Origin: Brumimicrobium mesophilum
Lineage (GTDB): Bacteria > Bacteroidota > Bacteroidia > Flavobacteriales_D > Crocinitomicaceae
Direction: 5' to 3'
Assembly (NCBI RefSeq): GCF_003025005.1
Contig: NZ_PVSS01000004.1
Location: 186,001-250,000, forward strand
DNA: 64,000 nt
Positions 1 through 64,000 of this stretch are shown here, in pieces (position 1 is the stretch's first letter; the number at the start of each line of letters is the position of its first letter). The notes under the pieces are model-generated. The model saw only the letters and a program-made list of their open reading frames with translations, did not search any database and was not told the origin of the DNA. The position numbers and the translations under genes are program-made.

Positions 1-24
1 TCCTGCTATTGCGAATGGTTTCAT
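1..24 (-). CDS. 5' end of a gene running off the left edge
   Basis: Only the first eight codons are visible, reading M-K-P-F-A-I-A-G on the minus strand from an ATG at 24. The start lies 2 bases beyond the stop codon of the aminotransferase gene, so the two are very probably co-transcribed. A start of this form followed by a hydrophobic stretch is compatible with a carbon-nitrogen hydrolase (nitrilase family), which would fit beside an omega-aminotransferase. Eight residues are far too few to assign a family, so no function is claimed. Confidence 0.4.
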
Positions 25-26
25 AT

Positions 27-1340
27 TTACTTGCTTGTAGCTAATTTAATTTGGTTTTCAAAAATTGTTAATCCCTTATCCAATTGTTCTGGAGTGATTA
101 CCAATGGTGATAATATACGAATAATATTTTTATGAGTTCCCGCTGTAATCATAATTAATCCTTTCTCAGCGCATCCTGCGACAATTTTTGAGCAAATTTC
201 AGCATCTGGTTGTTTTGGATCATTGTTCTTAACAAACTCAATTCCAATCATTGCACCAACTCCTCTTACATCTCCAATTGACTCACATTCAGATTTTAAA
301 GAATTTAACCTATCCATAATGGTTTTTCCAACAACCTTCGCTTTACCGTTTAGATCGATTTCCTTCATGTATTTAATTGTGGCTAACGAGGCAACACAAG
401 AAATTGGACTTCCAATATAAGTTCCTCCAATTGAGCCACCTGCCGCAGCATCCATGATTTCTGCTTTTCCTAAAACTGCGGCTATGGGTAAACCTGAACC
501 CATAGATTTTGCATAAGTACTGATGTCTGGAGTGATTCCATAATGTTGCCAACTCGCCCAATGACCTGTTCTGCAGAATCCACTTTGTACTTCATCCATG
601 ATCAACATAATTCCATATTGGTCACAGAAATCACGCAATCCTTGGAGATATCTTTTGTTAATTGGATTAAATCCTCCTTCTCCTTGAATTGGCTCTAAAA
701 TTACTGCAGCTATGCTTTTAGCATCTACTAAATTAAGAACGCTTTCATGTAATCGGTGTAATTCATCATCAATGAAAGCTTCTTCGTCTCTTTGTCCTTT
801 ATATCGGTAAACGTTTGGAAAAGCAATACGGTAAACTTCTGGTGCGAAAGGACCACAATCCGGTTTATAGCTAATTTTACTCGTTAATGACATGGCCATC
901 ATTGTACGGCCGTGATATGCTCCTGTGAAGCAAATAACCGCCTGACGTTTAGTTGCTTGTCTTGCAATTTTTATAGCGTTCTCAACTGCTTCAGCACCAG
1001 TGGTTACCAACATTGCTTTAGTATGTTCACCATGTGGTAGAATCTCAACCAATTCCTCACACAGCTCGATGTAAGGTTCATAGGTTACCACGTTGAAACT
1101 CGTATGTAAATATTTACCTGCTTGCTCTCTGATAGCCTCAACTACAGGTTCAGGACAATGTCCAGCGTTAACAACTCCAATTCCTCCAGCGAAATCGATT
1201 AGTTCATTCCCGTCGATATCAGTAATAATTGCACCTTTTGCATGTGCTACGGTTGCAGTGTTAAATACTCCAACTCCGTTCGCAACAATTTTCATTCTTC
1301 TTTCTAATAAAGCAAGAGAATTTACTTTTTCATTTCCCAT
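27..1340 (-). CDS. gabT: GABA/omega-amino acid aminotransferase (class III, PLP)
   Basis: A 437-residue class III pyridoxal-phosphate aminotransferase, probably 4-aminobutyrate:2-oxoglutarate transaminase, which turns GABA into succinate semialdehyde. Visible hallmarks are the glycine-rich cofactor loop in TTGAEAVENAIKIAR, the motif GAYHGRTMMAMSLT, the conserved LIMDEVQSGFCRTG segment and the Schiff-base lysine in YAKSMGSGLP. Length matches the family. I start it at the ATG at 1340 (M-G-N-E-K-V), because the 13 codons upstream read as a lysine/isoleucine-rich run unlike the family. The next gene starts 2 bases after its stop. Beta-alanine or other omega-amino acids are possible substrates, since the subfamily cannot be separated by eye. 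Confidence 0.85.
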   Translation of the reverse strand: MGNEKVNSLALLERRMKIVANGVGVFNTATVAHAKGAIITDIDGNELIDFAGGIGVVNAGHCPEPVVEAIREQAGKYLHTSFNVVTYEPYIELCEELVEILPHGEHTKAMLVTTGAEAVENAIKIARQATKRQAVICFTGAYHGRTMMAMSLTSKISYKPDCGPFAPEVYRIAFPNVYRYKGQRDEEAFIDDELHRLHESVLNLVDAKSIAAVILEPIQGEGGFNPINKRYLQGLRDFCDQYGIMLIMDEVQSGFCRTGHWASWQHYGITPDISTYAKSMGSGLPIAAVLGKAEIMDAAAGGSIGGTYIGSPISCVASLATIKYMKEIDLNGKAKVVGKTIMDRLNSLKSECESIGDVRGVGAMIGIEFVKNNDPKQPDAEICSKIVAGCAEKGLIMITAGTHKNIIRILSPLVITPEQLDKGLTIFENQIKLATSK

Positions 1341-1852
1341 ATTAAATAATATAACTTTAAGTATTTTTTTGTTTAACAAGCCATCTTATTGTCTGTGAAT
1401 AAGATCTTATTGTAGTGTTCATTATTATTAAGGAAAAGTTTGATTTGAATTTCAATATGAAGTGAGATCAAATAAAAAATAACTCTAAAACCTGAGTTTG
1501 GCTCAAAAGTGTTCGAATTAGATTAATTAATATAACCCTAGGTTTAATTGAAGTTTCATCATGAAGTTTTGAAAACTTCACATCGTAATTGCTTAATAAT
1601 AATACGAGTAAAAGTAATAAAATATCATTACGATTGAATATTTATTCATTAGATTTTTCAAACTTGTTTTAAAGGTTCTTTAAAGCTTTGATTTTGAATG
1701 CAATTAAGGTATAAAGGGAGGAAGTAGTGCATTTAAAAATGGCTGACAATTAGCGCTTTAAATGTCTCTGACTTTTCCAAATGATAGAAAAAAGACAATG
1801 ATTACAATCTTAAATAATCTTACTTGATCTATCCATGAAAATTGAAATGGAG
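1341..1852. other. Intergenic region without a recognised gene
   Basis: About 510 bases between the start of the aminotransferase gene and the end of the membrane-protein gene. It is AT-rich and holds no reading frame I would defend, no RNA gene and no clear terminator for the membrane-protein gene. The promoter of the aminotransferase gene presumably lies in its left part, but I see no good TTTG-N19/20-TAnnTTTG match. Confidence 0.5.
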
Positions 1853-3370
1853 TTAGTCCCATTCTTTAACTATTATTTTATAGGCTTTATACTCTGGATA
1901 ATTCCAAGAAAGGGTAGATTTATTCTCCCATTTTTTAATAAAGTTTTCTTTACGGTTATCAATAATACTAGAATATCTTTCTGGTGTCATATATTCTTGC
2001 TCAAAACGAAATTTCTGGTTTTGAACTTTATTGATTTTCTCAAGCTCTAAAATAGATTTATCTAAGTAGGGAAGGGCCTTATCGGAAAGTGTGACCATAT
2101 AATTGAGGTGCAAAAATGAAGTATCTGCATTTCTGAAATTGTATTTGGCTATGACTGAATCCCAATTAAATAAGGAACTTAACACCAAAACCAATAGAAA
2201 CGAATTGAAGTTCGATTTGAATAAATAAAAAGCCGATTTTCTATTCTTTACTTTTACATAAACAGTATACAAACCGTAAATAGTGAGGATTAAAAATATG
2301 ATTACACCAATTCTTTTGTAGGCTAAGGAGAAATAACTGATATACCAGAAGTTTCTCATTCCCACTGAAAATGTCAAAATAGCATTTTGAATTAACCAAA
2401 TGTAGCTCAGGTATTTAAGCAATCTATTATTTTTGAGAAAGTTTATATTACGACGGAAATAATACAAGACTAAAATGATAGAAATGAGTATTGATAATAT
2501 TAATAAGTAAGTTCCTTCATGTACAAATTGTCTCAGAAACTGACCTTCCCATTCAAAACCAAACCAAACCCATTTAATGTCAATTATGTTTAAAATAAGG
2601 AGCATTAAATTCAGCGTTATCAATAAGAAAACTCCTGATTTATATTCATTGGTTAAGGCGTTAAATTTAAAAAATCTGAGGTTTATCTTTCTCTTTCGAA
2701 CCAATTCCTCATTGGAATTCTTGTCCATAATTTTCAAATTTTCATTTGAAGTTCTAATTAAGATAAATGTGCTAATTAGTACATAACCAATAAATGAGCT
2801 AATTAAGTAAAAGTCTAAGTTTTCAAAAATGAAGTCTAATTTCTTTCCTAAAAATCTACTGATTTCATCTATCAAAGTATCAAAAACAGGATTTGAATTG
2901 CGATAGATTATGATGAAGAAAATTATGATAAGAACTGGAACAATAAAAATTCCAATTTTCTTAATGTAACTCTTCAAACTACGGCCTTTTAATTTTGAAC
3001 TGGTGAGTTTATTGTACAATTCTCCATGCGATGTAAAGAGGTTTGTAAATGCTTGTCCAAATGAAAAATAAAGCGATTTAGTTTGTGGATAAATTAGTAA
3101 TCCGATGAATATAAATAGAACAATAAAATGTAGAATATAGGAAAACAATGAATGTGTAAATAAGGTAGAGAGCAATGTAATTATTAATCCTATACCTACT
3201 GCAATTGAGTAATAACCCTTGAATTTAAACTGTTTTGTATAAATTAACCATGAAAGAATAATAGTTTCCGCAATGATTAAATTTAAGCCTAAATCTTGCT
3301 TGTGAAAAAGTATAGTACAGAGTATTGAAAATAGTAGTACCGATAAAATGTCTCTTTTGTTGCCCTTCAT
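1853..3370 (-). CDS. DUF4173-like polytopic membrane protein
   Basis: A 505-residue integral inner-membrane protein with about ten to twelve hydrophobic segments. The N-terminus follows the DUF4173/DUF4153 pattern: two helices around a D-L-G-L-N-L motif near residue 28. A charged cytoplasmic loop follows at about residues 210-235, then the segment S-L-A-Y-K-R-I-G near residue 350, which resembles the conserved Y-x-L-T-x-x-R motif of DUF4173. The last 100 residues are hydrophilic and probably extracytoplasmic. The biochemical role of this family is unknown. It stands alone on its strand and is divergent from the sigma factor gene. The domain name is my reading of the motif pattern. Confidence 0.6.
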   Translation of the reverse strand: MKGNKRDILSVLLFSILCTILFHKQDLGLNLIIAETIILSWLIYTKQFKFKGYYSIAVGIGLIITLLSTLFTHSLFSYILHFIVLFIFIGLLIYPQTKSLYFSFGQAFTNLFTSHGELYNKLTSSKLKGRSLKSYIKKIGIFIVPVLIIIFFIIIYRNSNPVFDTLIDEISRFLGKKLDFIFENLDFYLISSFIGYVLISTFILIRTSNENLKIMDKNSNEELVRKRKINLRFFKFNALTNEYKSGVFLLITLNLMLLILNIIDIKWVWFGFEWEGQFLRQFVHEGTYLLILSILISIILVLYYFRRNINFLKNNRLLKYLSYIWLIQNAILTFSVGMRNFWYISYFSLAYKRIGVIIFLILTIYGLYTVYVKVKNRKSAFYLFKSNFNSFLLVLVLSSLFNWDSVIAKYNFRNADTSFLHLNYMVTLSDKALPYLDKSILELEKINKVQNQKFRFEQEYMTPERYSSIIDNRKENFIKKWENKSTLSWNYPEYKAYKIIVKEWD

Positions 3371-3605
3371 AAACCCTAGAATTTATAGAAAAACGTGATT
3401 TTTTTTTGATTATTACATTGTTGGGGTTTATTGGGAAATTATCATGATACGTAGTTGAATAATGAAACTGAATGATCTAAAAGTAAAAGGACCGACCGGC
3501 AAACTCTCGCTAAAGTCACGTACTTTTTAAAATTATTATTTCCTAATGTAACTTTTCACCAAGTTAGGATACTTACTACTAAAGCCTTAAATTCGAAGTG
3601 ACTTT

Positions 3606-4154
3606 ATGAACGATTATCAGAAGAAATTTTTAGCCCTTTATGAACCTGTGCACGAATCCTTTGCAAGATTTTGTCATGCAAAAGCTTATGGACTCATGGA
3701 GGCAGAGGATTTGATTTCTGAAACGGTGCTAGTTGCACTGGAAAAGTTCGATAAAATCAAGAATGATGAAGCTTTTTTGAGTTTTCTATTTTCGGTGGCA
3801 ACAAATATTTTAAGAAGTAAAAACCGAAGATTGAAATTTAGGGCAGAGTATAACGAAAGTGAAGCTTTTGCACTGAAAAACGAAGGAATTGATGCAGAAA
3901 CAAGACTAGACGTGGTCATTTTGTATAAGGCATTGAATGAACTTCCAGAAACTCAAAAAGAATCACTGATACTTTTCGAAATAAGTGGGTTTTCATTGAA
4001 AGAGATCGCTGAAATGCAAAACGCAAATTTATCTGCGGTAAAGCAAAGATTAAAAAGGGGTAGAGTAGCATTGGCGGATATATTAAATTCTGAAAAACTC
4101 TTAAATGAACCTGCGTATAAAAGGTCAAAACTATTATTAACCATTTTTTTATAA
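3606..4154 (+). CDS. ECF-family RNA polymerase sigma factor
   Basis: A 182-residue sigma-70 family protein of the extracytoplasmic-function type. Region 2 covers about residues 10-75, with a D-L-I-S-E-T-V-L-V-A-L core. Region 4 covers about residues 105-160, with the helix-turn-helix F-S-L-K-E-I-A-E-M-Q-N-A-N-L-S-A-V-K-Q-R. No regions 1.1 or 3 are present, as expected. Its stop is one base before the ATG of the next gene, which encodes a single-pass membrane protein. This is the usual arrangement of an ECF sigma factor and its membrane-bound regulator. The target promoters are unknown. Confidence 0.9.
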   Translation: MNDYQKKFLALYEPVHESFARFCHAKAYGLMEAEDLISETVLVALEKFDKIKNDEAFLSFLFSVATNILRSKNRRLKFRAEYNESEAFALKNEGIDAETRLDVVILYKALNELPETQKESLILFEISGFSLKEIAEMQNANLSAVKQRLKRGRVALADILNSEKLLNEPAYKRSKLLLTIFL

Positions 4155-4155
4155 G

Positions 4156-5994
4156 ATGAAAAATAGGGAATCGAAAAGCATAGAAGAATATTTCAGTAAG
4201 GCCAAAAATCTGCCTTTGGCAATGAGTTTTGCTGATGTACAATCTTTAGTTAGTGCTAAAGGAGTTACCAGCCCGCCTAAAAAGAGTTGGTGGAATCTTA
4301 AAAACATCATTATCATGACAATTTCAACACTTTTTACCACAGCTATTTTGGTTTATAGCATATCTTTTAACAACACAGAAAACGGAAAGTACACACCTGA
4401 AAATAATTCATTTGAGAATATTTCAAAAATAAATGCTAAGGAAGAAAGAAAGCAATTTATTAATTATCAATCTATTGAAAATCAAAAAAGTAATTTAGTA
4501 TTGGATGAAATTACTTCAACTAGTCCAGGTCAACATTCGACTGAGAAATCACAAGAAATTGACTTTTCGATGATTAAGAATTCGGAAAATCAGTCTTTTG
4601 GCTCAGTTGGATTTTCAAAGTATTACGGAAGTTATGAATCGAAAAATTTGGTTCCTATTCATAATAAGAGGGTTTATGAGCCAATAACCAACTCAACAGT
4701 AGAAAACAATGAGATCAATGGAGAAACGAAGTCAATCACGAAATCGGTTGATGCTGCCAATCTTAAAACTTTTACGCTCGACAATAAATTTGGTAATATC
4801 AAAATTGAATCTTGGGATAAGCCAACAATTGAAGTTACTGCGCATTTCACTTTAGAAACGAAGGATTATGAAGATACTGAAAAAGGATTGGATAATTTTA
4901 AAATGGATCTAATTACAGAAGGAAGTGACGTGAGTGTAACAAACAATTGGTCCGATTATAAAAATTGCTCCGACAATGCTAATATTTCATTTGGCAATAA
5001 AGGATTGTTTAATTTTTCAAGCCATAATAGTTTCACTACAGATCAAGGTGAAAAAATTAAGTATAAGAAATTCAAAATAGAGTATAAGGTCAAAATCCCA
5101 AAGTACTTTAATGTAAACCTCTCAAACAGCTATTCGGATATTGAATTGCAAACCATTGAAGGAGTAGGAAATATTGACATATTCCAAGGTAAATTACATG
5201 CAAATGACATGAAGGAATTAAACCTTAAAGTTAAATACGGAACCGCAGAATTGAATAACATTACAAATGGAAAGGTAGAAAGTTTTCAAAGTACATTTAG
5301 ACTTGGAGATGCTGAGAAATTAACTCTAAATGCAAAATATTCTGAAGTCAAAATAGGTGGAGTAGAGGATTTGAATTTAGAAGGATTCCAATCGAATTTA
5401 GTAGCCAATGGAGAAATTAAAAACCTAAAAGGTAATTGGAAATACGGTAAAATTGAACTGCAAAAAGATGCTTCAAATGTAAAGATTGCAACATTTCAAA
5501 GTCCATTTACTACTCAAAATATAGATCATTTGACAATTGAAATGAAATATGGAAAATTGAATGCTAAATCCATAAATCATTTAAAATTAAATGAAAGTTT
5601 TCAATCCAAAATAAGAATCATCAATGTTGGAAAAATTGAAGGAACGCTAAAATATTCGCCAATTGAAATTGATTTATTAAAAACTGAAATGAACCTCAAT
5701 ATCTATAATGGAAATTTAAAAGTGGAGAATATTGGAGCGAATTTTACAGCAATAGACCTACAATCAAAATATGCTGATATAAGATTAAGATTCGAATCAA
5801 ACGCAAAGTATAAATTGCAAGCGGAAACGAAATACTCCAATTTGATTGTGCCAGATGGGTTTAGAAATGTGCGAGAATTGAGTAATACAAAAACAAGTGT
5901 TCAAAATTTCTCGGGGACATTTAATGAAGCTGGTGCTGGAGAAGTTTCTAGGGTGAATTTGGAGTGTTATAATGGGAAGGTTGTGGTTGAGTAG
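4156..5994 (+). CDS. Membrane-anchored DUF4097-like protein, putative anti-sigma partner
   Basis: A 612-residue protein. The first 50 residues are cytoplasmic and polar, followed by one transmembrane helix at about 52-70 and a low-complexity linker to about 205. From about residue 210 a beta-rich, solenoid-like region begins (T-L-D-N-K-F-G-N-I-K-I-E-S-W), typical of DUF4097/GIN-type adhesin-like folds. Between about residues 340 and 520 a roughly 40-residue unit recurs, marked by alternating K-Y-G/S and F-Q-S motifs. Position directly after the ECF sigma gene and the Nin-Cout topology suggest the short cytoplasmic part binds the sigma factor while the periplasmic part senses something. No classic zinc-binding anti-sigma motif is visible, so that role is inferred. 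Confidence 0.65.
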   Translation: MKNRESKSIEEYFSKAKNLPLAMSFADVQSLVSAKGVTSPPKKSWWNLKNIIIMTISTLFTTAILVYSISFNNTENGKYTPENNSFENISKINAKEERKQFINYQSIENQKSNLVLDEITSTSPGQHSTEKSQEIDFSMIKNSENQSFGSVGFSKYYGSYESKNLVPIHNKRVYEPITNSTVENNEINGETKSITKSVDAANLKTFTLDNKFGNIKIESWDKPTIEVTAHFTLETKDYEDTEKGLDNFKMDLITEGSDVSVTNNWSDYKNCSDNANISFGNKGLFNFSSHNSFTTDQGEKIKYKKFKIEYKVKIPKYFNVNLSNSYSDIELQTIEGVGNIDIFQGKLHANDMKELNLKVKYGTAELNNITNGKVESFQSTFRLGDAEKLTLNAKYSEVKIGGVEDLNLEGFQSNLVANGEIKNLKGNWKYGKIELQKDASNVKIATFQSPFTTQNIDHLTIEMKYGKLNAKSINHLKLNESFQSKIRIINVGKIEGTLKYSPIEIDLLKTEMNLNIYNGNLKVENIGANFTAIDLQSKYADIRLRFESNAKYKLQAETKYSNLIVPDGFRNVRELSNTKTSVQNFSGTFNEAGAGEVSRVNLECYNGKVVVE

Positions 5995-6199
5995 GGGTGG
6001 GTAGGCTTCAGCTAAAGTGGTTTTGAAGTGGTTTGTAAAATAATCTTTTATGACCTTCTGAGATTGTAGTTATGATTTAATGTAAATGTTAGTTGGTATA
6101 TGATTATTCACATTTAATTTTCAGAGTAATTCATTATTATTAAAATCAAATTTATGTTTAATTTAACAAAATTATAATGGGATCATAAAATTAAAATAA

Positions 6200-8551
6200 A
6201 TGGAGGAGGAATGTAGGCTTGATTTATTAGGGAGTTTGTCTAGTGGGAAGGAATTAGAAAAAATATTAAAATTAAAAAAAAGAGATTATATTCTAGAAGA
6301 TATTCCGATTGATGCAGAATTACTTGAGGAATATAAGAATAAAGGTTGGGTAATTCAGCGACAGCTGAAACATCATTATAGAATGAAAGCACCTAAACCA
6401 CATGACATTTTATTTGAGGATAAGGTTTGGAGTGTTTTTGCTCAACTAGGTTTTACCCATCTTAACTCAGATCGAAGATTTGTCTTACCTTATGAGAAGA
6501 ATAATCCAAATTTAACTAAACAGATAGATGTTTTTGCCAAGGATGATGAATCCATTTTATATGTTGAATGTAAATCATCACTTGAATATGGAAGGGGGAA
6601 TTTTAAAAAAGAATTAGAGTCTTTTAAAGGTATTAAAGGAGGGTTGGAAACAACCATAAAAAAAATGTTTCCGAATAGTAAGCCTAGAATAAAATTCATT
6701 CTTGCAACTGAGAATAAAACACTTGGCGAAAATGATTTGGAGAGATTGGCTAATTTGGGGGGATTGCATTTAGATGAAGAGTCAATAGAATATTATTTAA
6801 ATATGTTTAATCAAATTGGTATTGCCGCAAGATATCAATTGTTAGGTGCCTTATTTTCAGGGAATACAATTCCTGATCTTGACAATCAAATACCTGCAAT
6901 TAAAGGTAAAATGGGAAGTCATACGTATTATTCCTTCTCAATTGAACCGGATAAACTATTAAAAATTGGATATGTTTTACATCGAAGTAAGGCAAATAGA
7001 AAAATGATGCCTACATACCAAAGGATTATAAAAAAAAATAGACTTAAACAGATAAACGAGTTCATAACTAAAGAATCGGGATTTTTTCCGAATTCCATAA
7101 TTATTAGTCTTGATGCTAAAGATTCACGTTTGAGATTTGATTCTGCCAATACTCAAGTTCCTACAGCAATTTCTAAGGTTGGTGTCTTACATTTGCCTAA
7201 AAAGTATAGATCTGCATATATTATTGATGGGCAACATAGGTTATATGGATACGCAGGTTCAAAGTATGCTAAAACTAATACAATTCCTGTTGTGGCTTTT
7301 GTTAATTTAAAAAGGGAAGAGCAGGTTGATTTATTTATGCAAATAAATGAAAATCAAAAAGCCGTTCCTAAGACATTAAGAGAAACTCTTAATGCAGATT
7401 TATTATGGACTTCTACTAATTTAAAAGAACAATTTAAAGCACTTTGTTCAAGGGTTTCAATTTTTCTCGGTGAAGAAAAAGATTCACCTTTTTATAATTA
7501 CATTTCATTAGGAGAGGACAATAGAGTATTAACACCTGGAAACATTTCATCAGCGCTACTAAAAAGTGAATTTTTAGGTTCAGTTTCTAAAGGTGAAATT
7601 GAGAGTTTGGGAATTTTTTACAAGGGTAATTTAGAAGAAGCCTTTAATAAAACCTATGAATATTTAAGACTTTCATTTGAGTATCTTAAAAATTGTCTTA
7701 ATGAAGACTGGATACAACAAAAAGATAGCTTTCTATTTGTAAATAAAGGTGTTCATGCAGTTATATTACTATTCAGTGATATACTTATCCACCTAGAAAG
7801 TTTTAATGTAATTAATAGTAGTTCTGATAAGCCGCATACTCTATTTAATGAGACACAAAAATATTTAGACCCACTAATTACATTTGTTAGAGAAATGGAT
7901 GAAGATACCTTTTATAAATTTAAAGACATGAAGGGGTCTACCGCTCCTTCAAGATATTGGAGGAAATTTCAAATTTGTATAAGGGCTGTTCATCCAAATT
8001 TTGATCCAGAAGGATTGTCAGAATACATAAAAAAGCAAGAAAGAGAATTGAATTTCAATACATTTAAAATGATCCAAAATGTGGAAGAGTTTATGCGTAA
8101 AGATTTTAAATCGAAGCTACATAACAAACTAGGAGAGGAGTGGGCTTGGAAAAAAGGGGTACCAATTAAAATTCAAGATGACGCTGAGGACCGAATGAGG
8201 AGAAAAAATCGAACTAGAACTAAAGAAGAGGAAACTGAAGTTTGGGACAATCTAAATTTAATTCATTACAGGGAAATTGCTAAACAGAATTGGCAGTATG
8301 TCAACGATGATAAGAAAAGAGTTAAGTTTTTTGAATTCGATTATACAATGCCAAATGAAGAGAATTTAAACAAAGAGGATAAAACCAAGTGGTGGGTAAG
8401 GTTAAACGAATTAAGAAATATTGTTTCACATGTTTCAAGCGATCAGATTTCCGATGAAGATTTTGAATATGTTCAAAACATACATGAATGGTTAATTGAT
8501 AAAAAAGTACAAAACAAATGGCAAAGAGAAGCCCAGAAACAAGCTGAATAA
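6200..8551 (+). CDS. DGQHR-domain protein with N-terminal PD-(D/E)xK-like and C-terminal HEPN-like regions
   Basis: A 783-residue, apparently three-part protein. Residues about 70-185 look like a restriction-endonuclease fold: E73 in a helix, then D110 and E123-x-K125 in Q-I-D-V-F-A...Y-V-E-C-K-S. Residues about 240-480 form a DGQHR/DndB-like domain, with the signature I-I-D-G-Q-H-R at 341-347 and Q-I-N-E-N-Q-K-A-V-P at 381-390. Residues about 685-770 carry R739-N-I-V-S-H744, the R-x4-H motif of HEPN ribonucleases, in a Swt1-like context (L-N-E-L-R-N). DGQHR proteins occur in DNA phosphorothioation (DndB) and 7-deazapurine DNA systems, but none of those partner genes is present here. It heads a five-gene block. 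The nuclease activities are inferred from motifs. Confidence 0.8.
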   Translation: MEEECRLDLLGSLSSGKELEKILKLKKRDYILEDIPIDAELLEEYKNKGWVIQRQLKHHYRMKAPKPHDILFEDKVWSVFAQLGFTHLNSDRRFVLPYEKNNPNLTKQIDVFAKDDESILYVECKSSLEYGRGNFKKELESFKGIKGGLETTIKKMFPNSKPRIKFILATENKTLGENDLERLANLGGLHLDEESIEYYLNMFNQIGIAARYQLLGALFSGNTIPDLDNQIPAIKGKMGSHTYYSFSIEPDKLLKIGYVLHRSKANRKMMPTYQRIIKKNRLKQINEFITKESGFFPNSIIISLDAKDSRLRFDSANTQVPTAISKVGVLHLPKKYRSAYIIDGQHRLYGYAGSKYAKTNTIPVVAFVNLKREEQVDLFMQINENQKAVPKTLRETLNADLLWTSTNLKEQFKALCSRVSIFLGEEKDSPFYNYISLGEDNRVLTPGNISSALLKSEFLGSVSKGEIESLGIFYKGNLEEAFNKTYEYLRLSFEYLKNCLNEDWIQQKDSFLFVNKGVHAVILLFSDILIHLESFNVINSSSDKPHTLFNETQKYLDPLITFVREMDEDTFYKFKDMKGSTAPSRYWRKFQICIRAVHPNFDPEGLSEYIKKQERELNFNTFKMIQNVEEFMRKDFKSKLHNKLGEEWAWKKGVPIKIQDDAEDRMRRKNRTRTKEEETEVWDNLNLIHYREIAKQNWQYVNDDKKRVKFFEFDYTMPNEENLNKEDKTKWWVRLNELRNIVSHVSSDQISDEDFEYVQNIHEWLIDKKVQNKWQREAQKQAE

Positions 8552-8562
8552 ATACAATAGCA

Positions 8563-8682
8563 ATGCTTTTATCGAATTTGCTTAATTTCAAATGGTGGAT
8601 AATTTTCTTTTTAGCCTACATTTTGACTATTTTAGCATTGTTTAGAATGTTATATAATTCACGTCCTCAAATTATAAATTAA
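8563..8682 (+). CDS. 39-residue single-pass membrane peptide
   Basis: A short frame opening 11 bases after the DGQHR gene. It encodes 39 residues starting M-L-L-S-N-L-L-N-F-K, then a transmembrane helix of about 17 residues (W-W-I-I-F-F-L-A-Y-I-L-T-I-L-A-L-F), then a polar tail ending R-P-Q-I-I-N. Its TAA shares one base with the ATG of the methyltransferase gene (TAATG), the layout of translationally coupled genes. It fills the gap between the two neighbours almost exactly. I recognise no family. Small membrane peptides in defence operons can be effectors or anchors, but nothing here proves that. Coding status rests on its position, coupling and helix. Confidence 0.55.
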   Translation: MLLSNLLNFKWWIIFFLAYILTILALFRMLYNSRPQIIN

Positions 8683-9893
8683 TGAGTCCAATATTTACAG
8701 TAGATAAAGTCTTAAACTACAAACTGAAAGTTCCTCATATTATTAAATATATGGGTTCTAAGAGTTCGCTTTTAAAATATTTGGTTGATTCATTTAACGA
8801 AATATATGAAGGTGAAGATATTTGCGATTTATTTTCTGGAAGTAGTGTCTTAAGCGGTTCACTTGGAAATGAAGTAACAATGCATGTAAATGATATACAA
8901 AGTTATTCAGCAGTACTAGCTAAAACTTATCTTGGAAATTATTGTTGGGCGGATTATCCTAATATTATAGAAGAGGTTATCCAAATAGCACAAAAGCATT
9001 TAGAGAAAGTTCATGTTCTCTACCCTAAATTAAAGTTTGAATATCATCATAATATGCCGCTTAAGGAATTTAATGATCTTGAACAACAGCAACAGGAGTT
9101 AATATATTCTGATTTTATAGATATTGAACATCATTTATTTATAAAAAAATATTCAGGGACATATTGGTCTTTTGAGCAGTGCCTTTGGATAGATGCCATT
9201 AGAATAGCAGCAGAAGAATATTCAAAAACTCCTGTTTATAATACTATTTTATCAAGCCTTATGTTTGCAATGGCATATAATGCACAAAGTACAGGTCATT
9301 ATGCACAATATAGAAAGGCTAACAATCCAAACTCCATGAATGATATAATCATTTATCGAAAAAAAGAAATAATACCATATTTCGAGAAGAAATTTAAAGA
9401 ATTAATTGAATTTACAGGTCAAAACCAATTTGAACACACTTTTAATTCTTTAGATTATAGAGAATGCTTAGAGTTTATACCTGAAGGAACATTGGTCTAT
9501 GCAGATCCACCTTATAATTTTGTTCATTATTCAAGATTTTATCATGCATTGGAAACTTTAATTAGATACGATTATCCAGATGTTTTATTTAAGGGAAGAT
9601 ATCGTACAGATCGACATCAGTCACCGTTTTGTAAAAGCAGTGAGGTCGTTGGAGCCTTTGAAGAATTATTCCAAGGAATTAAAAATAAAAAAGCTAAACT
9701 TGTATTAAGCTACAGTAATTCGGGTATGATTAGTTTAGAAGAAATCCTTGAGCTAGCAAAAACTACCCTAGGAAACAATTATGAAGTATATTCTAAAGGT
9801 ATTGATTACAAACATAGTACAATGGGAAGGGTGGATGATAAATCGAGAGAGGTTAAAGAGTATTTAGTAATGGCAAAACCAATTAATAAATGA
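8682..9893 (+). CDS. D12-class N6-adenine DNA methyltransferase
   Basis: A 403-residue Dam-like (alpha class, D12) DNA adenine methyltransferase. The N-terminal motif K-Y-M-G-S-K lies at residues 22-27 (motif X). The SAM-binding motif D-L-F-S-G-S-S is at 49-55 and V-N-D at 69-71. The catalytic D-P-P-Y is at 275-278, followed by N-F-V-H-Y-S. It is longer than E. coli Dam (about 278 residues) because of an insert at about residues 85-210, presumably the target recognition part. Its target sequence cannot be predicted. It overlaps the small membrane peptide gene by 1 base and the ATPase gene by 4 bases, so it belongs to the same unit. It probably marks self DNA. Confidence 0.88.
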   Translation: MSPIFTVDKVLNYKLKVPHIIKYMGSKSSLLKYLVDSFNEIYEGEDICDLFSGSSVLSGSLGNEVTMHVNDIQSYSAVLAKTYLGNYCWADYPNIIEEVIQIAQKHLEKVHVLYPKLKFEYHHNMPLKEFNDLEQQQQELIYSDFIDIEHHLFIKKYSGTYWSFEQCLWIDAIRIAAEEYSKTPVYNTILSSLMFAMAYNAQSTGHYAQYRKANNPNSMNDIIIYRKKEIIPYFEKKFKELIEFTGQNQFEHTFNSLDYRECLEFIPEGTLVYADPPYNFVHYSRFYHALETLIRYDYPDVLFKGRYRTDRHQSPFCKSSEVVGAFEELFQGIKNKKAKLVLSYSNSGMISLEEILELAKTTLGNNYEVYSKGIDYKHSTMGRVDDKSREVKEYLVMAKPINK

Positions 9894-11680
9894 GTAGAGA
9901 GTTTGATTTATCGAAGTTGAAGACGTCTTGGACTAAATTTGATATTGTTCAAGTAATGGAGATTATTTATAATAAGGAGACTCTCTTTAAGTTTAAAAAT
10001 AAGGAGGCTGCTATTGATGAACCTATTCTAAGATCTTTTTTGGGTATTAATAAACTTAGTGATCCATTACCTGAATATTGGCTAGAGATACAAAACCATC
10101 AAAGTGAAAAAGATTTGTTTTCTATGTTTTGTCTTATATTCACTCATGGAGAAGTAATAAGAAATTTCGCTAATAAATATTCCAAAGGTAATATGAAAGG
10201 AGTATTTACGATTGATGATGGGGGCAAGCAATATACAAATTTACGTAGTGCATTAATCGAGTCAGGTGCTTCAGCACCGTATTTGCGAAGAGCACACAAA
10301 GTTCCTTACGATTTTACTCCAATATTTCAGAATTTAGAAGTTGGTAAGCTTTTTAAACAAGTTTTAATTGAGAGAATAACTAGGATAACTAAAGAAGAAC
10401 AGCTCGAGGATTCAGAGTTCTATAAAATTTGCTTTGAAAATGATTTTAACAAAGCAATTAGTCTAACAAGAGAACAATTTAAGTCTTGGCTGGAGGGAGT
10501 TAAGTTAATCGAGAGTAAATTCATTAATAAAGTTTGGATTAAAAACTTTTACTCTATTTCTGAAATTGATTTAGAACATATTAATAGTTCCAAAGAAGTT
10601 TATTTTCTTGGAGAAAATGGAGACGGTAAATCGCTGATATTAATGGCTATCTATCTTACCTTTAACAGACATTTCATTACTCAAAAGACTGACAAGGAAC
10701 AAACTGGAAAAATTATTGATATCCTCACAGATAATAAAAATCTCGAACTTAAAGGGTTAGATAGTGGTAATATAGAATATGGACATGTAAACGTGGGTTA
10801 TTTAAATAACTTTTTAGCTTACGGAACACATCGAGGCAGATACTCCACAGATACTTCAGAAGAATACGGATTCATGTCATTATTCGATAATAACGAGACG
10901 CTCTTAAATCCAATGTCATGGCTAAAAGATCAGAAACTGCTGGAATTAGAAAAAAATATCGAAGCTAAAAATGTGATATACCAGGATAAATCGCTACCGA
11001 GTTATTTTTCAGTAAAATCATTAGAAATTATGTTTTACGATCTTTTAGAAAAAAATGTCAGTATTTCAATCGAAGGGTCAGGAATTATATTCGAGGAGAA
11101 AGGATCAAAATTGAATTTTGATCAATTATCGGAAGGATATAAAAGTATAATTATTTTTGTATCTGATGTTATATTTCGTCTTCAAAAAAATCAACCAAAA
11201 ATTAAAGTTATTGAAGATTTGTCAGGCATAGTGTTAGTTGATGAAATAGATTTACATCTACATCCAAAATGGCAGAAAGTTATTATCAGTAAATTGAGAA
11301 AATTACTTCCCAACGTGCAGTTTATGTTTTCAACGCATAGCCCTTCTATTATTCAAGGAGCTTCTGATGAGGCAATAATATATCGAGTTTATCGTAACAA
11401 ATCTGATGGTAAAACCAGAGTTTCTGAACCTTATTTTAGAAGTGAACTTAACCATTTGATGATTAACACTCTATTAACATCACCTCTTTTTGGTCTTGAC
11501 AACTCTAGGTTAGATGACGATAATGATTTATCTAACACAAGTGAAAATTACTTGATTTATAGAATCCATGAGAAATTAAAATATTTGATCAATGAGAAGA
11601 ATGAAGAAGGGGAGGAGTTTATATCGAAGGACGATATAGATAATTTAATTCAAAGAATTATTGATGAAGAAGGAGTATGA
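9890..11680 (+). CDS. Septu PtuA-like ABC/SMC-type ATPase with N-terminal extension
   Basis: A 596-residue protein. The C-terminal ATPase is complete: Walker A G-E-N-G-D-G-K-S at 241-248, ABC signature L-S-E-G-Y at 413-417, Walker B I-V-L-V-D-E at 447-452 followed by D-L-H-L-H-P, and the switch S-T-H-S-P at 481-485. This matches the AAA_21/OLD-like ATPases of Septu (PtuA) and retron-linked effectors. Residues 1 to about 210 form an extra region I do not recognise. It includes the unusual stretch G-G-K-Q-Y-T-N-L-R-S-A-L-I-E-S-G. An HNH nuclease gene follows with a 4-base ATGA overlap, the PtuA-PtuB order. It probably acts as the sensor or scaffold of the nuclease. Confidence 0.82.
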   Translation: MSREFDLSKLKTSWTKFDIVQVMEIIYNKETLFKFKNKEAAIDEPILRSFLGINKLSDPLPEYWLEIQNHQSEKDLFSMFCLIFTHGEVIRNFANKYSKGNMKGVFTIDDGGKQYTNLRSALIESGASAPYLRRAHKVPYDFTPIFQNLEVGKLFKQVLIERITRITKEEQLEDSEFYKICFENDFNKAISLTREQFKSWLEGVKLIESKFINKVWIKNFYSISEIDLEHINSSKEVYFLGENGDGKSLILMAIYLTFNRHFITQKTDKEQTGKIIDILTDNKNLELKGLDSGNIEYGHVNVGYLNNFLAYGTHRGRYSTDTSEEYGFMSLFDNNETLLNPMSWLKDQKLLELEKNIEAKNVIYQDKSLPSYFSVKSLEIMFYDLLEKNVSISIEGSGIIFEEKGSKLNFDQLSEGYKSIIIFVSDVIFRLQKNQPKIKVIEDLSGIVLVDEIDLHLHPKWQKVIISKLRKLLPNVQFMFSTHSPSIIQGASDEAIIYRVYRNKSDGKTRVSEPYFRSELNHLMINTLLTSPLFGLDNSRLDDDNDLSNTSENYLIYRIHEKLKYLINEKNEEGEEFISKDDIDNLIQRIIDEEGV

Positions 11681-12465
11681 TCAGAATAATTAAAAATTTA
11701 GCGAACCCGCCTTCCTCACTTATAATACCGCATAGTAAAAAACAAAACCCAAGGAAAAGAAATACTACACATAAGAAGAGGTTAGAGATAATTGATAACA
11801 AAAAATACGTTGATAACAAAAATTACAACTCAAGATACAAACTTAATGACGTAAGGGAAGCATTGTTGAAAATATATAATCACAAATGCGCATACTGCGA
11901 GCAAAGAATCGAACAATACCATGTGGATCACTTTAGACCTAAGTCAATATATTACTGGTTAGCATTTTCATGGGATAATTTGTTAATTTCCTGTCCAAAA
12001 TGCAACGAAAATAAGGGTAAAAAATTTGATATTGATGGAAAAAGAATTGTATTTGATAGCAATGAAAATAATTTAACCTTCTTAAATAAGTCCTCTGTTA
12101 AGTATGATTTAATTGAAAAACCAAAAATGATCAACCCAGAGAGAGTGGACATATCTAATAAGATTTGCTTTCAAGTATCGGGTAAGATTTTTTCAAGTAA
12201 TAAAAATTTTGGGTATACAATAGAATCCTGTGGTATTGATCGGAAAGATCTCAATGATCAGAGAAGAAAAATAATTGATGATTTTGAGAGAGACATAACT
12301 TCAATCAAAAAGGAATTCAAAAAGAATGAAGATAAATGTAAAGAGTATGAAACTATAATTCGTAAATTTATTAGAGATTCCAAATGTAATAGCAATGAAT
12401 TCTTAGCATTTAGAAACTTTGCAATAAAAAATGATTGGCTTAGAGATATTATTTTGAAAAAATAG
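11677..12465 (+). CDS. HNH endonuclease, PtuB/retron-effector type
   Basis: A 262-residue HNH nuclease. The core lies at about residues 65-115: zinc cysteines C-A-Y-C at 71-74, catalytic H-V-D-H-F-R-P-K-S at 82-90, and second zinc pair C-P-K-C at 106-109 followed by N-E-N-K-G. This arrangement matches the HNH proteins of Septu and of retron systems (TIGR02646-like). The N-terminus (N-P-P-S-S-L) and the charged helical C-terminus also fit that family. It overlaps the ATPase gene by 4 bases and is the last gene of the block, 80 bases before a hairpin. In Septu, PtuA and PtuB form a complex that cuts nucleic acid, and the same is inferred here. Confidence 0.85.
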   Translation: MIRIIKNLANPPSSLIIPHSKKQNPRKRNTTHKKRLEIIDNKKYVDNKNYNSRYKLNDVREALLKIYNHKCAYCEQRIEQYHVDHFRPKSIYYWLAFSWDNLLISCPKCNENKGKKFDIDGKRIVFDSNENNLTFLNKSSVKYDLIEKPKMINPERVDISNKICFQVSGKIFSSNKNFGYTIESCGIDRKDLNDQRRKIIDDFERDITSIKKEFKKNEDKCKEYETIIRKFIRDSKCNSNEFLAFRNFAIKNDWLRDIILKK

Positions 12466-12544
12466 TTGTATACCAAGCTAATCTCAGCTTATCATTTTTA
12501 TATTTGTCTTATAATTAATATTATGTTAAATAGAATTTTACAAG

Positions 12545-12580
12545 AACAATCAGAACAGTCGGTTTTCTGCTCTGATTGTT
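12545..12580. terminator. Hairpin between convergent genes, probable bidirectional terminator
   Basis: An inverted repeat of 14 bases with one mismatch (AACAATCAGA at 12545, TCTGATTGTT ending at 12580) around a short TCGGTTTT loop. It sits between the HNH gene on the plus strand and the T9SS gene on the minus strand, which end toward each other. T-rich sequence follows on both sides but the T-runs are short. Confidence 0.55.
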
Positions 12581-12594
12581 ATTAATATCAATGT

Positions 12595-15402
12595 TTATCT
12601 TAAAAGGTTAACTATTCCTTTTATAACCTCATTACTTGTGTTGCTTGAATTATTGTATTGTATAACCCATACATAAGTTCCTTCTTCAACTAAGTTGTTT
12701 CCATAAGTTCCGTCCCAACCAATTTCGTTATTGTGAGATTCAAATAGTAGTTCTCCCCAACGGTTATAGATTAACAAAGTATAATTTTGCGGATCAAATC
12801 CAGATGTAAAGATTGGTTTGAAGTTGGAATTGTATCCATCATTGTTTGGTGTGAATGAATTTGGCACATAATACACGATATCATCTTTGATGTCTAATTT
12901 TAAGCTCGCTGTATCAACGCAGCCTGAATTGTTGCTCGCTGTTAATATTATGGTGATTGATTCCTCCTCAGCAACTGTATAAGTATGAATTGCATCAAAT
13001 GAATTGTCTAATGCTGAACCATCACCAAAATTCCATGTATAACTTGTAGAATTAGATGATTCATTGTAAAAGTTCACCTGAGTTTCTCCTTTTGCTAATT
13101 CCTTTTGATCTGATGAAAATTGTGCTACAGGAAATGGAGAAATCTTGATGTAATCTAATTTTGTATGGATTCCAATACATCCTTTATCATCAGTAATTGT
13201 TAGTGAAACGTCATATTGACCTTCTATATCATAAAAATCAGCTACATCCGAGCAATTTGTACTGGTATTTCCATTTCCGAAATCCCATAAACAATTGTTC
13301 GAAATTTGAGTTGAAGTATTAGTGAAATTAACCATTCTTGGTCCGCAACTATCTATAAAATCAGATGTAAAGCTTGGTTCTTGAATTGAATTCACAGTTA
13401 TTTGAATTTGCTGAGAATAAGCACATCCTGCTGCTGTTACTGAGTTGTATTCGTAAGTTCCTGGATTCATTGTTGCTGGATCAAAAACTCCAAGGTTTCC
13501 TCCTGTCAATGTTGATGGTCCAGACCAAATTCCATTATTGGTTGGGTTACCTCCTAATTCGTTGTAAAGATTTATTGCTGATTCATTATTGCAGATTTCT
13601 AAAACCGTGTTGTTTCCTGAATTTCCAGATAAATTAATATTTACTGCTACACTCGCACTATTTTGACAATTTCCATTTCCAACGGTATAAGTGTAAAGAC
13701 CTGAAGTCATTGTTCCAGGATCAAATGTTCCTAAGTCACCACCGGTTAAAAGTGATGGTCCAGACCAAGTTCCATTATTATCCGGGTTCCCTCCTAGTTT
13801 ATTGTATAGATTTAAAGGTTGATTGTTGTCGCATACTTGCAGCGTACTATTTACTCCAGCATTCCCTTGTGGATTTACATTAACTGTAACTGAAGAACTC
13901 GAAAAACAAGTTGCAGTTCCTACGGTATAAGTGTAAACTCCGGCATTCATGGTATTGAGATCAAAAATCCCAAGATTTCCTCCGGTTAAAATTGAAGGTC
14001 CAGCCCAACTTCCTGTAGCGTCAGGCGTTCCACCTAATTCATTAAAAAGATTCACTACTCCGGAATTATCACACAAATCAATAGTATTCGCTATGCCTGA
14101 ATTACCTGATGAATTTATTGTCACTGAAACTGTTGAGTTGGATTGACAGACTCCATTAGTTACAGAATAGGTGTAAACTCCGGTATTCAAGGTCGTTGGG
14201 TCGAAAGTTCCAAGGTTCCCTCCTGTTAATGTTGATGGACCAGACCAAATTCCAAAATTATCTGGTGTACCCCCCAGCTGATCAAAAAGGTTAATTGTAG
14301 CTGCATTATCACATAAACTTATCGTCCCATTGTTCCCAGAATTCCCAGTAGGATTAATATTCACTGTAACAGTTGCTGTCGATTGGCAAGTTCCCGTTCC
14401 TGTTGTATAGGTGTAAACTCCCGCATTCATCATTGTTGGATCGAAAGTTCCTAAACTTCCACTTGTTAAAGCTGAAGGTCCTGACCAAGTCCCATTGTTA
14501 TCGGGTGTTCCAATTAATCCATCAAAAAGATTAATCGAATTACCATTATCACAAAGAGCAATTGTATTGTCAATTCCAGCGTTTCCTGCTGGGATAAGGT
14601 TTACCGTCACGGTTGAACTTTCTTGACAAGTTCCAGAACCTACAGTATAAGTATAAACTCCTGCATTCATTGTTGCTGGGTCAAAAGTACCTAAATTTCC
14701 TCCTGTTAGTGTTGAAGAACCCGACCAAGAGCCATTATTTTCAGGCGTTCCACCCAATTCATCAAATAAATTAATTGCTGTTGTCGAAGAAGAACAGATG
14801 TCAATATTTCCATTAGTACCGGCATTTGTAGAACCACAATTTACAGTAACATTATCAATTCTCCAGTATTCACTTCCAGCCCAGGTTTGAACTAAAATTC
14901 TAATTTGTAAATTACTTCCAGTGGTTGTAATGCAACCTGTGGAATAGTTGGTAAGTGGAGTATCACCTGATGCTACCACATTCGATCCAGCGCAAGGTCC
15001 ACCGCAAAAATATGAGTTTGCCGGATCGGTCCAACCTGCTCCGTCAATATTGTATTGAAAACGAACAAAGTCAACCGAATTACACCCAGTATTACAATCT
15101 TCCATTGATCCTACGCTTTCAATGTCGAAACTGATTTCAATACTTCCACAATTTGAAATATCTATGGGAGAATCAGTTTGCCAATCTGCTTCTCCATTGG
15201 TATCATTTCCTTCAAAAACCCCATTATTGATTTCCCAATAATCTCCAGAAACACAAGCTGGACAAGAGGAAGACCAATTTACTCCATTTGCAGAGCCTGA
15301 AGTTGTTCCATTTGAACCATTAAAATTTTCTTCGAAAATTACTTGCGCATTTAGGCTGATAATTGAAGTTAAGATAAGGATAAAAGACAAGAAAAATTTC
15401 AT
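12595..15402 (-). CDS. T9SS type B secreted repeat protein with PKD domains
   Basis: A 935-residue exported protein. I place the start at the ATG at 15402 (M-K-F-F-L-S-F-I-L-I), which gives a clean signal peptide ending about L-N-A-Q; an upstream in-frame ATG would add a charged, tyrosine-rich stretch. A jelly-roll-like domain (residues about 20-190) is followed by six tandem repeats of about 80 residues with the core G-G-T-P-D-N-N-G-T-W-S-G-P-S. Two PKD-like domains come next (L-W-D-F-G-N-G-N and T-W-N-F-G-D-G-S). The last 90 residues form a gliding-motility/T9SS type B sorting domain (P-N-S-F-T-P-N-N-D-G, Y-N-R-W-G-E, G-T-Y-V-W). It is probably a surface adhesin. Confidence 0.88.
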   Translation of the reverse strand: MKFFLSFILILTSIISLNAQVIFEENFNGSNGTTSGSANGVNWSSSCPACVSGDYWEINNGVFEGNDTNGEADWQTDSPIDISNCGSIEISFDIESVGSMEDCNTGCNSVDFVRFQYNIDGAGWTDPANSYFCGGPCAGSNVVASGDTPLTNYSTGCITTTGSNLQIRILVQTWAGSEYWRIDNVTVNCGSTNAGTNGNIDICSSSTTAINLFDELGGTPENNGSWSGSSTLTGGNLGTFDPATMNAGVYTYTVGSGTCQESSTVTVNLIPAGNAGIDNTIALCDNGNSINLFDGLIGTPDNNGTWSGPSALTSGSLGTFDPTMMNAGVYTYTTGTGTCQSTATVTVNINPTGNSGNNGTISLCDNAATINLFDQLGGTPDNFGIWSGPSTLTGGNLGTFDPTTLNTGVYTYSVTNGVCQSNSTVSVTINSSGNSGIANTIDLCDNSGVVNLFNELGGTPDATGSWAGPSILTGGNLGIFDLNTMNAGVYTYTVGTATCFSSSSVTVNVNPQGNAGVNSTLQVCDNNQPLNLYNKLGGNPDNNGTWSGPSLLTGGDLGTFDPGTMTSGLYTYTVGNGNCQNSASVAVNINLSGNSGNNTVLEICNNESAINLYNELGGNPTNNGIWSGPSTLTGGNLGVFDPATMNPGTYEYNSVTAAGCAYSQQIQITVNSIQEPSFTSDFIDSCGPRMVNFTNTSTQISNNCLWDFGNGNTSTNCSDVADFYDIEGQYDVSLTITDDKGCIGIHTKLDYIKISPFPVAQFSSDQKELAKGETQVNFYNESSNSTSYTWNFGDGSALDNSFDAIHTYTVAEEESITIILTASNNSGCVDTASLKLDIKDDIVYYVPNSFTPNNDGYNSNFKPIFTSGFDPQNYTLLIYNRWGELLFESHNNEIGWDGTYGNNLVEEGTYVWVIQYNNSSNTSNEVIKGIVNLLR
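13387..14820 (-). repeat. Six tandem ~240-bp coding repeats
   Basis: Inside the T9SS type B gene, six consecutive units of about 239 bases (close to 80 codons) encode near-identical segments. Each contains N-L-F/Y, G-x-P, a W-S/A-G-P-S motif, L-T-G-G-N-L-G-x-F-D and a cysteine pair (L-C-D-N early, a T-C-Q-like cysteine late). The array runs from 14820 down to 13387. The units differ at many positions, so it is an old duplication and not a recent slippage array. Confidence 0.88.
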
Positions 15403-15559
15403 AAAATATCTGTGATAATAAAGCTGTGCATTCATAATTTTTTCACTTTCAATTTTGCAAAGAAATAGCTTTTATTTCATATTAGCATTATCTCAGTGTT
15501 AAGAATTCAGTGAAACCTCGAATTCAACCTCTTTAAGTTGTGTGTATAAAAACCAAAAG

Positions 15560-15582
15560 AGACCGTTCTTTCAAACAGTCTC
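15560..15582 (-). terminator. Probable terminator of the topoisomerase IV operon
   Basis: A short hairpin with arms GAGACCGTT and AACAGTCTC, paired except for one internal mismatch. On the minus strand it is followed by a T-rich tract. It lies 30 bases downstream of the parC stop codon. Confidence 0.5.
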
Positions 15583-15611
15583 AATCTAGTATTAATGATA
15601 TTCTTGGTTAA

Positions 15612-18600
15612 TTATTTATCCTCCTTTTTTTTGTCATCTGACGATTCTGAAGAACTAAATAAATCCCAAGTAACCTGTTGAGCAGGTTTGTCCTTAATTG
15701 GTCTTCTCGACAAACTTCTTTTCCTCGGTGCGGGACTTGGAATTTCTTCGGTCTTTGGTTTTAATACATTTTTTGGCTTAGCTTGAACGTTTTCCTCATC
15801 TCCTTTTTTCGATTCAGTTTTTTCGCTCTTTTCTTCGGTTTTTGAATCAATTTTTTTGGCATCATTTTTATCACTTGATTCATTCTCAACTTTCTGATTG
15901 TCCGTTGAAACCGACTTCGTAGACTTTACCTTTTTGAACGAAGTTTTCTTTACCTCTGGCTTTTCTTTTACATTTCCACCAGCAGATTTTGGAGCGTCAT
16001 CCTTTGGAGAATCATCGTCGCCAGGGCCATTATTTTCTCCAGCATCATCATCCGAATCTTCGTCAATATCATTTTTATCTCTTGAATTAATTTCATCAGA
16101 ACCTTCGTTGTCGTCATCTAATTCTTCATCCTCTGAATCATCTGTGGTATCTTCTTCTTCATCAGGCCAAGGTGTTTTACCTTTTATAGGATGAGTTAAT
16201 TCAATTTCTTTGACTTTCAGTTTTTCAAGCTGATTTCCAATGGATTTCATTCCTTTCACATCGATAAATTCATCTAAACGCACTATTTTGTCGGGCAAAT
16301 GTTTCGTTGCTTTTAATAGTTTGTTGTAAACGATTTTTACTTCTGGCTCGTACGCTGTAGAAACAGCATCCAAATGAGAACCCTCAGATTCAGAAATAAA
16401 TGAAACTCTTCGGTCTGTGGTAATTTCACACACAAATCTCTTCGCATAATGAATATCTTTCTCTGCATCATAGTATACCGCAGAAATCGCATGATCAGGA
16501 TTCCATTTTTCAATATGAATCATGTCATCGCCAAAGTGAATTGTTAAATCAAAACTAGACAATCGGTATTCTCCGTTCTTATATAAGGTCAAAATCTTGT
16601 CATCCCCTCTAAATTGACCCAAGAAAGTACCCCTTTGATCGTCGTTTAGTCGACCAACAATGCCATCGTACCAAATTTTACGAGCAGCCAAAGTTGAACC
16701 TCCAACTTCTTTCTGTGTAACTTTCGAAATAGGTTCTTTGGTTACTATATTTCCTTTAGCAGAACGACTTTTAATGATTTGTTCTCCTAAATCTATATCC
16801 AGTTTGAGTTTCTTTAAATGTGTTCTTGACTTCAATAAAATACTCACCACTTCTCTTTCTCCATTCGGATGAGCAGAGAAATAATGCAATTTAGAACCTT
16901 TTTTACCAGTTGTTAAATCATACTCTTTATCTCTGGTAATGGAATTGACCAAGAAACGCTTCATGTAAGAATACCCCGTTTTTCCGTCCTTATATATGAC
17001 ATGATAAATGGTGCGCTTATCCCCTCTTTTCCAAACGGCAGCATGCACAATTCCTTTCCCAACAAATTTCTTGTCGGCAACTTTGGTAATCATCATTTTA
17101 CCAGTATCGAAAAAGACAATAACATCGTCAATTTCTGAACAATCTTGAACATATTCAGCTTTTCTCAACTTATATCCAATAAATCCTTCTTTGTAATCCA
17201 CATACAACTTCTCGTTTGCGATAATTACTTTCGAAGCATTGATATTGTCGAATACTCTAATTTCTGTTCTTCTTTCTTTTCCTTCACCAAAACGTTTTTT
17301 CAAATCTTTAAAGTAATCCACAGAGAAATCAATAATATTCTCAATGTTGTTGATTACAATCGCTAATTCTGCTTCAATCTTTGCGATAATTTCATCTGCC
17401 TTGAATTTATCAAACTTCGAAATACGCTTGATTTTAATTTCAGTTAATCGGATGATGTCATCTCGAGTGACTTCACGTTTTAAATGTTGAATATATGGTT
17501 TTAAACCTTCATCAATTGCAGTAAGAACACCTTCCCAGGTTTCCTCGTCTTCAATTAAACTATAGACTTTATTTTCAATGAAAATTCTTTCCAACGAACT
17601 GAAGTGCCATTGCTCTTCCAATTCTTCTTTACGAATTTCCAATTCGCGTTTCAACAAGCGAACTGTATTGTCTGTATTGTGCTTTAAAATCTCGCTCATC
17701 CCCATAAAACGAGGAGTATCACCATCAATTACAGTTGAATTTGGTGAAATGGAAACCTCACAATCTGTGAACGCATAAAGCGCATCAATCAATTTATCAG
17801 GAGAAACATTACTCGCCAAGTGAATCATAATTTCAGCTTCGGCCGCAGTATTATCATCAATCTTCTTGATCTTGATTTTCCCTTTGTCGTTTGCACGTAA
17901 AATAGAATCAATCAACGACGAAGTATTGGTTCCAAAAGGAATTTCTGTAATCGTTAAAGTTTTGTTGTCAATTTTATTGATTTTGGCACGAACACGAACT
18001 TTTCCACCACGTAAACCATCATTGTAATTGGTGAAATCTGCCATTCCTCCTGTTAGGAAATCTGGAAAAATTTCAACTTTTTTACCTCGTAAATGGTTAA
18101 TGGAATTGTCAATTAATTCAATAAAGTTGTGCGGTAGAATCTTACAAGCCAAACCAACAGCAATACCCTCTGCTCCTTGTGCAAGCAATAACGGAAATTT
18201 CATCGGAAGATCTTCTGGCTCCTTATTTCTACCATCATAACTTGTAAGCCATTTGGTCGTTTTGGCATTAAAAGCAACGTGTAAAGCGAATTTAGATAAT
18301 CGGGCTTCAATATAACGTGGAGCAGCTGCACCGTCTCCAGTGAGCGTGTTACCCCAGTTTCCTTGCATGTCAATCAGCAATTCTTTCTGACCCATTTGCA
18401 CCAAAGCATCACCAATCGAAGCGTCTCCGTGCGGGTGAAACTTCATCGTGTTTCCAATGATATTTGCTACTTTGTTGTAACGACCATCCTCCAACTCCTT
18501 CATTGAATGAAGAATACGGCGTTGAACAGGTTTTAAACCATCATTTAATCCAGGAACCGCACGTTCAAGAATAACATAAGAAGCGTAATCTAAAAACCAG

Positions 18601-18794
18601 TTTTCATATAAACCATCAAGCGAAATGATATTCTCATCCACCTTTTTGATTCCATTTACATCACTTCCGTCATCGCTAGATTCTTCATAATTTTCATCAA
18701 TGTTGTCATCATTAGAATCTTCATTCATATCATCATTTTCATTCTCTGGAACATTGTTGTTCTCTTCTTCGTCATGGTTATTATCTTCCGCCAT
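15612..18794 (-). CDS. parC: DNA topoisomerase IV subunit A with long charged tails
   Basis: A 1060-residue type IIA topoisomerase breakage-reunion subunit. The core is clear: the helix N-W-F-L-D-Y-A-S-Y-V-I-L-E-R-A-V-P near residue 65, K-F-H-P-H-G-D near 118, and catalytic tyrosine 161 in A-P-R-Y-I-E-A-R. The C-terminal beta-pinwheel covers roughly residues 540-830. Two features are odd. Residues 1 to about 50 are almost pure Asp/Glu/Asn. Residues about 850-1060 form a low-complexity tail, first acidic, then lysine/serine/proline-rich. The usual length in Bacteroidota is about 850-900. It sits 3 bases after parE on the same strand, so it is called ParC and not GyrA. Its role is decatenation of daughter chromosomes. 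Confidence 0.92.
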   Translation of the reverse strand: MAEDNNHDEEENNNVPENENDDMNEDSNDDNIDENYEESSDDGSDVNGIKKVDENIISLDGLYENWFLDYASYVILERAVPGLNDGLKPVQRRILHSMKELEDGRYNKVANIIGNTMKFHPHGDASIGDALVQMGQKELLIDMQGNWGNTLTGDGAAAPRYIEARLSKFALHVAFNAKTTKWLTSYDGRNKEPEDLPMKFPLLLAQGAEGIAVGLACKILPHNFIELIDNSINHLRGKKVEIFPDFLTGGMADFTNYNDGLRGGKVRVRAKINKIDNKTLTITEIPFGTNTSSLIDSILRANDKGKIKIKKIDDNTAAEAEIMIHLASNVSPDKLIDALYAFTDCEVSISPNSTVIDGDTPRFMGMSEILKHNTDNTVRLLKRELEIRKEELEEQWHFSSLERIFIENKVYSLIEDEETWEGVLTAIDEGLKPYIQHLKREVTRDDIIRLTEIKIKRISKFDKFKADEIIAKIEAELAIVINNIENIIDFSVDYFKDLKKRFGEGKERRTEIRVFDNINASKVIIANEKLYVDYKEGFIGYKLRKAEYVQDCSEIDDVIVFFDTGKMMITKVADKKFVGKGIVHAAVWKRGDKRTIYHVIYKDGKTGYSYMKRFLVNSITRDKEYDLTTGKKGSKLHYFSAHPNGEREVVSILLKSRTHLKKLKLDIDLGEQIIKSRSAKGNIVTKEPISKVTQKEVGGSTLAARKIWYDGIVGRLNDDQRGTFLGQFRGDDKILTLYKNGEYRLSSFDLTIHFGDDMIHIEKWNPDHAISAVYYDAEKDIHYAKRFVCEITTDRRVSFISESEGSHLDAVSTAYEPEVKIVYNKLLKATKHLPDKIVRLDEFIDVKGMKSIGNQLEKLKVKEIELTHPIKGKTPWPDEEEDTTDDSEDEELDDDNEGSDEINSRDKNDIDEDSDDDAGENNGPGDDDSPKDDAPKSAGGNVKEKPEVKKTSFKKVKSTKSVSTDNQKVENESSDKNDAKKIDSKTEEKSEKTESKKGDEENVQAKPKNVLKPKTEEIPSPAPRKRSLSRRPIKDKPAQQVTWDLFSSSESSDDKKKEDK

Positions 18795-18797
18795 AAT

Positions 18798-20681
18798 TTA
18801 TGATGCTTTTTCTATTTTTTCTTTGTCGCTTGCTACTTCTTCCGCAATGTCTGATTCAACCCTCAAGTTATCAATAATGAACTCTTGTCGGCTTGGTGTA
18901 TTTTTTCCCATGTAGAAACAAAGTACTTCCTCAATAGAAGCACCTTTGCTCAACATTACAGGCTCTAAACGAATATCCTCTCCGATAAAATACTTGAACT
19001 CGTCTGGAGAAATCTCCCCAAGTCCTTTAAATCGCGTAATTTCTGCTGTTTTTCCTAAATCCACTAATGCCTCTCGTCTTTCCTCTTCAGAATAACAGTA
19101 TCTTGTCTTTTTCTTTGTTCTCACCCTAAATAACGGAGTTTGAAGTACATAAACATGATTTCTTTTCACCAAATCAGGGAAAAAACGCAAGAAGAATGTC
19201 AACAATAACATACGAATATGCATACCATCGACATCGGCATCTGTTGCGATTACAATCTTGTTGTATCTCAAATTGTCCATGTCGTCCTCTATATCTAAGG
19301 CCGCTTGAACAAGGTTAAATTCTTCGTTTTCGTAAACAACCTTTTTGGTTAAACCATAAGTATTTAAAGGCTTTCCACGTAAACTAAAAACCGCTTGGGT
19401 ATTCACATCTCTAGATTTCGTAATAGAACCAGATGCAGAATCTCCCTCGGTTATAAATAATGTAGTTTCTTCACGACGGTCATTTTTCATATCCGTTAAA
19501 TGAACACGACAATCTCTTAACTTCTTATTGTGTAAATTGGATTTCTTAGCTCTATCACGCGCTAATTTTCTAATTCCAGAAAGTTCCTTTCGTTCTTTTT
19601 CAGATTGCTTGATTTTCTTTTCTAGAATTTCCGCCGTTTCTGTATTCTTATGTAAATAATTGTCTAGTTTGGTTTTTAAGAAGTCATTAATGAAAGCACG
19701 CATTGACTTTCCACCTGGTTCAATTTCTTGAGAACCTAATTTCGTCTTTGTTTGTGATTCAAAAATAGGTTCAACAACCTTTACTGCAATAGCTGCTACA
19801 ATTGACTGTCGAATATCAGAAGATTCATAATTCTTTGCATAGAAATCCTTGATTACACGTGCTACAGATTCTCTGAAAGCACTGTGATGCGTACCTCCTT
19901 GAGTGGTGTGTTGTCCATTTACGAACGAATAATAATCTTCTCCGTAAGTTCTACCATGCGTAAAAGCAACTTCAATATCTTCTCCTTCTAAATGAATGAT
20001 TGGATACAATGGATCACCATCTTGATTGTTCTCTAATAAATCCTGAAGTCCGTTTTTCGATTCAAATTTCTCTCCATTGAAATAAATAGCGAGTCCCCTA
20101 TTCAAATAACAGTAATTCCAAATCATTTTCTCGATGTAAGGAACCTTGAATGCGAATTTTTTAAATATTTGTTCATCTGGATAAAACTCAACAAATGTTC
20201 CGTTGCGTTCTTCCGTTTTTTCAATTTTAGGATCTTCTTTTAATACTCCACGCTCAAAAGTTGCACTTTTCTTCTCGCTTTCTCGAACAGAATAAACCAT
20301 GAAATGACTACTTAAAGCATTAACAGCCTTCGTACCAACTCCATTCAGTCCTACAGATTTCTTAAAAGCTTTAGAATCATATTTTCCACCGGTATTTATT
20401 TTCGAAACCACATCAACTACCTTTCCGAGAGGAATCCCACGACCATAATCGCGAATCGTAACTTTTCCATTTTTGGTTTTAATGTCAATGCGTTTTCCAT
20501 TCCCCATTACGAATTCATCGATACAGTTATCGATAACCTCTTTCATCAAAATGTAAATTCCATCATCAGCAGAAGCTCCGTCTCCCAGTTTTCCAATATA
20601 CATCCCTGGACGCAAGCGTATATGCTCCTTCCAGTCTAATGAACGTATATTATCTTCTGTGTAATTATTCTCTTGAGCCAT
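18798..20681 (-). CDS. parE: DNA topoisomerase IV subunit B (ATPase)
   Basis: A 627-residue GHKL-ATPase topoisomerase subunit. Visible motifs are R-P-G-M-Y-I-G near residue 25, E-V-I-D-N-C-I-D-E near 50, D-Y-G-R-G-I-P near 80, and [14 protein letters not shown] near 112. The TOPRIM domain shows [11 protein letters not shown] and D-A-D-V-D-G-M-H-I. The start at 20681 (M-A-Q-E-N-N-Y) is preferred: an in-frame start 33 bases upstream falls inside the probable -7 promoter box at 20712-20719. It is followed at once by parC, giving the ParEC heterotetramer. Confidence 0.93.
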
Positions 20682-20711
20682 ATTTGTAAAGCGAATTTTT
20701 GAGTATGTAAG

Positions 20712-20719
20712 CAAATATA
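20712..20719 (-). promoter_or_regulatory. -7 box of the parE-parC operon
   Basis: On the minus strand the sequence reads TATATTTG, an exact TAnnTTTG match, 30 bases upstream of the chosen parE ATG. No good TTTG lies 19-20 bases further upstream, so only half of the Bacteroidota consensus is present. Confidence 0.4.
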
Positions 20720-20857
20720 ATATCTATTTCTTAGTATTTTAGCACCTAAGTCATAAGGTTATACACGATACATAGTTAATAGTAACATCTAAGCTTTTCG
20801 ATTTTTAAAAGTGATGAATATAAGGATTATTTTTTGATTTATTAAAACTGCATATTT

Positions 20858-21970
20858 ATGATTTTTAGACATTCAATTATTGCTTTAACTACAATTACTT
20901 TAATTGTTGTTGGTCAAACATTTGCACAAAATAGCAATGGTATAAATATTACTCCTAAACTTGCATTGAATGCGTACTTAGAAACTTATTATGCTTATGA
21001 TTTTGGACAACCAGAAAACAATCGACGTCCAAGCACATTATACAATTTCACAGATCATAATAGTATAGATATCAATACTGGTATAATCGGACTCAATTAT
21101 CGTGGTAATAAATTTAGAACCAGTATTTCATTCGTTGGAGGAACTTATGCCAATGAAAATATGGCCACCGAACCTAAATTTTTCAAAAATATCTATGAAG
21201 CCAATTTCGGAATTAAACTATCAAAAAAGCATGATTTATGGTTTGATTTCGGAATAATGGAATCTAATGCCGGATTCGAAAGCGCACGAAGTAGCGAATG
21301 CTACACGCTCTCTCGAAGTCTGTTGGCTGAAAGTTCTCCTTATTATTTAAATGCAGCCAAACTTGGTTATAAAACAAAGAATAAAAAGTGGGAAATGGAA
21401 TTGATTTTCTCAAATGGTTGGCAACAAATGGTGAATGGCTTCCCCTCTATTGGACATACACTAATTTACAAACCCAATGATTATTGGAAAATCAACAGTA
21501 GCTCATTTCTTGGAAGAGTTAAACTTGAAGGTGCGGTTCCCATCCTAACACGTGAAGAATTCAGGATATTCCATAATTTTTATGCTAAATACGAGAAGGA
21601 AAAATATGGTTTCATACTAGGTATTGATTATGGAGTAGACCAACTAGTAGAAAACCGAGAAGATCTAGGGAGCTGGGTTGGTGCAGCTGCTGTTTTTAGA
21701 TATAAGTTTAATAAAAAATGGGCAAGCGCAGTTAGGACAGAATACTTTTTGGACCCTAGCAATAGTGTAACAGGAATTAATAATATCAGTGGTTTTGAGA
21801 ATTTTGGAGCTTCTTTAAATGTAGATTACCAATGCATAAATTCAATATTAATTAGAGCCGAGGGAAGAATGTTCACCGGAAAAGAAGAGTATTATTCCAT
21901 AAATGATTTACCATCTAGAAGTAATTTCTACTTGGGAATAGCGGTTTCATTTAGGATTTGGAAAAACTAA
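20858..21970 (+). CDS. Outer-membrane beta-barrel porin, BBP2/OmpL-like
   Basis: A 370-residue protein with a signal peptide (residues 1-24, cut after T-F-A-Q). The rest is a beta-strand-rich barrel of the putative porin-2 family (bbp2, OmpL-like). Markers are the early N-A-Y-L-E-T-Y-Y-A-Y-D-F, D-I-N-T-G-I-I-G-L-N-Y near residue 70 and D-F-G-I-M-E-S-N-A-G-F-E near 145. The barrel ends in the aromatic-rich strand F-Y-L-G-I-A-V-S-F-R-I-W-K-N. It is probably a passive channel for small solutes, with the substrate unknown. It is transcribed divergently from parE and stands alone. Confidence 0.78.
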   Translation: MIFRHSIIALTTITLIVVGQTFAQNSNGINITPKLALNAYLETYYAYDFGQPENNRRPSTLYNFTDHNSIDINTGIIGLNYRGNKFRTSISFVGGTYANENMATEPKFFKNIYEANFGIKLSKKHDLWFDFGIMESNAGFESARSSECYTLSRSLLAESSPYYLNAAKLGYKTKNKKWEMELIFSNGWQQMVNGFPSIGHTLIYKPNDYWKINSSSFLGRVKLEGAVPILTREEFRIFHNFYAKYEKEKYGFILGIDYGVDQLVENREDLGSWVGAAAVFRYKFNKKWASAVRTEYFLDPSNSVTGINNISGFENFGASLNVDYQCINSILIRAEGRMFTGKEEYYSINDLPSRSNFYLGIAVSFRIWKN

Positions 21971-22033
21971 ACTACGATTCAAAATATCTATCTTTTTTCT
22001 ATGCATACATAAAAACATTTCTTAGTTTAGCGT

Positions 22034-23008
22034 ATGGAAAACAATGAAATAAAATCAGCATTGAGTGAAATGCTAAACATCCGCTACCCTATCATAATTG
22101 CACCAATGTTTTTGGTTTCTAATACCAAAATGATCATTGCTGGTGTGAAAGCAGGAGCTACAGCTGCTGTTCCTGCGATGAATTATAGAACCACTGATGA
22201 ACTTAGGGCTGCTATTCAAGAAATTAAAAAAGAAGCTGGCGGACCTTTTGGCATAAATTTGATTGTTAACAAGAGTAACTTCACTTATAAAGAACAGTTG
22301 GCAGTGATATGTGAAGAGAAAGTTGATTTCATTATCACTAGTCTCGGTTCTCCAGAGGAAACAATCAATCAAGCACATAAGCATGGAATTAAAGTATTTT
22401 GCGATATTACCACGTTGAAATATGCAAGAAAGGTTGAATCCTTGGGTGCTGATGCTTTGATTGCAGTGAATAAAGAAGCTGGTGGACATGCTGGTAACAT
22501 TTCAATTAAAGATTTGGTTCCAGAATTGAAAAAGCATTGTAAGATTCCTGTAATTTCGGCTGGTGGTGTTGGAAATGGCTACGATATGAAAAACGTTATG
22601 GACTTAGGTGCTGATGGTTGTTCCATAGGTTCAATTTTCATTGCAACAGAAGAATCTGATGTGAGTCAAGAATACAAACAAGCCTGTGTAGATTATGGAA
22701 AGAACGATATTGTTTTAACTTCAAAACTTTCTGGAACACCTTGTACTGTGATCAAAACACCTTATGTTGAAAAAATCGGTACTGATCAAAATTGGCTAGA
22801 ACGTCTTTTAAACAAAAACAAAAAGTTAAAAAAATGGTTTAAAGCCTTTACTTTTATTCGCGGTATGAAATCATTGCAAAAAGCTGCTTTCAGTGCAACA
22901 TACAAAACACTTTGGTGTGCTGGACCAACAATTGAGAATGTTAATTCAATTCGTCCAATTGCAACAATTATTGACCAATTTGTATCGGAATACCATGAAA
23001 AAAAGTAA
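22034..23008 (+). CDS. Nitronate monooxygenase-like flavoprotein
   Basis: A 324-residue FMN-dependent TIM-barrel enzyme of the 2-nitropropane dioxygenase/nitronate monooxygenase family. The N-terminal I-R-Y-P-I-I-I-A-P-M-F, the family signature A-G-G-H-A-G-N near residue 149 and the phosphate-binding loop V-I-S-A-G-G-V-G near 175 are all present. Known members oxidise propionate-3-nitronate or other alkyl nitronates, and some close relatives are enoyl reductases (FabK). The exact substrate cannot be told. The gene overlaps the following DUF4442 gene by 14 bases in another frame, so the two are translationally coupled. Confidence 0.85.
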   Translation: MENNEIKSALSEMLNIRYPIIIAPMFLVSNTKMIIAGVKAGATAAVPAMNYRTTDELRAAIQEIKKEAGGPFGINLIVNKSNFTYKEQLAVICEEKVDFIITSLGSPEETINQAHKHGIKVFCDITTLKYARKVESLGADALIAVNKEAGGHAGNISIKDLVPELKKHCKIPVISAGGVGNGYDMKNVMDLGADGCSIGSIFIATEESDVSQEYKQACVDYGKNDIVLTSKLSGTPCTVIKTPYVEKIGTDQNWLERLLNKNKKLKKWFKAFTFIRGMKSLQKAAFSATYKTLWCAGPTIENVNSIRPIATIIDQFVSEYHEKK

Positions 23009-23468
23009 GATTTCCTTAAAAAAAATGCGTCGTTTATTGTGGTTGTTGGGAATGTTCAAAATTCCAATGATCGCTTATATTCGACCAAAGTTGATGCTTT
23101 TGGATGAGCATAAGGCACAAGTTAGAATAAAACTTAAAAGAAGAACAAAGAACCATTTGAAATCCATGTATATCGGGAGTTTAGCTGCTGGAGCGGATAT
23201 GGCGGCTGGACTTCATGCACTATATTTTGCCGAAGAGTCAGGAGTTAAAATATCATTTGCTTTTAAAGGTTTAAAGGCTGAGTTTTTGAAACGTGCTACC
23301 ACTGATGTCTATTTTAATTCTGATGAAGGTCAATTGGTCAAAAAAGCTTTTGAAGAAGCCATGTCAACTAAAGAACGCGTCAATAAATGGATTAAAGTTG
23401 AGGCTAAAAATACCAATAATGAGATTGTTGCGGTATTTGACATGGAGATTTCGGTGAAGGTGCAGTAG
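22995..23468 (+). CDS. DUF4442 hot-dog-fold protein
   Basis: A 157-residue protein of the DUF4442 family, related to hot-dog-fold acyl-CoA thioesterases. The core H-L-K-S-M-Y-I-G-S-L-A-A-G-A-D-M-A-A-G near residue 60 matches that family's helix, followed by beta strands and D-M-E-I-S-V-K-V-Q at the end. I start it at the ATG at 22995 (M-K-K-S-K-I), which lies inside the end of the monooxygenase gene; longer upstream readings are a shadow of that gene. Its stop codon runs into a palindromic repeat. It possibly hydrolyses an acyl thioester, but this is unproven. Confidence 0.72.
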   Translation: MKKSKISLKKMRRLLWLLGMFKIPMIAYIRPKLMLLDEHKAQVRIKLKRRTKNHLKSMYIGSLAAGADMAAGLHALYFAEESGVKISFAFKGLKAEFLKRATTDVYFNSDEGQLVKKAFEEAMSTKERVNKWIKVEAKNTNNEIVAVFDMEISVKVQ

Positions 23469-23505
23469 GGACGGTTTGCAAACCGTCCGTACAGCAAACC
23501 GTCCC
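23468..23505. repeat. Nested palindromic repeat at a stop codon
   Basis: The outer arms GGGACGGTTTGC and GCAAACCGTCCC are exact inverse complements. Inside them, GGACGGTTTG at 23469 is followed immediately by its own complement CAAACCGTCC, a 20-base perfect palindrome. The unit GCAAACCGTCC thus occurs three times in 38 bases. Its GC content is far above that of its surroundings, and it begins at the last base of the DUF4442 stop codon. It looks like a dispersed REP-type element, although no second copy is seen in this window. It may also serve as an RNA hairpin. Confidence 0.7.
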
Positions 23506-23532
23506 AACGACAAACAATCCCCAAACATTTCC

Positions 23533-23540
23533 TATTTTTG
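23533..23540 (+). promoter_or_regulatory. -7 box upstream of the MoxR gene
   Basis: TATTTTTG matches TAnnTTTG 21 bases before the MoxR ATG. No convincing -33 TTTG is seen, because the palindromic repeat occupies the region just upstream. Confidence 0.4.
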
Positions 23541-23561
23541 CACTAAAATTCAAATAATACA

Positions 23562-24377
23562 ATGAATAAATTTCAAGGAACAGAAAATTACATTGCATCA
23601 CATGATTTATCAGTAGCTGTAAATGCTGCAATCACATTGGAAAAGCCCTTATTGATTAAAGGAGAACCTGGAACTGGGAAAACTTTGTTGGCGCATGAGA
23701 TTGCAAAAGCATTGGATAAGCCGCTTTATACTTGGCACATTAAATCGACAACCACCGCTCAACAAGGCTTGTATGAGTATGATGCTGTTTCTCGTTTACG
23801 TGATTCTCAATTGGGAAATGATAAAGTGGATAATATCGCAAACTACATCAATAAAGGTAAATTATGGCAAGCTTTTGAAGCGGATGAACGTGTTATTCTT
23901 TTAATTGATGAAATTGACAAAGCAGATATTGAATTTCCTAATGACCTTCTACTGGAATTAGATAAAATGCAGTTTTTCTGTTACGAAACAGGTGAGGAAA
24001 TCATCGCAAAACATCGCCCAATCATTATTATCACATCAAATAATGAAAAAGAATTACCTGATGCTTTCCTTCGTAGATGCTTCTTCCACTACATTTCGTT
24101 TCCAGATCGTGTAACGCTAAAGGAAATTGTGGCTGTACACTACCCCAACCTTGAAGACGAATTGGTTGAAAGCGCTATGAAGTTGTTTTACGCCATTAGA
24201 AATCAGAGAAATATCAAGAAAAAACCTTCTACGAGTGAATTAATCGATTGGATTAAGCTTTTACTTGTTGGGAAAATTAACGCGCAGGAATTAGACGATG
24301 TCATGGAAGGAAAAAATCCAACTCCATATTTAGGTGCATTATTAAAGAATGAGCACGACAAAGCGTTGATTCGTTAA
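23562..24377 (+). CDS. MoxR-family AAA+ ATPase
   Basis: A 271-residue MoxR-type AAA+ ATPase. Walker A is G-E-P-G-T-G-K-T near residue 34, Walker B is V-I-L-L-I-D-E-I-D-K-A-D near 112, sensor 1 is I-I-I-T-S-N-N-E, and an arginine-finger region reads F-L-R-R-C-F-F-H-Y. MoxR proteins work with von Willebrand factor A proteins as chaperones for metal insertion or complex assembly. Such a protein is encoded 12 bases downstream on the same strand, so they very likely form one unit. The client protein is not identifiable here. Confidence 0.88.
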   Translation: MNKFQGTENYIASHDLSVAVNAAITLEKPLLIKGEPGTGKTLLAHEIAKALDKPLYTWHIKSTTTAQQGLYEYDAVSRLRDSQLGNDKVDNIANYINKGKLWQAFEADERVILLIDEIDKADIEFPNDLLLELDKMQFFCYETGEEIIAKHRPIIIITSNNEKELPDAFLRRCFFHYISFPDRVTLKEIVAVHYPNLEDELVESAMKLFYAIRNQRNIKKKPSTSELIDWIKLLLVGKINAQELDDVMEGKNPTPYLGALLKNEHDKALIR

Positions 24378-24389
24378 AACTCAAAAATC

Positions 24390-25577
24390 ATGTTTTTAGA
24401 TTTTTTCTTATTACTGAAACAGAAAGGTATTCCTGTAACCTTACGTGAATATTTAGATTTACTCGCTGCTTTGGAGGCTAATGTTGCTGAATACCATGTG
24501 GATGACTTTTACTTTCTCTCTCGAACTGTCTTGGTAAAAAATGAAGAACACTTAGACTTGTATGATCAAATTTTCGGCGTTTATTTCAAAGGGATTGACC
24601 AAATTCAATCATCCGATATTTTGAATATTCCTGATGAATGGTTACGAAAAAATGGTGAACGCTTATTCTCTCGTGAGGAGTTAGAAAAAATTAAAAAACA
24701 CGGTGATTTAGAAAGTTTACTCGATCGAATGGCGGAGCTTTTTAAAGAGCAAAAAGAACGTCACCAAGGCGGAAATAAATGGATTGGAACTGGTGGAACT
24801 TCTCCTTTCGGTTCTTACGGTTATAATCCTGAAGGTGTGCGTATTGGACAAGATAAAAGCCGCCATAGAAAAGCGGTAAAAGTTTGGGATAAACGAACTT
24901 TTAAAGATTTAAGTCAGGACGAAGAATTGGAAACACGCAACATGAAAATGGCGCTTCGAAAGCTGCGTATTTTAAGTCGTGAAGGAAGAACGGAAGAAAT
25001 TGATTTAAACAAAACCATTCGAAGTACTGCCAAGAACAGCGGAATGCTAGAAATCGAAATGGTACCTTCTAAAAAAAATGTGGTGAAAGTCCTGCTTCTT
25101 TTTGATATCGGTGGCTCAATGGATGACCACATAGCTTTATGTTCACAATTGTTTTCTGCCGCGAAATATGAATTCAAGCATTTGGAGTTTTTCTACTTTC
25201 ACAATTGTTTGTACGAAAATGTTTGGAAACAAAACGAACGCCGATGGGACGATAAAACACCGACTGAAACGATTTTCAACACGTTTAATGAAGATTATCG
25301 TGTCGTTTACGTTGGAGATGCATCAATGTCACCCTACGAAATATTCTCTCGAATGGGAAGTGTAGAACATTACAACGAAGAGCCTGGTCAAGTTTGGTTA
25401 GAACGTATGACAGAAAAGTTCCCCTATTTTGTTTGGTTGAATCCTGTGGCAAAAAGTGAATGGAAATTTACTCAATCGATTGGAATGATTCAGAAAATTA
25501 TGAAGGATAGAATGTTTCCGTTGACTATGAAAGGAATTGAGGAAGCTGTTGGGGTTTTAAAACATAAAGCCAAGTGA
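24390..25577 (+). CDS. CoxE-like VWA-domain protein
   Basis: A 395-residue cytoplasmic VWA protein of the CoxE-like group. The helical N-terminus (L-L-L-K-Q-K-G-I-P-V-T-L-R-E-Y) is typical. A glycine-rich linker lies near residues 125-150. The VWA fold starts at V-L-L-L-F-D-I-G-G-S-M-D-D near residue 235. The metal site reads D-I-G-G-S, so the first serine of D-x-S-x-S is replaced by glycine, as is common in this subgroup. The gene follows the MoxR gene by 12 bases. Together they resemble ATPase/VWA pairs that activate metalloenzymes or membrane complexes. Confidence 0.82.
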   Translation: MFLDFFLLLKQKGIPVTLREYLDLLAALEANVAEYHVDDFYFLSRTVLVKNEEHLDLYDQIFGVYFKGIDQIQSSDILNIPDEWLRKNGERLFSREELEKIKKHGDLESLLDRMAELFKEQKERHQGGNKWIGTGGTSPFGSYGYNPEGVRIGQDKSRHRKAVKVWDKRTFKDLSQDEELETRNMKMALRKLRILSREGRTEEIDLNKTIRSTAKNSGMLEIEMVPSKKNVVKVLLLFDIGGSMDDHIALCSQLFSAAKYEFKHLEFFYFHNCLYENVWKQNERRWDDKTPTETIFNTFNEDYRVVYVGDASMSPYEIFSRMGSVEHYNEEPGQVWLERMTEKFPYFVWLNPVAKSEWKFTQSIGMIQKIMKDRMFPLTMKGIEEAVGVLKHKAK

Positions 25578-25586
25578 AAAGAGGAT

Positions 25587-25674
25587 TTCGCAAAGTTACG
25601 CTAAGTCACAGAGTTTCGCAGAGGAGTAAGGAAGTATTACGCGGAGTTACGCTAAGCATCAGAGCTTCGCAGAG
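25587..25674. repeat. Two imperfect copies of a ~37-bp Bacteroidota-type repeat
   Basis: Two related units lie at about 25587-25623 and 25637-25674. They share the pattern TTxCGC-x-AGTTACGCTAAG followed by CAGAG-TTCGCAGAG. They sit just after the VWA gene in an otherwise empty 290-base gap. Sequences of the type CGCAAAGTTACGCAAAG are common as dispersed repeats in Bacteroidota genomes. The rest of the gap (to 25868) contains GAGACGTCTC, a 10-base palindrome near 25808, and nothing else I can name. Confidence 0.6.
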
Positions 25675-25868
25675 CTGTTGGGATGTATAGAGCGCATACG
25701 GTACTTGTTTCAAATAGAGAACAAAGAAGTGATTCAGCACCAACTCCCGTTAACCATTAATAATTCAACATCCGATTACTATTGAATAACTTTTTGCAGC
25801 TACGAAGCGAGACGTCTCACGAATATAGTTATTTGCGACTTGATTTGTTATTGCTGTTAGTCGCATTT

Positions 25869-26750
25869 TTATTCTAGCATTGGAGGTGGAGGAATTGGGT
25901 AGCTCATCATTAAGTGTTTATGAAATGAGAAGCGACTATCAATAGTGCTATCTCTGCGTAATTCGATTCGTTTATATAAATCCAATAAATTCCCATAAAC
26001 AATTGAAATTTCGTGGGGTTGTTTGTAGTTACCATAAGATTTAACAGTAATAATGGTATCCTTAGTTTCCAAGTATAAATAACAAGTCTGATCATCTGTC
26101 CAAGGGGCAGTATATTCGGATTGTAAAGTATTTAAAGAGATATAACTTATTTGTGAGAGTATTCCGTTTAAGGTCTTTGTGGGGATTTTACCTGAATAGC
26201 CACCTTCTAGATCTGAAAATACTCCACCATAGAACTTAACGTTACCAATGCTGTCTATTTCCAGCTTCATTGACGGACAGGTTCCAAAACATCCGCTAGA
26301 CGAAAACCCTATTTTAATGGGTTCAATATTGTTCTTCTCTTTTATTTTAGTACATCTCAGAGTGTCTACAAATGGATATTCAATGCGTTTAAGAAATTGT
26401 TTAGACTTAGCCGATAGGTTCAATAGTTCTAATTCTTCTTCATTAATTTTCAAGATTTTAAACCGTTGTTTGTTTCCAAGGTGTTCAGGTCTTACAGAGT
26501 TATAAACTGTGATGACACTATCCTTCAATTTGAACAGAACAGAATCACTTATCGCCGAAAATAAATGAAAAAAGGAGTCTTCAATATTGAGAGAAAATGC
26601 CTGACTATATCGAGAAGAATCGATTTCTTCTGAAATCCAATTACCTTGAAGCAATTCAAAAGTAGTTGGTTTGGAGTCCTTTGAGTTCAACTCATTTTCA
26701 GCGCACGAAAAAATAACAGTTAACAGTAATATGATACTCCAATACTTCAT
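25869..26750 (-). CDS. Lipoprotein with a DUF6438-like domain
   Basis: A 293-residue lipoprotein. The signal ends in a lipobox-like V-I-F-S-C near residue 16, so it should be membrane-anchored. The C-terminal half holds S-S-G-C-F-G-T-C-P-S-M-K-L-E-I near residue 152, the cysteine-containing core that defines DUF6438-type domains. The tail is proline-rich (P-I-P-P-P-P). The ATG at 26750 is the likely start; the only longer option begins with TTG next to the upstream stop. It lies 12 bases after the VWA membrane protein gene on the same strand. The function is unknown. Confidence 0.7.
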   Translation of the reverse strand: MKYWSIILLLTVIFSCAENELNSKDSKPTTFELLQGNWISEEIDSSRYSQAFSLNIEDSFFHLFSAISDSVLFKLKDSVITVYNSVRPEHLGNKQRFKILKINEEELELLNLSAKSKQFLKRIEYPFVDTLRCTKIKEKNNIEPIKIGFSSSGCFGTCPSMKLEIDSIGNVKFYGGVFSDLEGGYSGKIPTKTLNGILSQISYISLNTLQSEYTAPWTDDQTCYLYLETKDTIITVKSYGNYKQPHEISIVYGNLLDLYKRIELRRDSTIDSRFSFHKHLMMSYPIPPPPMLE

Positions 26751-26762
26751 TGCAATTAACAA

Positions 26763-28847
26763 TTAATACGCTCCAGAATATCGTCTAATAACCCACTCAG
26801 TAGAGAAAAGTGCAACTATAACCAGCATCAACCAAAAATAATCAATCAATTTGTTGTAAGTACTCGATTCATAGGCCACAGGAACTATGTCATCGCGTTT
26901 ATTAATATCATCCAAAATACTTTGGTAATCAGAAAGCATTGCAAATTTCCCTTGTCCATTTTCAGCCATTTGCATTAATAATTGATGGTTCGCTTTGGTT
27001 GATTGTTTTTCTAAGGCTAAGTCTTTAACTCCAAATGTTCCTTCTTTTGCGAATGTGGAACCGTTGTATGTCGTTGAAGCTTTCCAAGCATATCTTCCTG
27101 CCGGCAATTGACCCAAATCTAAATTATATTCTTTGTCTTGTGGCAAGAATGAATAATCGAAGTTTTCTCCGTTGGGTTTGCTTAATTCAAATTCGATTGT
27201 TGGATCTGTTATCGCTTCATAGCTTTCATTGTAGAATGATGCTTTGATGTACAAATCTTCTGTACTGCTCACTAATGTTGGCAATTGAATTCTTAATCGA
27301 GAAGTATTTTCTTTTAGAATCAGATATTGAACCGTTTTGTGTACAATTTCATTGAAATGTACTTGATTTTGATTCGACTGATAATCTGCTAATCTCCAAC
27401 TCCAGAGTCCACTTCCATATGTTACCGCAAATTTCTTGTTTTGTTTTCCTCCAAAAAAGAACAAAGGATCTGATTTTTGAATTGCTCCTACCCTTTGGTA
27501 AGCTAAAATTGATGCATTGTTAGAATAATTTACATTTCCGTAATGTGCATTTAAGGGTGGAAATTTATCCATCATTTTACGTGTTTCCGCAGACAATTTG
27601 AATAATGTGAATCCTTTATTATAAGCCGATCCAAAATTATCAGCTGAACCTGTAACGTTTATATTGGCTGAAAGCTGAAGCTTAGAAATACTAAATCTAG
27701 TGGTTTGAGGTGTAATTATATACCAAACTGAAATTTGCTCAGAATTAATTTGATCAAAAGCTTTTTGATTTTGAGCAACTCCTGGATTGTGCCAAATAAT
27801 TAAATCATAATCTGAATAATCCGAAGGTAAATCATATTCTGAAACTGTTTTTATTTCAAGGTTATTTTCAGTGACTAAAGCACTTTTTATTGCACCTATG
27901 TCTGGATTTAGTGCTTCTGCTATCAACAATACACTACTTCTGTCGTCTAGAACTTCAACATATATTGTTTTCTCGTTATTACCAAGGTTAAATTCATTGT
28001 CGATTGGACTTAAACTCACTGTATATTCATGAACCCCAATGCTCACAGCATCAAGTGTGAAATCAGCTTTAACCAAACTATAATCACTGTCTTGATGTTT
28101 TAGCGTCTTACTTGAAATGACCTTGCCATCTTCTTTTATTTGAAGTTCAAATGATTCAGACGGTGTTTTATTTCCTTCTATACTGATTTCAACTGGAAAC
28201 TTATTGTCTAAAAAAGCAATTTCGTTAGCTGTTATGCTTTTCACCAAGTGATCAACCTTCTGTATGGTGTCACCAACGCTTAAAGTGTAAACCGGAGTTT
28301 TTTTGAATTTTTCAGCAACTAAAAGCGGAGTTGAACCGGCATTGAAATTGCCATCAGAAAGTAAAACAATCGCACCAATATTTCTCCCGTAGTAATTATC
28401 ATAAACTTTATTGAGTACTCTACTTAAATTAGTTTCTGACCCATTAAAAACCACTGAATCAACGTTTTCCAATGATTTATTTAAAGTAAATATTGAATGA
28501 TTGTAGTCTTTGTTTAACGAAGTGTTGGCTGTATTTAAAAATGCTTTTGTTTGATTTTCAATATCAGAACTATCTGCATAATTCAACATGGATTCAGAAT
28601 CATCAACGACGGTAATTATTAAAGGTTGATCAATTTCCGAATCAACTCCTTTGATTAATATTCCCAACAATAGAACACCAACAAAAAACAATCCCAAACT
28701 TCTTAAACCGATTAAAAGAAAACGTTTGAAATTCGAAATATCCTTTACCCATGCCCTCTTTCTATACAACAAAATTGATAATAAAAGGGCAATAATTGAC
28801 CAAGGAAGCAGAACCCAAATGGGTATGTCGCTAAATATTTCTGTCAT
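26763..28847 (-). CDS. Membrane-bound VWA-domain protein
   Basis: A 694-residue protein with two transmembrane helices at the N-terminus (about residues 10-25 and 42-64) and one near the C-terminus (about 668-685). A VWA domain begins near residue 75. Its metal-binding motif V-V-D-D-S-E-S-M fits D-x-S-x-S. A glutamine-amidotransferase-like region (about 300-420) and beta-sandwich segments follow. This layout resembles Bacteroidota proteins related to BatA and DUF4159-type membrane VWA proteins. It is flanked on the same strand by the dehydrogenase gene (8-base gap) and the lipoprotein gene. The specific function is unknown. Confidence 0.75.
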   Translation of the reverse strand: MTEIFSDIPIWVLLPWSIIALLLSILLYRKRAWVKDISNFKRFLLIGLRSLGLFFVGVLLLGILIKGVDSEIDQPLIITVVDDSESMLNYADSSDIENQTKAFLNTANTSLNKDYNHSIFTLNKSLENVDSVVFNGSETNLSRVLNKVYDNYYGRNIGAIVLLSDGNFNAGSTPLLVAEKFKKTPVYTLSVGDTIQKVDHLVKSITANEIAFLDNKFPVEISIEGNKTPSESFELQIKEDGKVISSKTLKHQDSDYSLVKADFTLDAVSIGVHEYTVSLSPIDNEFNLGNNEKTIYVEVLDDRSSVLLIAEALNPDIGAIKSALVTENNLEIKTVSEYDLPSDYSDYDLIIWHNPGVAQNQKAFDQINSEQISVWYIITPQTTRFSISKLQLSANINVTGSADNFGSAYNKGFTLFKLSAETRKMMDKFPPLNAHYGNVNYSNNASILAYQRVGAIQKSDPLFFFGGKQNKKFAVTYGSGLWSWRLADYQSNQNQVHFNEIVHKTVQYLILKENTSRLRIQLPTLVSSTEDLYIKASFYNESYEAITDPTIEFELSKPNGENFDYSFLPQDKEYNLDLGQLPAGRYAWKASTTYNGSTFAKEGTFGVKDLALEKQSTKANHQLLMQMAENGQGKFAMLSDYQSILDDINKRDDIVPVAYESSTYNKLIDYFWLMLVIVALFSTEWVIRRYSGAY

Positions 28848-28855
28848 GATTTATC

Positions 28856-30085
28856 TTAAAGCTGAATTGTTTCTTTTCCTGCTACATAATCAGCCAAATA
28901 CTTAAATTCATAAGTTAGTTTCCCATCTTTGGTAGTTTGAGACCCTCTCTCAATAATAGCTTGAGGATCCTCTCCAAATAGAGCTGGAAAAACGCTTTTA
29001 ATTAATTCATTACCAAAATCGATAGAAGCATCTTTTGGTAACTCACAAGGCAAATTATCCACTGCCATAACTGCTATAGCGTTTGGATTATCAAACTCAA
29101 CCTCCTGTTCATTTATAGGATCATATCCATAAATTGGATCAGCAATGGTGCTTGGTCGGATAGTTGAAGCCACTGGACCATCTATGTCGCAAGAAATATC
29201 TGCTATGACCGAAACTCTTATGTTTTTATTCTTTAAATCTTCACGCGTTACTAGAAAAGGTGAACTATTTTCCCAGTAGTGACAAGCAATATACATGTCC
29301 GCTTCATGTAAATAAGGTGGGAAATTAGATTTATGTCCAGATCCATCCTCAAAGAATGCTTCCATATCAAATTCCTTCCCATCATTTCTCTCAATATAAT
29401 CAGCAAGTCCTAAATGAGTAAAAACAGGTCCGTTGAAAACATCTTCTAAAAATTCTTCAGGACTCACTTCGGTAATTGGAAGCATATTCATAATTTCCAA
29501 AGCACCATGTCCTACTCTACCAAATCCGGTAAGTGCAATTTTAGTATCTTTTAAAAGCTTGATTTTACACAATTCACTTTCCATTTCTTTACGGTCTACA
29601 CATTGATGAGCCGGTTTCAAGTTATAGAGAGAATGTTTCAATCCGTAAGTTCTAAATCCATTATAACAGCCTACAATTCCTGCATAACGACCAAAACCAA
29701 TAATTCTGTTACCCGTTTCATTCGTTAATACTTCATAATCGGTTAATTGAATTTTTTTCTCAATAATTGTTTGCAACAATTTTCGATTGTAAGGTTGCAT
29801 TTTGAAAGTGTGAGAAAAGAAAAAATAATGTTTATTAGGAAGTAAATCATTCAAATTAACTTCCTTAACTCCTAAGATTATATCACAATCATCTAACGCA
29901 TCAACAAGTGGTATTCCTAAATCAGCATATTCCTTGTCTTTAAAAGATCGAATTTGACTTTTTTGAACAACTAATTCTACATTTGGAAATTCTTCCATAA
30001 CGCGTACACATTGTTCAGGAGAAAGTGGTACTCGGTGATCCGTTGGAATCTTACCTTCTCTAATAATACCAATTTTTGTAGTCAT
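28856..30085 (-). CDS. Saccharopine dehydrogenase-like (AlaDH/PNT family) NAD(P) enzyme
   Basis: A 409-residue enzyme of the alanine dehydrogenase/pyridine nucleotide transhydrogenase superfamily. The N-terminus I-G-I-I-R-E-G-K-I-P-T-D-H-R-V-P-L-S-P near residue 5 is the superfamily substrate site. A Rossmann motif follows at I-A-L-T-G-F-G-R-V-G-H-G-A near residue 180. The segments Y-A-G-I-V-G-C-Y-N-G and V-I-A-D-I-S-C-D-I-D-G resemble the lysine-forming saccharopine dehydrogenase (Lys1) type. It probably acts in lysine metabolism. Alanine dehydrogenase is less likely because the sequence around the Rossmann fold differs. A VWA gene follows 8 bases downstream. Confidence 0.75.
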   Translation of the reverse strand: MTTKIGIIREGKIPTDHRVPLSPEQCVRVMEEFPNVELVVQKSQIRSFKDKEYADLGIPLVDALDDCDIILGVKEVNLNDLLPNKHYFFFSHTFKMQPYNRKLLQTIIEKKIQLTDYEVLTNETGNRIIGFGRYAGIVGCYNGFRTYGLKHSLYNLKPAHQCVDRKEMESELCKIKLLKDTKIALTGFGRVGHGALEIMNMLPITEVSPEEFLEDVFNGPVFTHLGLADYIERNDGKEFDMEAFFEDGSGHKSNFPPYLHEADMYIACHYWENSSPFLVTREDLKNKNIRVSVIADISCDIDGPVASTIRPSTIADPIYGYDPINEQEVEFDNPNAIAVMAVDNLPCELPKDASIDFGNELIKSVFPALFGEDPQAIIERGSQTTKDGKLTYEFKYLADYVAGKETIQL

Positions 30086-30275
30086 AATAATAAGCGTTTT
30101 TACAAAAATAACAGAATTAAACGACTTTAGGATTTGCTTTTCACTAAAACTATGGATTGCTAATATTGAGTCATATAAATCAGTTCAATTTTTAAGCCAA
30201 ATTACAATCGAACTATTTTATATTAATATTTATTTTTTTGACTGATATCCTTTTATAATAATAGAATTCAGCTTT

Positions 30276-32693
30276 CTATTCTTCTATTTCTGACTCCTTT
30301 ATTTTATCTCGTAAGTCTTTATCTTTAGTTGTTAAATTTCCAAATTTGTAAGATAAAGTCAAATACAAACGACGTGTTGTCCATTTGTAATCAGTTTTTT
30401 GAATGACGTTTCCATCATTAATCTCAAAATAAAAGCCCATTTTATTAAATACATCAGAAACTCTAACTCCTAAAACAAGATTTTTATTCATTAAAGAGCG
30501 TGTAAATCCTACATCCAGACCTGGACTTCTTTTGTAAAAACCTTGAACGGTATAACGCGGTGCGATATATTGAGCATTAATTTGAATTGCAGTTGTATTG
30601 TCAAAGAATGAGAAAGTTGAATTTAATTTTGCGTCCCAACTCACTCCTCTATTGCTTAACTGTGTCCCTCCAACATTTGCTGAAAGTCTACTCTCAAAAG
30701 CATTCACAGAAATCATGTTTCTCCACCAACTGAATGGTGAATAGGTTCCAATTAATTCTACTCCATAATCATAGCTTTCATCTACATTTGTAAATGTGGT
30801 AACACTTAATCCACTTTCATAGAATTGACGAATCCTTTGAATACGATCTACGGTTTGCTTAAAATACAATGTACTAGTCAAACTTACCTTTTTCCACATC
30901 TTCTCATACCCTAATTCATAAGAATTGATGTATTCTGGACTGATTTCAGGATTTCCTCTCATCAAATTTAATGGGTCACTGTAAATTGGAAATGGATTTA
31001 ATTCTCGTGATCCAGGTCTATTAATTCTACGACTATAACTTGCAAATATACTTCCTTGATCATCATCCCCATAACTTGTGTGAATTGATGGAAAAAAACT
31101 AAAGTAATCGTTTTTAAAAGACTCTCCTGTTGACACAAGCCTTGGCTCCGTATATGCCTGTTCTAATCTAATTCCTGCTTGGTACTTAAATTTATCTGTT
31201 GGTTGATGCCCGAAAATACCATAAGCTGAAAATATATTTTCATTAAAATCTAGTTCATTATTCACATTAACATCAGGAATAACTTCTTGAGAAATTGTAT
31301 CGAAATACTCTAAATAATTAGCCTCATTTTGACGATTAATCAATGCTTGAACTCCTGTTTCATATTTCATATTATCATTGATTATTCTTTCTAAATCAGC
31401 AGAAAATGTGAAATTACTATTGAAATCTTCTCTTTTTTGATTTTGAAAGCGGTAATTATTACTTGCAGGCGTTCCATCCGGATTGAAATAATATTCTTCA
31501 AACTCTCCTACTGAATTTTCATTACCTACTGATTGAGTCGCAGCTACAATTAAATTCCCTTTTTGATCTTTAAAATCTAATTTATAATCCGCAGTTAAAT
31601 CTACTGAATTTCGATTTCTTGGATCATAAACTTGACGATCCCAAGTTTGAAAAAGCATGTCATCATAATACAATTCATTTGTTTGCTTACCATTTCTTAT
31701 CCTATCAGTATAGCTTCCAGAAGCTGAGATTCCTAATACTTGATTTTCTTTTAGAAAGAAGTCAGCTCCAACTTTACCAGTATGTGATTCTCTAAAATCT
31801 GTTCCTAATCTTTTTTGTTTGAAGAATTCAATTGAATCCCCTATTTTTGAAGTACGCTCATTGAAATTATTTCTAAATCCTTCTCTGTAGCGGTAAGAAT
31901 AATTAGTGTAAAAATTTAACTTTTCATTTCTAATGTTGAATCCAACCGAAACACCAAACAGATTTTCACTTGCTGCTGAAAGTTGAACATTTGTATTAAT
32001 TCCCCTCAATTTTTTCTTCTTTAGTACAATGTTGATTATACCAGCAGTTCCTTCAGGATTATATTTTGCAGATGGGTTTGTCACCAATTCAATGCGTTCA
32101 ATTGCACTTGCAGGAATTCCATCTAAAGCACCGTCACCACTTGATAGCGCACTCTGACGCCCATCAATTAAAATTGTTACACTTCCATTTCCACGTAAAG
32201 AAACATTTCCGTCATTATCAACTTCAACTGAAGGAATATTATTAAGCACTTCTGTTAGACCACCTCCGACTGAGGTCATATCTTCACTCACGTTATAAGT
32301 TCTTTTATCAATACTGGACTCCATCAAAGCAGTTTTCCCTTCAATAACCACTTCCTCAAATTCTTGACTTTTAATCGCAACAACTTGAACGTTCCCTAGA
32401 TTTACAGATTTTTCTTCATTACTTATACTAATGTTAGTAATGAATTTATTTTCATATCCAAAAAACGTAAGGATGGCATAATAGTTTCCAAAAGGAACAT
32501 TACGCATAGATATGATACCTTCAGAAGTAGAATATTCACCAGTAACCACAGAAGAGTCTTTTGGAGAAAATAATCGAAAGTTGACGTATTCCACCGGATT
32601 CTTGTCCTCATTGATTACTTTCAAATCAATTTGACCTTGAGAAAAAACGTTTAATCCGGTAAATATTATTATAAAACAAAGTGCAATGCGCAT
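30276..32693 (-). CDS. TonB-dependent receptor, OMP_b-brl_3 type
   Basis: An 805-residue outer-membrane protein. A signal peptide covers residues 1-19 (cut near V-F-S-Q-G), followed by a carboxypeptidase-like regulatory domain (about 20-110). The plug shows T-E-V-L-N-N-I-P-S-V-E-V-D and V-T-I-L-I-D-G-R near residue 175, and S-A-K-Y-N-P-E-G-T-A-G-I-I-N-I-V-L-K-K near 205. The barrel belongs to the outer-membrane beta-barrel family and ends in L-Y-L-T-L-S-Y-K-F-G. Members move siderophores, oligosaccharides or peptides, with the substrate not predictable. The gene lies about 100 bases downstream of the MarR gene on the same strand and may be under its control. Confidence 0.87.
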   Translation of the reverse strand: MRIALCFIIIFTGLNVFSQGQIDLKVINEDKNPVEYVNFRLFSPKDSSVVTGEYSTSEGIISMRNVPFGNYYAILTFFGYENKFITNISISNEEKSVNLGNVQVVAIKSQEFEEVVIEGKTALMESSIDKRTYNVSEDMTSVGGGLTEVLNNIPSVEVDNDGNVSLRGNGSVTILIDGRQSALSSGDGALDGIPASAIERIELVTNPSAKYNPEGTAGIINIVLKKKKLRGINTNVQLSAASENLFGVSVGFNIRNEKLNFYTNYSYRYREGFRNNFNERTSKIGDSIEFFKQKRLGTDFRESHTGKVGADFFLKENQVLGISASGSYTDRIRNGKQTNELYYDDMLFQTWDRQVYDPRNRNSVDLTADYKLDFKDQKGNLIVAATQSVGNENSVGEFEEYYFNPDGTPASNNYRFQNQKREDFNSNFTFSADLERIINDNMKYETGVQALINRQNEANYLEYFDTISQEVIPDVNVNNELDFNENIFSAYGIFGHQPTDKFKYQAGIRLEQAYTEPRLVSTGESFKNDYFSFFPSIHTSYGDDDQGSIFASYSRRINRPGSRELNPFPIYSDPLNLMRGNPEISPEYINSYELGYEKMWKKVSLTSTLYFKQTVDRIQRIRQFYESGLSVTTFTNVDESYDYGVELIGTYSPFSWWRNMISVNAFESRLSANVGGTQLSNRGVSWDAKLNSTFSFFDNTTAIQINAQYIAPRYTVQGFYKRSPGLDVGFTRSLMNKNLVLGVRVSDVFNKMGFYFEINDGNVIQKTDYKWTTRRLYLTLSYKFGNLTTKDKDLRDKIKESEIEE

Positions 32694-32795
32694 AGAAAAA
32701 TTTTGAAGAACGAAATTAAAAAAATGAATTAGGGTAATGCTTTAATTAACTTTAACCTAACTTATGACTCATGAACATCTTGTAGAGAAAGTTGT

Positions 32796-33242
32796 TTATT
32801 CATTCCTGAATTTATTCAACAAATAATTCATGGTTTCAACTTCTTCATCCGTCATATTTTTACTAAAAATTCTATGATCGAGATGAATATCCAAGTTAGA
32901 TAAAGTATAAAGACCTAGTTCCGTAATGGAAATATGGATAATTCGGCGGTCTACATTGCATCGAAAACGCTCCACAAAACCTTTAGAAATTAGTTTATCT
33001 ACCAACCTAGTCGTATTTGGAGATTTTTCAACCATTCTTTCTTTGACGGTTTTTATGCTAAGGAGTTCTTTTGCACCCCGTAAAATTCTCAAAATATTAA
33101 ACTGCGCTAAAGTCAGGTCAAAAACCTCAAGTTGCTGATTATAATAGGCACCAATAAAGTTTGAAGTATACCTTATATTAATGAGAGCCTTGTGGTGCTC
33201 ATCTTTAAAATCGGCCGTAATAATTTCTTCGATTTTTTTCAT
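32796..33242 (-). CDS. MarR-family transcriptional regulator
   Basis: A 148-residue winged helix-turn-helix protein. The MarR pattern is clear: F-D-L-T-L-A-Q-F-N-I-L-R-I-L near residue 42, recognition region V-K-E-R-M-V-E-K-S-P-N-T-T-R-L-V-D-K-L near 65, and the wing C-N-V-D-R-R-I-I-H-I-S-I-T. Inverted repeats of TTACC/GGTAA overlap its own promoter, so it probably represses itself. The TonB receptor gene downstream on the same strand is a candidate second target. The ligand is unknown. Confidence 0.87.
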   Translation of the reverse strand: MKKIEEIITADFKDEHHKALINIRYTSNFIGAYYNQQLEVFDLTLAQFNILRILRGAKELLSIKTVKERMVEKSPNTTRLVDKLISKGFVERFRCNVDRRIIHISITELGLYTLSNLDIHLDHRIFSKNMTDEEVETMNYLLNKFRNE

Positions 33243-33249
33243 AATAATG

Positions 33250-33280
33250 CAAAGGTAATTACCTTGGTAACAAATTCAAA
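33250..33280 (-). promoter_or_regulatory. marR-type gene promoter with overlapping operator
   Basis: On the minus strand TTTG (33280-33277) is followed after exactly 19 bases by TACCTTTG (33257-33250), a full match to the Bacteroidota promoter. The spacer contains TTACC-AA-GGTAA, and the perfect palindrome AAGGTAATTACCTT (33252-33265) overlaps the -7 box. A protein bound there would block RNA polymerase. The predicted transcription start lies only 3-4 bases before the ATG, so the mRNA would be almost leaderless. Confidence 0.65.
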
Positions 33281-33382
33281 ATTAAAGGCTTTATTAGTTT
33301 CATTCTTACTAGTGTAAACAATGTTTATATAAATTACCACACTATATTCATTATGTTAAAAATAAATAACTAGATTTAAGCA

Positions 33383-34435
33383 ATGGGAAAACACAAGTTG
33401 CTATATTGGATTGTTCAGTTCGTTGCATGGGGAATTTTGTGCGGAATTATCGGAATAGCAGCATACATTCAAGGAGAATTCAATTTTCAAACAAGTTTAA
33501 AATTGATAGAACTTTATGTGTTATTGATATTTTTTTCAAATTTAATCAGATGGGTATTTATTAAGCGGAATTGGTTTAATTTAAAACTTAAACTTTTAGT
33601 TCCACGCGTGGTTGCTATGTCTTTCATACTTTCTGCGCTACTTATGTTTATTACAAATGCCAGCAATAGTATATTTAATGGCGACGAGTGGCTATCGTTT
33701 TCAGAATTTTTAGTTAACACTTTATTGTATTCCTTGTTTCTGATTATGTGGAGCGCTGTGTATCTAACCTATCACCTACTCCAAAAATCTAGACTACAAG
33801 AAATATACAACCTAAAATTACAAGCAAGTCAAACCCAAAACGAATTAAAGACACTTAGAGACCAATTAAATCCACATTTTTTATTTAATTCACTAAATAG
33901 TATCCGTGCTTTAATTGCAATAGAGCCATTAACTGCAAAGGCTGCAATTACCACGCTATCAAGTTTACTTAGGAGCTCTTTGATTTTAGGGAAAAAATCA
34001 TTCATTTCCCTTAGTGAAGAGTTGCAGCTTGTTGAAGAATATTTAAAGTTAGAAAAAATTCGTTACGAGGAAAGATTAGTGTACTCCCTCAAGTGTAAAT
34101 TACCAAACGCTATTCAAATTCCCCCTTTTTTAATTCAAAGCATGGTGGAAAATGCCATCAAGCATGGAATTTCTAAGAAAATGAAAGGTGGACAAATCAA
34201 TGTTTCTGTATTTTACTTAGGTGAAAATTTAATCATGGAAGTAATCAACGATGGAGAATTTAACGAAAACAATAACGTCGGAATTGGAATTAAAAACACA
34301 AAAAGAAGGCTTGAAATAATTTATGGAAATAAAGCTGGATTTGAAATAAAAAATATAGAAAACAAGGTTCATACATCCATTTGGATTAATAAAATTGAAT
34401 TAACAGAAAAACATTATGAAAGCAGTATTAATTGA
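33383..34435 (+). CDS. LytS-type membrane sensor histidine kinase
   Basis: A 350-residue kinase of the LytS/YehU family. Four transmembrane helices cover about residues 8-135, followed by a coiled segment (about 140-165). The phosphoacceptor motif is L-N-P-H-F-L-F-N-S-L-N-S-I near residue 170, and the ATP-binding domain contains S-M-V-E-N-A-I-K-H-G and I-G-I-G-I-K-N-T. The periplasmic portion is tiny, so the signal is probably sensed in the membrane. Its last 20 bases overlap the response regulator gene. Confidence 0.88.
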   Translation: MGKHKLLYWIVQFVAWGILCGIIGIAAYIQGEFNFQTSLKLIELYVLLIFFSNLIRWVFIKRNWFNLKLKLLVPRVVAMSFILSALLMFITNASNSIFNGDEWLSFSEFLVNTLLYSLFLIMWSAVYLTYHLLQKSRLQEIYNLKLQASQTQNELKTLRDQLNPHFLFNSLNSIRALIAIEPLTAKAAITTLSSLLRSSLILGKKSFISLSEELQLVEEYLKLEKIRYEERLVYSLKCKLPNAIQIPPFLIQSMVENAIKHGISKKMKGGQINVSVFYLGENLIMEVINDGEFNENNNVGIGIKNTKRRLEIIYGNKAGFEIKNIENKVHTSIWINKIELTEKHYESSIN

Positions 34436-35150
34436 CGATGAAAGACTAGCACGACAAGAATTAAGGCACTTGTTAGAAGCCCACAAAGACCTAATTACAA
34501 TTGTAGGTGAAGCAAGTAATGGAAAGGAAGGAATTGAGTTAATCAAAAATTTATCACCTGACTTAATATTTTTAGATATTCAAATGCCAGAAATGACAGG
34601 ATTTGAAATGCTTAAACAATTAAATGAAATACCAAAAGTAGTTTTTGTTACCGCGTATGATGACTATGCCATTGATGCCTTTAAAGTAAACGCTTTAGAT
34701 TATTTGATGAAACCAGTAGAACCACAATTACTTAAAGAAACCATAGAGAAGTTGGAACAAAATTCTGAGGAAGAATTCCTTTCTACTGAAGAAAACAGCC
34801 GATCAGATAGAAAACTAAATGTATCTGATAATATCTTTATAAAGGACGGAGAAAAATGCTTTTTCCCAAAACTTAAAGATGTGCGTTACTTCGAAAGTCA
34901 AGGTAATTATGTACGCGTATTCTTTAATGAGAGCAAACCTATGATTTTAAGAAGTTTGAATGCCCTTCAGGATAAATTGTCGTCAGAAGATTTTTTCAGG
35001 GCCAACAGAAAATATTTAATTAATCTTAATCATATTGAAAGTATTGAAAATTGGTTTAATGGAGGACTAAAAGTTAAACTAACTGATCAGATGGAGATTG
35101 AGGTCTCTAGAAGACAAACAATAAGATTTAAGGAAATTATGATGTTATGA
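34416..35150 (+). CDS. LytTR-family response regulator
   Basis: A 244-residue two-domain regulator. The receiver domain (residues 1-118) has the acidic pair in L-I-D-D-E-R, the phosphorylated aspartate in L-I-F-L-D-I-Q-M-P and the lysine in L-M-K-P-V-E-P. The LytTR DNA-binding domain (about 140-240) shows V-R-Y-F-E-S-Q-G-N-Y-V and F-F-R-A-N-R-K-Y-L-I-N-L. It overlaps its cognate kinase gene by 20 bases. The regulon is not visible here. Confidence 0.9.
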   Translation: MKAVLIDDERLARQELRHLLEAHKDLITIVGEASNGKEGIELIKNLSPDLIFLDIQMPEMTGFEMLKQLNEIPKVVFVTAYDDYAIDAFKVNALDYLMKPVEPQLLKETIEKLEQNSEEEFLSTEENSRSDRKLNVSDNIFIKDGEKCFFPKLKDVRYFESQGNYVRVFFNESKPMILRSLNALQDKLSSEDFFRANRKYLINLNHIESIENWFNGGLKVKLTDQMEIEVSRRQTIRFKEIMML

Positions 35151-35255
35151 AACTGACAATAATTAACATAAAATATACTTAAATTGATATTTCCTTGTGA
35201 TTTATGAATTGTAAACTGTAATTTTGTTTTCAATTATAGAGAGAAAGACTTAAAA

Positions 35256-35717
35256 ATGACAAATATATTTATAGCCAATTTAGATTTTGGGATTACATCA
35301 GAGGACCTCAAGGCTACATTTTCCCAATTTGGAGAAGTATCATACGCACATGTTGTATACGATAATAAAACAAAGAAATCTAAGGGATTCGGTTACGTTG
35401 AAATGGAAGATTTATCCCAGGCCAATACTGCAATTCAAGCTTTAAACGGAATGGAAGTTAACGAGCGTGTTCTAGATGTGAAATTAGCAACTCCTAAAGA
35501 GAAACGTCCACAAACTATTGACAGACCAAAAGAAAAATTCACTCCAAGTACTTCGAGAGAAACAAGAACCCCACGAGAACCTAGAACACCTAGGGTGTCT
35601 CGAGAATCCAGAACAATGAATGAGGAGAGACCTGCTAGAGATGTAAAAACTGTAAAAGAGGTCAAAACGAGTGAACGAAGAGTTATGAGACCACGTAGAA
35701 AGAAAAAAGAAGATTAA
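35256..35717 (+). CDS. RRM RNA-binding protein with arginine-rich tail
   Basis: A 153-residue protein with one RNA recognition motif (residues 1-80). RNP2 is I-F-I-A-N-L and RNP1 is K-G-F-G-Y-V-E-M. A charged tail of about 65 residues follows, built on T-P-R-E-P-R-T-P-R-like repeats and ending R-P-R-R-K-K-K-E-D. Single-RRM proteins of this size occur in Bacteroidota and cyanobacteria and bind single-stranded RNA. The cold-shock role proposed for cyanobacterial relatives is only an analogy. Confidence 0.88.
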   Translation: MTNIFIANLDFGITSEDLKATFSQFGEVSYAHVVYDNKTKKSKGFGYVEMEDLSQANTAIQALNGMEVNERVLDVKLATPKEKRPQTIDRPKEKFTPSTSRETRTPREPRTPRVSRESRTMNEERPARDVKTVKEVKTSERRVMRPRRKKKED

Positions 35718-35929
35718 AAGCTTTCGAATTCTTCTACTTTTAAACGTTGTTTTAATATATTGGCTTATGCATACCTCAAAAGCCTGACGTTATATGAAAA
35801 ACAAGGAATAAATACATCTATTTTTATAACTTCTACACATCTTATTTTCTAATGAAAATATAGACCTTAATTGTGTACATCAAAATAATTTTTAATTATT
35901 AATTGTAAAGTTTCACTACGTTGTTGGTG

Positions 35930-36646
35930 TTATTTAAACAAGTCTGGATGTAAAATCTTATAATGATCCAACTTATCTTGGATATATACTATTAAATCAT
36001 AATCAGAAGCTGTTTTTAAGAAGTGCTCATCAATATTCAAAAAATTAATGAACGCCATGAATTGCTCTTCTTCTAAATGAACAACATCATATGAGACATA
36101 TGCACGTAGTAATTCTTTTACCACAAGGTTCATATTGTCTTTGTGCTCCATTTCAGCGACAAATCTCTTGGATTTAGCCGTTTGACCAAACCTTTCGTAT
36201 ATAGCGGTAATTGGACTCTCAAGGACATTGATTCCGGTAACAGTTCTTGTTTCTCGCAGACTTAAAGCTTCACGTTCAGCTTTAATCGTTTCTAAAGTTT
36301 TTACAGGATAAATGGTGATCTCTTCAAATTTTTGAATATTTGGACTTAAATATATCACCGTATCAATAGAACATTGAGATTGATCAGGAATTACAAGAAA
36401 TTTCTTTCCATACCCCTTTACTGAAAAAGCAATTTTATCACCTGGTCTAACATAGACAGAGAAATCTCCGTTTGGACGACCGAAAACACCTTGTTGAGTT
36501 GTTACATTAATAACCATAAGATTGTAAAAACTCTGAAACATTGCAGTGTCCTTAACAGTACCTTTAAGATAAATCTCCTCACACTGTCCATATGTGTAAG
36601 ACCAACCAATCAAAGCCATTGCTATTGTGAATACCTTTTTTCTCAT
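35930..36646 (-). CDS. Exported protein with a carboxypeptidase-regulatory-like domain
   Basis: A 238-residue protein that begins with a signal peptide (M-R-K-K-V-F-T-I-A-M-A-L-I-G, cleaved near T-Y-G-Q). Residues about 20-105 look like a small CarboxypepD_reg-type beta-sandwich: L-K-G-T-V-K-D-T near the start, then G-V-F-G-R-P-N-G-D-F-S-V-Y-V-R-P-G-D. The remainder is mostly helical and unrecognised. I use the ATG at 36646 because it gives the signal peptide; a longer in-frame option adds an 11-residue polar stretch. TTTGTAAAC-like motifs lie upstream. The function is unknown. Confidence 0.65.
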   Translation of the reverse strand: MRKKVFTIAMALIGWSYTYGQCEEIYLKGTVKDTAMFQSFYNLMVINVTTQQGVFGRPNGDFSVYVRPGDKIAFSVKGYGKKFLVIPDQSQCSIDTVIYLSPNIQKFEEITIYPVKTLETIKAEREALSLRETRTVTGINVLESPITAIYERFGQTAKSKRFVAEMEHKDNMNLVVKELLRAYVSYDVVHLEEEQFMAFINFLNIDEHFLKTASDYDLIVYIQDKLDHYKILHPDLFK

Positions 36647-37237
36647 GCGTGTAAATATATTGAAAATATGTGATTTCAATAGGTGTTTACAATTGTAACA
36701 AAGTTAATTTTTACTAAAACAAAATAGGTTTACATTTGTTATCAATATTATCGTTCTATTCGAAATCTAGAAAACATTTGTAAACAAGCACCAAAGCCAA
36801 TTATCGCAATTCTAATACACACTTGTAAACAACCAATAAAACTTATGAGATACTATTTAAGAGATAGTTTGTTGGTAGAAATATAACTTCACTACATTTA
36901 ATTAAATGATTAAACTACTTTTGGGTAACTCTCAATTCTAATTAGTGGAGAATGAACCCTAATTCAATTGACTATAGGCAATAAAAGTGACTTCCTTGAA
37001 TTAAATGGCTGAAAAAACATTGTTTAAACGCAAAAAAAAACAGCACTGTTATCAGTTTGAAAGGAAAGCAATATACGGCCAACTCATCTCAAACTCACAA
37101 AAAAAACTTTAGCTCTATTCCTAGCGGTCTCAACGGCTTATAATTTGGATTTCAAGAATATGAAACAAACCCAAAATTTAAGCATTGTAAAACTTTTGGT
37201 CTACTTGACAAGTTTCAAATAGGCATTAAATCTTTAT
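36647..37237. other. Intergenic region with TTTGTAAAC-like motifs
   Basis: About 590 bases between two divergent genes. The part next to the exported-protein gene carries four GTTTACA/TGTAAAC motifs: 36685-36699 (with the 12-base palindrome TTACAATTGTAA at 36687-36698), 36728-36741, 36774-36785 and 36821-36830. From about 36850 to 37237 I see no gene, RNA or clear hairpin, only AT-rich sequence. Confidence 0.5.
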
Positions 37238-37268
37238 TTTGAATAGCCATAAAACTTACGTAAATTTG
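37238..37268 (+). promoter_or_regulatory. mnmA promoter
   Basis: TTTG at 37238-37241, a spacer of exactly 19 bases, then TAAATTTG at 37261-37268. This is a full match to TTTG-N19/20-TAnnTTTG, ending 20 bases before the mnmA ATG. Confidence 0.75.
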
Positions 37269-37288
37269 CACTCCTTAAAAATATAATC

Positions 37289-38470
37289 ATGAAACGTGTA
37301 GTTGTAGGTTTATCTGGTGGTGTTGACTCAAGTGTTGCTGCTTATCTATTGAAAGAGCAAGGTTATGATGTAATTGGTTTATTCATGAAGAATTGGCACG
37401 ATGAATCTGTTACCCTTTCTGACGAATGTCCTTGGATTGATGATTCTAACGATGCATTGTTGGTTGCTAATAAATTAGGCATTCCATTCCAGGTTATTGA
37501 TTTAAGTACAGAGTACAAGGAGCGTATTGTTGAGTATATGTTCGATGAATATGCTGCTGGAAGAACACCAAACCCAGATGTTTTATGTAATCGAGAAATT
37601 AAGTTTGATGTTTTCATGAAAAGAGCATTGGAGTTAGGTGTGGATTACGTTGCTACTGGTCACTATTGCAGACGACAAGACAATGCCGATGGAAGTGTAA
37701 GTTTACTTTCAGGGCTTGACAGAAACAAAGACCAATCTTATTTCTTATGTCAGTTAAGTCAAGACCAATTGAGTAAAGCACTTTTCCCTGTTGGAGATCT
37801 TCAAAAAGACGAAGTGCGTAGGATCGCCAAGGAACAAGGATTAATTACTGCTGATAAAAAGGACTCACAAGGTCTTTGCTTTATAGGTAAAGTAAGTTTA
37901 CCTGAATTTTTACAGCAAAAACTAAAAGTTAAACAGGGAAAAGTAATTGAAATTCCTGAAAACCTACCAGCTTTAACTGAGTATCACAATATAACTAGAG
38001 ATTTTGATCACATCGAAGAACTAGTGAAGCCTATTCATTTAAATGAAAAAGATGGAATTGAAGTAGCACAGCATCAAGGCGCTCATTTCTATACGGTTGG
38101 CCAAAGAAAAGGACTACACATTGGGGGACGACCAAACCCCTCTTTCGTACTTGAGATTGACACTGTTAACAACCTTGTTTTTAGCGGTCAAAAGGACACT
38201 CATTTAGGATTAAATAAACCAGCATTAAAAATTGATAATGAGTCAATTAGTTTTGTTAATATGAATAATCAGTTTAAGACGGGTGATATTACGGATGTTT
38301 TAGTTCGTATTCGCTATAGACAAGAACTTCAAAAAGCCAAGGTATTGCGTAAAGAAAACAGTACTTATGTTTTGTTTGATGATCTACAACGCGGAATTAC
38401 ACCAGGACAGTTTTGTGCTTTTTACGACAATTCTGGCGAATTAATTGGTTCGGGAGTAATTAGTTTTTAG
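37289..38470 (+). CDS. mnmA: tRNA-specific 2-thiouridylase MnmA
   Basis: A 393-residue enzyme that thiolates U34 in the wobble position of Lys, Glu and Gln tRNAs. The P-loop-like PPi motif [12 protein letters not shown] is at residues 8-19. The first catalytic cysteine lies in [12 protein letters not shown] near residue 100, and the second in S-Q-G-L-C-F-I-G near 200. The length is slightly above the family average. It has a good promoter 20 bases upstream. Its end overlaps the convergent XRE regulator gene by 11 bases. Confidence 0.95.
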
Positions 38471-38903
38471 GCAGCATCTCCTCAAAAGTCCCATCAGTGT
38501 AAAAGACTAAGATTTTCGAGATCTCTCTCGAACTATCTTCGCTTGAATCAGAATTTGTGACTGAATCCTCTGATTTACCCCCTCCATAAGCTCCTTGCTC
38601 CTCTTCTTTTAAAACCGTTGACAATGATTGCTCCTCTGAGTTTGTCACAGTGCTATTACGCTCATCTAGTTCTGCGCTTTCTACTGTTCTACCTATTTTC
38701 TTACCAGTAATCAACCAGTCTGCATTAACTTTGGGAAAAGTCAATAGGATTTTCTGAATAAAATCTATGCTTGGCTTATTCCTACCTGCTAATACATGAG
38801 AAATACTAGAACGTTGAACTCCTATCTCATCCGCAAAAGTTGCGTTGTTCATTCCATTCATTTTCATTACCATTTGTAACCTTTCGCTAATAGACATATA
38901 CAT
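38460..38903 (-). CDS. XRE-family helix-turn-helix regulator
   Basis: A 147-residue protein. The N-terminal 65 residues are a Cro/CI-type helix-turn-helix: [14 protein letters not shown], then [25 protein letters not shown]. The C-terminal half is a serine/glutamate-rich, probably disordered linker ending in a short hydrophobic strand ([15 protein letters not shown]). A second in-frame ATG two codons later is an equally good start. The upstream region carries repeated TTTTGTAAA motifs, suggesting autoregulation. Confidence 0.82.
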
Positions 38904-39018
38904 TTGTTTACCGCTAAAATAAGAAAAACAAAGTTACAATTACAAAAGTAAATAAAGTATTTTTTATTGATTAACTTTTGTAAATCATTAAGTTTAGTAT
39001 TTAGTTACTTTTGTAAAC
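38903..39018. promoter_or_regulatory. Cluster of TTTGTAAAC-like sites upstream of the XRE gene
   Basis: Within 116 bases there are TTTGTTTAC at 38903-38911, TTACAATTACAAAAGTAA at about 38934-38951, TTTTGTAAAT at 38976-38985 and TTTTGTAAAC at 39009-39018. The same motif occurs four times upstream of the exported-protein gene near 36700. They are plausible operator sites for the adjacent XRE regulator. Confidence 0.45.
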
Positions 39019-39090
39019 ATGCTTTTAACATGTTCAAACTGCAAGTTGCCGTTACCAAATGATTATTTTGTTGATAATAGAGCGCAATAA
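39019..39090 (+). CDS. Possible 23-residue ORF with a CxxC motif
   Basis: An ATG immediately after a TACTTTTG box (39006-39013) opens a 23-codon frame containing C-S-N-C near its start and N-D-Y-F-V-D in its second half, then TAA. It would be read from a nearly leaderless transcript, divergent from the XRE gene. No -33 element is found at the right distance. It may be chance, a leader peptide or the remnant of a longer gene. Confidence 0.2.
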   Translation: MLLTCSNCKLPLPNDYFVDNRAQ

Positions 39091-39368
39091 TTAAAGATTA
39101 GCGAATAAATCTCTTCCGAACTTCACAATATATTAGTGTGTGAAGACCTGGAATGAAATCAAATCCAATTATCTCTTATTTTCAACTACACAGTTAGGGT
39201 AAAACTATAATACAAACACTCTTCTACCACTCCTGAAGAATATGTGACATATTAACGAAAGATTGTCTGTTTAAAAATACAAGGCATAAAAAAAAGAGGA
39301 ACCTTAAACCCTCTTTTCTTTAAATAAAACAACGTTAAACTATAAACATTGAACAAAAGTATAAACTA
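39091..39368. other. Intergenic region holding one terminator
   Basis: This is the rest of the 465-base gap after the XRE gene. Apart from the hairpin at 39292-39317 I see no gene, RNA or repeat in it. Confidence 0.4.
39292..39317 (-). terminator. Intrinsic terminator of the 64-residue gene
   Basis: The arms AAAAGAGG and CCTCTTTT enclose a 10-base loop. On the minus strand the stem is followed directly by a run of T. It lies about 50 bases after the stop codon of the 64-residue gene and supports that gene being transcribed. Confidence 0.6.
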
Positions 39369-39563
39369 TTAGTTCATTGAAAACCCGCAAGTAAACAGGT
39401 TTTTATGTTCAATTTTCTTTTCTGGATATTTTCGAACTACATCCATCAATTTCTCAACTTGAATCTGTGTAAGCTGAATTTCAATCTCTTTATTAAATGG
39501 ATTTGACAACTGCTCCTGGGCAATTTTCAAATGATTAAGCGCTATAACATATCGATTTTTCAT
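39369..39563 (-). CDS. Small hypothetical protein, 64 residues
   Basis: A 64-residue, mostly helical and charged protein beginning M-K-N-R-Y-V-I-A-L-N-H-L-K-I-A and ending C-G-F-S-M-N. I recognise no family. It is a plausible gene for two reasons: a clean intrinsic terminator lies just past its stop on the same strand, and no alternative frame explains the region. Its amphipathic helices suggest a small binding or structural protein, but no function is claimed. Confidence 0.5.
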   Translation of the reverse strand: MKNRYVIALNHLKIAQEQLSNPFNKEIEIQLTQIQVEKLMDVVRKYPEKKIEHKNLFTCGFSMN

Positions 39564-39704
39564 ATCTCTTTGTTTTAATAACTATTCCTTCTTACGCACG
39601 TTCACTCAAGTGGTTACATTATTTAACGTTTAATTAACATTATTGAATGTTTTTGTAAAGAATATATTTAGACCAAGGTTAACAAAATATTGATTTATAA
39701 GCAC

Positions 39705-40220
39705 TTATGGTCGATATGTGTTTTTTACATTTTTGTTGTTTTTTTTGCTTTCATCTAGCTCAAAGAGTATACTAATGATTAGAATAAAAATATAAAAAGG
39801 AAACAAAATTAGCTTCATACATTTTTGCAAAATAAACCTAGCTCCTATTTTTGACTTTGATTTTGAATTTTCCCTAGTATTTACGGCATTCTTAGATTTG
39901 AATTGTACAATCCTTTCTTCCTTTTTTAACTTGAAGCGAAATTTTGCCTTTTTCTTTTCTTTTGCTTTTTTCTCTTTTTCATCGTCTTGATCTAATTTGA
40001 AAAATCTATTTGCGCGACTCATTAATATCTCAGCTAATCCATATTCTCTTATATTGGTCAGTGAATACTCCTTATAACTTAATAAGAACTGAAACAACAA
40101 AGTCTTTAATTGAATTACCAGTGAAATGCTTAACTCAATAACTTCTTGCTTAATTTGTATTAACTCTCCTTTAAGTTCCTCTAATACAATTCTATTCTCT
40201 TCTGATACGGCTATATACAT
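39705..40220 (-). CDS. Hypothetical coiled-coil protein with a C-terminal membrane helix
   Basis: A 171-residue protein. A helical N-terminus with heptad-like pattern (residues 5-55, E-L-K-G-E-L-I-Q-I-K-Q-E-V-I-E-L) is followed by a strongly lysine-rich middle (about 78-130, K-E-K-K-A-K-E-K-K-K-A-K). A hydrophobic segment at about 137-152 could anchor it in the membrane, and the tail is charged. I do not recognise a family. It is divergent from the 367-residue gene across a 150-base region filled with TTAAG motifs. Confidence 0.55.
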   Translation of the reverse strand: MYIAVSEENRIVLEELKGELIQIKQEVIELSISLVIQLKTLLFQFLLSYKEYSLTNIREYGLAEILMSRANRFFKLDQDDEKEKKAKEKKKAKFRFKLKKEERIVQFKSKNAVNTRENSKSKSKIGARFILQKCMKLILFPFYIFILIISILFELDESKKNNKNVKNTYRP

Positions 40221-40277
40221 GACTATCGTTGTTGTTTATTGCAAATATCCACAGAATGCTTGTAACCTTTTCTTCAA

Positions 40278-40349
40278 TTAAGCACTATACATGTATTAAG
40301 TGAATTGTTTAAACTTAATTAAGTAGATTAAGCTAAGAATTAAGTTAAG
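40278..40349. promoter_or_regulatory. TTAAG repeat array between divergent genes
   Basis: The pentamer TTAAG occurs six times on the plus strand, starting at 40278, 40296, 40319, 40328, 40340 and 40345, with TTTAAAC and TTAATTAAG in between. The array ends 7 bases before a TATTTTTG -7 box at 40356-40363, whose predicted start is only about 3 bases before the 40371 ATG. It looks like a multi-site protein-binding region, but AT-rich chance is possible. Confidence 0.35.
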
Positions 40350-40370
40350 TTTTTCTATTTTTGCTATTTC

Positions 40371-41474
40371 ATGAGACTGGCTGGTACATATCACCCCATA
40401 CCTTATCTTCTAGAAAGGATTACCGAGTATTTACCGGGAGTTACTGTCATGTCTGGAATTTGGCTAGACTTCAACAAAGAGATTTACTCTTCGAATGAAA
40501 AAATCCCATTAAACCACTATCTTAAAGTAAGAGCTCAAAACATTAGAAATACGTCGCTTAATTACGAATGGTCGAATGACACGGAATTGTTTTCAGAAAT
40601 AAAAAAATCTAAAACCCAACTTAGCTTAGAAGATGAAGATGCTTTAAATGTTTTAAAATTATATTTCCCCTCGCCTGTTGATGAATTCAAAGATGTTGTA
40701 CTTATTGCTTTTCCGCAAAATGTATTTCTAAAAAGTCTAAATTCGAAATTTAAAGGAATTAGCACTCAAGAAAAACACATCCTAGGAAACCTTTTAATTT
40801 CAATTCTTTCTGCTGAACACAAAAGAGCAATTCAAGAAAGGTCATTTTTACATAGTGTTGAATATATAAATCGCAAAAAAGACGCAAGAATAAAACAATT
40901 AACTGATGATTTAAAATCAACAGAACAACTTTACAGTTCTTCAATTCGAAATATTATCAATGATTTTAAAAATAAGTTAGAAAAGAACTTAAATAAAACT
41001 TTTGTGATTCAGAATCAAGTGATTTACAGATTAGCTAAAGAACGTTTAACTATTGAAAACATTGAATTAGTGATTAAAAACGCTGTTTACTTAGCTTATA
41101 ATCTCAGTGTTTCAGATGAAACAATTCAAATCTCCATAGATCACCTTCATTTGGATAAATTGCAAGAAATAAAAAGCAAAACTTCATCAATTACTGCTTC
41201 AAATAATGGAAAAACCTCTGTATTATTGGATAAATATGAAGAAGCTGCAATTCGAATAGCTTCGCTAGGCTTGACAATTAATGGTAAAAATATAGCTATG
41301 CAATTAGACCCTCCGGTAACCCCCCCAGCTATAACGGATGCCGTAAAAAAGAAGAAATCAAAAATTGCATATTTACTTCAACAATATCCAGAGAAGTGGC
41401 CAAACATTCGAAAAGCAATTAGACCGATATCAAATTTAGATGCATCCAACAAAATGGTAAGTAACGCATCCTAA
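40371..41474 (+). CDS. Unrecognised helical protein, possible regulator
   Basis: A 367-residue soluble protein I cannot assign. Residues 1-150 are mixed alpha/beta and begin M-R-L-A-G-T-Y-H-P-I-P-Y-L. Residues about 165-215 are a probable coiled coil (R-I-K-Q-L-T-D-D-L-K-S-T-E-Q-L-Y). The last 90 residues resemble a compact helical DNA-binding module: L-L-D-K-Y-E-E-A-A-I-R-I-A-S-L-G-L-T-I-N-G-K-N-I-A, then K-K-K-K-S-K-I-A-Y-L-L-Q-Q-Y-P-E-K-W-P. That would fit a transcription factor whose sites are the nearby TTAAG motifs, but this is a guess from pattern only. Confidence 0.6.
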   Translation: MRLAGTYHPIPYLLERITEYLPGVTVMSGIWLDFNKEIYSSNEKIPLNHYLKVRAQNIRNTSLNYEWSNDTELFSEIKKSKTQLSLEDEDALNVLKLYFPSPVDEFKDVVLIAFPQNVFLKSLNSKFKGISTQEKHILGNLLISILSAEHKRAIQERSFLHSVEYINRKKDARIKQLTDDLKSTEQLYSSSIRNIINDFKNKLEKNLNKTFVIQNQVIYRLAKERLTIENIELVIKNAVYLAYNLSVSDETIQISIDHLHLDKLQEIKSKTSSITASNNGKTSVLLDKYEEAAIRIASLGLTINGKNIAMQLDPPVTPPAITDAVKKKKSKIAYLLQQYPEKWPNIRKAIRPISNLDASNKMVSNAS

Positions 41475-41563
41475 TTTATATTTTTTAAATTTCTAATAAT
41501 TGTAATTTTATAACATTATATATTACTAACATGATTCAACCTTTCAAATCAATAAATTAGCAT

Positions 41564-41571
41564 TAACTTTG
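41564..41571 (+). promoter_or_regulatory. -7 box of ispH
   Basis: TAACTTTG fits TAnnTTTG 21 bases before the ispH ATG. The upstream element is weak, with TTTC instead of TTTG at an 18-base distance. Confidence 0.45.
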
Positions 41572-41592
41572 AAAATGTAAATAGTTTAGAAG

Positions 41593-42825
41593 ATGAAAGA
41601 GTTTGATATCCCAGAGTTTTACCGCTCTCCTATTATATCTAAAGTTAAGAATCTGCGTAAAGTTGCAGACCCAAGAAAAAGAGACTTTACACCAACAGTT
41701 TTAGACTTTGGCCCTGTCCGTTTTCATATTTCTCGTCATTTTGGCTTTTGTTACGGTGTTGAGAATGCAATTGAAATTTCATACAAGGCCATTGTAGAAA
41801 ACAGAGGAAAAAGAATTTTTCTCTTGAGTCAAATGATTCATAATCCTAATGTAAACACTGACTTATTAGAAAATGGAATTCAATTCTTACAAGATACTGA
41901 AGGAAATGAATTAATATCTTTTGATGAACTAAATTCAGAAGATGTCGTTATCATCCCTGCATTTGGAGCGCCTATTGAAACCATTTTGAAACTTGAAGAA
42001 AAAGGGGTTGATGTAAAATCCTACAATACAACTTGTCCTTTTGTTGAAAAAGTATGGAATCGTTCAAAGAAACTTGGAGAAACAGAACACAGCATTATAA
42101 TACATGGTAAAAATAATCACGAAGAGACTAGAGCTACCTTTTCTCATAGTTCATCAGAAGCACCTTCTGTTGTTGTAAGAGATATTGGAGATACAGTTTT
42201 TTTAATGGACATTGTCCTAGGCAATAAACCAAAAGAAGATTTTTACACCTATTTTGCCGGAAAACATTCTGAAGGATTTGATGTGGAAATTCATTTAGAC
42301 AAGCTAGGTGTTGTGAATCAAACTACCATGTTAGCCACAGAAACACAGGAAATCGCTGACTTTGTAAAAGACACAATGATTCATAAATATGGTGAACAAA
42401 ATATTAAAGAGCATTTCGCCGACACCAGAGATACCTTATGCTATGCTACAAATGATAATCAAAATTCAACTTATGGATTAATGGAATCAGATGCTGATTT
42501 AGCTATCGTGGTTGGAGGTTACAACAGTTCAAACACTACCCATCTCGTTGAATTATTAGAAGAAAAATATCCAAGTTACTTTATTAATACAGAGAAAGAT
42601 TTAATAAGTGAATTTGAATTGAGCCATTTTAACATTCACTCGAAAGAAGTTGAGAAATCGACTAATTATTTACCAAAAAAATCAATTGTAGACATTATTT
42701 TAACCTCAGGTGCCTCATGTCCTGACGCTGTAGTCGATCGAGTACTACATAAATTACTTTCTTATTACAGTGATACAAAGTCAATTGAAGAAGCATTAGC
42801 TGATGCAGCAAATAATATTCAATAA
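41593..42825 (+). CDS. ispH: 4-hydroxy-3-methylbut-2-enyl diphosphate reductase
   Basis: A 410-residue last enzyme of the MEP isoprenoid pathway, which makes IPP and DMAPP with a 4Fe-4S cluster. The three cluster cysteines are visible: R-H-F-G-F-C-Y-G-V near residue 53, N-T-T-C-P-F-V-E near 151, and T-S-G-A-S-C-P-D-A-V near 377. At 410 residues it belongs to the long form of the family, also seen in plants and cyanobacteria, and not the roughly 310-residue enterobacterial form. It is followed by the SRP RNA gene, which has its own promoter. Confidence 0.93.
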   Translation: MKEFDIPEFYRSPIISKVKNLRKVADPRKRDFTPTVLDFGPVRFHISRHFGFCYGVENAIEISYKAIVENRGKRIFLLSQMIHNPNVNTDLLENGIQFLQDTEGNELISFDELNSEDVVIIPAFGAPIETILKLEEKGVDVKSYNTTCPFVEKVWNRSKKLGETEHSIIIHGKNNHEETRATFSHSSSEAPSVVVRDIGDTVFLMDIVLGNKPKEDFYTYFAGKHSEGFDVEIHLDKLGVVNQTTMLATETQEIADFVKDTMIHKYGEQNIKEHFADTRDTLCYATNDNQNSTYGLMESDADLAIVVGGYNSSNTTHLVELLEEKYPSYFINTEKDLISEFELSHFNIHSKEVEKSTNYLPKKSIVDIILTSGASCPDAVVDRVLHKLLSYYSDTKSIEEALADAANNIQ

Positions 42826-42841
42826 TATTTTTCAATAATGC

Positions 42842-42871
42842 TTGCAGACTAAAATCAAATTACTAATTTTG
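42842..42871 (+). promoter_or_regulatory. Promoter of the SRP RNA gene
   Basis: TTG at 42842-42844, a 19-base spacer, then TAATTTTG at 42864-42871. The RNA's paired 5' end begins 4-5 bases downstream, which fixes the distance between the box and the transcription start in this genome. Confidence 0.75.
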
Positions 42872-42875
42872 CGGC

Positions 42876-42973
42876 GGGGTAAGTCTTGTACGACCAGCTC
42901 CCTCTGAACCCCCCAGGACGGGAACGTAGCAAGGGTAAGAGGTTGTAGCGGTGCGATTCAAGTAGCTTACCCC
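42876..42973 (+). ncRNA. ffs: Bacterial small SRP RNA (4.5S type)
   Basis: About 98 bases with paired ends (GGGGTAAG at the 5' side, CTTACCCC at the 3' side). The apical region contains C-C-A-G-G-A-C-G-G-G-A-A-C-G-T-A-G-C-A-A-G-G, which holds the GNAR-type tetraloop and the conserved internal loops that bind Ffh. It is followed directly by a run of nine T after CAC, an intrinsic-terminator-like end. It forms the core of the signal recognition particle that targets membrane proteins; yidC lies 2.3 kb downstream. Confidence 0.92.
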
Positions 42974-42984
42974 ACTTTTTTTTT

Positions 42985-43275
42985 ATAAGAAAAAGTAATT
43001 CACCACCATCTTCCAAAGAACTCTTTTCGAATTTAATTTAATAAGGACCTCACCTCCCTAATAATATTATTATATTCTAAATAATCCATTTAGACCCAAT
43101 GGTATTAAGTAAATTAAATTTAACCTTTTAATATATTTATACAACAATAACCATCCTTGGGATTTCACAAGATCATCTTTAAATGAAATTTATATAAAAC
43201 AGAACACTATCTATTTATAACTATTTAACAAACAGATAATTAAGTTGTTAAATAATGAATAAATTGGTGTAAATA
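42985..43275. other. Intergenic region without a recognised gene
   Basis: About 290 AT-rich bases after the SRP RNA terminator. I see no gene, no hairpin worth naming and no repeat. It ends at the promoter of the short transcript described next. Confidence 0.4.
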
Positions 43276-43307
43276 TTTGTGATATCTTGCATAATAATCT
43301 ATTTTTG
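43276..43307 (+). promoter_or_regulatory. Promoter of a short orphan transcript
   Basis: TTTG at 43276-43279, exactly 20 bases, then TATTTTTG at 43300-43307. This is a full consensus match with no gene directly downstream. By analogy with the SRP RNA promoter, transcription should start at about 43311-43312. Confidence 0.65.
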
Positions 43308-43310
43308 TAT

Positions 43311-43378
43311 CGATTTAGGTGGTTAAGTTAGGTTGATATGCAAGAGAGAAAGACGCTCGTTTTTCTCTCTTGTTTTTT
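43311..43378 (+). ncRNA. Putative ~68-nt small RNA or leader transcript
   Basis: A full-consensus promoter ends at 43307, and an intrinsic terminator ends at about 43378. The predicted RNA is only about 68 bases, half of it the terminator hairpin, preceded by a G/T-rich single-stranded stretch around GGTGGTTAAG. It cannot encode a protein of note: its only ATG frame runs past the terminator. pyrG has its own promoter 170 bases further on, so this is a separate unit. The function is unknown. Confidence 0.5.
43341..43377 (+). terminator. Strong intrinsic terminator
   Basis: An 11-base perfect stem (CAAGAGAGAAA and TTTCTCTCTTG) with a loop of about 10 bases is followed by six T. It lies about 30 bases after the predicted start of the short transcript and 208 bases before pyrG. 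Confidence 0.85.
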
Positions 43379-43526
43379 ATGCAAGAAATTGATACTTCTT
43401 ATATTCATTCAACCCTAAAACCAATTTCAATTTATACTTATGCAAATTATGCGATTCACTTAACCATTTCAATCAAAGAACATTCAATATTATTCTAAAA
43501 AACATTGATAAAAAAATAAAGAATTC

Positions 43527-43562
43527 ATGTAACTCATAAGTATTCTTGTATCTTTGCCCCCC
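43527..43562 (+). promoter_or_regulatory. pyrG promoter with a C-run at the start site
   Basis: TATCTTTG at 43549-43556 is preceded, after a 19-base spacer, by a weak -33 element (CATG). It is followed directly by six C (43557-43562). Using the 4-5 base distance seen at the SRP RNA gene, transcription should begin inside this C-run. The first nucleotide used to make CTP-synthase mRNA would then be CTP itself. Confidence 0.55.
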
Positions 43563-43566
43563 GTAG

Positions 43567-45195
<1,629 letters not shown>

Positions 45196-45230
45196 ACAAT
45201 TTTAAATATTGCGAATAGAAAAAAAGTGTA

Positions 45231-47198
45231 ATGGATAAAAATACAATAATTGGTTTAGGTTTAATAGGAGTAATTCTTGCTCTTTTCACCTTCTTTAACC
45301 AACCTTCGGAAGAAGAACTTAAAGAAAGAATGGCTCAGCAAGAGCAGCTTGCTCAAGAACAAAAAGAAGCTGTTGAAAAAACTGAAAGTAAAAAACCTGA
45401 AGTAAATAAGCCTGAGGAAAAAGCAGAACCAATTGCAAAATTAGACATAAACGGAGAACCTGTTTTAGATAGTTTAGGTAATGTTGTTTATTTAACTGAA
45501 GAAGAGATTGTTCCAGTAAAAAAAGAAGGGATAATTAAAGCTAGAGATGTTGAAGAGGAAACCTACTTTTTAGAAAATGAACACATTAAGGTTGTATTAA
45601 CAAATAAAGGAGGTGGTGTAAAAAGTGTTTTCCTAAAAGATCATCAAACTTATGACGATTTTAGAAAAAACGAAGGGACAGATAAAATCGAACCACTTCA
45701 ACTATTTAATGAAGAAGTAGCCTCTAATGGCTTGAGATTCAAAACAGATAATGGTGAGCAAAACACATCTGGAATTGCTTTTGAAATTTCAAAAAACACT
45801 GAAAATTATATTTCATTCATTGCTAATTTTGAAAAAGGAAAATCAATTGAACAAATTTATACTATAACACCAGATCAATATTACATCAACTATGAAGTAA
45901 AAATGAATGGTTTTGATGGAGAAGTAAATCCGGATAAAGTATTTTTAGATTGGCAAGTCGAATTACTAAAAACAGAACGTTTACTATCTGAACAAAGAAG
46001 AATATCTACAATCTTTTTCAAGGAAACCAATGGTTCTTACGATTATCTTTCTGAATATTCAGATGATGAATTCAATGCTGAAACGAATGTTGATTGGGTT
46101 GCTTTTAAACAAAGTTACTTCTCCTCTATTATGATGCCTGCTAAAGGATTCAAAAAGGAAGGAACAAATTTTAAAGTTACGAATTACGCTGAAGGTTCTG
46201 AAAAAGATTCAACGCATATTAAGGATTATTCTTCTTCTATGAATATTGCAATGAGCAATACCAATAGCGGTAGTGTTGAAATGAAATGGTTTTTTGGTCC
46301 AAACGATTATGATTTATTAGAATCCTATGCCAATGGATCAGAAGATATTATCAATTATGGTTGGGGATTATTTAGATGGGTTAACATCTATGCAATTCAA
46401 CCCCTATTCGTTTGGTTGGCCGGATTTGGAATGAACTTAGGTATTGCTATTTTATTATTAACAGTAATCGTGAAATTAGTTTTAACACCTATTCAATGGA
46501 AAATGTATGCTTCTTCAGCTAAAATGAGAATTTTAAAGCCTGAGGTTGAAGAAATTAACAAAAAATACCCGGAGAAAGATGACGCAATGAAAAAACAAAT
46601 GGAAATGATGTCGCTTTATCGAGAGTCTGGCGCTAGTCCACTTGCGGGTTGTGTTCCAATGTTGATTCAAATGCCAATCTTGTTTGCGGTATTCCGATTC
46701 TTCCCTAGCACTTTTACATTACGTCAGGAAAGTTTCTTATGGGCAGAAGATCTTTCAAGTTATGATTCTATCTTAGATTTAAGTTTCAGTATTCCTTTTT
46801 ATGGAGCTCACGTAAGTTTGTTTACTTTATTAATGGCAGTTACTACATTATTTTATACTGTTTTGAACAGTAGTAATATGCAGCAACCATCACAACCAGG
46901 AATGCCAAACATGAAAATTATTATGTACTTCTTCCCTATCATGATGATTTTCTTCTTTAATAATTACGCTTCTGGATTAAGTTACTACTATTTCATCTCC
47001 ACATTAATGTCTATATTAACAATGGTAATGATTAAAAACTTCTTTGTTAATGAGGATAAATTGAAAGCAAAAATGGCAGCTCGTCAAGATGCTAGTAAAA
47101 AAGATGGTAAGAAAAAAGGAGGTAAATCTAAATTTCAAGAGCGTTTAGAGCAAATGCAAAAAGCGCAACAAGAAAAACTGAAAAACGGTAAAAAATAA
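45231..47198 (+). CDS. yidC: Membrane protein insertase YidC
   Basis: A 655-residue YidC/Oxa1 insertase that integrates proteins into the inner membrane alone or with the Sec translocon. One N-terminal transmembrane helix (residues 5-22) is followed by a large periplasmic beta-domain (about 90-370). The conserved membrane core begins at N-Y-G-W-G-L-F-R-W-V and includes the motif Y-R-E-S-G-A-S-P-L-A-G-C-V-P-M-L-I-Q. The lysine-rich tail (K-K-K-G-G-K-S-K) is typical for ribosome contact. It ends at a strong terminator. Confidence 0.95.
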   Translation: MDKNTIIGLGLIGVILALFTFFNQPSEEELKERMAQQEQLAQEQKEAVEKTESKKPEVNKPEEKAEPIAKLDINGEPVLDSLGNVVYLTEEEIVPVKKEGIIKARDVEEETYFLENEHIKVVLTNKGGGVKSVFLKDHQTYDDFRKNEGTDKIEPLQLFNEEVASNGLRFKTDNGEQNTSGIAFEISKNTENYISFIANFEKGKSIEQIYTITPDQYYINYEVKMNGFDGEVNPDKVFLDWQVELLKTERLLSEQRRISTIFFKETNGSYDYLSEYSDDEFNAETNVDWVAFKQSYFSSIMMPAKGFKKEGTNFKVTNYAEGSEKDSTHIKDYSSSMNIAMSNTNSGSVEMKWFFGPNDYDLLESYANGSEDIINYGWGLFRWVNIYAIQPLFVWLAGFGMNLGIAILLLTVIVKLVLTPIQWKMYASSAKMRILKPEVEEINKKYPEKDDAMKKQMEMMSLYRESGASPLAGCVPMLIQMPILFAVFRFFPSTFTLRQESFLWAEDLSSYDSILDLSFSIPFYGAHVSLFTLLMAVTTLFYTVLNSSNMQQPSQPGMPNMKIIMYFFPIMMIFFFNNYASGLSYYYFISTLMSILTMVMIKNFFVNEDKLKAKMAARQDASKKDGKKKGGKSKFQERLEQMQKAQQEKLKNGKK

Positions 47199-47223
47199 AA
47201 TACCTTCTTCTAGATAACATTAG

Positions 47224-47260
47224 AACAGCCTTATTCAAATATGAATAAGGCTGTTTTTTT
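47224..47260 (+). terminator. Terminator of the pyrG-yidC unit
   Basis: A perfect 14-base stem (AACAGCCTTATTCA and its complement) with a 4-base loop is followed by a run of T. It lies 26 bases after the yidC stop. Confidence 0.9.
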
Positions 47261-47332
47261 ATGCTTTGTATTTTTTTGGACAAGTTTTAATTTTTTTTTG
47301 TTCTATATTTAGTGGTAAAATAAATTCTATCA

Positions 47333-47806
47333 ATGCTAAAGAAGTTTCTTCCGGCTTTACATCTAAATTTTAAAAAAATCACAATAGTATTTTTGGTGAG
47401 TTTTATATGCTCCTCCTTTTCCTTTGCTCAAGAAAATGGCAATTTAATTATTGAAGTAAAAGGAATAAAAAATGAAATGGGTAAAGTTCGTTTCATAGTT
47501 TTTAGTCACCCCCATGGATTTCCAAGTTCACCAGAAAAAGCAAAATATATAGCAGAAGGAGAAATCAACATCAATTCTTCTAAAATAGAAATTAAAAATA
47601 TCCCATTCGGTGAATATGCTGTGAGTGTTATGCACGATGAAAATAATGATGGCAAAATTTCTAAGAATTTTTTAGGAATTCCGCAAGAAGGCATTGGGGT
47701 GAGCAATGACACAAAAAGTACTTTCGGACCTCCTAGATTTGACCAAGCCAAATTTAAATTTACACGAGACAAACAATCGATTGAAATCAATATGCAATAC
47801 TATTGA
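47333..47806 (+). CDS. DUF2141 exported protein
   Basis: A 157-residue protein with a signal peptide (hydrophobic core at about residues 17-30, cleavage near S-F-A-Q). The DUF2141 domain follows: I-E-V-K-G-I-K-N-E-M-G-K-V-R-F, I-P-F-G-E-Y-A-V-S-V-M-H-D-E-N-N-D-G-K and F-G-P-P-R-F-D-Q-A-K-F. All the family's landmark motifs are present, including the calcium-loop-like D-E-N-N-D-G-K. The role of this family is unknown; it is periplasmic or surface-exposed. Confidence 0.87.
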   Translation: MLKKFLPALHLNFKKITIVFLVSFICSSFSFAQENGNLIIEVKGIKNEMGKVRFIVFSHPHGFPSSPEKAKYIAEGEININSSKIEIKNIPFGEYAVSVMHDENNDGKISKNFLGIPQEGIGVSNDTKSTFGPPRFDQAKFKFTRDKQSIEINMQYY

Positions 47807-47922
47807 TGTTCTATTTCCAATTTTAACAATTTGAAGTAATTTCCTTGAAGAATTTATCCTCTATTTATTTTTCTAATGAGTTTTTTCATTAACTTACTTG
47901 AGTAAATTATAAAATTGAATCT

Positions 47923-48537
47923 ATGTTAATAGAAATTAATAACGACAACATCGACAAGCGATTAATTGATGATGTAGTAAAAGAATTAAAAAATGGCGAA
48001 ATTATTATTTATCCAACTGATTCAGTTTATGCCATCGGTTGTGATTTAAAAAATAAGAAAGCATTAGAGAAATTAGCCAAATTTAAAGGGATGAAACTCA
48101 AACATTCTAAATTCTCAATCATTTGCAAAGACTTGAGTCAGGTTTCTGAATATGTTAAACATCTCCCTCAGCCCACTTTTAAAATGATGAAACGTACTTT
48201 ACCTGGTCCATTTACATACATATTAAATGCTTCTGGTGAAGTAACAAAATTATTTGACACCAATAGAACAGAACTAGGAATTAAAATTCCAAATAACAAT
48301 ATCGTTTTGGAAATTGTTAAAGAATTAGGGAATCCCTTGGTAACAACTTCTTTAAATAACAATGAAGATGATATGTTGGAATATTTTATTGATCCTTATA
48401 AAATATATGAAGAATTTGATGAGGAGATTAATACTATCATTGATGGTGGGCCAGGAAAAATTGAGGCTTCGACAGTTATTGATTGTACAGGTGATGCACC
48501 GGTATTAATCCGTCAAGGTGTTGGAAATTTAGATTAA
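47923..48537 (+). CDS. tsaC: L-threonylcarbamoyladenylate synthase (YrdC/Sua5 family)
   Basis: A 204-residue YrdC-domain protein that makes threonylcarbamoyl-AMP for the t6A37 modification of ANN-reading tRNAs. The domain starts I-I-I-Y-P-T-D-S-V-Y-A-I-G-C-D. K-F-K-G-M-K-L-K-H-S-K-F replaces the more usual K-R-P-x-x-x-P, and L-P-G-P-F-T-Y-I-L is the substrate loop. It ends with A-S-T-V-I-D-C-T, typical of the YciO/YwlC side of the family, so a paralogue with a different role cannot be excluded. A good terminator follows. Confidence 0.82.
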   Translation: MLIEINNDNIDKRLIDDVVKELKNGEIIIYPTDSVYAIGCDLKNKKALEKLAKFKGMKLKHSKFSIICKDLSQVSEYVKHLPQPTFKMMKRTLPGPFTYILNASGEVTKLFDTNRTELGIKIPNNNIVLEIVKELGNPLVTTSLNNNEDDMLEYFIDPYKIYEEFDEEINTIIDGGPGKIEASTVIDCTGDAPVLIRQGVGNLD

Positions 48538-48546
48538 AATATTTCT

Positions 48547-48581
48547 ATATGGGTTGTTTTGATTAAGCAACCCATATTTTA
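48547..48581 (+). terminator. Intrinsic terminator after the TsaC-like gene
   Basis: The perfect 10-base arms ATATGGGTTG and CAACCCATAT enclose an 11-base loop, followed by TTTTAT. It starts 10 bases after the stop codon. Confidence 0.85.
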
Positions 48582-48608
48582 TCGCAAATAATCTATAATC
48601 AAATTAAT

Positions 48609-49043
48609 ATGAAAATTTTAATACTTTTATTCTTTATTCCGATTGTATCATCTGCACAAAATTACAGAAATTTAGAATTGAAAGAATTAAACGTCTACTG
48701 ACCTTCTTCGTATAAGTTTGATGAAAATAAATTGTTTGTTCAAACAGATACAATATTAAATTATGGATTTCAATACAGGAACTATTCTGAATTTATACCA
48801 ATGAATGATTCTATTTTTTCATTGAAATTTTTAAAACAATAAACTAGAAATAATAATTCATTACTTGTAATTAAACCAACTAAATCATCGAAAATACGAT
48901 ACTTTGAATTAATTACAGATCGCAGTACGTATTGGACTTTAAAAAAAGTTGGAGAGAAAAAGTATAGAATGATTGCTAATAGAATCGACGAAGGTTATTA
49001 TTATTCTTCACTTAAATTTGAATTAATCGAAATTGATAATTAG
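48609..49043 (+). pseudogene. Exported-protein pseudogene with two in-frame stops
   Basis: A single continuous reading frame of 145 codons begins with an ATG and an excellent signal peptide (M-K-I-L-I-L-L-F-F-I-P-I-V-S-S-A-Q). It is interrupted by TGA at 48699-48701 and TAA at 48840-48842, and ends with TAG at 49041-49043. The pieces between the stops read as ordinary protein (for example L-F-V-Q-T-D-T-I-L-N-Y-G-F and I-R-Y-F-E-L-I-T-D-R-S-T-Y-W), with no frame change. The intact ancestor would be a 144-residue secreted protein of unknown family. Its end overlaps the convergent WD40 gene by a few bases. Confidence 0.7.
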
Positions 49044-49933
49044 AACTTGGTTTTCCAAACTTTTATTTTCCGGTCATCACTCACTGTCACAAATTTTTCT
49101 TCAGAAATTTTCGCAATTCGATTTACGGTATGGCGATGTCCCCTATTTTTAAATTCAATTCTTTCCACTATAGAGATATCCTCCGTTTTCCAAAGTTTAA
49201 TAGTTTTATCAAAACTTACCGAAATTAGATTTTGCTTATTATTTATAAATTCTAAATCATAAATAGAAAAATTGTGTGCAGGAACACTTAGAATCAACTG
49301 TTCATCCTTCCAATTCCAATTTTTGATATATGCATCTTTTCCTGCAGTGTATAACATATCTCCATCAAATAAAGCACAATTAACACCATCTTTATGGGTT
49401 TTGAATTCATGAATTACATTAAAGAAAGATGTTTCTAAAATTCTTATGAATCCGTCTTGTCCACATATGGCTATAAAATCCCCATTTTCACTTGTACTAA
49501 TTTCGCGAATCTTACCACAATTAAATGGTAAAGTAATGAGTAAGTCAAAATTTTCAGAATTCCATGCACAAAAAACTCCATCATTATCTCCTGAGTAGAA
49601 ATGATGTTTAGTAAATGAATGAGACAAGGCGAAAACAGATGACTTATGCTGAGACATCAAGCGAATTTCTTCACGCTTTTCTGTATCTATAACATGAATT
49701 CCACCATTATTTGTTCCTACAGCTAAAAGTTTAGATTCTGGTGAATATGCAATATTGTATGCTGGTCTTTCGAGCTTTACTGCAAAATTTGTTTGTTCAC
49801 CAGTTTCTGGATTCCATTGCACTACATATTGGTCGGCACTTGTAGTATAAATGAAAGGTTCACAAAATATTATATCATAAATAGCACCATTATGGCCACT
49901 AATAGACAATATATTTTCCAAACCTTTCGCCAC
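49040..49933 (-). CDS. WD40-repeat protein
   Basis: A 297-residue protein made of about seven WD40 blades, each about 40 residues and ending in W-x or close variants: Y-V-V-Q-W-N, V-F-C-A-W-N, Y-I-K-N-W-N-W, T-I-K-L-W-K and K-I-K-V-W-K. The conserved G-H/S-x and D-x-x-x-F patterns precede several of them. No signal peptide or enzymatic domain is present, so it is probably a cytoplasmic scaffold. It follows the ComA-like gene by 5 bases on the same strand. Confidence 0.85.
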   Translation of the reverse strand: MAKGLENILSISGHNGAIYDIIFCEPFIYTTSADQYVVQWNPETGEQTNFAVKLERPAYNIAYSPESKLLAVGTNNGGIHVIDTEKREEIRLMSQHKSSVFALSHSFTKHHFYSGDNDGVFCAWNSENFDLLITLPFNCGKIREISTSENGDFIAICGQDGFIRILETSFFNVIHEFKTHKDGVNCALFDGDMLYTAGKDAYIKNWNWKDEQLILSVPAHNFSIYDLEFINNKQNLISVSFDKTIKLWKTEDISIVERIEFKNRGHRHTVNRIAKISEEKFVTVSDDRKIKVWKTKF

Positions 49934-49938
49934 AAATA

Positions 49939-50769
49939 TTAAATATTATTGTCATCGTCTTCTTCACCCTCATCAGAATTAACCTGCTTCAAACGCGTAG
50001 CATAATCCTCAGGAAGACTTTCGAAGAATGTGTCTCCACGCAAACCAATTCTCAAGCACTCCAAAGGAATAACTTCATTAGGTGCGATATTTCCAAGGTT
50101 CACATTTGCACCAAATAATTTAATAAACCAAACTTGTTGATTTTTAATTGGTGCTTCCCATAGAATATCATTTGGATTTATCTTAGCTATAATTTTATTA
50201 ATCAAAAATGTGTGAGCAGTTCCATTAGGTCTAAATACACCTACATTTCCACTTTCCCTTCCTTCGGCTATTACTTTCCATGATCCTGCTTCTAATTCAG
50301 TACTCATCATTTTAATCCACTTATTAGGTGAGATTAAGATCCCTGAATCTTTTGAACCTACTTCAGAAAGTACGGTTCTTCCCTGCGCCATTGTACGAAT
50401 CAATTCACATTTTTCATCATGCGGAATAATGATAGAACCATCAGAAATTTCAGCTAAATCTAATCCGTATTTATCATTCAGTCTCAAAAAGTCTTCGAAC
50501 ATTCCTCTAGCATAAAATGCTTCAAATAGTGTTCCTCCAAAATAAGGACGAATATTATGTGCTTTATAAAGTGCTATCTTTTCTTCTAATTGATTGGTAA
50601 CAAAGGCAGTTCCAAAACCAAATTTCACAATATCAGTCAAGCCTTCATTGGCTTCAATAAAATGTGCTGTTTCAGAAAGGCTTAGGCCTTTATCCATCAT
50701 CATGGTTAATCCTTTTTCACGAGGTTTTTGTCCTCTATCTGGAATAAATGGTAAACTAAAATTCTTCAT
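49939..50769 (-). CDS. comA: Phosphosulfolactate synthase-like (ComA family)
   Basis: A 276-residue TIM-barrel enzyme of the ComA family, which joins phosphoenolpyruvate and sulfite to give phosphosulfolactate. Markers are R-G-Q-K-P-R-E-K-G-L-T-M-M-M-D-K-G near residue 10, V-K-F-G-F-G-T-A-F-V near 48, F-G-G-T-L-F-E-A-F near 75, and E-I-S-D-G-S-I-I-I-P near 110. The start at 50769 (M-K-N-F-S-L-P) is preferred and overlaps the TPR gene by 14 bases. In archaea this is the first step to coenzyme M; in Bacteroidota the product probably feeds another sulfonate, perhaps sulfolactate or a sulfonolipid precursor. The acidic tail is unusual. Confidence 0.82.
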   Translation of the reverse strand: MKNFSLPFIPDRGQKPREKGLTMMMDKGLSLSETAHFIEANEGLTDIVKFGFGTAFVTNQLEEKIALYKAHNIRPYFGGTLFEAFYARGMFEDFLRLNDKYGLDLAEISDGSIIIPHDEKCELIRTMAQGRTVLSEVGSKDSGILISPNKWIKMMSTELEAGSWKVIAEGRESGNVGVFRPNGTAHTFLINKIIAKINPNDILWEAPIKNQQVWFIKLFGANVNLGNIAPNEVIPLECLRIGLRGDTFFESLPEDYATRLKQVNSDEGEEDDDNNI

Positions 50770-52186
50770 TGTCTTTACTTTCATCAAATTCTTGCAACCT
50801 GTCAATGAAATAAGATGCTTTATTCATCTCAGGAAAATGCAAAAATAAACTTTTTGCTAAATTAGCATCAATTTCCAAAACTTCATCAAATATTATCATT
50901 GATTCTGACTGATTTCCTACCATCCAATGACAATAGCAAAGCACCATTTTTGTTACATTATTATTTACAAGGTTTTTATTTTTTTCAACAGCTACAAAAA
51001 CAGATTCTATCGATTGACCTGCCAAAAATGAAAGATAGTCGATGATTACTTCTTTATCATGCGGTTCTAAATCGATTGCTTTTTCATAGGCATTTAACGC
51101 TTGCGTCTTCTGTTCATTATTTTCATAGGCATTAGCCAATGCCCTCCAATAATCTCCTTTTTCGGATTCCAAATCTACCGCAATTAAAAGCTCTTGAATT
51201 GCCCTCGTATGTTTTTCTAACAAATCACTCATAATCCCCTTACCTAACCAAGCATCAGCTAATTGCGGTAAAAGCTCTGTGCTTTTATGATACATTTCAT
51301 AGGCCTTTTCGTATTCATCCAATTCTTCATAACACTCTCCCATAGAACAAAATACCATAGGATCATTTTTATCTAATTCAAGACACTTTTTGTAATATTC
51401 TAGTGCCAATTCTATTTTATTGGCGTCTAAATAGGCATTGGCGATATTATATAAAGCAGGTACAAAATCATCTTGAATGAGAATAGCAAATTCATAAGCC
51501 CAAATTGCTTTATCTGTATTTTCTAATTTTGAGTAGGTGTTTCCTAGGTTATACCAAGTTGTATATGAATATGGATCTTCATCTATATAAGTCAAGAAGC
51601 TTTTAATAGCATTCTCATAATCTCCTATTCTTTCATAACAATGTGCTAGTTCGTACACCAACATATCATTTTTATGACCTTCTTGAATGGTACTAGACAA
51701 AACAGTGATAGCAGATAAATAGTCATCTTTATTTTCAAGTTCCATGGCTAAATCAATAGCAATTTCTACTTTCTCATCTCCGGTTGCAACAGAAAACGCT
51801 TTACGGAAATATTTAATCGATTGAATACTGTGTTTCAATTGACTATAAAATGAAGCTATTGAAAGTAAAACATCTAAATTGTTGGGTTCAATTTGTTCAA
51901 GATTAATTAACTTTTTTAAAGCCGTATTTATTTCACCAGTCATTGACATAACTTGTGCCTGACGAATAATTATTGTGCTATTGTTTGGGAAATGTTGCAG
52001 AGCTTTTTCAGCCGCCCATTTAGCTTTAACAAGTTGATTGGAAATCATAAGATGATCGAGTATATACTCAACGTCCTCCGAATCTATATAAATATATTCG
52101 TTTCTTTTGTACATTTCATCAAAGTCGGCCAAACTTCTTTGGTAGTCATGGTTCAACCAATCATCTTCATTATCGTCTTCAAACAT
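50756..52186 (-). CDS. TPR-repeat protein
   Basis: A 476-residue helical protein with about ten tetratricopeptide repeats of 34 residues. Typical repeats read A-I-W-A-Y-E-F-A-I-L-I-Q-D-D-F-V-P-A-L-Y and A-L-N-A-Y-E-K-A-I-D-L-E-P-H-D. The N-terminus is very acidic (M-F-E-D-D-N-E-D-D). No signal peptide is visible, so it is probably a cytoplasmic protein-protein interaction platform. It is the first gene of a likely three-gene unit with the ComA-like and WD40 genes. Confidence 0.86.
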   Translation of the reverse strand: MFEDDNEDDWLNHDYQRSLADFDEMYKRNEYIYIDSEDVEYILDHLMISNQLVKAKWAAEKALQHFPNNSTIIIRQAQVMSMTGEINTALKKLINLEQIEPNNLDVLLSIASFYSQLKHSIQSIKYFRKAFSVATGDEKVEIAIDLAMELENKDDYLSAITVLSSTIQEGHKNDMLVYELAHCYERIGDYENAIKSFLTYIDEDPYSYTTWYNLGNTYSKLENTDKAIWAYEFAILIQDDFVPALYNIANAYLDANKIELALEYYKKCLELDKNDPMVFCSMGECYEELDEYEKAYEMYHKSTELLPQLADAWLGKGIMSDLLEKHTRAIQELLIAVDLESEKGDYWRALANAYENNEQKTQALNAYEKAIDLEPHDKEVIIDYLSFLAGQSIESVFVAVEKNKNLVNNNVTKMVLCYCHWMVGNQSESMIIFDEVLEIDANLAKSLFLHFPEMNKASYFIDRLQEFDESKDNEEF

Positions 52187-52257
52187 TGTGCTAAGTTACA
52201 AATTTCTTATTCAAATGTACAGTAAAAAGGGCTTGAAACAAATAATTGTTTGAGACA

Positions 52258-52289
52258 AAAAAAAGTGCCAATGAAAACATCAGCACATC
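52258..52289 (-). terminator. Possible terminator of the 77-residue gene
   Basis: A short imperfect hairpin (GTGC...GCAC with an inner ATG/CAT pair on the minus strand) is followed by eight T on that strand, just after the gene at 52295. Confidence 0.4.
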
Positions 52290-52294
52290 TAATT

Positions 52295-52528
52295 CTATCC
52301 TACTCCGGTATTTGCTTTAGGAGGAATAGTTAAAATTGTTTCTTTATTCATTACCTCCTCAAGAACCCCATTCCTTTTGGCATAAATAGCCGTTAGATGA
52401 TCAAAAACTTCTTGTTGTCGATCTGGAAACTTCTTTGCAATTTCCTCGGATAAATATTTATTCTGAGGATCATGCCTATCAAATACTTCATTTAATTTTT
52501 GAACATACATTTCTGGACTATACTTCAT
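52295..52528 (-). CDS. Small conserved-looking protein, 77 residues
   Basis: A 77-residue soluble helical protein that begins M-K-Y-S-P-E-M-Y-V-Q-K-L-N-E-V-F and contains E-I-A-K-K-F-P-D-R-Q-Q-E-V-F-D-H-L. It looks like a genuine gene because its helices are amphipathic, it is followed by a terminator-like hairpin, and it sits 45 bases after the FKBP gene on the same strand. I do not recognise the family. Confidence 0.6.
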   Translation of the reverse strand: MKYSPEMYVQKLNEVFDRHDPQNKYLSEEIAKKFPDRQQEVFDHLTAIYAKRNGVLEEVMNKETILTIPPKANTGVG

Positions 52529-52573
52529 ATCTTTTTTTGTATGAATATAATTGAAAAAGAGAAAAATATCAAA

Positions 52574-53038
52574 CTATTCAACAATTGTTAACAAATCGAC
52601 ATCAAAAATTAAAACTTCATTTGCGCCAACAGAACCTGATCCATTTTCACCGTAAGCTAAATTTGAAGGAATAAGCAGAACCCCCTTTCCTCCTTCTTTG
52701 AATTTTTGTATTCCTTCTGTCCAACCTTTTATGACCTGTTGCAGATTAAATGTAATTCCTTCTTCGTCGCTTTGATCAAAAATACTTTCTTCCAATGTAT
52801 ACCCTTTATATCTCACTGTTACATTGTCATTCGAAGAAGGAAAATTCCCTGTTCCTAATTCATTAATAACATAATGTAAACCGGTAGATGTTTCCATTGC
52901 ATTTAGTCCCTTTTCAGAAATATATGCTTTTATTTCTTTTATGTCTTTTTCATATTGCTCTTCAGGACTTAAACTTTTCTCACAAGAGGTACTAAGAAAT
53001 ATTAATCCAATCGAGGCAAATAACATTATTCTTTTCAT
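52574..53038 (-). CDS. FKBP-type peptidyl-prolyl isomerase lipoprotein
   Basis: A 154-residue lipoprotein. The signal ends in the lipobox L-S-T-S-C at about residue 18, so it is anchored in a membrane facing the periplasm or surface. The FKBP domain fills residues about 55-154: V-T-V-R-Y-K-G-Y-T-L, then E-G-I-T-F-N-L-Q-Q-V-I-K-G-W-T-E-G, and I-P-S-N-L-A-Y-G-E-N-G-S. These include the active-site residues of the family. The likely task is folding of exported proteins. The ATG at 53038 is used; the longer option starts with TTG. Confidence 0.88.
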   Translation of the reverse strand: MKRIMLFASIGLIFLSTSCEKSLSPEEQYEKDIKEIKAYISEKGLNAMETSTGLHYVINELGTGNFPSSNDNVTVRYKGYTLEESIFDQSDEEGITFNLQQVIKGWTEGIQKFKEGGKGVLLIPSNLAYGENGSGSVGANEVLIFDVDLLTIVE

Positions 53039-53141
53039 ATTCAATTTTATTTACAAATCTAAGGATAACAGTTAGATTATCGTTGATAAACCTATAAATC
53101 GTTGAAGGGTCTGATAAAATTCATGAAAAACCGAGCATAAA

Positions 53142-53174
53142 AAAAGGATTTATGATGTATTCATAAATCCTTTT
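53142..53174 (-). terminator. Terminator of the outer-membrane barrel gene
   Basis: A perfect 14-base stem (AAAAGGATTTATGA and its complement) with a 5-base loop is followed by T-rich sequence on the minus strand. It lies 20 bases after the gene's stop. Confidence 0.85.
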
Positions 53175-53193
53175 ATTAAAAAATTATTTTTGA

Positions 53194-53916
53194 TTAGAAT
53201 CTCCAACCAAAACGTAAAACTCCTTGAGTACCAAGGTAAGATTCTTTAAAACCTCCAGTAACTGCTGTAACTGTAGTAGTTGCTCCACCTGCGGTAAAAC
53301 TATTAGTTTCCTCAGAATCTTTATAGTTAAATGCATTAATTCCTAAACCTAACTCAGCACCAACATATAGGTTTTCAGCGAAATAAAAATCCATTCCTAA
53401 ACCTAGAGTTGCACCAAATAAAGAATATGAACCTTCACCTGTAAAGGATACATCTTCATTAAATTCCATCCCATCATACATTGTTCCGGTAACTTCTCTA
53501 TTACCTCCTCCTAGATTTATACCTAGAGCTGCATAAGGATCAAGTTTTTGAGTACCTAGAAAATGATATTCTGCTCCAACTTGAATATTCCAAGCCATTC
53601 TGTTGATCTCTAATGTTCCCTCTTGTCCAGATCCATCTGTATTTTCATAGAATCTTTCTGTATAAGACATTGGACTTACACCGTCACCTAAACCTAATTG
53701 AAGACGAGCAGCTATGTTATTATCAAAAAAATAACGTGCACGTAAAGCTGGTGCTGTCCAATTAATACCCGTTCCGTATACTCCACCAACAAGCGTCTCT
53801 ATTGAGAAAGGAGTAGCATCTGTTGGTTTTTCAACATCAGCAAAAGTTTGAGCATTAACATTACCTACAAATAAAGCTGAAAATGCTAAACAACCTGTTA
53901 AAATGATTTTTTTCAT
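53194..53916 (-). CDS. Outer-membrane beta-barrel protein
   Basis: A 240-residue protein with a signal peptide (residues 1-22, cleavage near V-N-A-Q) and a small beta-barrel of about eight strands. The strands alternate aromatic and small residues, for example A-A-R-L-Q-L-G-L-G-D-G and L-Y-V-G-A-E-L-G-L-G-I-N-A-F. The protein ends G-V-L-R-F-G-W-R-F, with the terminal aromatic needed for BAM-dependent insertion. It resembles OmpW/OmpA-barrel-like porins of Bacteroidota. Loops are acidic. The function is not known. Confidence 0.8.
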   Translation of the reverse strand: MKKIILTGCLAFSALFVGNVNAQTFADVEKPTDATPFSIETLVGGVYGTGINWTAPALRARYFFDNNIAARLQLGLGDGVSPMSYTERFYENTDGSGQEGTLEINRMAWNIQVGAEYHFLGTQKLDPYAALGINLGGGNREVTGTMYDGMEFNEDVSFTGEGSYSLFGATLGLGMDFYFAENLYVGAELGLGINAFNYKDSEETNSFTAGGATTTVTAVTGGFKESYLGTQGVLRFGWRF

Positions 53917-54026
53917 AACTATAAGATTTAATAATTCACATTAAAGATAGCAAGTCAAACGACTTTTTCATCTTTTTTACGTTGTTTTTTTCAATAACTC
54001 AATGTTAATAACAGTTTAATAGATAG

Positions 54027-54809
54027 TTAGCATTCACAATTAATAACCAATCCATCATGTGCGGGAGCAACACTTCTGGGTAATTTATTCAATATTTGGG
54101 TATGTGTACCAAATAAATGAGAAATATGTGTTAAGAAACTTTGTTCTGGCTTTAAGTAATCAATAATATCTAATGCTTCTTCTAAGTTTAGATGTGAAAT
54201 ATGAGGCTCCTCCCTTAAACAATCTAAAATTAAAGTTTTGACTCCAATCAGTTTTTTTAACTCATCAACTGGTATTGTTTTAACATCAGTCATATATGCG
54301 AAATCTCCAATTCGAAATCCAAAAACTGGCATTTTATAGTGATACGCTAATATTGGAGTGATTTCTGGTCCATCTGGCAATTGAAATTTTTTATTCTCAA
54401 TAATATTAATGTTCACCCTTGGTACACCTGGATACAGATTGTCACCAAATGCATAATGAAATTCACGCTTTAAAGTCTCTGATACTGCTTTTGTACAAAA
54501 CAACTCCATACTTCTCCCTTCCAAAAAATTGAAAGACCTTACATCATCCAAACCAGCAACATGATCTTTATGCTCATGAGTAAAAACGACTGCACGTAAA
54601 CTGCGAACATCTTCTCTCAGCATTTGGGTTCTAAAGTCTGGACCTGTATCAATTACAAAATTGACATCATTCCATGTAAATAATAATGAGCTTCTTAACC
54701 TTTTATCTCTATTGTCTTTAGACAAGCAAACATCACACTGACACCCTATAACAGGTACGCCTTGAGATGTACCAGATCCTAAAACTTTAACAGTAAGTTT
54801 ATTTTTCAT
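54027..54809 (-). CDS. MBL-fold metal-dependent hydrolase, PhnP-like
   Basis: A 260-residue metallo-beta-lactamase-fold hydrolase. The N-terminus V-L-G-S-G-T-S-Q-G-V-P-V-I-G-C and the adjacent cysteine cluster C-Q-C-D-V-C resemble the PhnP group of phosphodiesterases. The metal-binding motif H-E-H-K-D-H is near residue 78, with later ligands in D-C-L-R-E-E-P-H and T-H-I-S-H. PhnP cleaves cyclic ribose phosphates; a wider phosphodiesterase role is possible. No phosphonate genes lie nearby. Confidence 0.85.
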   Translation of the reverse strand: MKNKLTVKVLGSGTSQGVPVIGCQCDVCLSKDNRDKRLRSSLLFTWNDVNFVIDTGPDFRTQMLREDVRSLRAVVFTHEHKDHVAGLDDVRSFNFLEGRSMELFCTKAVSETLKREFHYAFGDNLYPGVPRVNINIIENKKFQLPDGPEITPILAYHYKMPVFGFRIGDFAYMTDVKTIPVDELKKLIGVKTLILDCLREEPHISHLNLEEALDIIDYLKPEQSFLTHISHLFGTHTQILNKLPRSVAPAHDGLVINCEC

Positions 54810-54858
54810 ATTCCATAAATTTAGAAACTAATTCTGTTTCTAAAAATAAATTCCAAAA

Positions 54859-54888
54859 AAAAGTCCAGACGATAACGCCTGGACTTTT
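54859..54888 (-). terminator. Terminator of the T9SS type A gene
   Basis: The arms AAAAGTCCAG and CTGGACTTTT form a 10-base perfect stem with a 10-base loop, followed by a T-run on the minus strand. It lies 20 bases after the stop codon. Confidence 0.85.
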
Positions 54889-54907
54889 CTTTAAATATCT
54901 AAATGTA

Positions 54908-57223
54908 TTATTTAACAACCTTGAATGTTTTAACACTGTTTGAAGTGCGAACATTAACAAAATAAACACCGGCATTTAAATTTGAAGTGTTTACAACAAA
55001 GTTAGTAGATGATATAGTTGAAGAGTACACTTCGCTACCTGATGCAGAAACAACTACTACAGACTCAAGTAACCCGTTCTCGTTAGTAATGTTCAAAACA
55101 TCAGTAACAGGATTAGGATATACAGAAACTCCTGCAAATTCTTCAGTTGAAACACTTACATTAGTAATCGCAACACAATCAGAAGTATCTGAACAAACAC
55201 CGTTAGTAATAATAACAGCATAATTTCCATTCATTGTAGCTGTGAATGTTTGACCAGTTGAACCTGCAATATCAGCCATGGCATCACAATCATACCATTG
55301 GAAAGTTGCTCCAGCTGCTGTTTCTAAAGCAGTGATCGTAGCACCATTTAAAGCTGTTCCATTATCAATATCACAGTCTGGAGTAACACTACAAGGGAAT
55401 AATTGGTAACCTGAATCATAAGGAGAACTAGTGTCGAATTGTTTCCCAATTCCTGTTAAAGAGAAAGAAGCACTTGGCGTAGGCGTACCTGCAATTGGAG
55501 ATGCACCTGGTATTCTAACTGCATATGTATTAACACCATCAGTTACATCAATGTTACCGTTATTAGGCCAATTTGCTTCAGCATTAACTAAAGTTAAGTT
55601 TTCTAAAGTAACCAATTGACTCTCTGTAGTTTCATCTAACATTGTAACAACAGTTGCAGTTTGTAATGTTGCTCCTTGAGAAACAACAGTAATTGTTTCT
55701 GGATTGATTTGCAACAATCCATTGAATTGTGAAATTTGACCATTGATAGTTAACTCATCACCTTCCATTGGAACATAACCATTAATATCATTAAAACTAA
55801 AGATGTTGATTCCATCATTGTTGGCGTCAATCAATGTAAGATCATATCCAGTATTTCTGAAATTATCACAGTGAACAACTCCAGTAAGCGTAACATAATC
55901 TCCAACCGAAGTACCTTCACCATTCACATCTACTTGAGTAACATTTGCTATTGATGAAACAACATAATTTAAAGTTTCACCAGTTAAAGCTACAATTATA
56001 TCAGTTGCTCCAGTAGAAGAAACAATAAGGTCACCTGATTGCGCCAAATTAAGAATTGGACCATTCAAACGAACATATACTTTAGTTGAAGCAACAGAAC
56101 CAGTAGTATTAATTAAAGTAACTGAAGGAGAATATGGGCCTGCTAAAGATGTTGAAACTTCGAAATTAGTTGGAGCTGTAACAACTAAGTCAGCTGTTAA
56201 GTTAAATCCTTCAACCATTAAAGAATCTGCATCTGAAGGAGTTCCAACAAAATGAGAGAATCCAGAAATAGAAGTTTCTGATGCAGTAACCGTAGGTGCT
56301 GGAGCTGCAATTTCTCCTTCAAGCATCACGGATACATCTGTAGCACCTGTTGAAGTAATAAGTAACTCACCATTTGATGGGTTTGCGATAGTAGAACCAT
56401 TCAAACGAACATAGATTGGGGTTGATGTAATAGTACCTGTTCCAAAAGGAAGAGTTACTTGTGAACCAAACCCTGAACCTGACGTATTAGATATTTCATA
56501 ATCTCCTGAATTTACTGAAATAACCACATCAGCTGTCAAGTTCGTACCTGAAACTCCCACTGTTTGTTCAGCCGATGGCGTCCCAATAAACTGAAGGAAA
56601 CCTGAAACTGTAGAAAATGAAGAGCTTAATGTAGGTCCACTTGCTAGTATAAACGAACCTGCATTAGAAATTGTTTGATAAGTAGTTGTTCCACATAAAT
56701 TATCTATTGCTCCATTAAAGAATGTCCAGTTACCTGGTACAAATGTTCCATCAGGTCCTGTATTGTCATTTCTTTTAGCATAACCATCCTTGTATTCCCA
56801 AACAAGACCTGTTCCACTTATTCCATCCACACCATACTCATCAATTAAAGTACTTGTTGCAGTTTCGATAATTCTAATTCTATCATCTCCGTTAAAACTG
56901 ATTACTGAACTAGTTATCGCAAGCGAATTTGTTACATTAGGAAATTCTGTTGCGAAACTAGGATCATCACTGTGAAGATAAACAAAGTCATTACTAACTA
57001 TACCAAGTGCACTTAAATCAAAAGTATTACCCCATGTAGTATTAGCATTAGTTTGGTTTTCCAAAGAATAGTTTGAAAAATCCACTGTTCCTTGTGCGTA
57101 AATTTCAAGTACTTTAGGATTACCTCCAATACAATCACCATCCATTATCATGGTAATAATAGGAGACTGTCCCATTACGGTTGATGTTATAAACAACATC
57201 ATAAATAAATAAATTTTTTTCAT
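54908..57223 (-). CDS. T9SS type A secreted multidomain protein
   Basis: A 771-residue exported protein. The start at 57223 (M-K-K-I-Y-L-F-M-M) gives a clean signal peptide ending V-M-G-Q. A lamin-tail-like domain comes first (I-T-M-I-M-D-G-D-C-I-G-G near residue 20). Two repeats of about 110 residues follow, with the core S-G-F-x-x-F-x-G-T-P-S and L-T-A-D-V/L-V. Next is an OB-fold-like region near residues 430-590, with D-Y-V-T-L-T-G-V and L-T-I-N-G-Q-I. The last 75 residues are a type A sorting domain (V-Y-P-N-P-V-T-D-V-L-N-I and N-A-G-V-Y-F-V-N-V). It is probably a surface-attached adhesin or enzyme. Confidence 0.85.
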   Translation of the reverse strand: MKKIYLFMMLFITSTVMGQSPIITMIMDGDCIGGNPKVLEIYAQGTVDFSNYSLENQTNANTTWGNTFDLSALGIVSNDFVYLHSDDPSFATEFPNVTNSLAITSSVISFNGDDRIRIIETATSTLIDEYGVDGISGTGLVWEYKDGYAKRNDNTGPDGTFVPGNWTFFNGAIDNLCGTTTYQTISNAGSFILASGPTLSSSFSTVSGFLQFIGTPSAEQTVGVSGTNLTADVVISVNSGDYEISNTSGSGFGSQVTLPFGTGTITSTPIYVRLNGSTIANPSNGELLITSTGATDVSVMLEGEIAAPAPTVTASETSISGFSHFVGTPSDADSLMVEGFNLTADLVVTAPTNFEVSTSLAGPYSPSVTLINTTGSVASTKVYVRLNGPILNLAQSGDLIVSSTGATDIIVALTGETLNYVVSSIANVTQVDVNGEGTSVGDYVTLTGVVHCDNFRNTGYDLTLIDANNDGINIFSFNDINGYVPMEGDELTINGQISQFNGLLQINPETITVVSQGATLQTATVVTMLDETTESQLVTLENLTLVNAEANWPNNGNIDVTDGVNTYAVRIPGASPIAGTPTPSASFSLTGIGKQFDTSSPYDSGYQLFPCSVTPDCDIDNGTALNGATITALETAAGATFQWYDCDAMADIAGSTGQTFTATMNGNYAVIITNGVCSDTSDCVAITNVSVSTEEFAGVSVYPNPVTDVLNITNENGLLESVVVVSASGSEVYSSTISSTNFVVNTSNLNAGVYFVNVRTSNSVKTFKVVK

Positions 57224-57248
57224 AACTTTTTTTTTATAAGATTTTGTA

Positions 57249-57256
57249 CAAAAATA
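57249..57256 (-). promoter_or_regulatory. -7 box of the T9SS type A gene
   Basis: On the minus strand it reads TATTTTTG, 25 bases upstream of the chosen ATG. No clear -33 element is found. It supports the downstream start at 57223 over a longer one at 57262. Confidence 0.4.
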
Positions 57257-57326
57257 GGACAAGTAAAATCCATTAACATTAAGAAAACGTTAACTATTCT
57301 CCAATAGTTATTAACAAATTACAATA

Positions 57327-58121
57327 TTATTCTGAAATAATTATAGTTTTTGTGTCATATCCAAATACCGTGAAACTTCCTAAAGCTTCTTTAGACCAAG
57401 TTGAAACTGGATTAGCCGGAGCTGCTGAACCGTCAGATCCTTGAGCTATTGCTACCAATTCACTGAAGTACACATATGATTTTTCACTGTAAGAAATAAG
57501 CTCAATTTGGACAGTGTCTTCTAACTGATAGAATTCAAAGAAAAGTGGAACACTTTGAGAATTACCTTCAGAAAAGCTATCATCAAAAAGAAATTGATCA
57601 GATAAGTCTCTTTTGTATTCACCATTCACTTTTCTAATCGCTCTATAGAAATTAGAACCAACTGGATCAGTAGCGTTCATTGATAGTAAATATCCTTCAT
57701 CTGAAAAAACAGACTGAGGTTGGAACTCCGTTGTAAGAGAGTCCAATGGAACAACAGGTACTAAATAGTCTGAGGCTTCATAAACCTCCCCTTCCACATT
57801 TATTTTTATGGTATATTCTGAATTATACTGTGGTGCATAATTCGTCAAAGAATAAGCGCCATTGCCGTCATCATTCAAAGTTGAAACAACACCATTGGCA
57901 TCAATAATTTCAATATTAGCCCCACTAATTTGAGGATAACCTTCATTTGAAAACACATTTATAGTTTTCGACAATTGTACTGTTACAATTTCTTTAATCG
58001 CATCATATTTCGCCTCAATTACCATTTTTGGTTCAGCGTCATTAACTTTTAAGTCAATAACCTTCTGACAAGAAGTTGCTGTAAATAAAAGAGCTATTAT
58101 TATATAGAATATATTTTTCAT
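57327..58121 (-). CDS. DUF4249 lipoprotein
   Basis: A 264-residue lipoprotein. The signal peptide ends at the lipobox T-A-T-S-C near residue 18. DUF4249 features include the early I-D-L-K-V-N-D-A-E-P-K-M-V-I-E-A, Y-T-I-K-I-N-V-E-G near residue 100 and the final strands. DUF4249 lipoproteins are encoded next to TonB-dependent receptors and probably sit on the cell surface as their partners. Its start is one base beyond the stop codon of the TonB receptor gene. Apparent longer readings extend into that gene and are not real. Confidence 0.87.
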   Translation of the reverse strand: MKNIFYIIIALLFTATSCQKVIDLKVNDAEPKMVIEAKYDAIKEIVTVQLSKTINVFSNEGYPQISGANIEIIDANGVVSTLNDDGNGAYSLTNYAPQYNSEYTIKINVEGEVYEASDYLVPVVPLDSLTTEFQPQSVFSDEGYLLSMNATDPVGSNFYRAIRKVNGEYKRDLSDQFLFDDSFSEGNSQSVPLFFEFYQLEDTVQIELISYSEKSYVYFSELVAIAQGSDGSAAPANPVSTWSKEALGSFTVFGYDTKTIIISE

Positions 58122-58122
58122 C

Positions 58123-60462
58123 TTATTTGAAATTAAAGTTATAGGTAATGGAAGGTATAATTTTGAACAATGCTGTTTGAACTGCCTGTGTTTGACCTGT
58201 TGTGTTATCTTCAAAATCATCAACAAATCTAACAGCAAAAGCATTTTCTCTATTGTAAACGTTGTATATTGAAAAACTTAAATTGTGCTTGTAATTCTTT
58301 TTGTCCTTCAAGTACCAGGTTAAACCTAAATCTAATCGGTGATAATCTGGTAAACGATTTCCATTTCTACTCCCTACATAGGGTACTTCGTAACCATCCA
58401 TTTCATATAGTGCACTCGGGAATGTTACCGCATCTCCAGTGTAATAAACAAAACTCGTGCTCACAACAAATTTTTTACTGATGTTATAAGTTAAAACTAA
58501 ATTTAAATCATGAATTCTATCTTGCCTTGCAGAAAATTCTTGTCCTCCATCAATTTCATCAAATGATCTAAGTGCTCTTGATAATGTATAATTAAACCAC
58601 CCTGTAAAATCACCTTTAGTTTTTTTAATTTGAAATTCAATTCCATAGGCTCTTCCTTCACCATAAACCAATTCACGTTCAATTTGACCATTTAAAATTA
58701 AATTTGCATTTGGTCTATAATCGATTTGATTTTGAAGCCATTTGTAATATGTTTCTACAGATACTTGATACTCATCTTTCTTGAAGTTTTTGTAATAACC
58801 AACAGCAATTTGATCTCCAATTTGTGGTTTCACGTTGTTGGAGGTTGGTACCCAAACATCTGTTGGACTGCTTGTTGTTGTATTTGATAATTGATGTATG
58901 TATTGGAAAATTCTGTTGTAACCCACTTTAATTGAATTACTTTCATTAATAATAAAACTGGCAGATAAACGCGGCTCCAATCCTTGGTAATATTTTATAG
59001 ATTCAAATGAATCATAACTTTCTTCTGAAGTAATAGCTCCATCTTCTGCATATTCGTATGCTGTACCTTTCCCCATATAGTTAAACCCAGAATATCTCAA
59101 ACCGTACATAAACGCCCAACGATTTCCAACTTTTTGTTCATTTTGAAGGTATGCTCCAACTTCCAAAGCATGTCTCTTTTCTAAATCAATTTGATTAAAC
59201 CCAACGTTATCCCCACTTTCTAAGACACCTGGTTCGAATGTATGGTGGATGGCATTAACTCCAAATTTCAGACTATTATTAGTGTTCAAATAGTAATTAT
59301 AATCTTGTTTCACATTAAAATCTCTAATAGAAGATCGAATTCCAAATCCATCTTCACCTTGACCAATACTAAATTGATAATCGAATGCACTATAAATAAT
59401 AGATGTATTCATAAATAACTTATCGTTAAATAAGTGATTCCATCTTACTGTACCTGTTTTATTTCCCCAATCAAATCCAAAATCATCGCTAAGACCAAAT
59501 TTATCCCTACCAAAATAACCTGATAAATAAATTCTATCCTTGTCACTTAATTTATAATTCACTTTAGCATTTAGATCATAGAAAAATAATTTAGTATCTC
59601 TAATATCTTCATCCGGTGAAAAAACTAAAAACAGATCAGCGTAACTTCTTCTTCCTGAAATTATAAATGAACTTTTATCCTTGACTAAGGGACCTTCTAT
59701 GGTTAATCTTGAAGAAATTAATCCAATTCCTCCAGATGCAGCGATCTCTTTATTGTTTCCATCTCGCATCCTTACATCCATTACAGAAGATGCTCTTCCT
59801 CCATATTCAGCTGGAATTCCAGATTTATATAAAGCTACATCTTTGATTGCATCAGAATTAAAAACGGAAAAGAACCCCAATAAGTGAGATGCATTATATA
59901 CTGTTGATTCGTCTAAAAGAATTAAGTTTTGATCTGCACCCCCACCTCTAACGTAAAACCCAGCACTACCTTCTCCTCCACCCTTCACTCCAGGTGTTAA
60001 TTGAAGGGTTTTCATAATATCTTGTTCTCCAAATAAAATTGGAATTGTTTTAATGGATTGTGGATCCAACCGTGTTACTTCCATTTGAGCTGAAGTAATA
60101 TTACTGTTGCTGCGTTTGGAGGTAATATTCACCTCTTCAATTTCTTGAACCTCTTTTAATAAAAATAACTCAAGATTAATTACTGTGTCTTGTGTAATAA
60201 CTAGGTCAAAAATTTGATCTTCAAAACCAGAATTTCTGTAAGCCAATTGGTGCCTCCCTACCGGTATAGTAAGAGAATAAAACCCATATACATTCGTTCT
60301 TGCTCCAGTATTAGTCATATCGGTAGCAATAACTGATGCTCCAAAAAGGTCTTCACCATTTTTGCCATCGGTAATAGTTCCACTGATAGTAATATCCTGT
60401 GAAAATGTATGAAATACTGTAGTTAGGAAAAATGTTAGTACAATTAAGCAATTTTGTTTCAT
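58123..60462 (-). CDS. TonB-dependent receptor paired with the DUF4249 lipoprotein
   Basis: A 779-residue outer-membrane receptor. The signal peptide covers residues 1-21 (ending F-S-Q). A carboxypeptidase-like domain (about 22-105) starts I-T-I-S-G-T-I-T-D-G-K-N-G-E. The plug contains L-T-P-G-V-K-G-G-G-E-G-S-A-G-F-Y-V-R-G-G-G-A-D-Q-N and E-Y-G-G-R-A-S-S-V-M-D-V. The barrel ends I-I-P-S-I-T-Y-N-F-N-F-K with the usual terminal aromatic. The neighbouring DUF4249 gene is one base downstream, so the two are co-translated. The substrate is unknown. Confidence 0.9.
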   Translation of the reverse strand: MKQNCLIVLTFFLTTVFHTFSQDITISGTITDGKNGEDLFGASVIATDMTNTGARTNVYGFYSLTIPVGRHQLAYRNSGFEDQIFDLVITQDTVINLELFLLKEVQEIEEVNITSKRSNSNITSAQMEVTRLDPQSIKTIPILFGEQDIMKTLQLTPGVKGGGEGSAGFYVRGGGADQNLILLDESTVYNASHLLGFFSVFNSDAIKDVALYKSGIPAEYGGRASSVMDVRMRDGNNKEIAASGGIGLISSRLTIEGPLVKDKSSFIISGRRSYADLFLVFSPDEDIRDTKLFFYDLNAKVNYKLSDKDRIYLSGYFGRDKFGLSDDFGFDWGNKTGTVRWNHLFNDKLFMNTSIIYSAFDYQFSIGQGEDGFGIRSSIRDFNVKQDYNYYLNTNNSLKFGVNAIHHTFEPGVLESGDNVGFNQIDLEKRHALEVGAYLQNEQKVGNRWAFMYGLRYSGFNYMGKGTAYEYAEDGAITSEESYDSFESIKYYQGLEPRLSASFIINESNSIKVGYNRIFQYIHQLSNTTTSSPTDVWVPTSNNVKPQIGDQIAVGYYKNFKKDEYQVSVETYYKWLQNQIDYRPNANLILNGQIERELVYGEGRAYGIEFQIKKTKGDFTGWFNYTLSRALRSFDEIDGGQEFSARQDRIHDLNLVLTYNISKKFVVSTSFVYYTGDAVTFPSALYEMDGYEVPYVGSRNGNRLPDYHRLDLGLTWYLKDKKNYKHNLSFSIYNVYNRENAFAVRFVDDFEDNTTGQTQAVQTALFKIIPSITYNFNFK

Positions 60463-60858
60463 TAGTTAAAAATGTTTGGTACGCTATTATTTACAATTAA
60501 AAACCTTAAATGTTTGATCATATTTCACATAGGAAAGAAGTTAAGATTTCATCCTTAACGACTTGTCTTAATTGAATCCCATTTCAATTATATAAATTGA
60601 AAAAATTAAACATAGATGAACATGAACATTATCAAAAATTCTTTTACACAATTCAATAGTTTAATCCTTATGGAATGGACTATTAAAATGATTATTAATT
60701 CTTGACAAATGTAATAGAAAATTAAACAGATACTATTACCGTTCAAATAGTGTATTGATTATTTAAATAATAATTAACAGTAAAAAAACAGACCTCATTT
60801 ACATGTTTCGATTAACGATTAAATAGTTCAAAACATAATTCCATGAACAATTAATTAA
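60463..60858. other. Intergenic region without a recognised gene
   Basis: About 400 very AT-rich bases upstream of the TonB receptor gene and downstream of hemB. I see no coding frame, RNA gene or clear hairpin. It presumably contains the receptor's promoter. Confidence 0.45.
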
Positions 60859-61830
60859 CTAGCCTTTATAAAGTTGTGCGAAATCTTTAGCGTGATAAGT
60901 TAATATAGAATTCGCTCCTGCTCTCCTCATGCTTAGAAGCGTTTCTTGCATTGTTGCATCATAATTCAACCATCCATTTTTTGCAGCAGCTTTAACCATT
61001 GCATATTCTCCTGAAACATTATAAGCCGTTATGGGCTGAACGAAATTTTCATTCAAAACATGAATGACATCTAAATAAGAGAGAGCCGGTTTAACCATTA
61101 AAAAGTCAGCTCCTTCTTCAACATCCAAAATTGCTTCAAGAATTGCTTCCTTTTTATTAGCTGGATTCATTTGGTATGTTTTCTTATCACCAGATTTTGG
61201 TGTAGAATCCAATGCATCTCTAAACGGTCCATAAAACGCACTGGCGTATTTAGCACTGTACGCCATGATGCTGGTTTGTGTATAGTTATTATCATCCAAA
61301 ATTTCGCGAATAGCTGCAATTCTGCCATCCATCATATCTGAAGGTCCAATTATATCAAACCCTGCTTGAGCTTGAGCTAAACTCATATTTGCCAATACAG
61401 GAAGTGTTTCATCGTTCAAAATAATTCCATTTTCCACAATTCCATCATGCCCATCTGTACTATATGGATCTAGCGCCACATCACTCATTAAGCATATTTC
61501 TGGAAAACGTTTTTTTATTTCAGTAGCTACAATTAGATAGAAATTCTTTTCATCTGAACTGAATTCACCCCTTTTGGTCTTGTATTTTTCTGGAACAACT
61601 GGAAAAAGAACAAAATTTTGAATTCCAAGTCCTACACATTCTTCGATTTCAGAAAGAATAACCTCAGTTCCCCAACGATAAATACCCGGCATTGAAGTAA
61701 TTTCAGATTTTTCCGAAGGGTTTTCAGCAACAAATAGAGGGTAAATTAAATGAGATACTGTTAAATTTGTTTCTTCAACCATTCCTCTGATAGCTGCTGA
61801 TTTTCTGTTTCTTCGTGGACGTTGATACAT
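60859..61830 (-). CDS. hemB: Porphobilinogen synthase (delta-aminolevulinate dehydratase)
   Basis: A 323-residue enzyme that condenses two 5-aminolevulinate molecules to porphobilinogen in heme synthesis. Conserved parts visible are R-P-R-R-N-R-K-S near residue 4, D-V-A-L-D-P-Y-S-T-D-G-H-D-G near 117, and the two substrate-binding lysines in A-Y-S-A-K-Y-A-S-A-F-Y-G-P-F-R and L-M-V-K-P-A-L-S-Y-L-D. The metal loop lacks the triple-cysteine zinc site and reads D-P-Y-S-T-D, so it is of the magnesium-dependent kind. Length is normal. Confidence 0.94.
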   Translation of the reverse strand: MYQRPRRNRKSAAIRGMVEETNLTVSHLIYPLFVAENPSEKSEITSMPGIYRWGTEVILSEIEECVGLGIQNFVLFPVVPEKYKTKRGEFSSDEKNFYLIVATEIKKRFPEICLMSDVALDPYSTDGHDGIVENGIILNDETLPVLANMSLAQAQAGFDIIGPSDMMDGRIAAIREILDDNNYTQTSIMAYSAKYASAFYGPFRDALDSTPKSGDKKTYQMNPANKKEAILEAILDVEEGADFLMVKPALSYLDVIHVLNENFVQPITAYNVSGEYAMVKAAAKNGWLNYDATMQETLLSMRRAGANSILTYHAKDFAQLYKG

Positions 61831-61994
61831 TTCTCTACTTATTTTAGCTTAAATAATTTAACGGATTGTAAAGTTACTAGAAAAACAATCTTCTTAAAGG
61901 TTTTTTAAGTTAATTTAAAGTCTAGATTTATTAATATTCAGATTAAATAAATGAATGTAATTAATATGTGTAGAACATAATCGAAATCATTCGT

Positions 61995-62002
61995 TAATTT
62001 TG
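61995..62002 (+). promoter_or_regulatory. -7 box upstream of the LTA-synthase-like gene
   Basis: TAATTTTG fits TAnnTTTG and lies 70 bases before the ATG of the phosphoglycerol transferase-like gene. The -33 element is weak. Confidence 0.35.
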
Positions 62003-62072
62003 TGATAATTGTGGCGGCTTGCCTTTCTTATTTAGTAATTTAGAGTCCTTAAAAAAATAACTTTCGTTTTTA

Positions 62073-63959
62073 ATGAAAAGTAGTGCGTTAATTCTTACAA
62101 AGAATATAGAACTGTTCAAACGATTAGGAATCATCTTGTTGATGATGAGTATTGCACGGTTTATATTTTATTTTACTAATTCAGACTCATTTACCTCTGT
62201 TCATGCAACTGACTTTTTAGTTGGGTTATGGATGGATTCTATTACAGTTGGAATGTATGCTATTCCATTTTATGTAATTTCTACCCTCCCTTTGCCTTTT
62301 TATAAAGAAAAATGGTTTCAGCTAATTCTTAAAGTTATTTTTCATATTACAAATTCAGTTATTATCGCTTTAAATTTGGTTGATGTTGAATATTTTAAAT
62401 TCACTGCAAAAAGAAGTACTGCTGATTTGTTTTCTATGGTTTCTACGGGAAACGATATGAATCAACTCTTTGTAACCTTTTTGATAGATTTTTGGTGGAT
62501 TATTCTTTTGTTTATTTCCATGATTATTGTGAGTAATATTCTTTACAACAAGACGATTGGTTATCTAAACAAGAACAGAAATGTTTACATTGATATTTTA
62601 AACTTCATTGTTGTAACTGTCTGCTTATTTATTGTTGGTAGAGGTGGATTAGCATTTCGACCTGCGGATATGCTTACAGCTTCCCAACTTACTAACCCTG
62701 ATAAAACAGCCTTGGTGACCAATACACCATTATCTATTATTAAAACTATTGGTAAATCGACATTAATTGAACAGGATTTCTTTCCTGAAGGAAGCGACAA
62801 AATTTATAATCCTATCCATTATGGAACTAAAGAACATCAATTACGTGAAAATGTTAATGTGATGATTCTTATCCTTGAGAGTTTTGGAAATGAATGGTTG
62901 GGTAAGAAAACTAATACAGAATTCACCCCTTTTTTAGATTCCCTTTTAGACCAATCTTTATATTTCGATAATGCATTTGCGAATGGAAAAAAATCCATTG
63001 AAGCTGTGCCTGCTATTTTCGCAGGTATACCTAGTTTATTGGATAACCCCTATATTTCTTCATCCTACGGAACAAATTCCATCAGCGCACTTCCTTCGTT
63101 ATTAAAAGAAAAAGGATACACTTCAGCTTTTTATCATGGCGCAACGAATGGATCCATGAAGTTTGATGTATTCACCGCTCATTTAGGGTTCGATCATTAT
63201 TTTGGGAGAAAAGAATATGATAATGAAGAACATGCTGATGCAACATGGGGAATTTTAGATGAATATTTTATGCCATGGACAGCACGGTCAATTTCTAAAG
63301 AGCTAAAAGAACCTTTCTTAGCTGGAATGTTTTCTTTGTCCTCACATCATCCGTATTTCGTTCCTGAAAAACATGTGGATAACTTACCTGAAGGTAAACA
63401 TCCTATGGCAAAATCAATTGCCTACGCCGATATGAGTTTACGTTTATTCTTTGAAGAAGCTAAAAAGCAACCGTGGTATGACAATACTATATTTGTAATT
63501 TGTGCAGATCATACACCTGCAGGTGCTTCCATCAGATATAACAGAAGGATAGGAATGTATCAAATTCCAATCGCATTTTTTGATCCACAAGGAAAAATCA
63601 ATCCTGGTGTTAATAGTCAATTGTTTAACCATATTGATATCCTACCAAGTGTTTTAGATTTAACTGGTTATTCGAAAGATGTTTATACTTTTGGAAATTC
63701 ATATTTTCATGATGAAAATTATGAACCTTTTTCAATAAATTATATAGCGAACTCACATATGCTGTTCAAAGATGATTATCTATTGAATTTTGTAGCGGAT
63801 AAAGCAACAGGACTATATAACTATAAATCAGATACATTAATGAAATATGATTCACTTTCTTTTTATCCAGAAATTAAAAAAGACTTAACACAGCAATTAA
63901 AAGGAATAATTCAACGATATAATCACGATTTGATTAACAATACCATGAAGTTAAAATGA
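62073..63959 (+). CDS. LTA synthase-like phosphoglycerol transferase/sulfatase
   Basis: A 628-residue membrane protein. Five transmembrane helices fill residues about 15-200, followed by an extracytoplasmic alkaline-phosphatase-superfamily domain. Metal and catalytic motifs are visible: M-I-L-I-L-E-S-F-G-N-E-W, F-A-N-G-K-K-S-I-E-A-V-P-A-I, S-S-H-H-P-Y, and I-C-A-D-H-T-P. Where Gram-positive LtaS carries a catalytic threonine this protein has serine in K-S-I-E. It probably moves phosphoglycerol from phosphatidylglycerol onto a glycan or lipid. It overlaps the next gene by 4 bases (ATGA). Confidence 0.85.
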   Translation: MKSSALILTKNIELFKRLGIILLMMSIARFIFYFTNSDSFTSVHATDFLVGLWMDSITVGMYAIPFYVISTLPLPFYKEKWFQLILKVIFHITNSVIIALNLVDVEYFKFTAKRSTADLFSMVSTGNDMNQLFVTFLIDFWWIILLFISMIIVSNILYNKTIGYLNKNRNVYIDILNFIVVTVCLFIVGRGGLAFRPADMLTASQLTNPDKTALVTNTPLSIIKTIGKSTLIEQDFFPEGSDKIYNPIHYGTKEHQLRENVNVMILILESFGNEWLGKKTNTEFTPFLDSLLDQSLYFDNAFANGKKSIEAVPAIFAGIPSLLDNPYISSSYGTNSISALPSLLKEKGYTSAFYHGATNGSMKFDVFTAHLGFDHYFGRKEYDNEEHADATWGILDEYFMPWTARSISKELKEPFLAGMFSLSSHHPYFVPEKHVDNLPEGKHPMAKSIAYADMSLRLFFEEAKKQPWYDNTIFVICADHTPAGASIRYNRRIGMYQIPIAFFDPQGKINPGVNSQLFNHIDILPSVLDLTGYSKDVYTFGNSYFHDENYEPFSINYIANSHMLFKDDYLLNFVADKATGLYNYKSDTLMKYDSLSFYPEIKKDLTQQLKGIIQRYNHDLINNTMKLK

Positions 63960-64000
63960 AAAAAAGTATTCGCTTTATAATAAATCCTATTTCTGGAATT
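63956..64000 (+). CDS. 5' end of a diacylglycerol/lipid kinase-like gene
   Basis: The first 15 codons read M-K-K-S-I-R-F-I-I-N-P-I-S-G-I. The I-N-P-x-S-G motif is the start of the nucleotide-binding loop of the diacylglycerol kinase catalytic (YegS/DgkB) family. The ATG overlaps the stop of the LTA synthase-like gene by 4 bases. A lipid kinase there makes sense, because phosphoglycerol transfer releases diacylglycerol that must be recycled. The gene runs off the window. Confidence 0.7.
   Translation, partial: MKKSIRFIINPISGI

Follow-up and report, generated by a model that had tools for sequence, protein, structure and literature searches.

In the window, that is, the 64,000-nt stretch of Brumimicrobium mesophilum DNA analysed here, the bacterium appears, judging from sequence, to have coupled an enzyme that marks DNA with a known anti-phage protein pair via a small swappable domain, and this pair could respond to DNA that does not carry the cell's own mark. 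Four large genes encode a DGQHR protein, a D12-class N6-adenine DNA methyltransferase (MTase), a PtuA-like protein and a PtuB-like HNH nuclease, and their association is real and recurrent. The PtuA-like protein has an N-terminal domain (NTD) that is associated with the MTase and recurs on other effectors, and this domain is the main new lead.

Five ORFs follow each other on the + strand, all at the coordinates given by the original prediction. The DGQHR gene (6200..8551, 783 aa) was assigned from TIGR03187, conservation in 49 proteins, an AF2 model and Foldseek, and the MTase gene (8682..9893, 403 aa, DPPY at 275) from PF02086, its motifs and its relatives. The PtuA-like ORF (9890-11680, 596 aa) consists of the NTD (residues 1-212; 9890..10525), delimited by a six-locus alignment and a profile search, and of an ABC-type ATPase part (10526..11680) recognised by PADLOC PtuA, motifs and PDB relatives. 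The last gene (11677..12465, 262 aa) encodes the PtuB-like nuclease (PF01844, TIGR02646, PADLOC PtuB). As predicted, the last four ORFs are joined by TAATG at 8680-8684 and ATGA at 9890-9893 and 11677-11680. The 130-nt gap between the DGQHR and MTase genes holds a single ORF, for a possible 39-aa membrane peptide (8563..8682, + strand), which may not be a gene: it is hydrophobic, plausible and TAATG-joined to the MTase gene, but its conservation was not found, and no hydrophobic ORF like it lies in the regions inspected next to the DGQHR genes of loci L017, L018, L019, L042 and L058. The hairpin 3' of the operon (12545..12580, + strand) is stable in folding energy (-15.9 kcal/mol, z -3.1); however, it is missing from the terminator-scan list, so its role in closing the unit is no more than a proposal.

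Six flanking genes were scanned. Of the two upstream, one encodes a sigma factor and the other has no match in Pfam; the four downstream encode a PKD/CHU_C (type IX) protein, two subunits of topoisomerase/gyrase and a porin. None of the six is a dnd or dpd modification gene. That no reverse transcriptase is nearby was also borne out, the only RVT_1 match found in the genome being on another contig (C23), and no Rfam retron RNA matched the window at gathering scores, with the proviso that Rfam may not hold every retron RNA. It is very improbable that the genes are chance neighbours in a defence-rich spot, with no joint function: the exact order was seen once, but the gene overlaps, the recurrence and NTD swapping described below, and flanking genes that match ordinary families in five cases out of six and no family in the sixth, all argue against it.

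The identification of a Septu-like pair is well founded. PADLOC matches PtuA at E 1e-45 and PtuB at E 4e-38, and TIGR02646 scores above its cut-off; neither protein reaches the NCBIfam PtuA or PtuB equivalog cut-off. PtuA carries Walker A at 241, the signature LSEG at 413, Walker B at about 447 and STHSP at 481, and PtuB has its HNH motif and zinc cysteines in place. Among solved structures in the PDB, those nearest to the ATPase and HNH parts come from type I-A retrons (Eco7/Ec78, Ec83). Six further PtuA loci, chosen by score or length and thus non-random, were viewed. In G194 and G065, an MTase-like gene and further genes precede a PtuB-PtuA fusion and a second PtuB; G194, the only one of the two with Pfam assignments, has an N6_N4 MTase and a HerA-type gene. 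In G674, PtuA-PtuB is preceded by a pair of GmrSD_N genes and by an R gene of the type I restriction kind, and the PtuA N-terminus is not matched by the NTD. PtuA-PtuB occurs in G242 and G410, and a PtuA-like gene in G627.

The NTD, the first ~210 residues of PtuA, has no Pfam or PADLOC match. All six loci in which it was found have it immediately after a D12 MTase gene, within about 4 nt, and its fusion partner changes: PtuA in the window and in Saonia, a DGQHR/DndB domain (PF14072 in G158) in G158 and G742, and an AAA ATPase, with a DUF2357 nuclease encoded next to it, in a Roseibium plasmid and G809. The loci were reached by several routes. The NTD profile matched two of the 395 genomes of the window's phylum (the window genome and G158), and a PtuA search of the same 395 matched 97, of which one besides the window's own (G158) spans the NTD. 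A search of 72,556 plasmid records with the NTD gave one match, in Roseibium, where the NTD protein has a McrB-like AAA part, weakly assigned in Pfam and matched by PADLOC PDC-M26A at 4e-36, and is followed by a DUF2357-PDDEXK_7 protein. Since G742 and G809 were found through their MTases, the adjacency of NTD and MTase is independent in the window, Saonia, G158 and Roseibium, and non-independent in the other two of the six loci. In an NTD tree, the loci cluster by effector type. The third genes of G158 and G742 encode related proteins of 441 and 451 aa (39% identity) without Pfam match. An AF2 prediction of the NTD from two sequences had a pLDDT of 39, a PDB profile search gave no relative (best E 0.37), and phage records yielded no NTD. 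Two proteins considered as NTD homologues, a 207-aa membrane protein of Acinetobacter TR3 and a 320-aa protein of L042, were rejected. The NTD, overlooked in the original prediction, is likely the link between the MTase and PtuA.

The D12 adenine MTase call holds, with PF02086 at 72 bits against a cut-off of 22 (E 6.8e-20) and the catalytic motifs present; the genome has a second D12 MTase, a 285-aa frame on a different contig. Queries with the MTase returned three close matches among the 395 genomes (window, G215, G158), four in the family of G158 (157 genomes; G158, G215, G742, G809), one in another family (179 genomes; Saonia, as identified by the coordinates) and two on plasmids (Dyadobacter, Acinetobacter TR3). 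Nine loci carry a close MTase, the relatives being 44-69% identical to that of the window. An NTD protein follows it in six, and a BglII-family nuclease stands beside it in three: G215 has two such nucleases, the Dyadobacter plasmid an annotated BglII/BstYI-family enzyme, and Acinetobacter TR3 a BglII-family nuclease, then a membrane protein and then a DGQHR protein. The neighbourhoods of nine weaker D12 matches contain no NTD protein. The MTase tree is weakly resolved and leaves G158 and G742 unpaired. Phage records gave D12 matches under 31% identity only, and PtuA, D12 and NTD-profile scans of viral contigs gave none.

Word counts, expressed as observed/expected ratios over 200-480 kb per genome in eight genomes, allowed no recognition site to be inferred for the D12 MTase. 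The GATC ratio was 0.70 in the window genome, 0.53 in Saonia and 0.58 in G158, yet 0.47 in the control G194. For AGATCT, ratios of 0.65-0.72 in G158, G215 and G742 stood against values near 1 in the window genome, Saonia and G809, and 0.87 and 0.93 in controls. CTTAAG was seen 4 times in the window versus 19 expected, both strands counted, and over 480 kb of the window genome its ratio was 0.66, the lowest of the eight genomes, with 0.93 in Saonia. None of these words was adopted.

The original prediction had considered that the gene order might be unique to this genome. The exact order was indeed seen once, but the gene set recurs, permuted, in Saonia flava (L017), as D12 - PtuA - PtuB - DGQHR, with identities of 69, 67, 50 and 79%, respectively. 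Because the four large genes occur together in two genomes, differently ordered, the association goes beyond chance. The DGQHR proteins of the window and Saonia are sisters (support 1.0), and the next closest, those of L018 and L019, stand beside a Dam-like MTase with no PtuAB seen. A simple reading is that a DGQHR lineage swapped its MTase for a D12-PtuAB module and that the gene order shifted later. These data also bear on the idea of two adjacent units, in which restriction for the D12 MTase would be provided by the DGQHR nuclease, and PtuAB would be an ordinary Septu pair lying between or behind. MTase-DGQHR pairs usually lack PtuAB, two such pairs (L042 and L058) having a longer D12 type that is 25-27% identical, and PtuA-like ATPases are common, as the 97 matched genomes indicate. 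However, the PtuA of this locus bears an MTase-associated NTD, the genes overlap, and the order D12, NTD-PtuA, PtuB is the same in the window and Saonia while the DGQHR gene moves. We therefore regard two units as distinctly unlikely.

The company kept by DGQHR genes elsewhere was assessed at 56 loci, obtained by one pattern-based scan of a genome collection (84,980 species per the tool description); by record title, these come from Bacteroidota, Actinomycetota, Alphaproteobacteria, Spirochaetes and others, including many metagenome bins. Three loci start at a contig edge, and 53 were assessable. In 46 of the 53, a Dam/DpnM-like MTase (cluster c1, ~280 aa) lies upstream. Seven of these 46 have a DpnII-like nuclease gene between the Dam-like MTase and DGQHR genes; six of the seven also have an N6_N4-type MTase gene behind, the seventh (L020) being at a contig end. 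Among direct MTase-DGQHR pairs, 15 of 39 show an exact 4-nt gene overlap. Addition by hand of L067 and L071, where a Dam-like MTase lies beside a broken DGQHR frame, brings the count to 48, the longer D12 enzyme upstream in L017, L042 and L058 to 51, and the downstream MTase of L052 to 52; L051, with a c1 member ~4 kb upstream, was not counted. Pfam assignments were made for single members of c1 (L018), the DpnII cluster and the N6_N4 cluster (both L021), the rest being assigned by BLAST clustering. Since an MTase gene thus stands in the same-strand cassette of 52 of the 53 assessable relatives, the DGQHR protein is probably more than a bystander. The commonest state is nevertheless a Dam/DpnM-like partner, unlike the D12 enzyme of the window, without PtuAB, which the original prediction had no means of seeing. 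Counter to an invariable MTase partner, the PLSDB gene tables, which are incomplete, list no MTase less than 4 kb from the long DGQHR gene of the Novosphingobium pNL1 and Agrobacterium S7/73 plasmids; what they do list there is another DGQHR gene, a radical SAM gene and HATPase genes. The DGQHR scan of viral contigs gave one match, with a split Dam-like MTase upstream.

The family assignment of the DGQHR protein is firm (TIGR03187, 155 bits versus a cut-off of 59, E 2.4e-45), and the protein falls far under the equivalog cut-offs for DpdB (94.5 of 300 bits) and DGQHR_dnd_1 (89.2 of 450). Its N-terminus is PD-(D/E)xK-like (D110, E123, K125), the DGQHR domain spans about 231-534, and an RNxxxH motif lies at 739-744. 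An AF2 model was built from 49 sequences, namely the DGQHR ORFs of more than 700 aa with the window protein added and L028, a near copy of L027, dropped; it reached a pLDDT of 87.7 and a pTM of 0.65. Against the PDB, Foldseek gave a single match under E 0.001, to VC1899 (4.8e-4, low TM-score), followed by Cdn1, ParB, EndoMS and McrC entries at E 0.002-0.1. We take VC1899, Cdn1, EndoMS and McrC to share a PD-(D/E)xK-type nuclease fold. The full set D110, E/D123 and K/R125 is kept in 39 of the 49 proteins, and the presumed nuclease site would therefore be degenerate in about a fifth; RNxxxH and the DGQHR motif are each kept in 48. The nuclease and HEPN-like regions of the original prediction have motifs and a predicted fold as their basis; no library match names HEPN. 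A ParB/Srx relation of DUF262/DGQHR domains has been published (PMC4619093), and a DndB-like protein is described as binding ATP and GTP (PMC12704722).

How might these parts work together? We give about an even chance to an NTP-dependent restriction-modification (R-M)-like system in which the Septu PtuA/PtuB pair replaces the usual restriction machine and is aimed by the NTD. The D12 enzyme would methylate adenine within one site on the chromosome; the NTD would recognise that site when unmethylated and bring the PtuA ATPase, as engine, and the PtuB nuclease, as blade, to incoming DNA. The DGQHR protein, a regular companion of adenine MTases with a ParB/Srx-like core and its own nuclease-like domain, may be an accessory effector or regulator. 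The gene set, its recurrence and the domain swapping are observed; site recognition, methylation gating, the target of cutting and the DGQHR role are what we infer here. For the methylation-gated Septu-like system proposed originally, a second genome with the four large genes and the recurrence of the NTD on other effectors speak in favour, but gating is read from the layout. PcaI, composed of an MTase, an AAA protein and a DUF2357 protein, is described as restricting unmethylated DNA, its AAA subunit resembling McrB in the C-terminal part only, with a different N-terminus (PMC8989522). LlaJI R1 likewise has a unique N-terminal half, and the passages on it describe a subunit that binds LlaJI-site DNA and report no in vitro cleavage (PMC1459862). 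By analogy with these distinct N-termini, the simplest role of the NTD would be target recognition. The R-M-like reading also draws on the BglII-family nucleases beside three close MTases, on the MTase found in 52 of 53 DGQHR cassettes and on the catalytic motifs of MTase, PtuA and PtuB. Against it stand an NTD without known fold, the lack of an inferred site, the cytosine specificity of M.PcaI, the lack of in vitro cleavage in the LlaJI account, tRNA cleavage by some PtuAB pairs, the non-independent adjacency in two of the six NTD loci and an exact order seen once. A wider formulation falls somewhat short of even chances: a modular R-M-like family would combine one MTase-tied recognition domain with interchangeable engines (AAA/DUF2357, DGQHR NTPase, PtuAB), the window representing Septu-powered restriction that perhaps kills via tRNA cleavage on unmodified DNA.

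The main alternative, which the gene layout fits equally, is methylation-guarded abortive infection. PtuAB, as a toxic nuclease acting on tRNA or more generally, would stay idle as long as the NTD detects the MTase or normal methylation, and phage disturbance would free it, as msDNA loss does in retrons. PrrC, a tRNA nuclease that accompanies a type I R-M system, provides a precedent. This alternative arises because PtuAB targets vary between reports: the pairs of retron Eco7 and Septu EcB88 are described as cleaving tRNATyr (PMC11555353, PMC13096335), and the Ec83 retron-Septu system as acting by arrest and release (PMC12948488), whereas other accounts describe action on DNA, either nicked or single-stranded (PMC13096335, PMC12948488). 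Against it stand these DNA targets and the presence of the NTD on the AAA + DUF2357 pair as well, PcaI-type relatives of which restrict DNA. We consider this alternative rather unlikely. Returning to the R-M-like reading, the presumed sensor would be a domain of its own, paired with a defined MTase, and the trigger is therefore directly testable; to our knowledge, that of stand-alone Septu is unsettled. If true, R-M systems and Septu would be shown to exchange parts, and there would be a handle on the many MTase-DGQHR pairs in which the role of the DGQHR protein lacks explanation.

In the open-access literature, we found no description of a D12-PtuAB-DGQHR composition, an absence that is no proof of novelty, and no paper combining DGQHR and Septu; the portions consulted of the literature on DndB systems, BREX and the McrBC census contain no such system, although the census does describe MTase-associated McrB clades. 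Hma is an MTase-containing operon described as often near Septu type I, but it consists of a helicase, an m5C MTase and an ATPase and is treated there as a separate system (PMC8565338). As in Septu, adjacent and overlapping genes encode a PtuA ATPase and a PtuB HNH nuclease with their motifs; unlike Septu, this is no two-gene stand-alone locus, since PtuA overlaps the D12 gene and carries the MTase-linked NTD, and a DGQHR protein is present. Type I-A retrons provide the closest solved relatives, with PtuAB controlled by another component, but the window has no adjacent reverse transcriptase. DndB and DpdB share the ParB/Srx-like DGQHR domain; the window protein differs in its low scores, its extra N- and C-terminal parts and its adenine MTase partner. 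DpnII-type R-M operons have a counterpart in the seven relatives whose DGQHR gene comes after genes for a Dam-like MTase and a DpnII-like nuclease, whereas the window lacks a DpnII nuclease and has another D12 type. With its overlapping D12, PtuA and PtuB genes, the locus does couple a DNA MTase gene to a nuclease gene, as R-M systems do. It resembles PcaI and LlaJI, which are McrBC-like R-M systems, in that the MTase adjoins a two-part NTPase and nuclease, the NTPase having its own N-terminal domain, and the make-up of PcaI itself is found behind a window-like MTase in the sister loci L140 and L149 (Roseibium plasmid and G809). It differs from them in having PtuA/PtuB in place of the AAA ATPase and DUF2357 nuclease, both absent from the window, and a DGQHR protein in addition, and M.PcaI is a Dcm-like cytosine enzyme (PMC8989522).

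Genes for DGQHR proteins were found in several settings outside the window operon. Seven DpnII-like operons contain one (loci L020, L021, L022, L025, L026, L056 and L059); the nuclease gene lies on one side of it and, in six of the seven, an N6_N4-type methyltransferase (MTase) gene lies on the other. Short DGQHR genes (369-396 aa) adjoin an ORF of 149-208 aa in L029, L034, L041, L044, L060 and L141, and this ORF, judged by eye, looks membrane-bound. Behind the genes that fuse DGQHR to the N-terminal domain of the window PtuA, two mutually related proteins of 441 and 451 aa are encoded (L099:4157-5482 and L148:2755-4110), neither of which had a match in Pfam. Near the long DGQHR gene of two plasmids (L259 and L260) and of L042:194-7075, we observed a second DGQHR gene together with a radical SAM gene, a set that could represent another DNA-modification cassette; HATPase genes also lie nearby on both plasmids.

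Across the window (1-64000), CTTAAG is scarce. The value for its genome, 0.66 over 480 kb, was the lowest among the eight genomes compared, and this scarcity may reflect another restriction-modification system. At gathering scores, Rfam yielded a single match across these 64,000 nucleotides, a Bacteroidales small SRP RNA (42870-42976).

PtuA and PtuB also occur in other layouts. In L153:110-9804 (genome G674), two GmrSD_N genes and a type I restriction R gene precede PtuA and PtuB, and the N-terminus of this PtuA is a different one. A second MTase-linked Septu layout, in L155:1631-9900 (G194) and L156:2020-9489 (G065), comprises an N6_N4 MTase, a HerA-type gene, a 446-aa protein, a PtuB-PtuA fusion and a separate PtuB, the families being assigned by test in L155 only; L155 additionally carries an HNH_2 gene.
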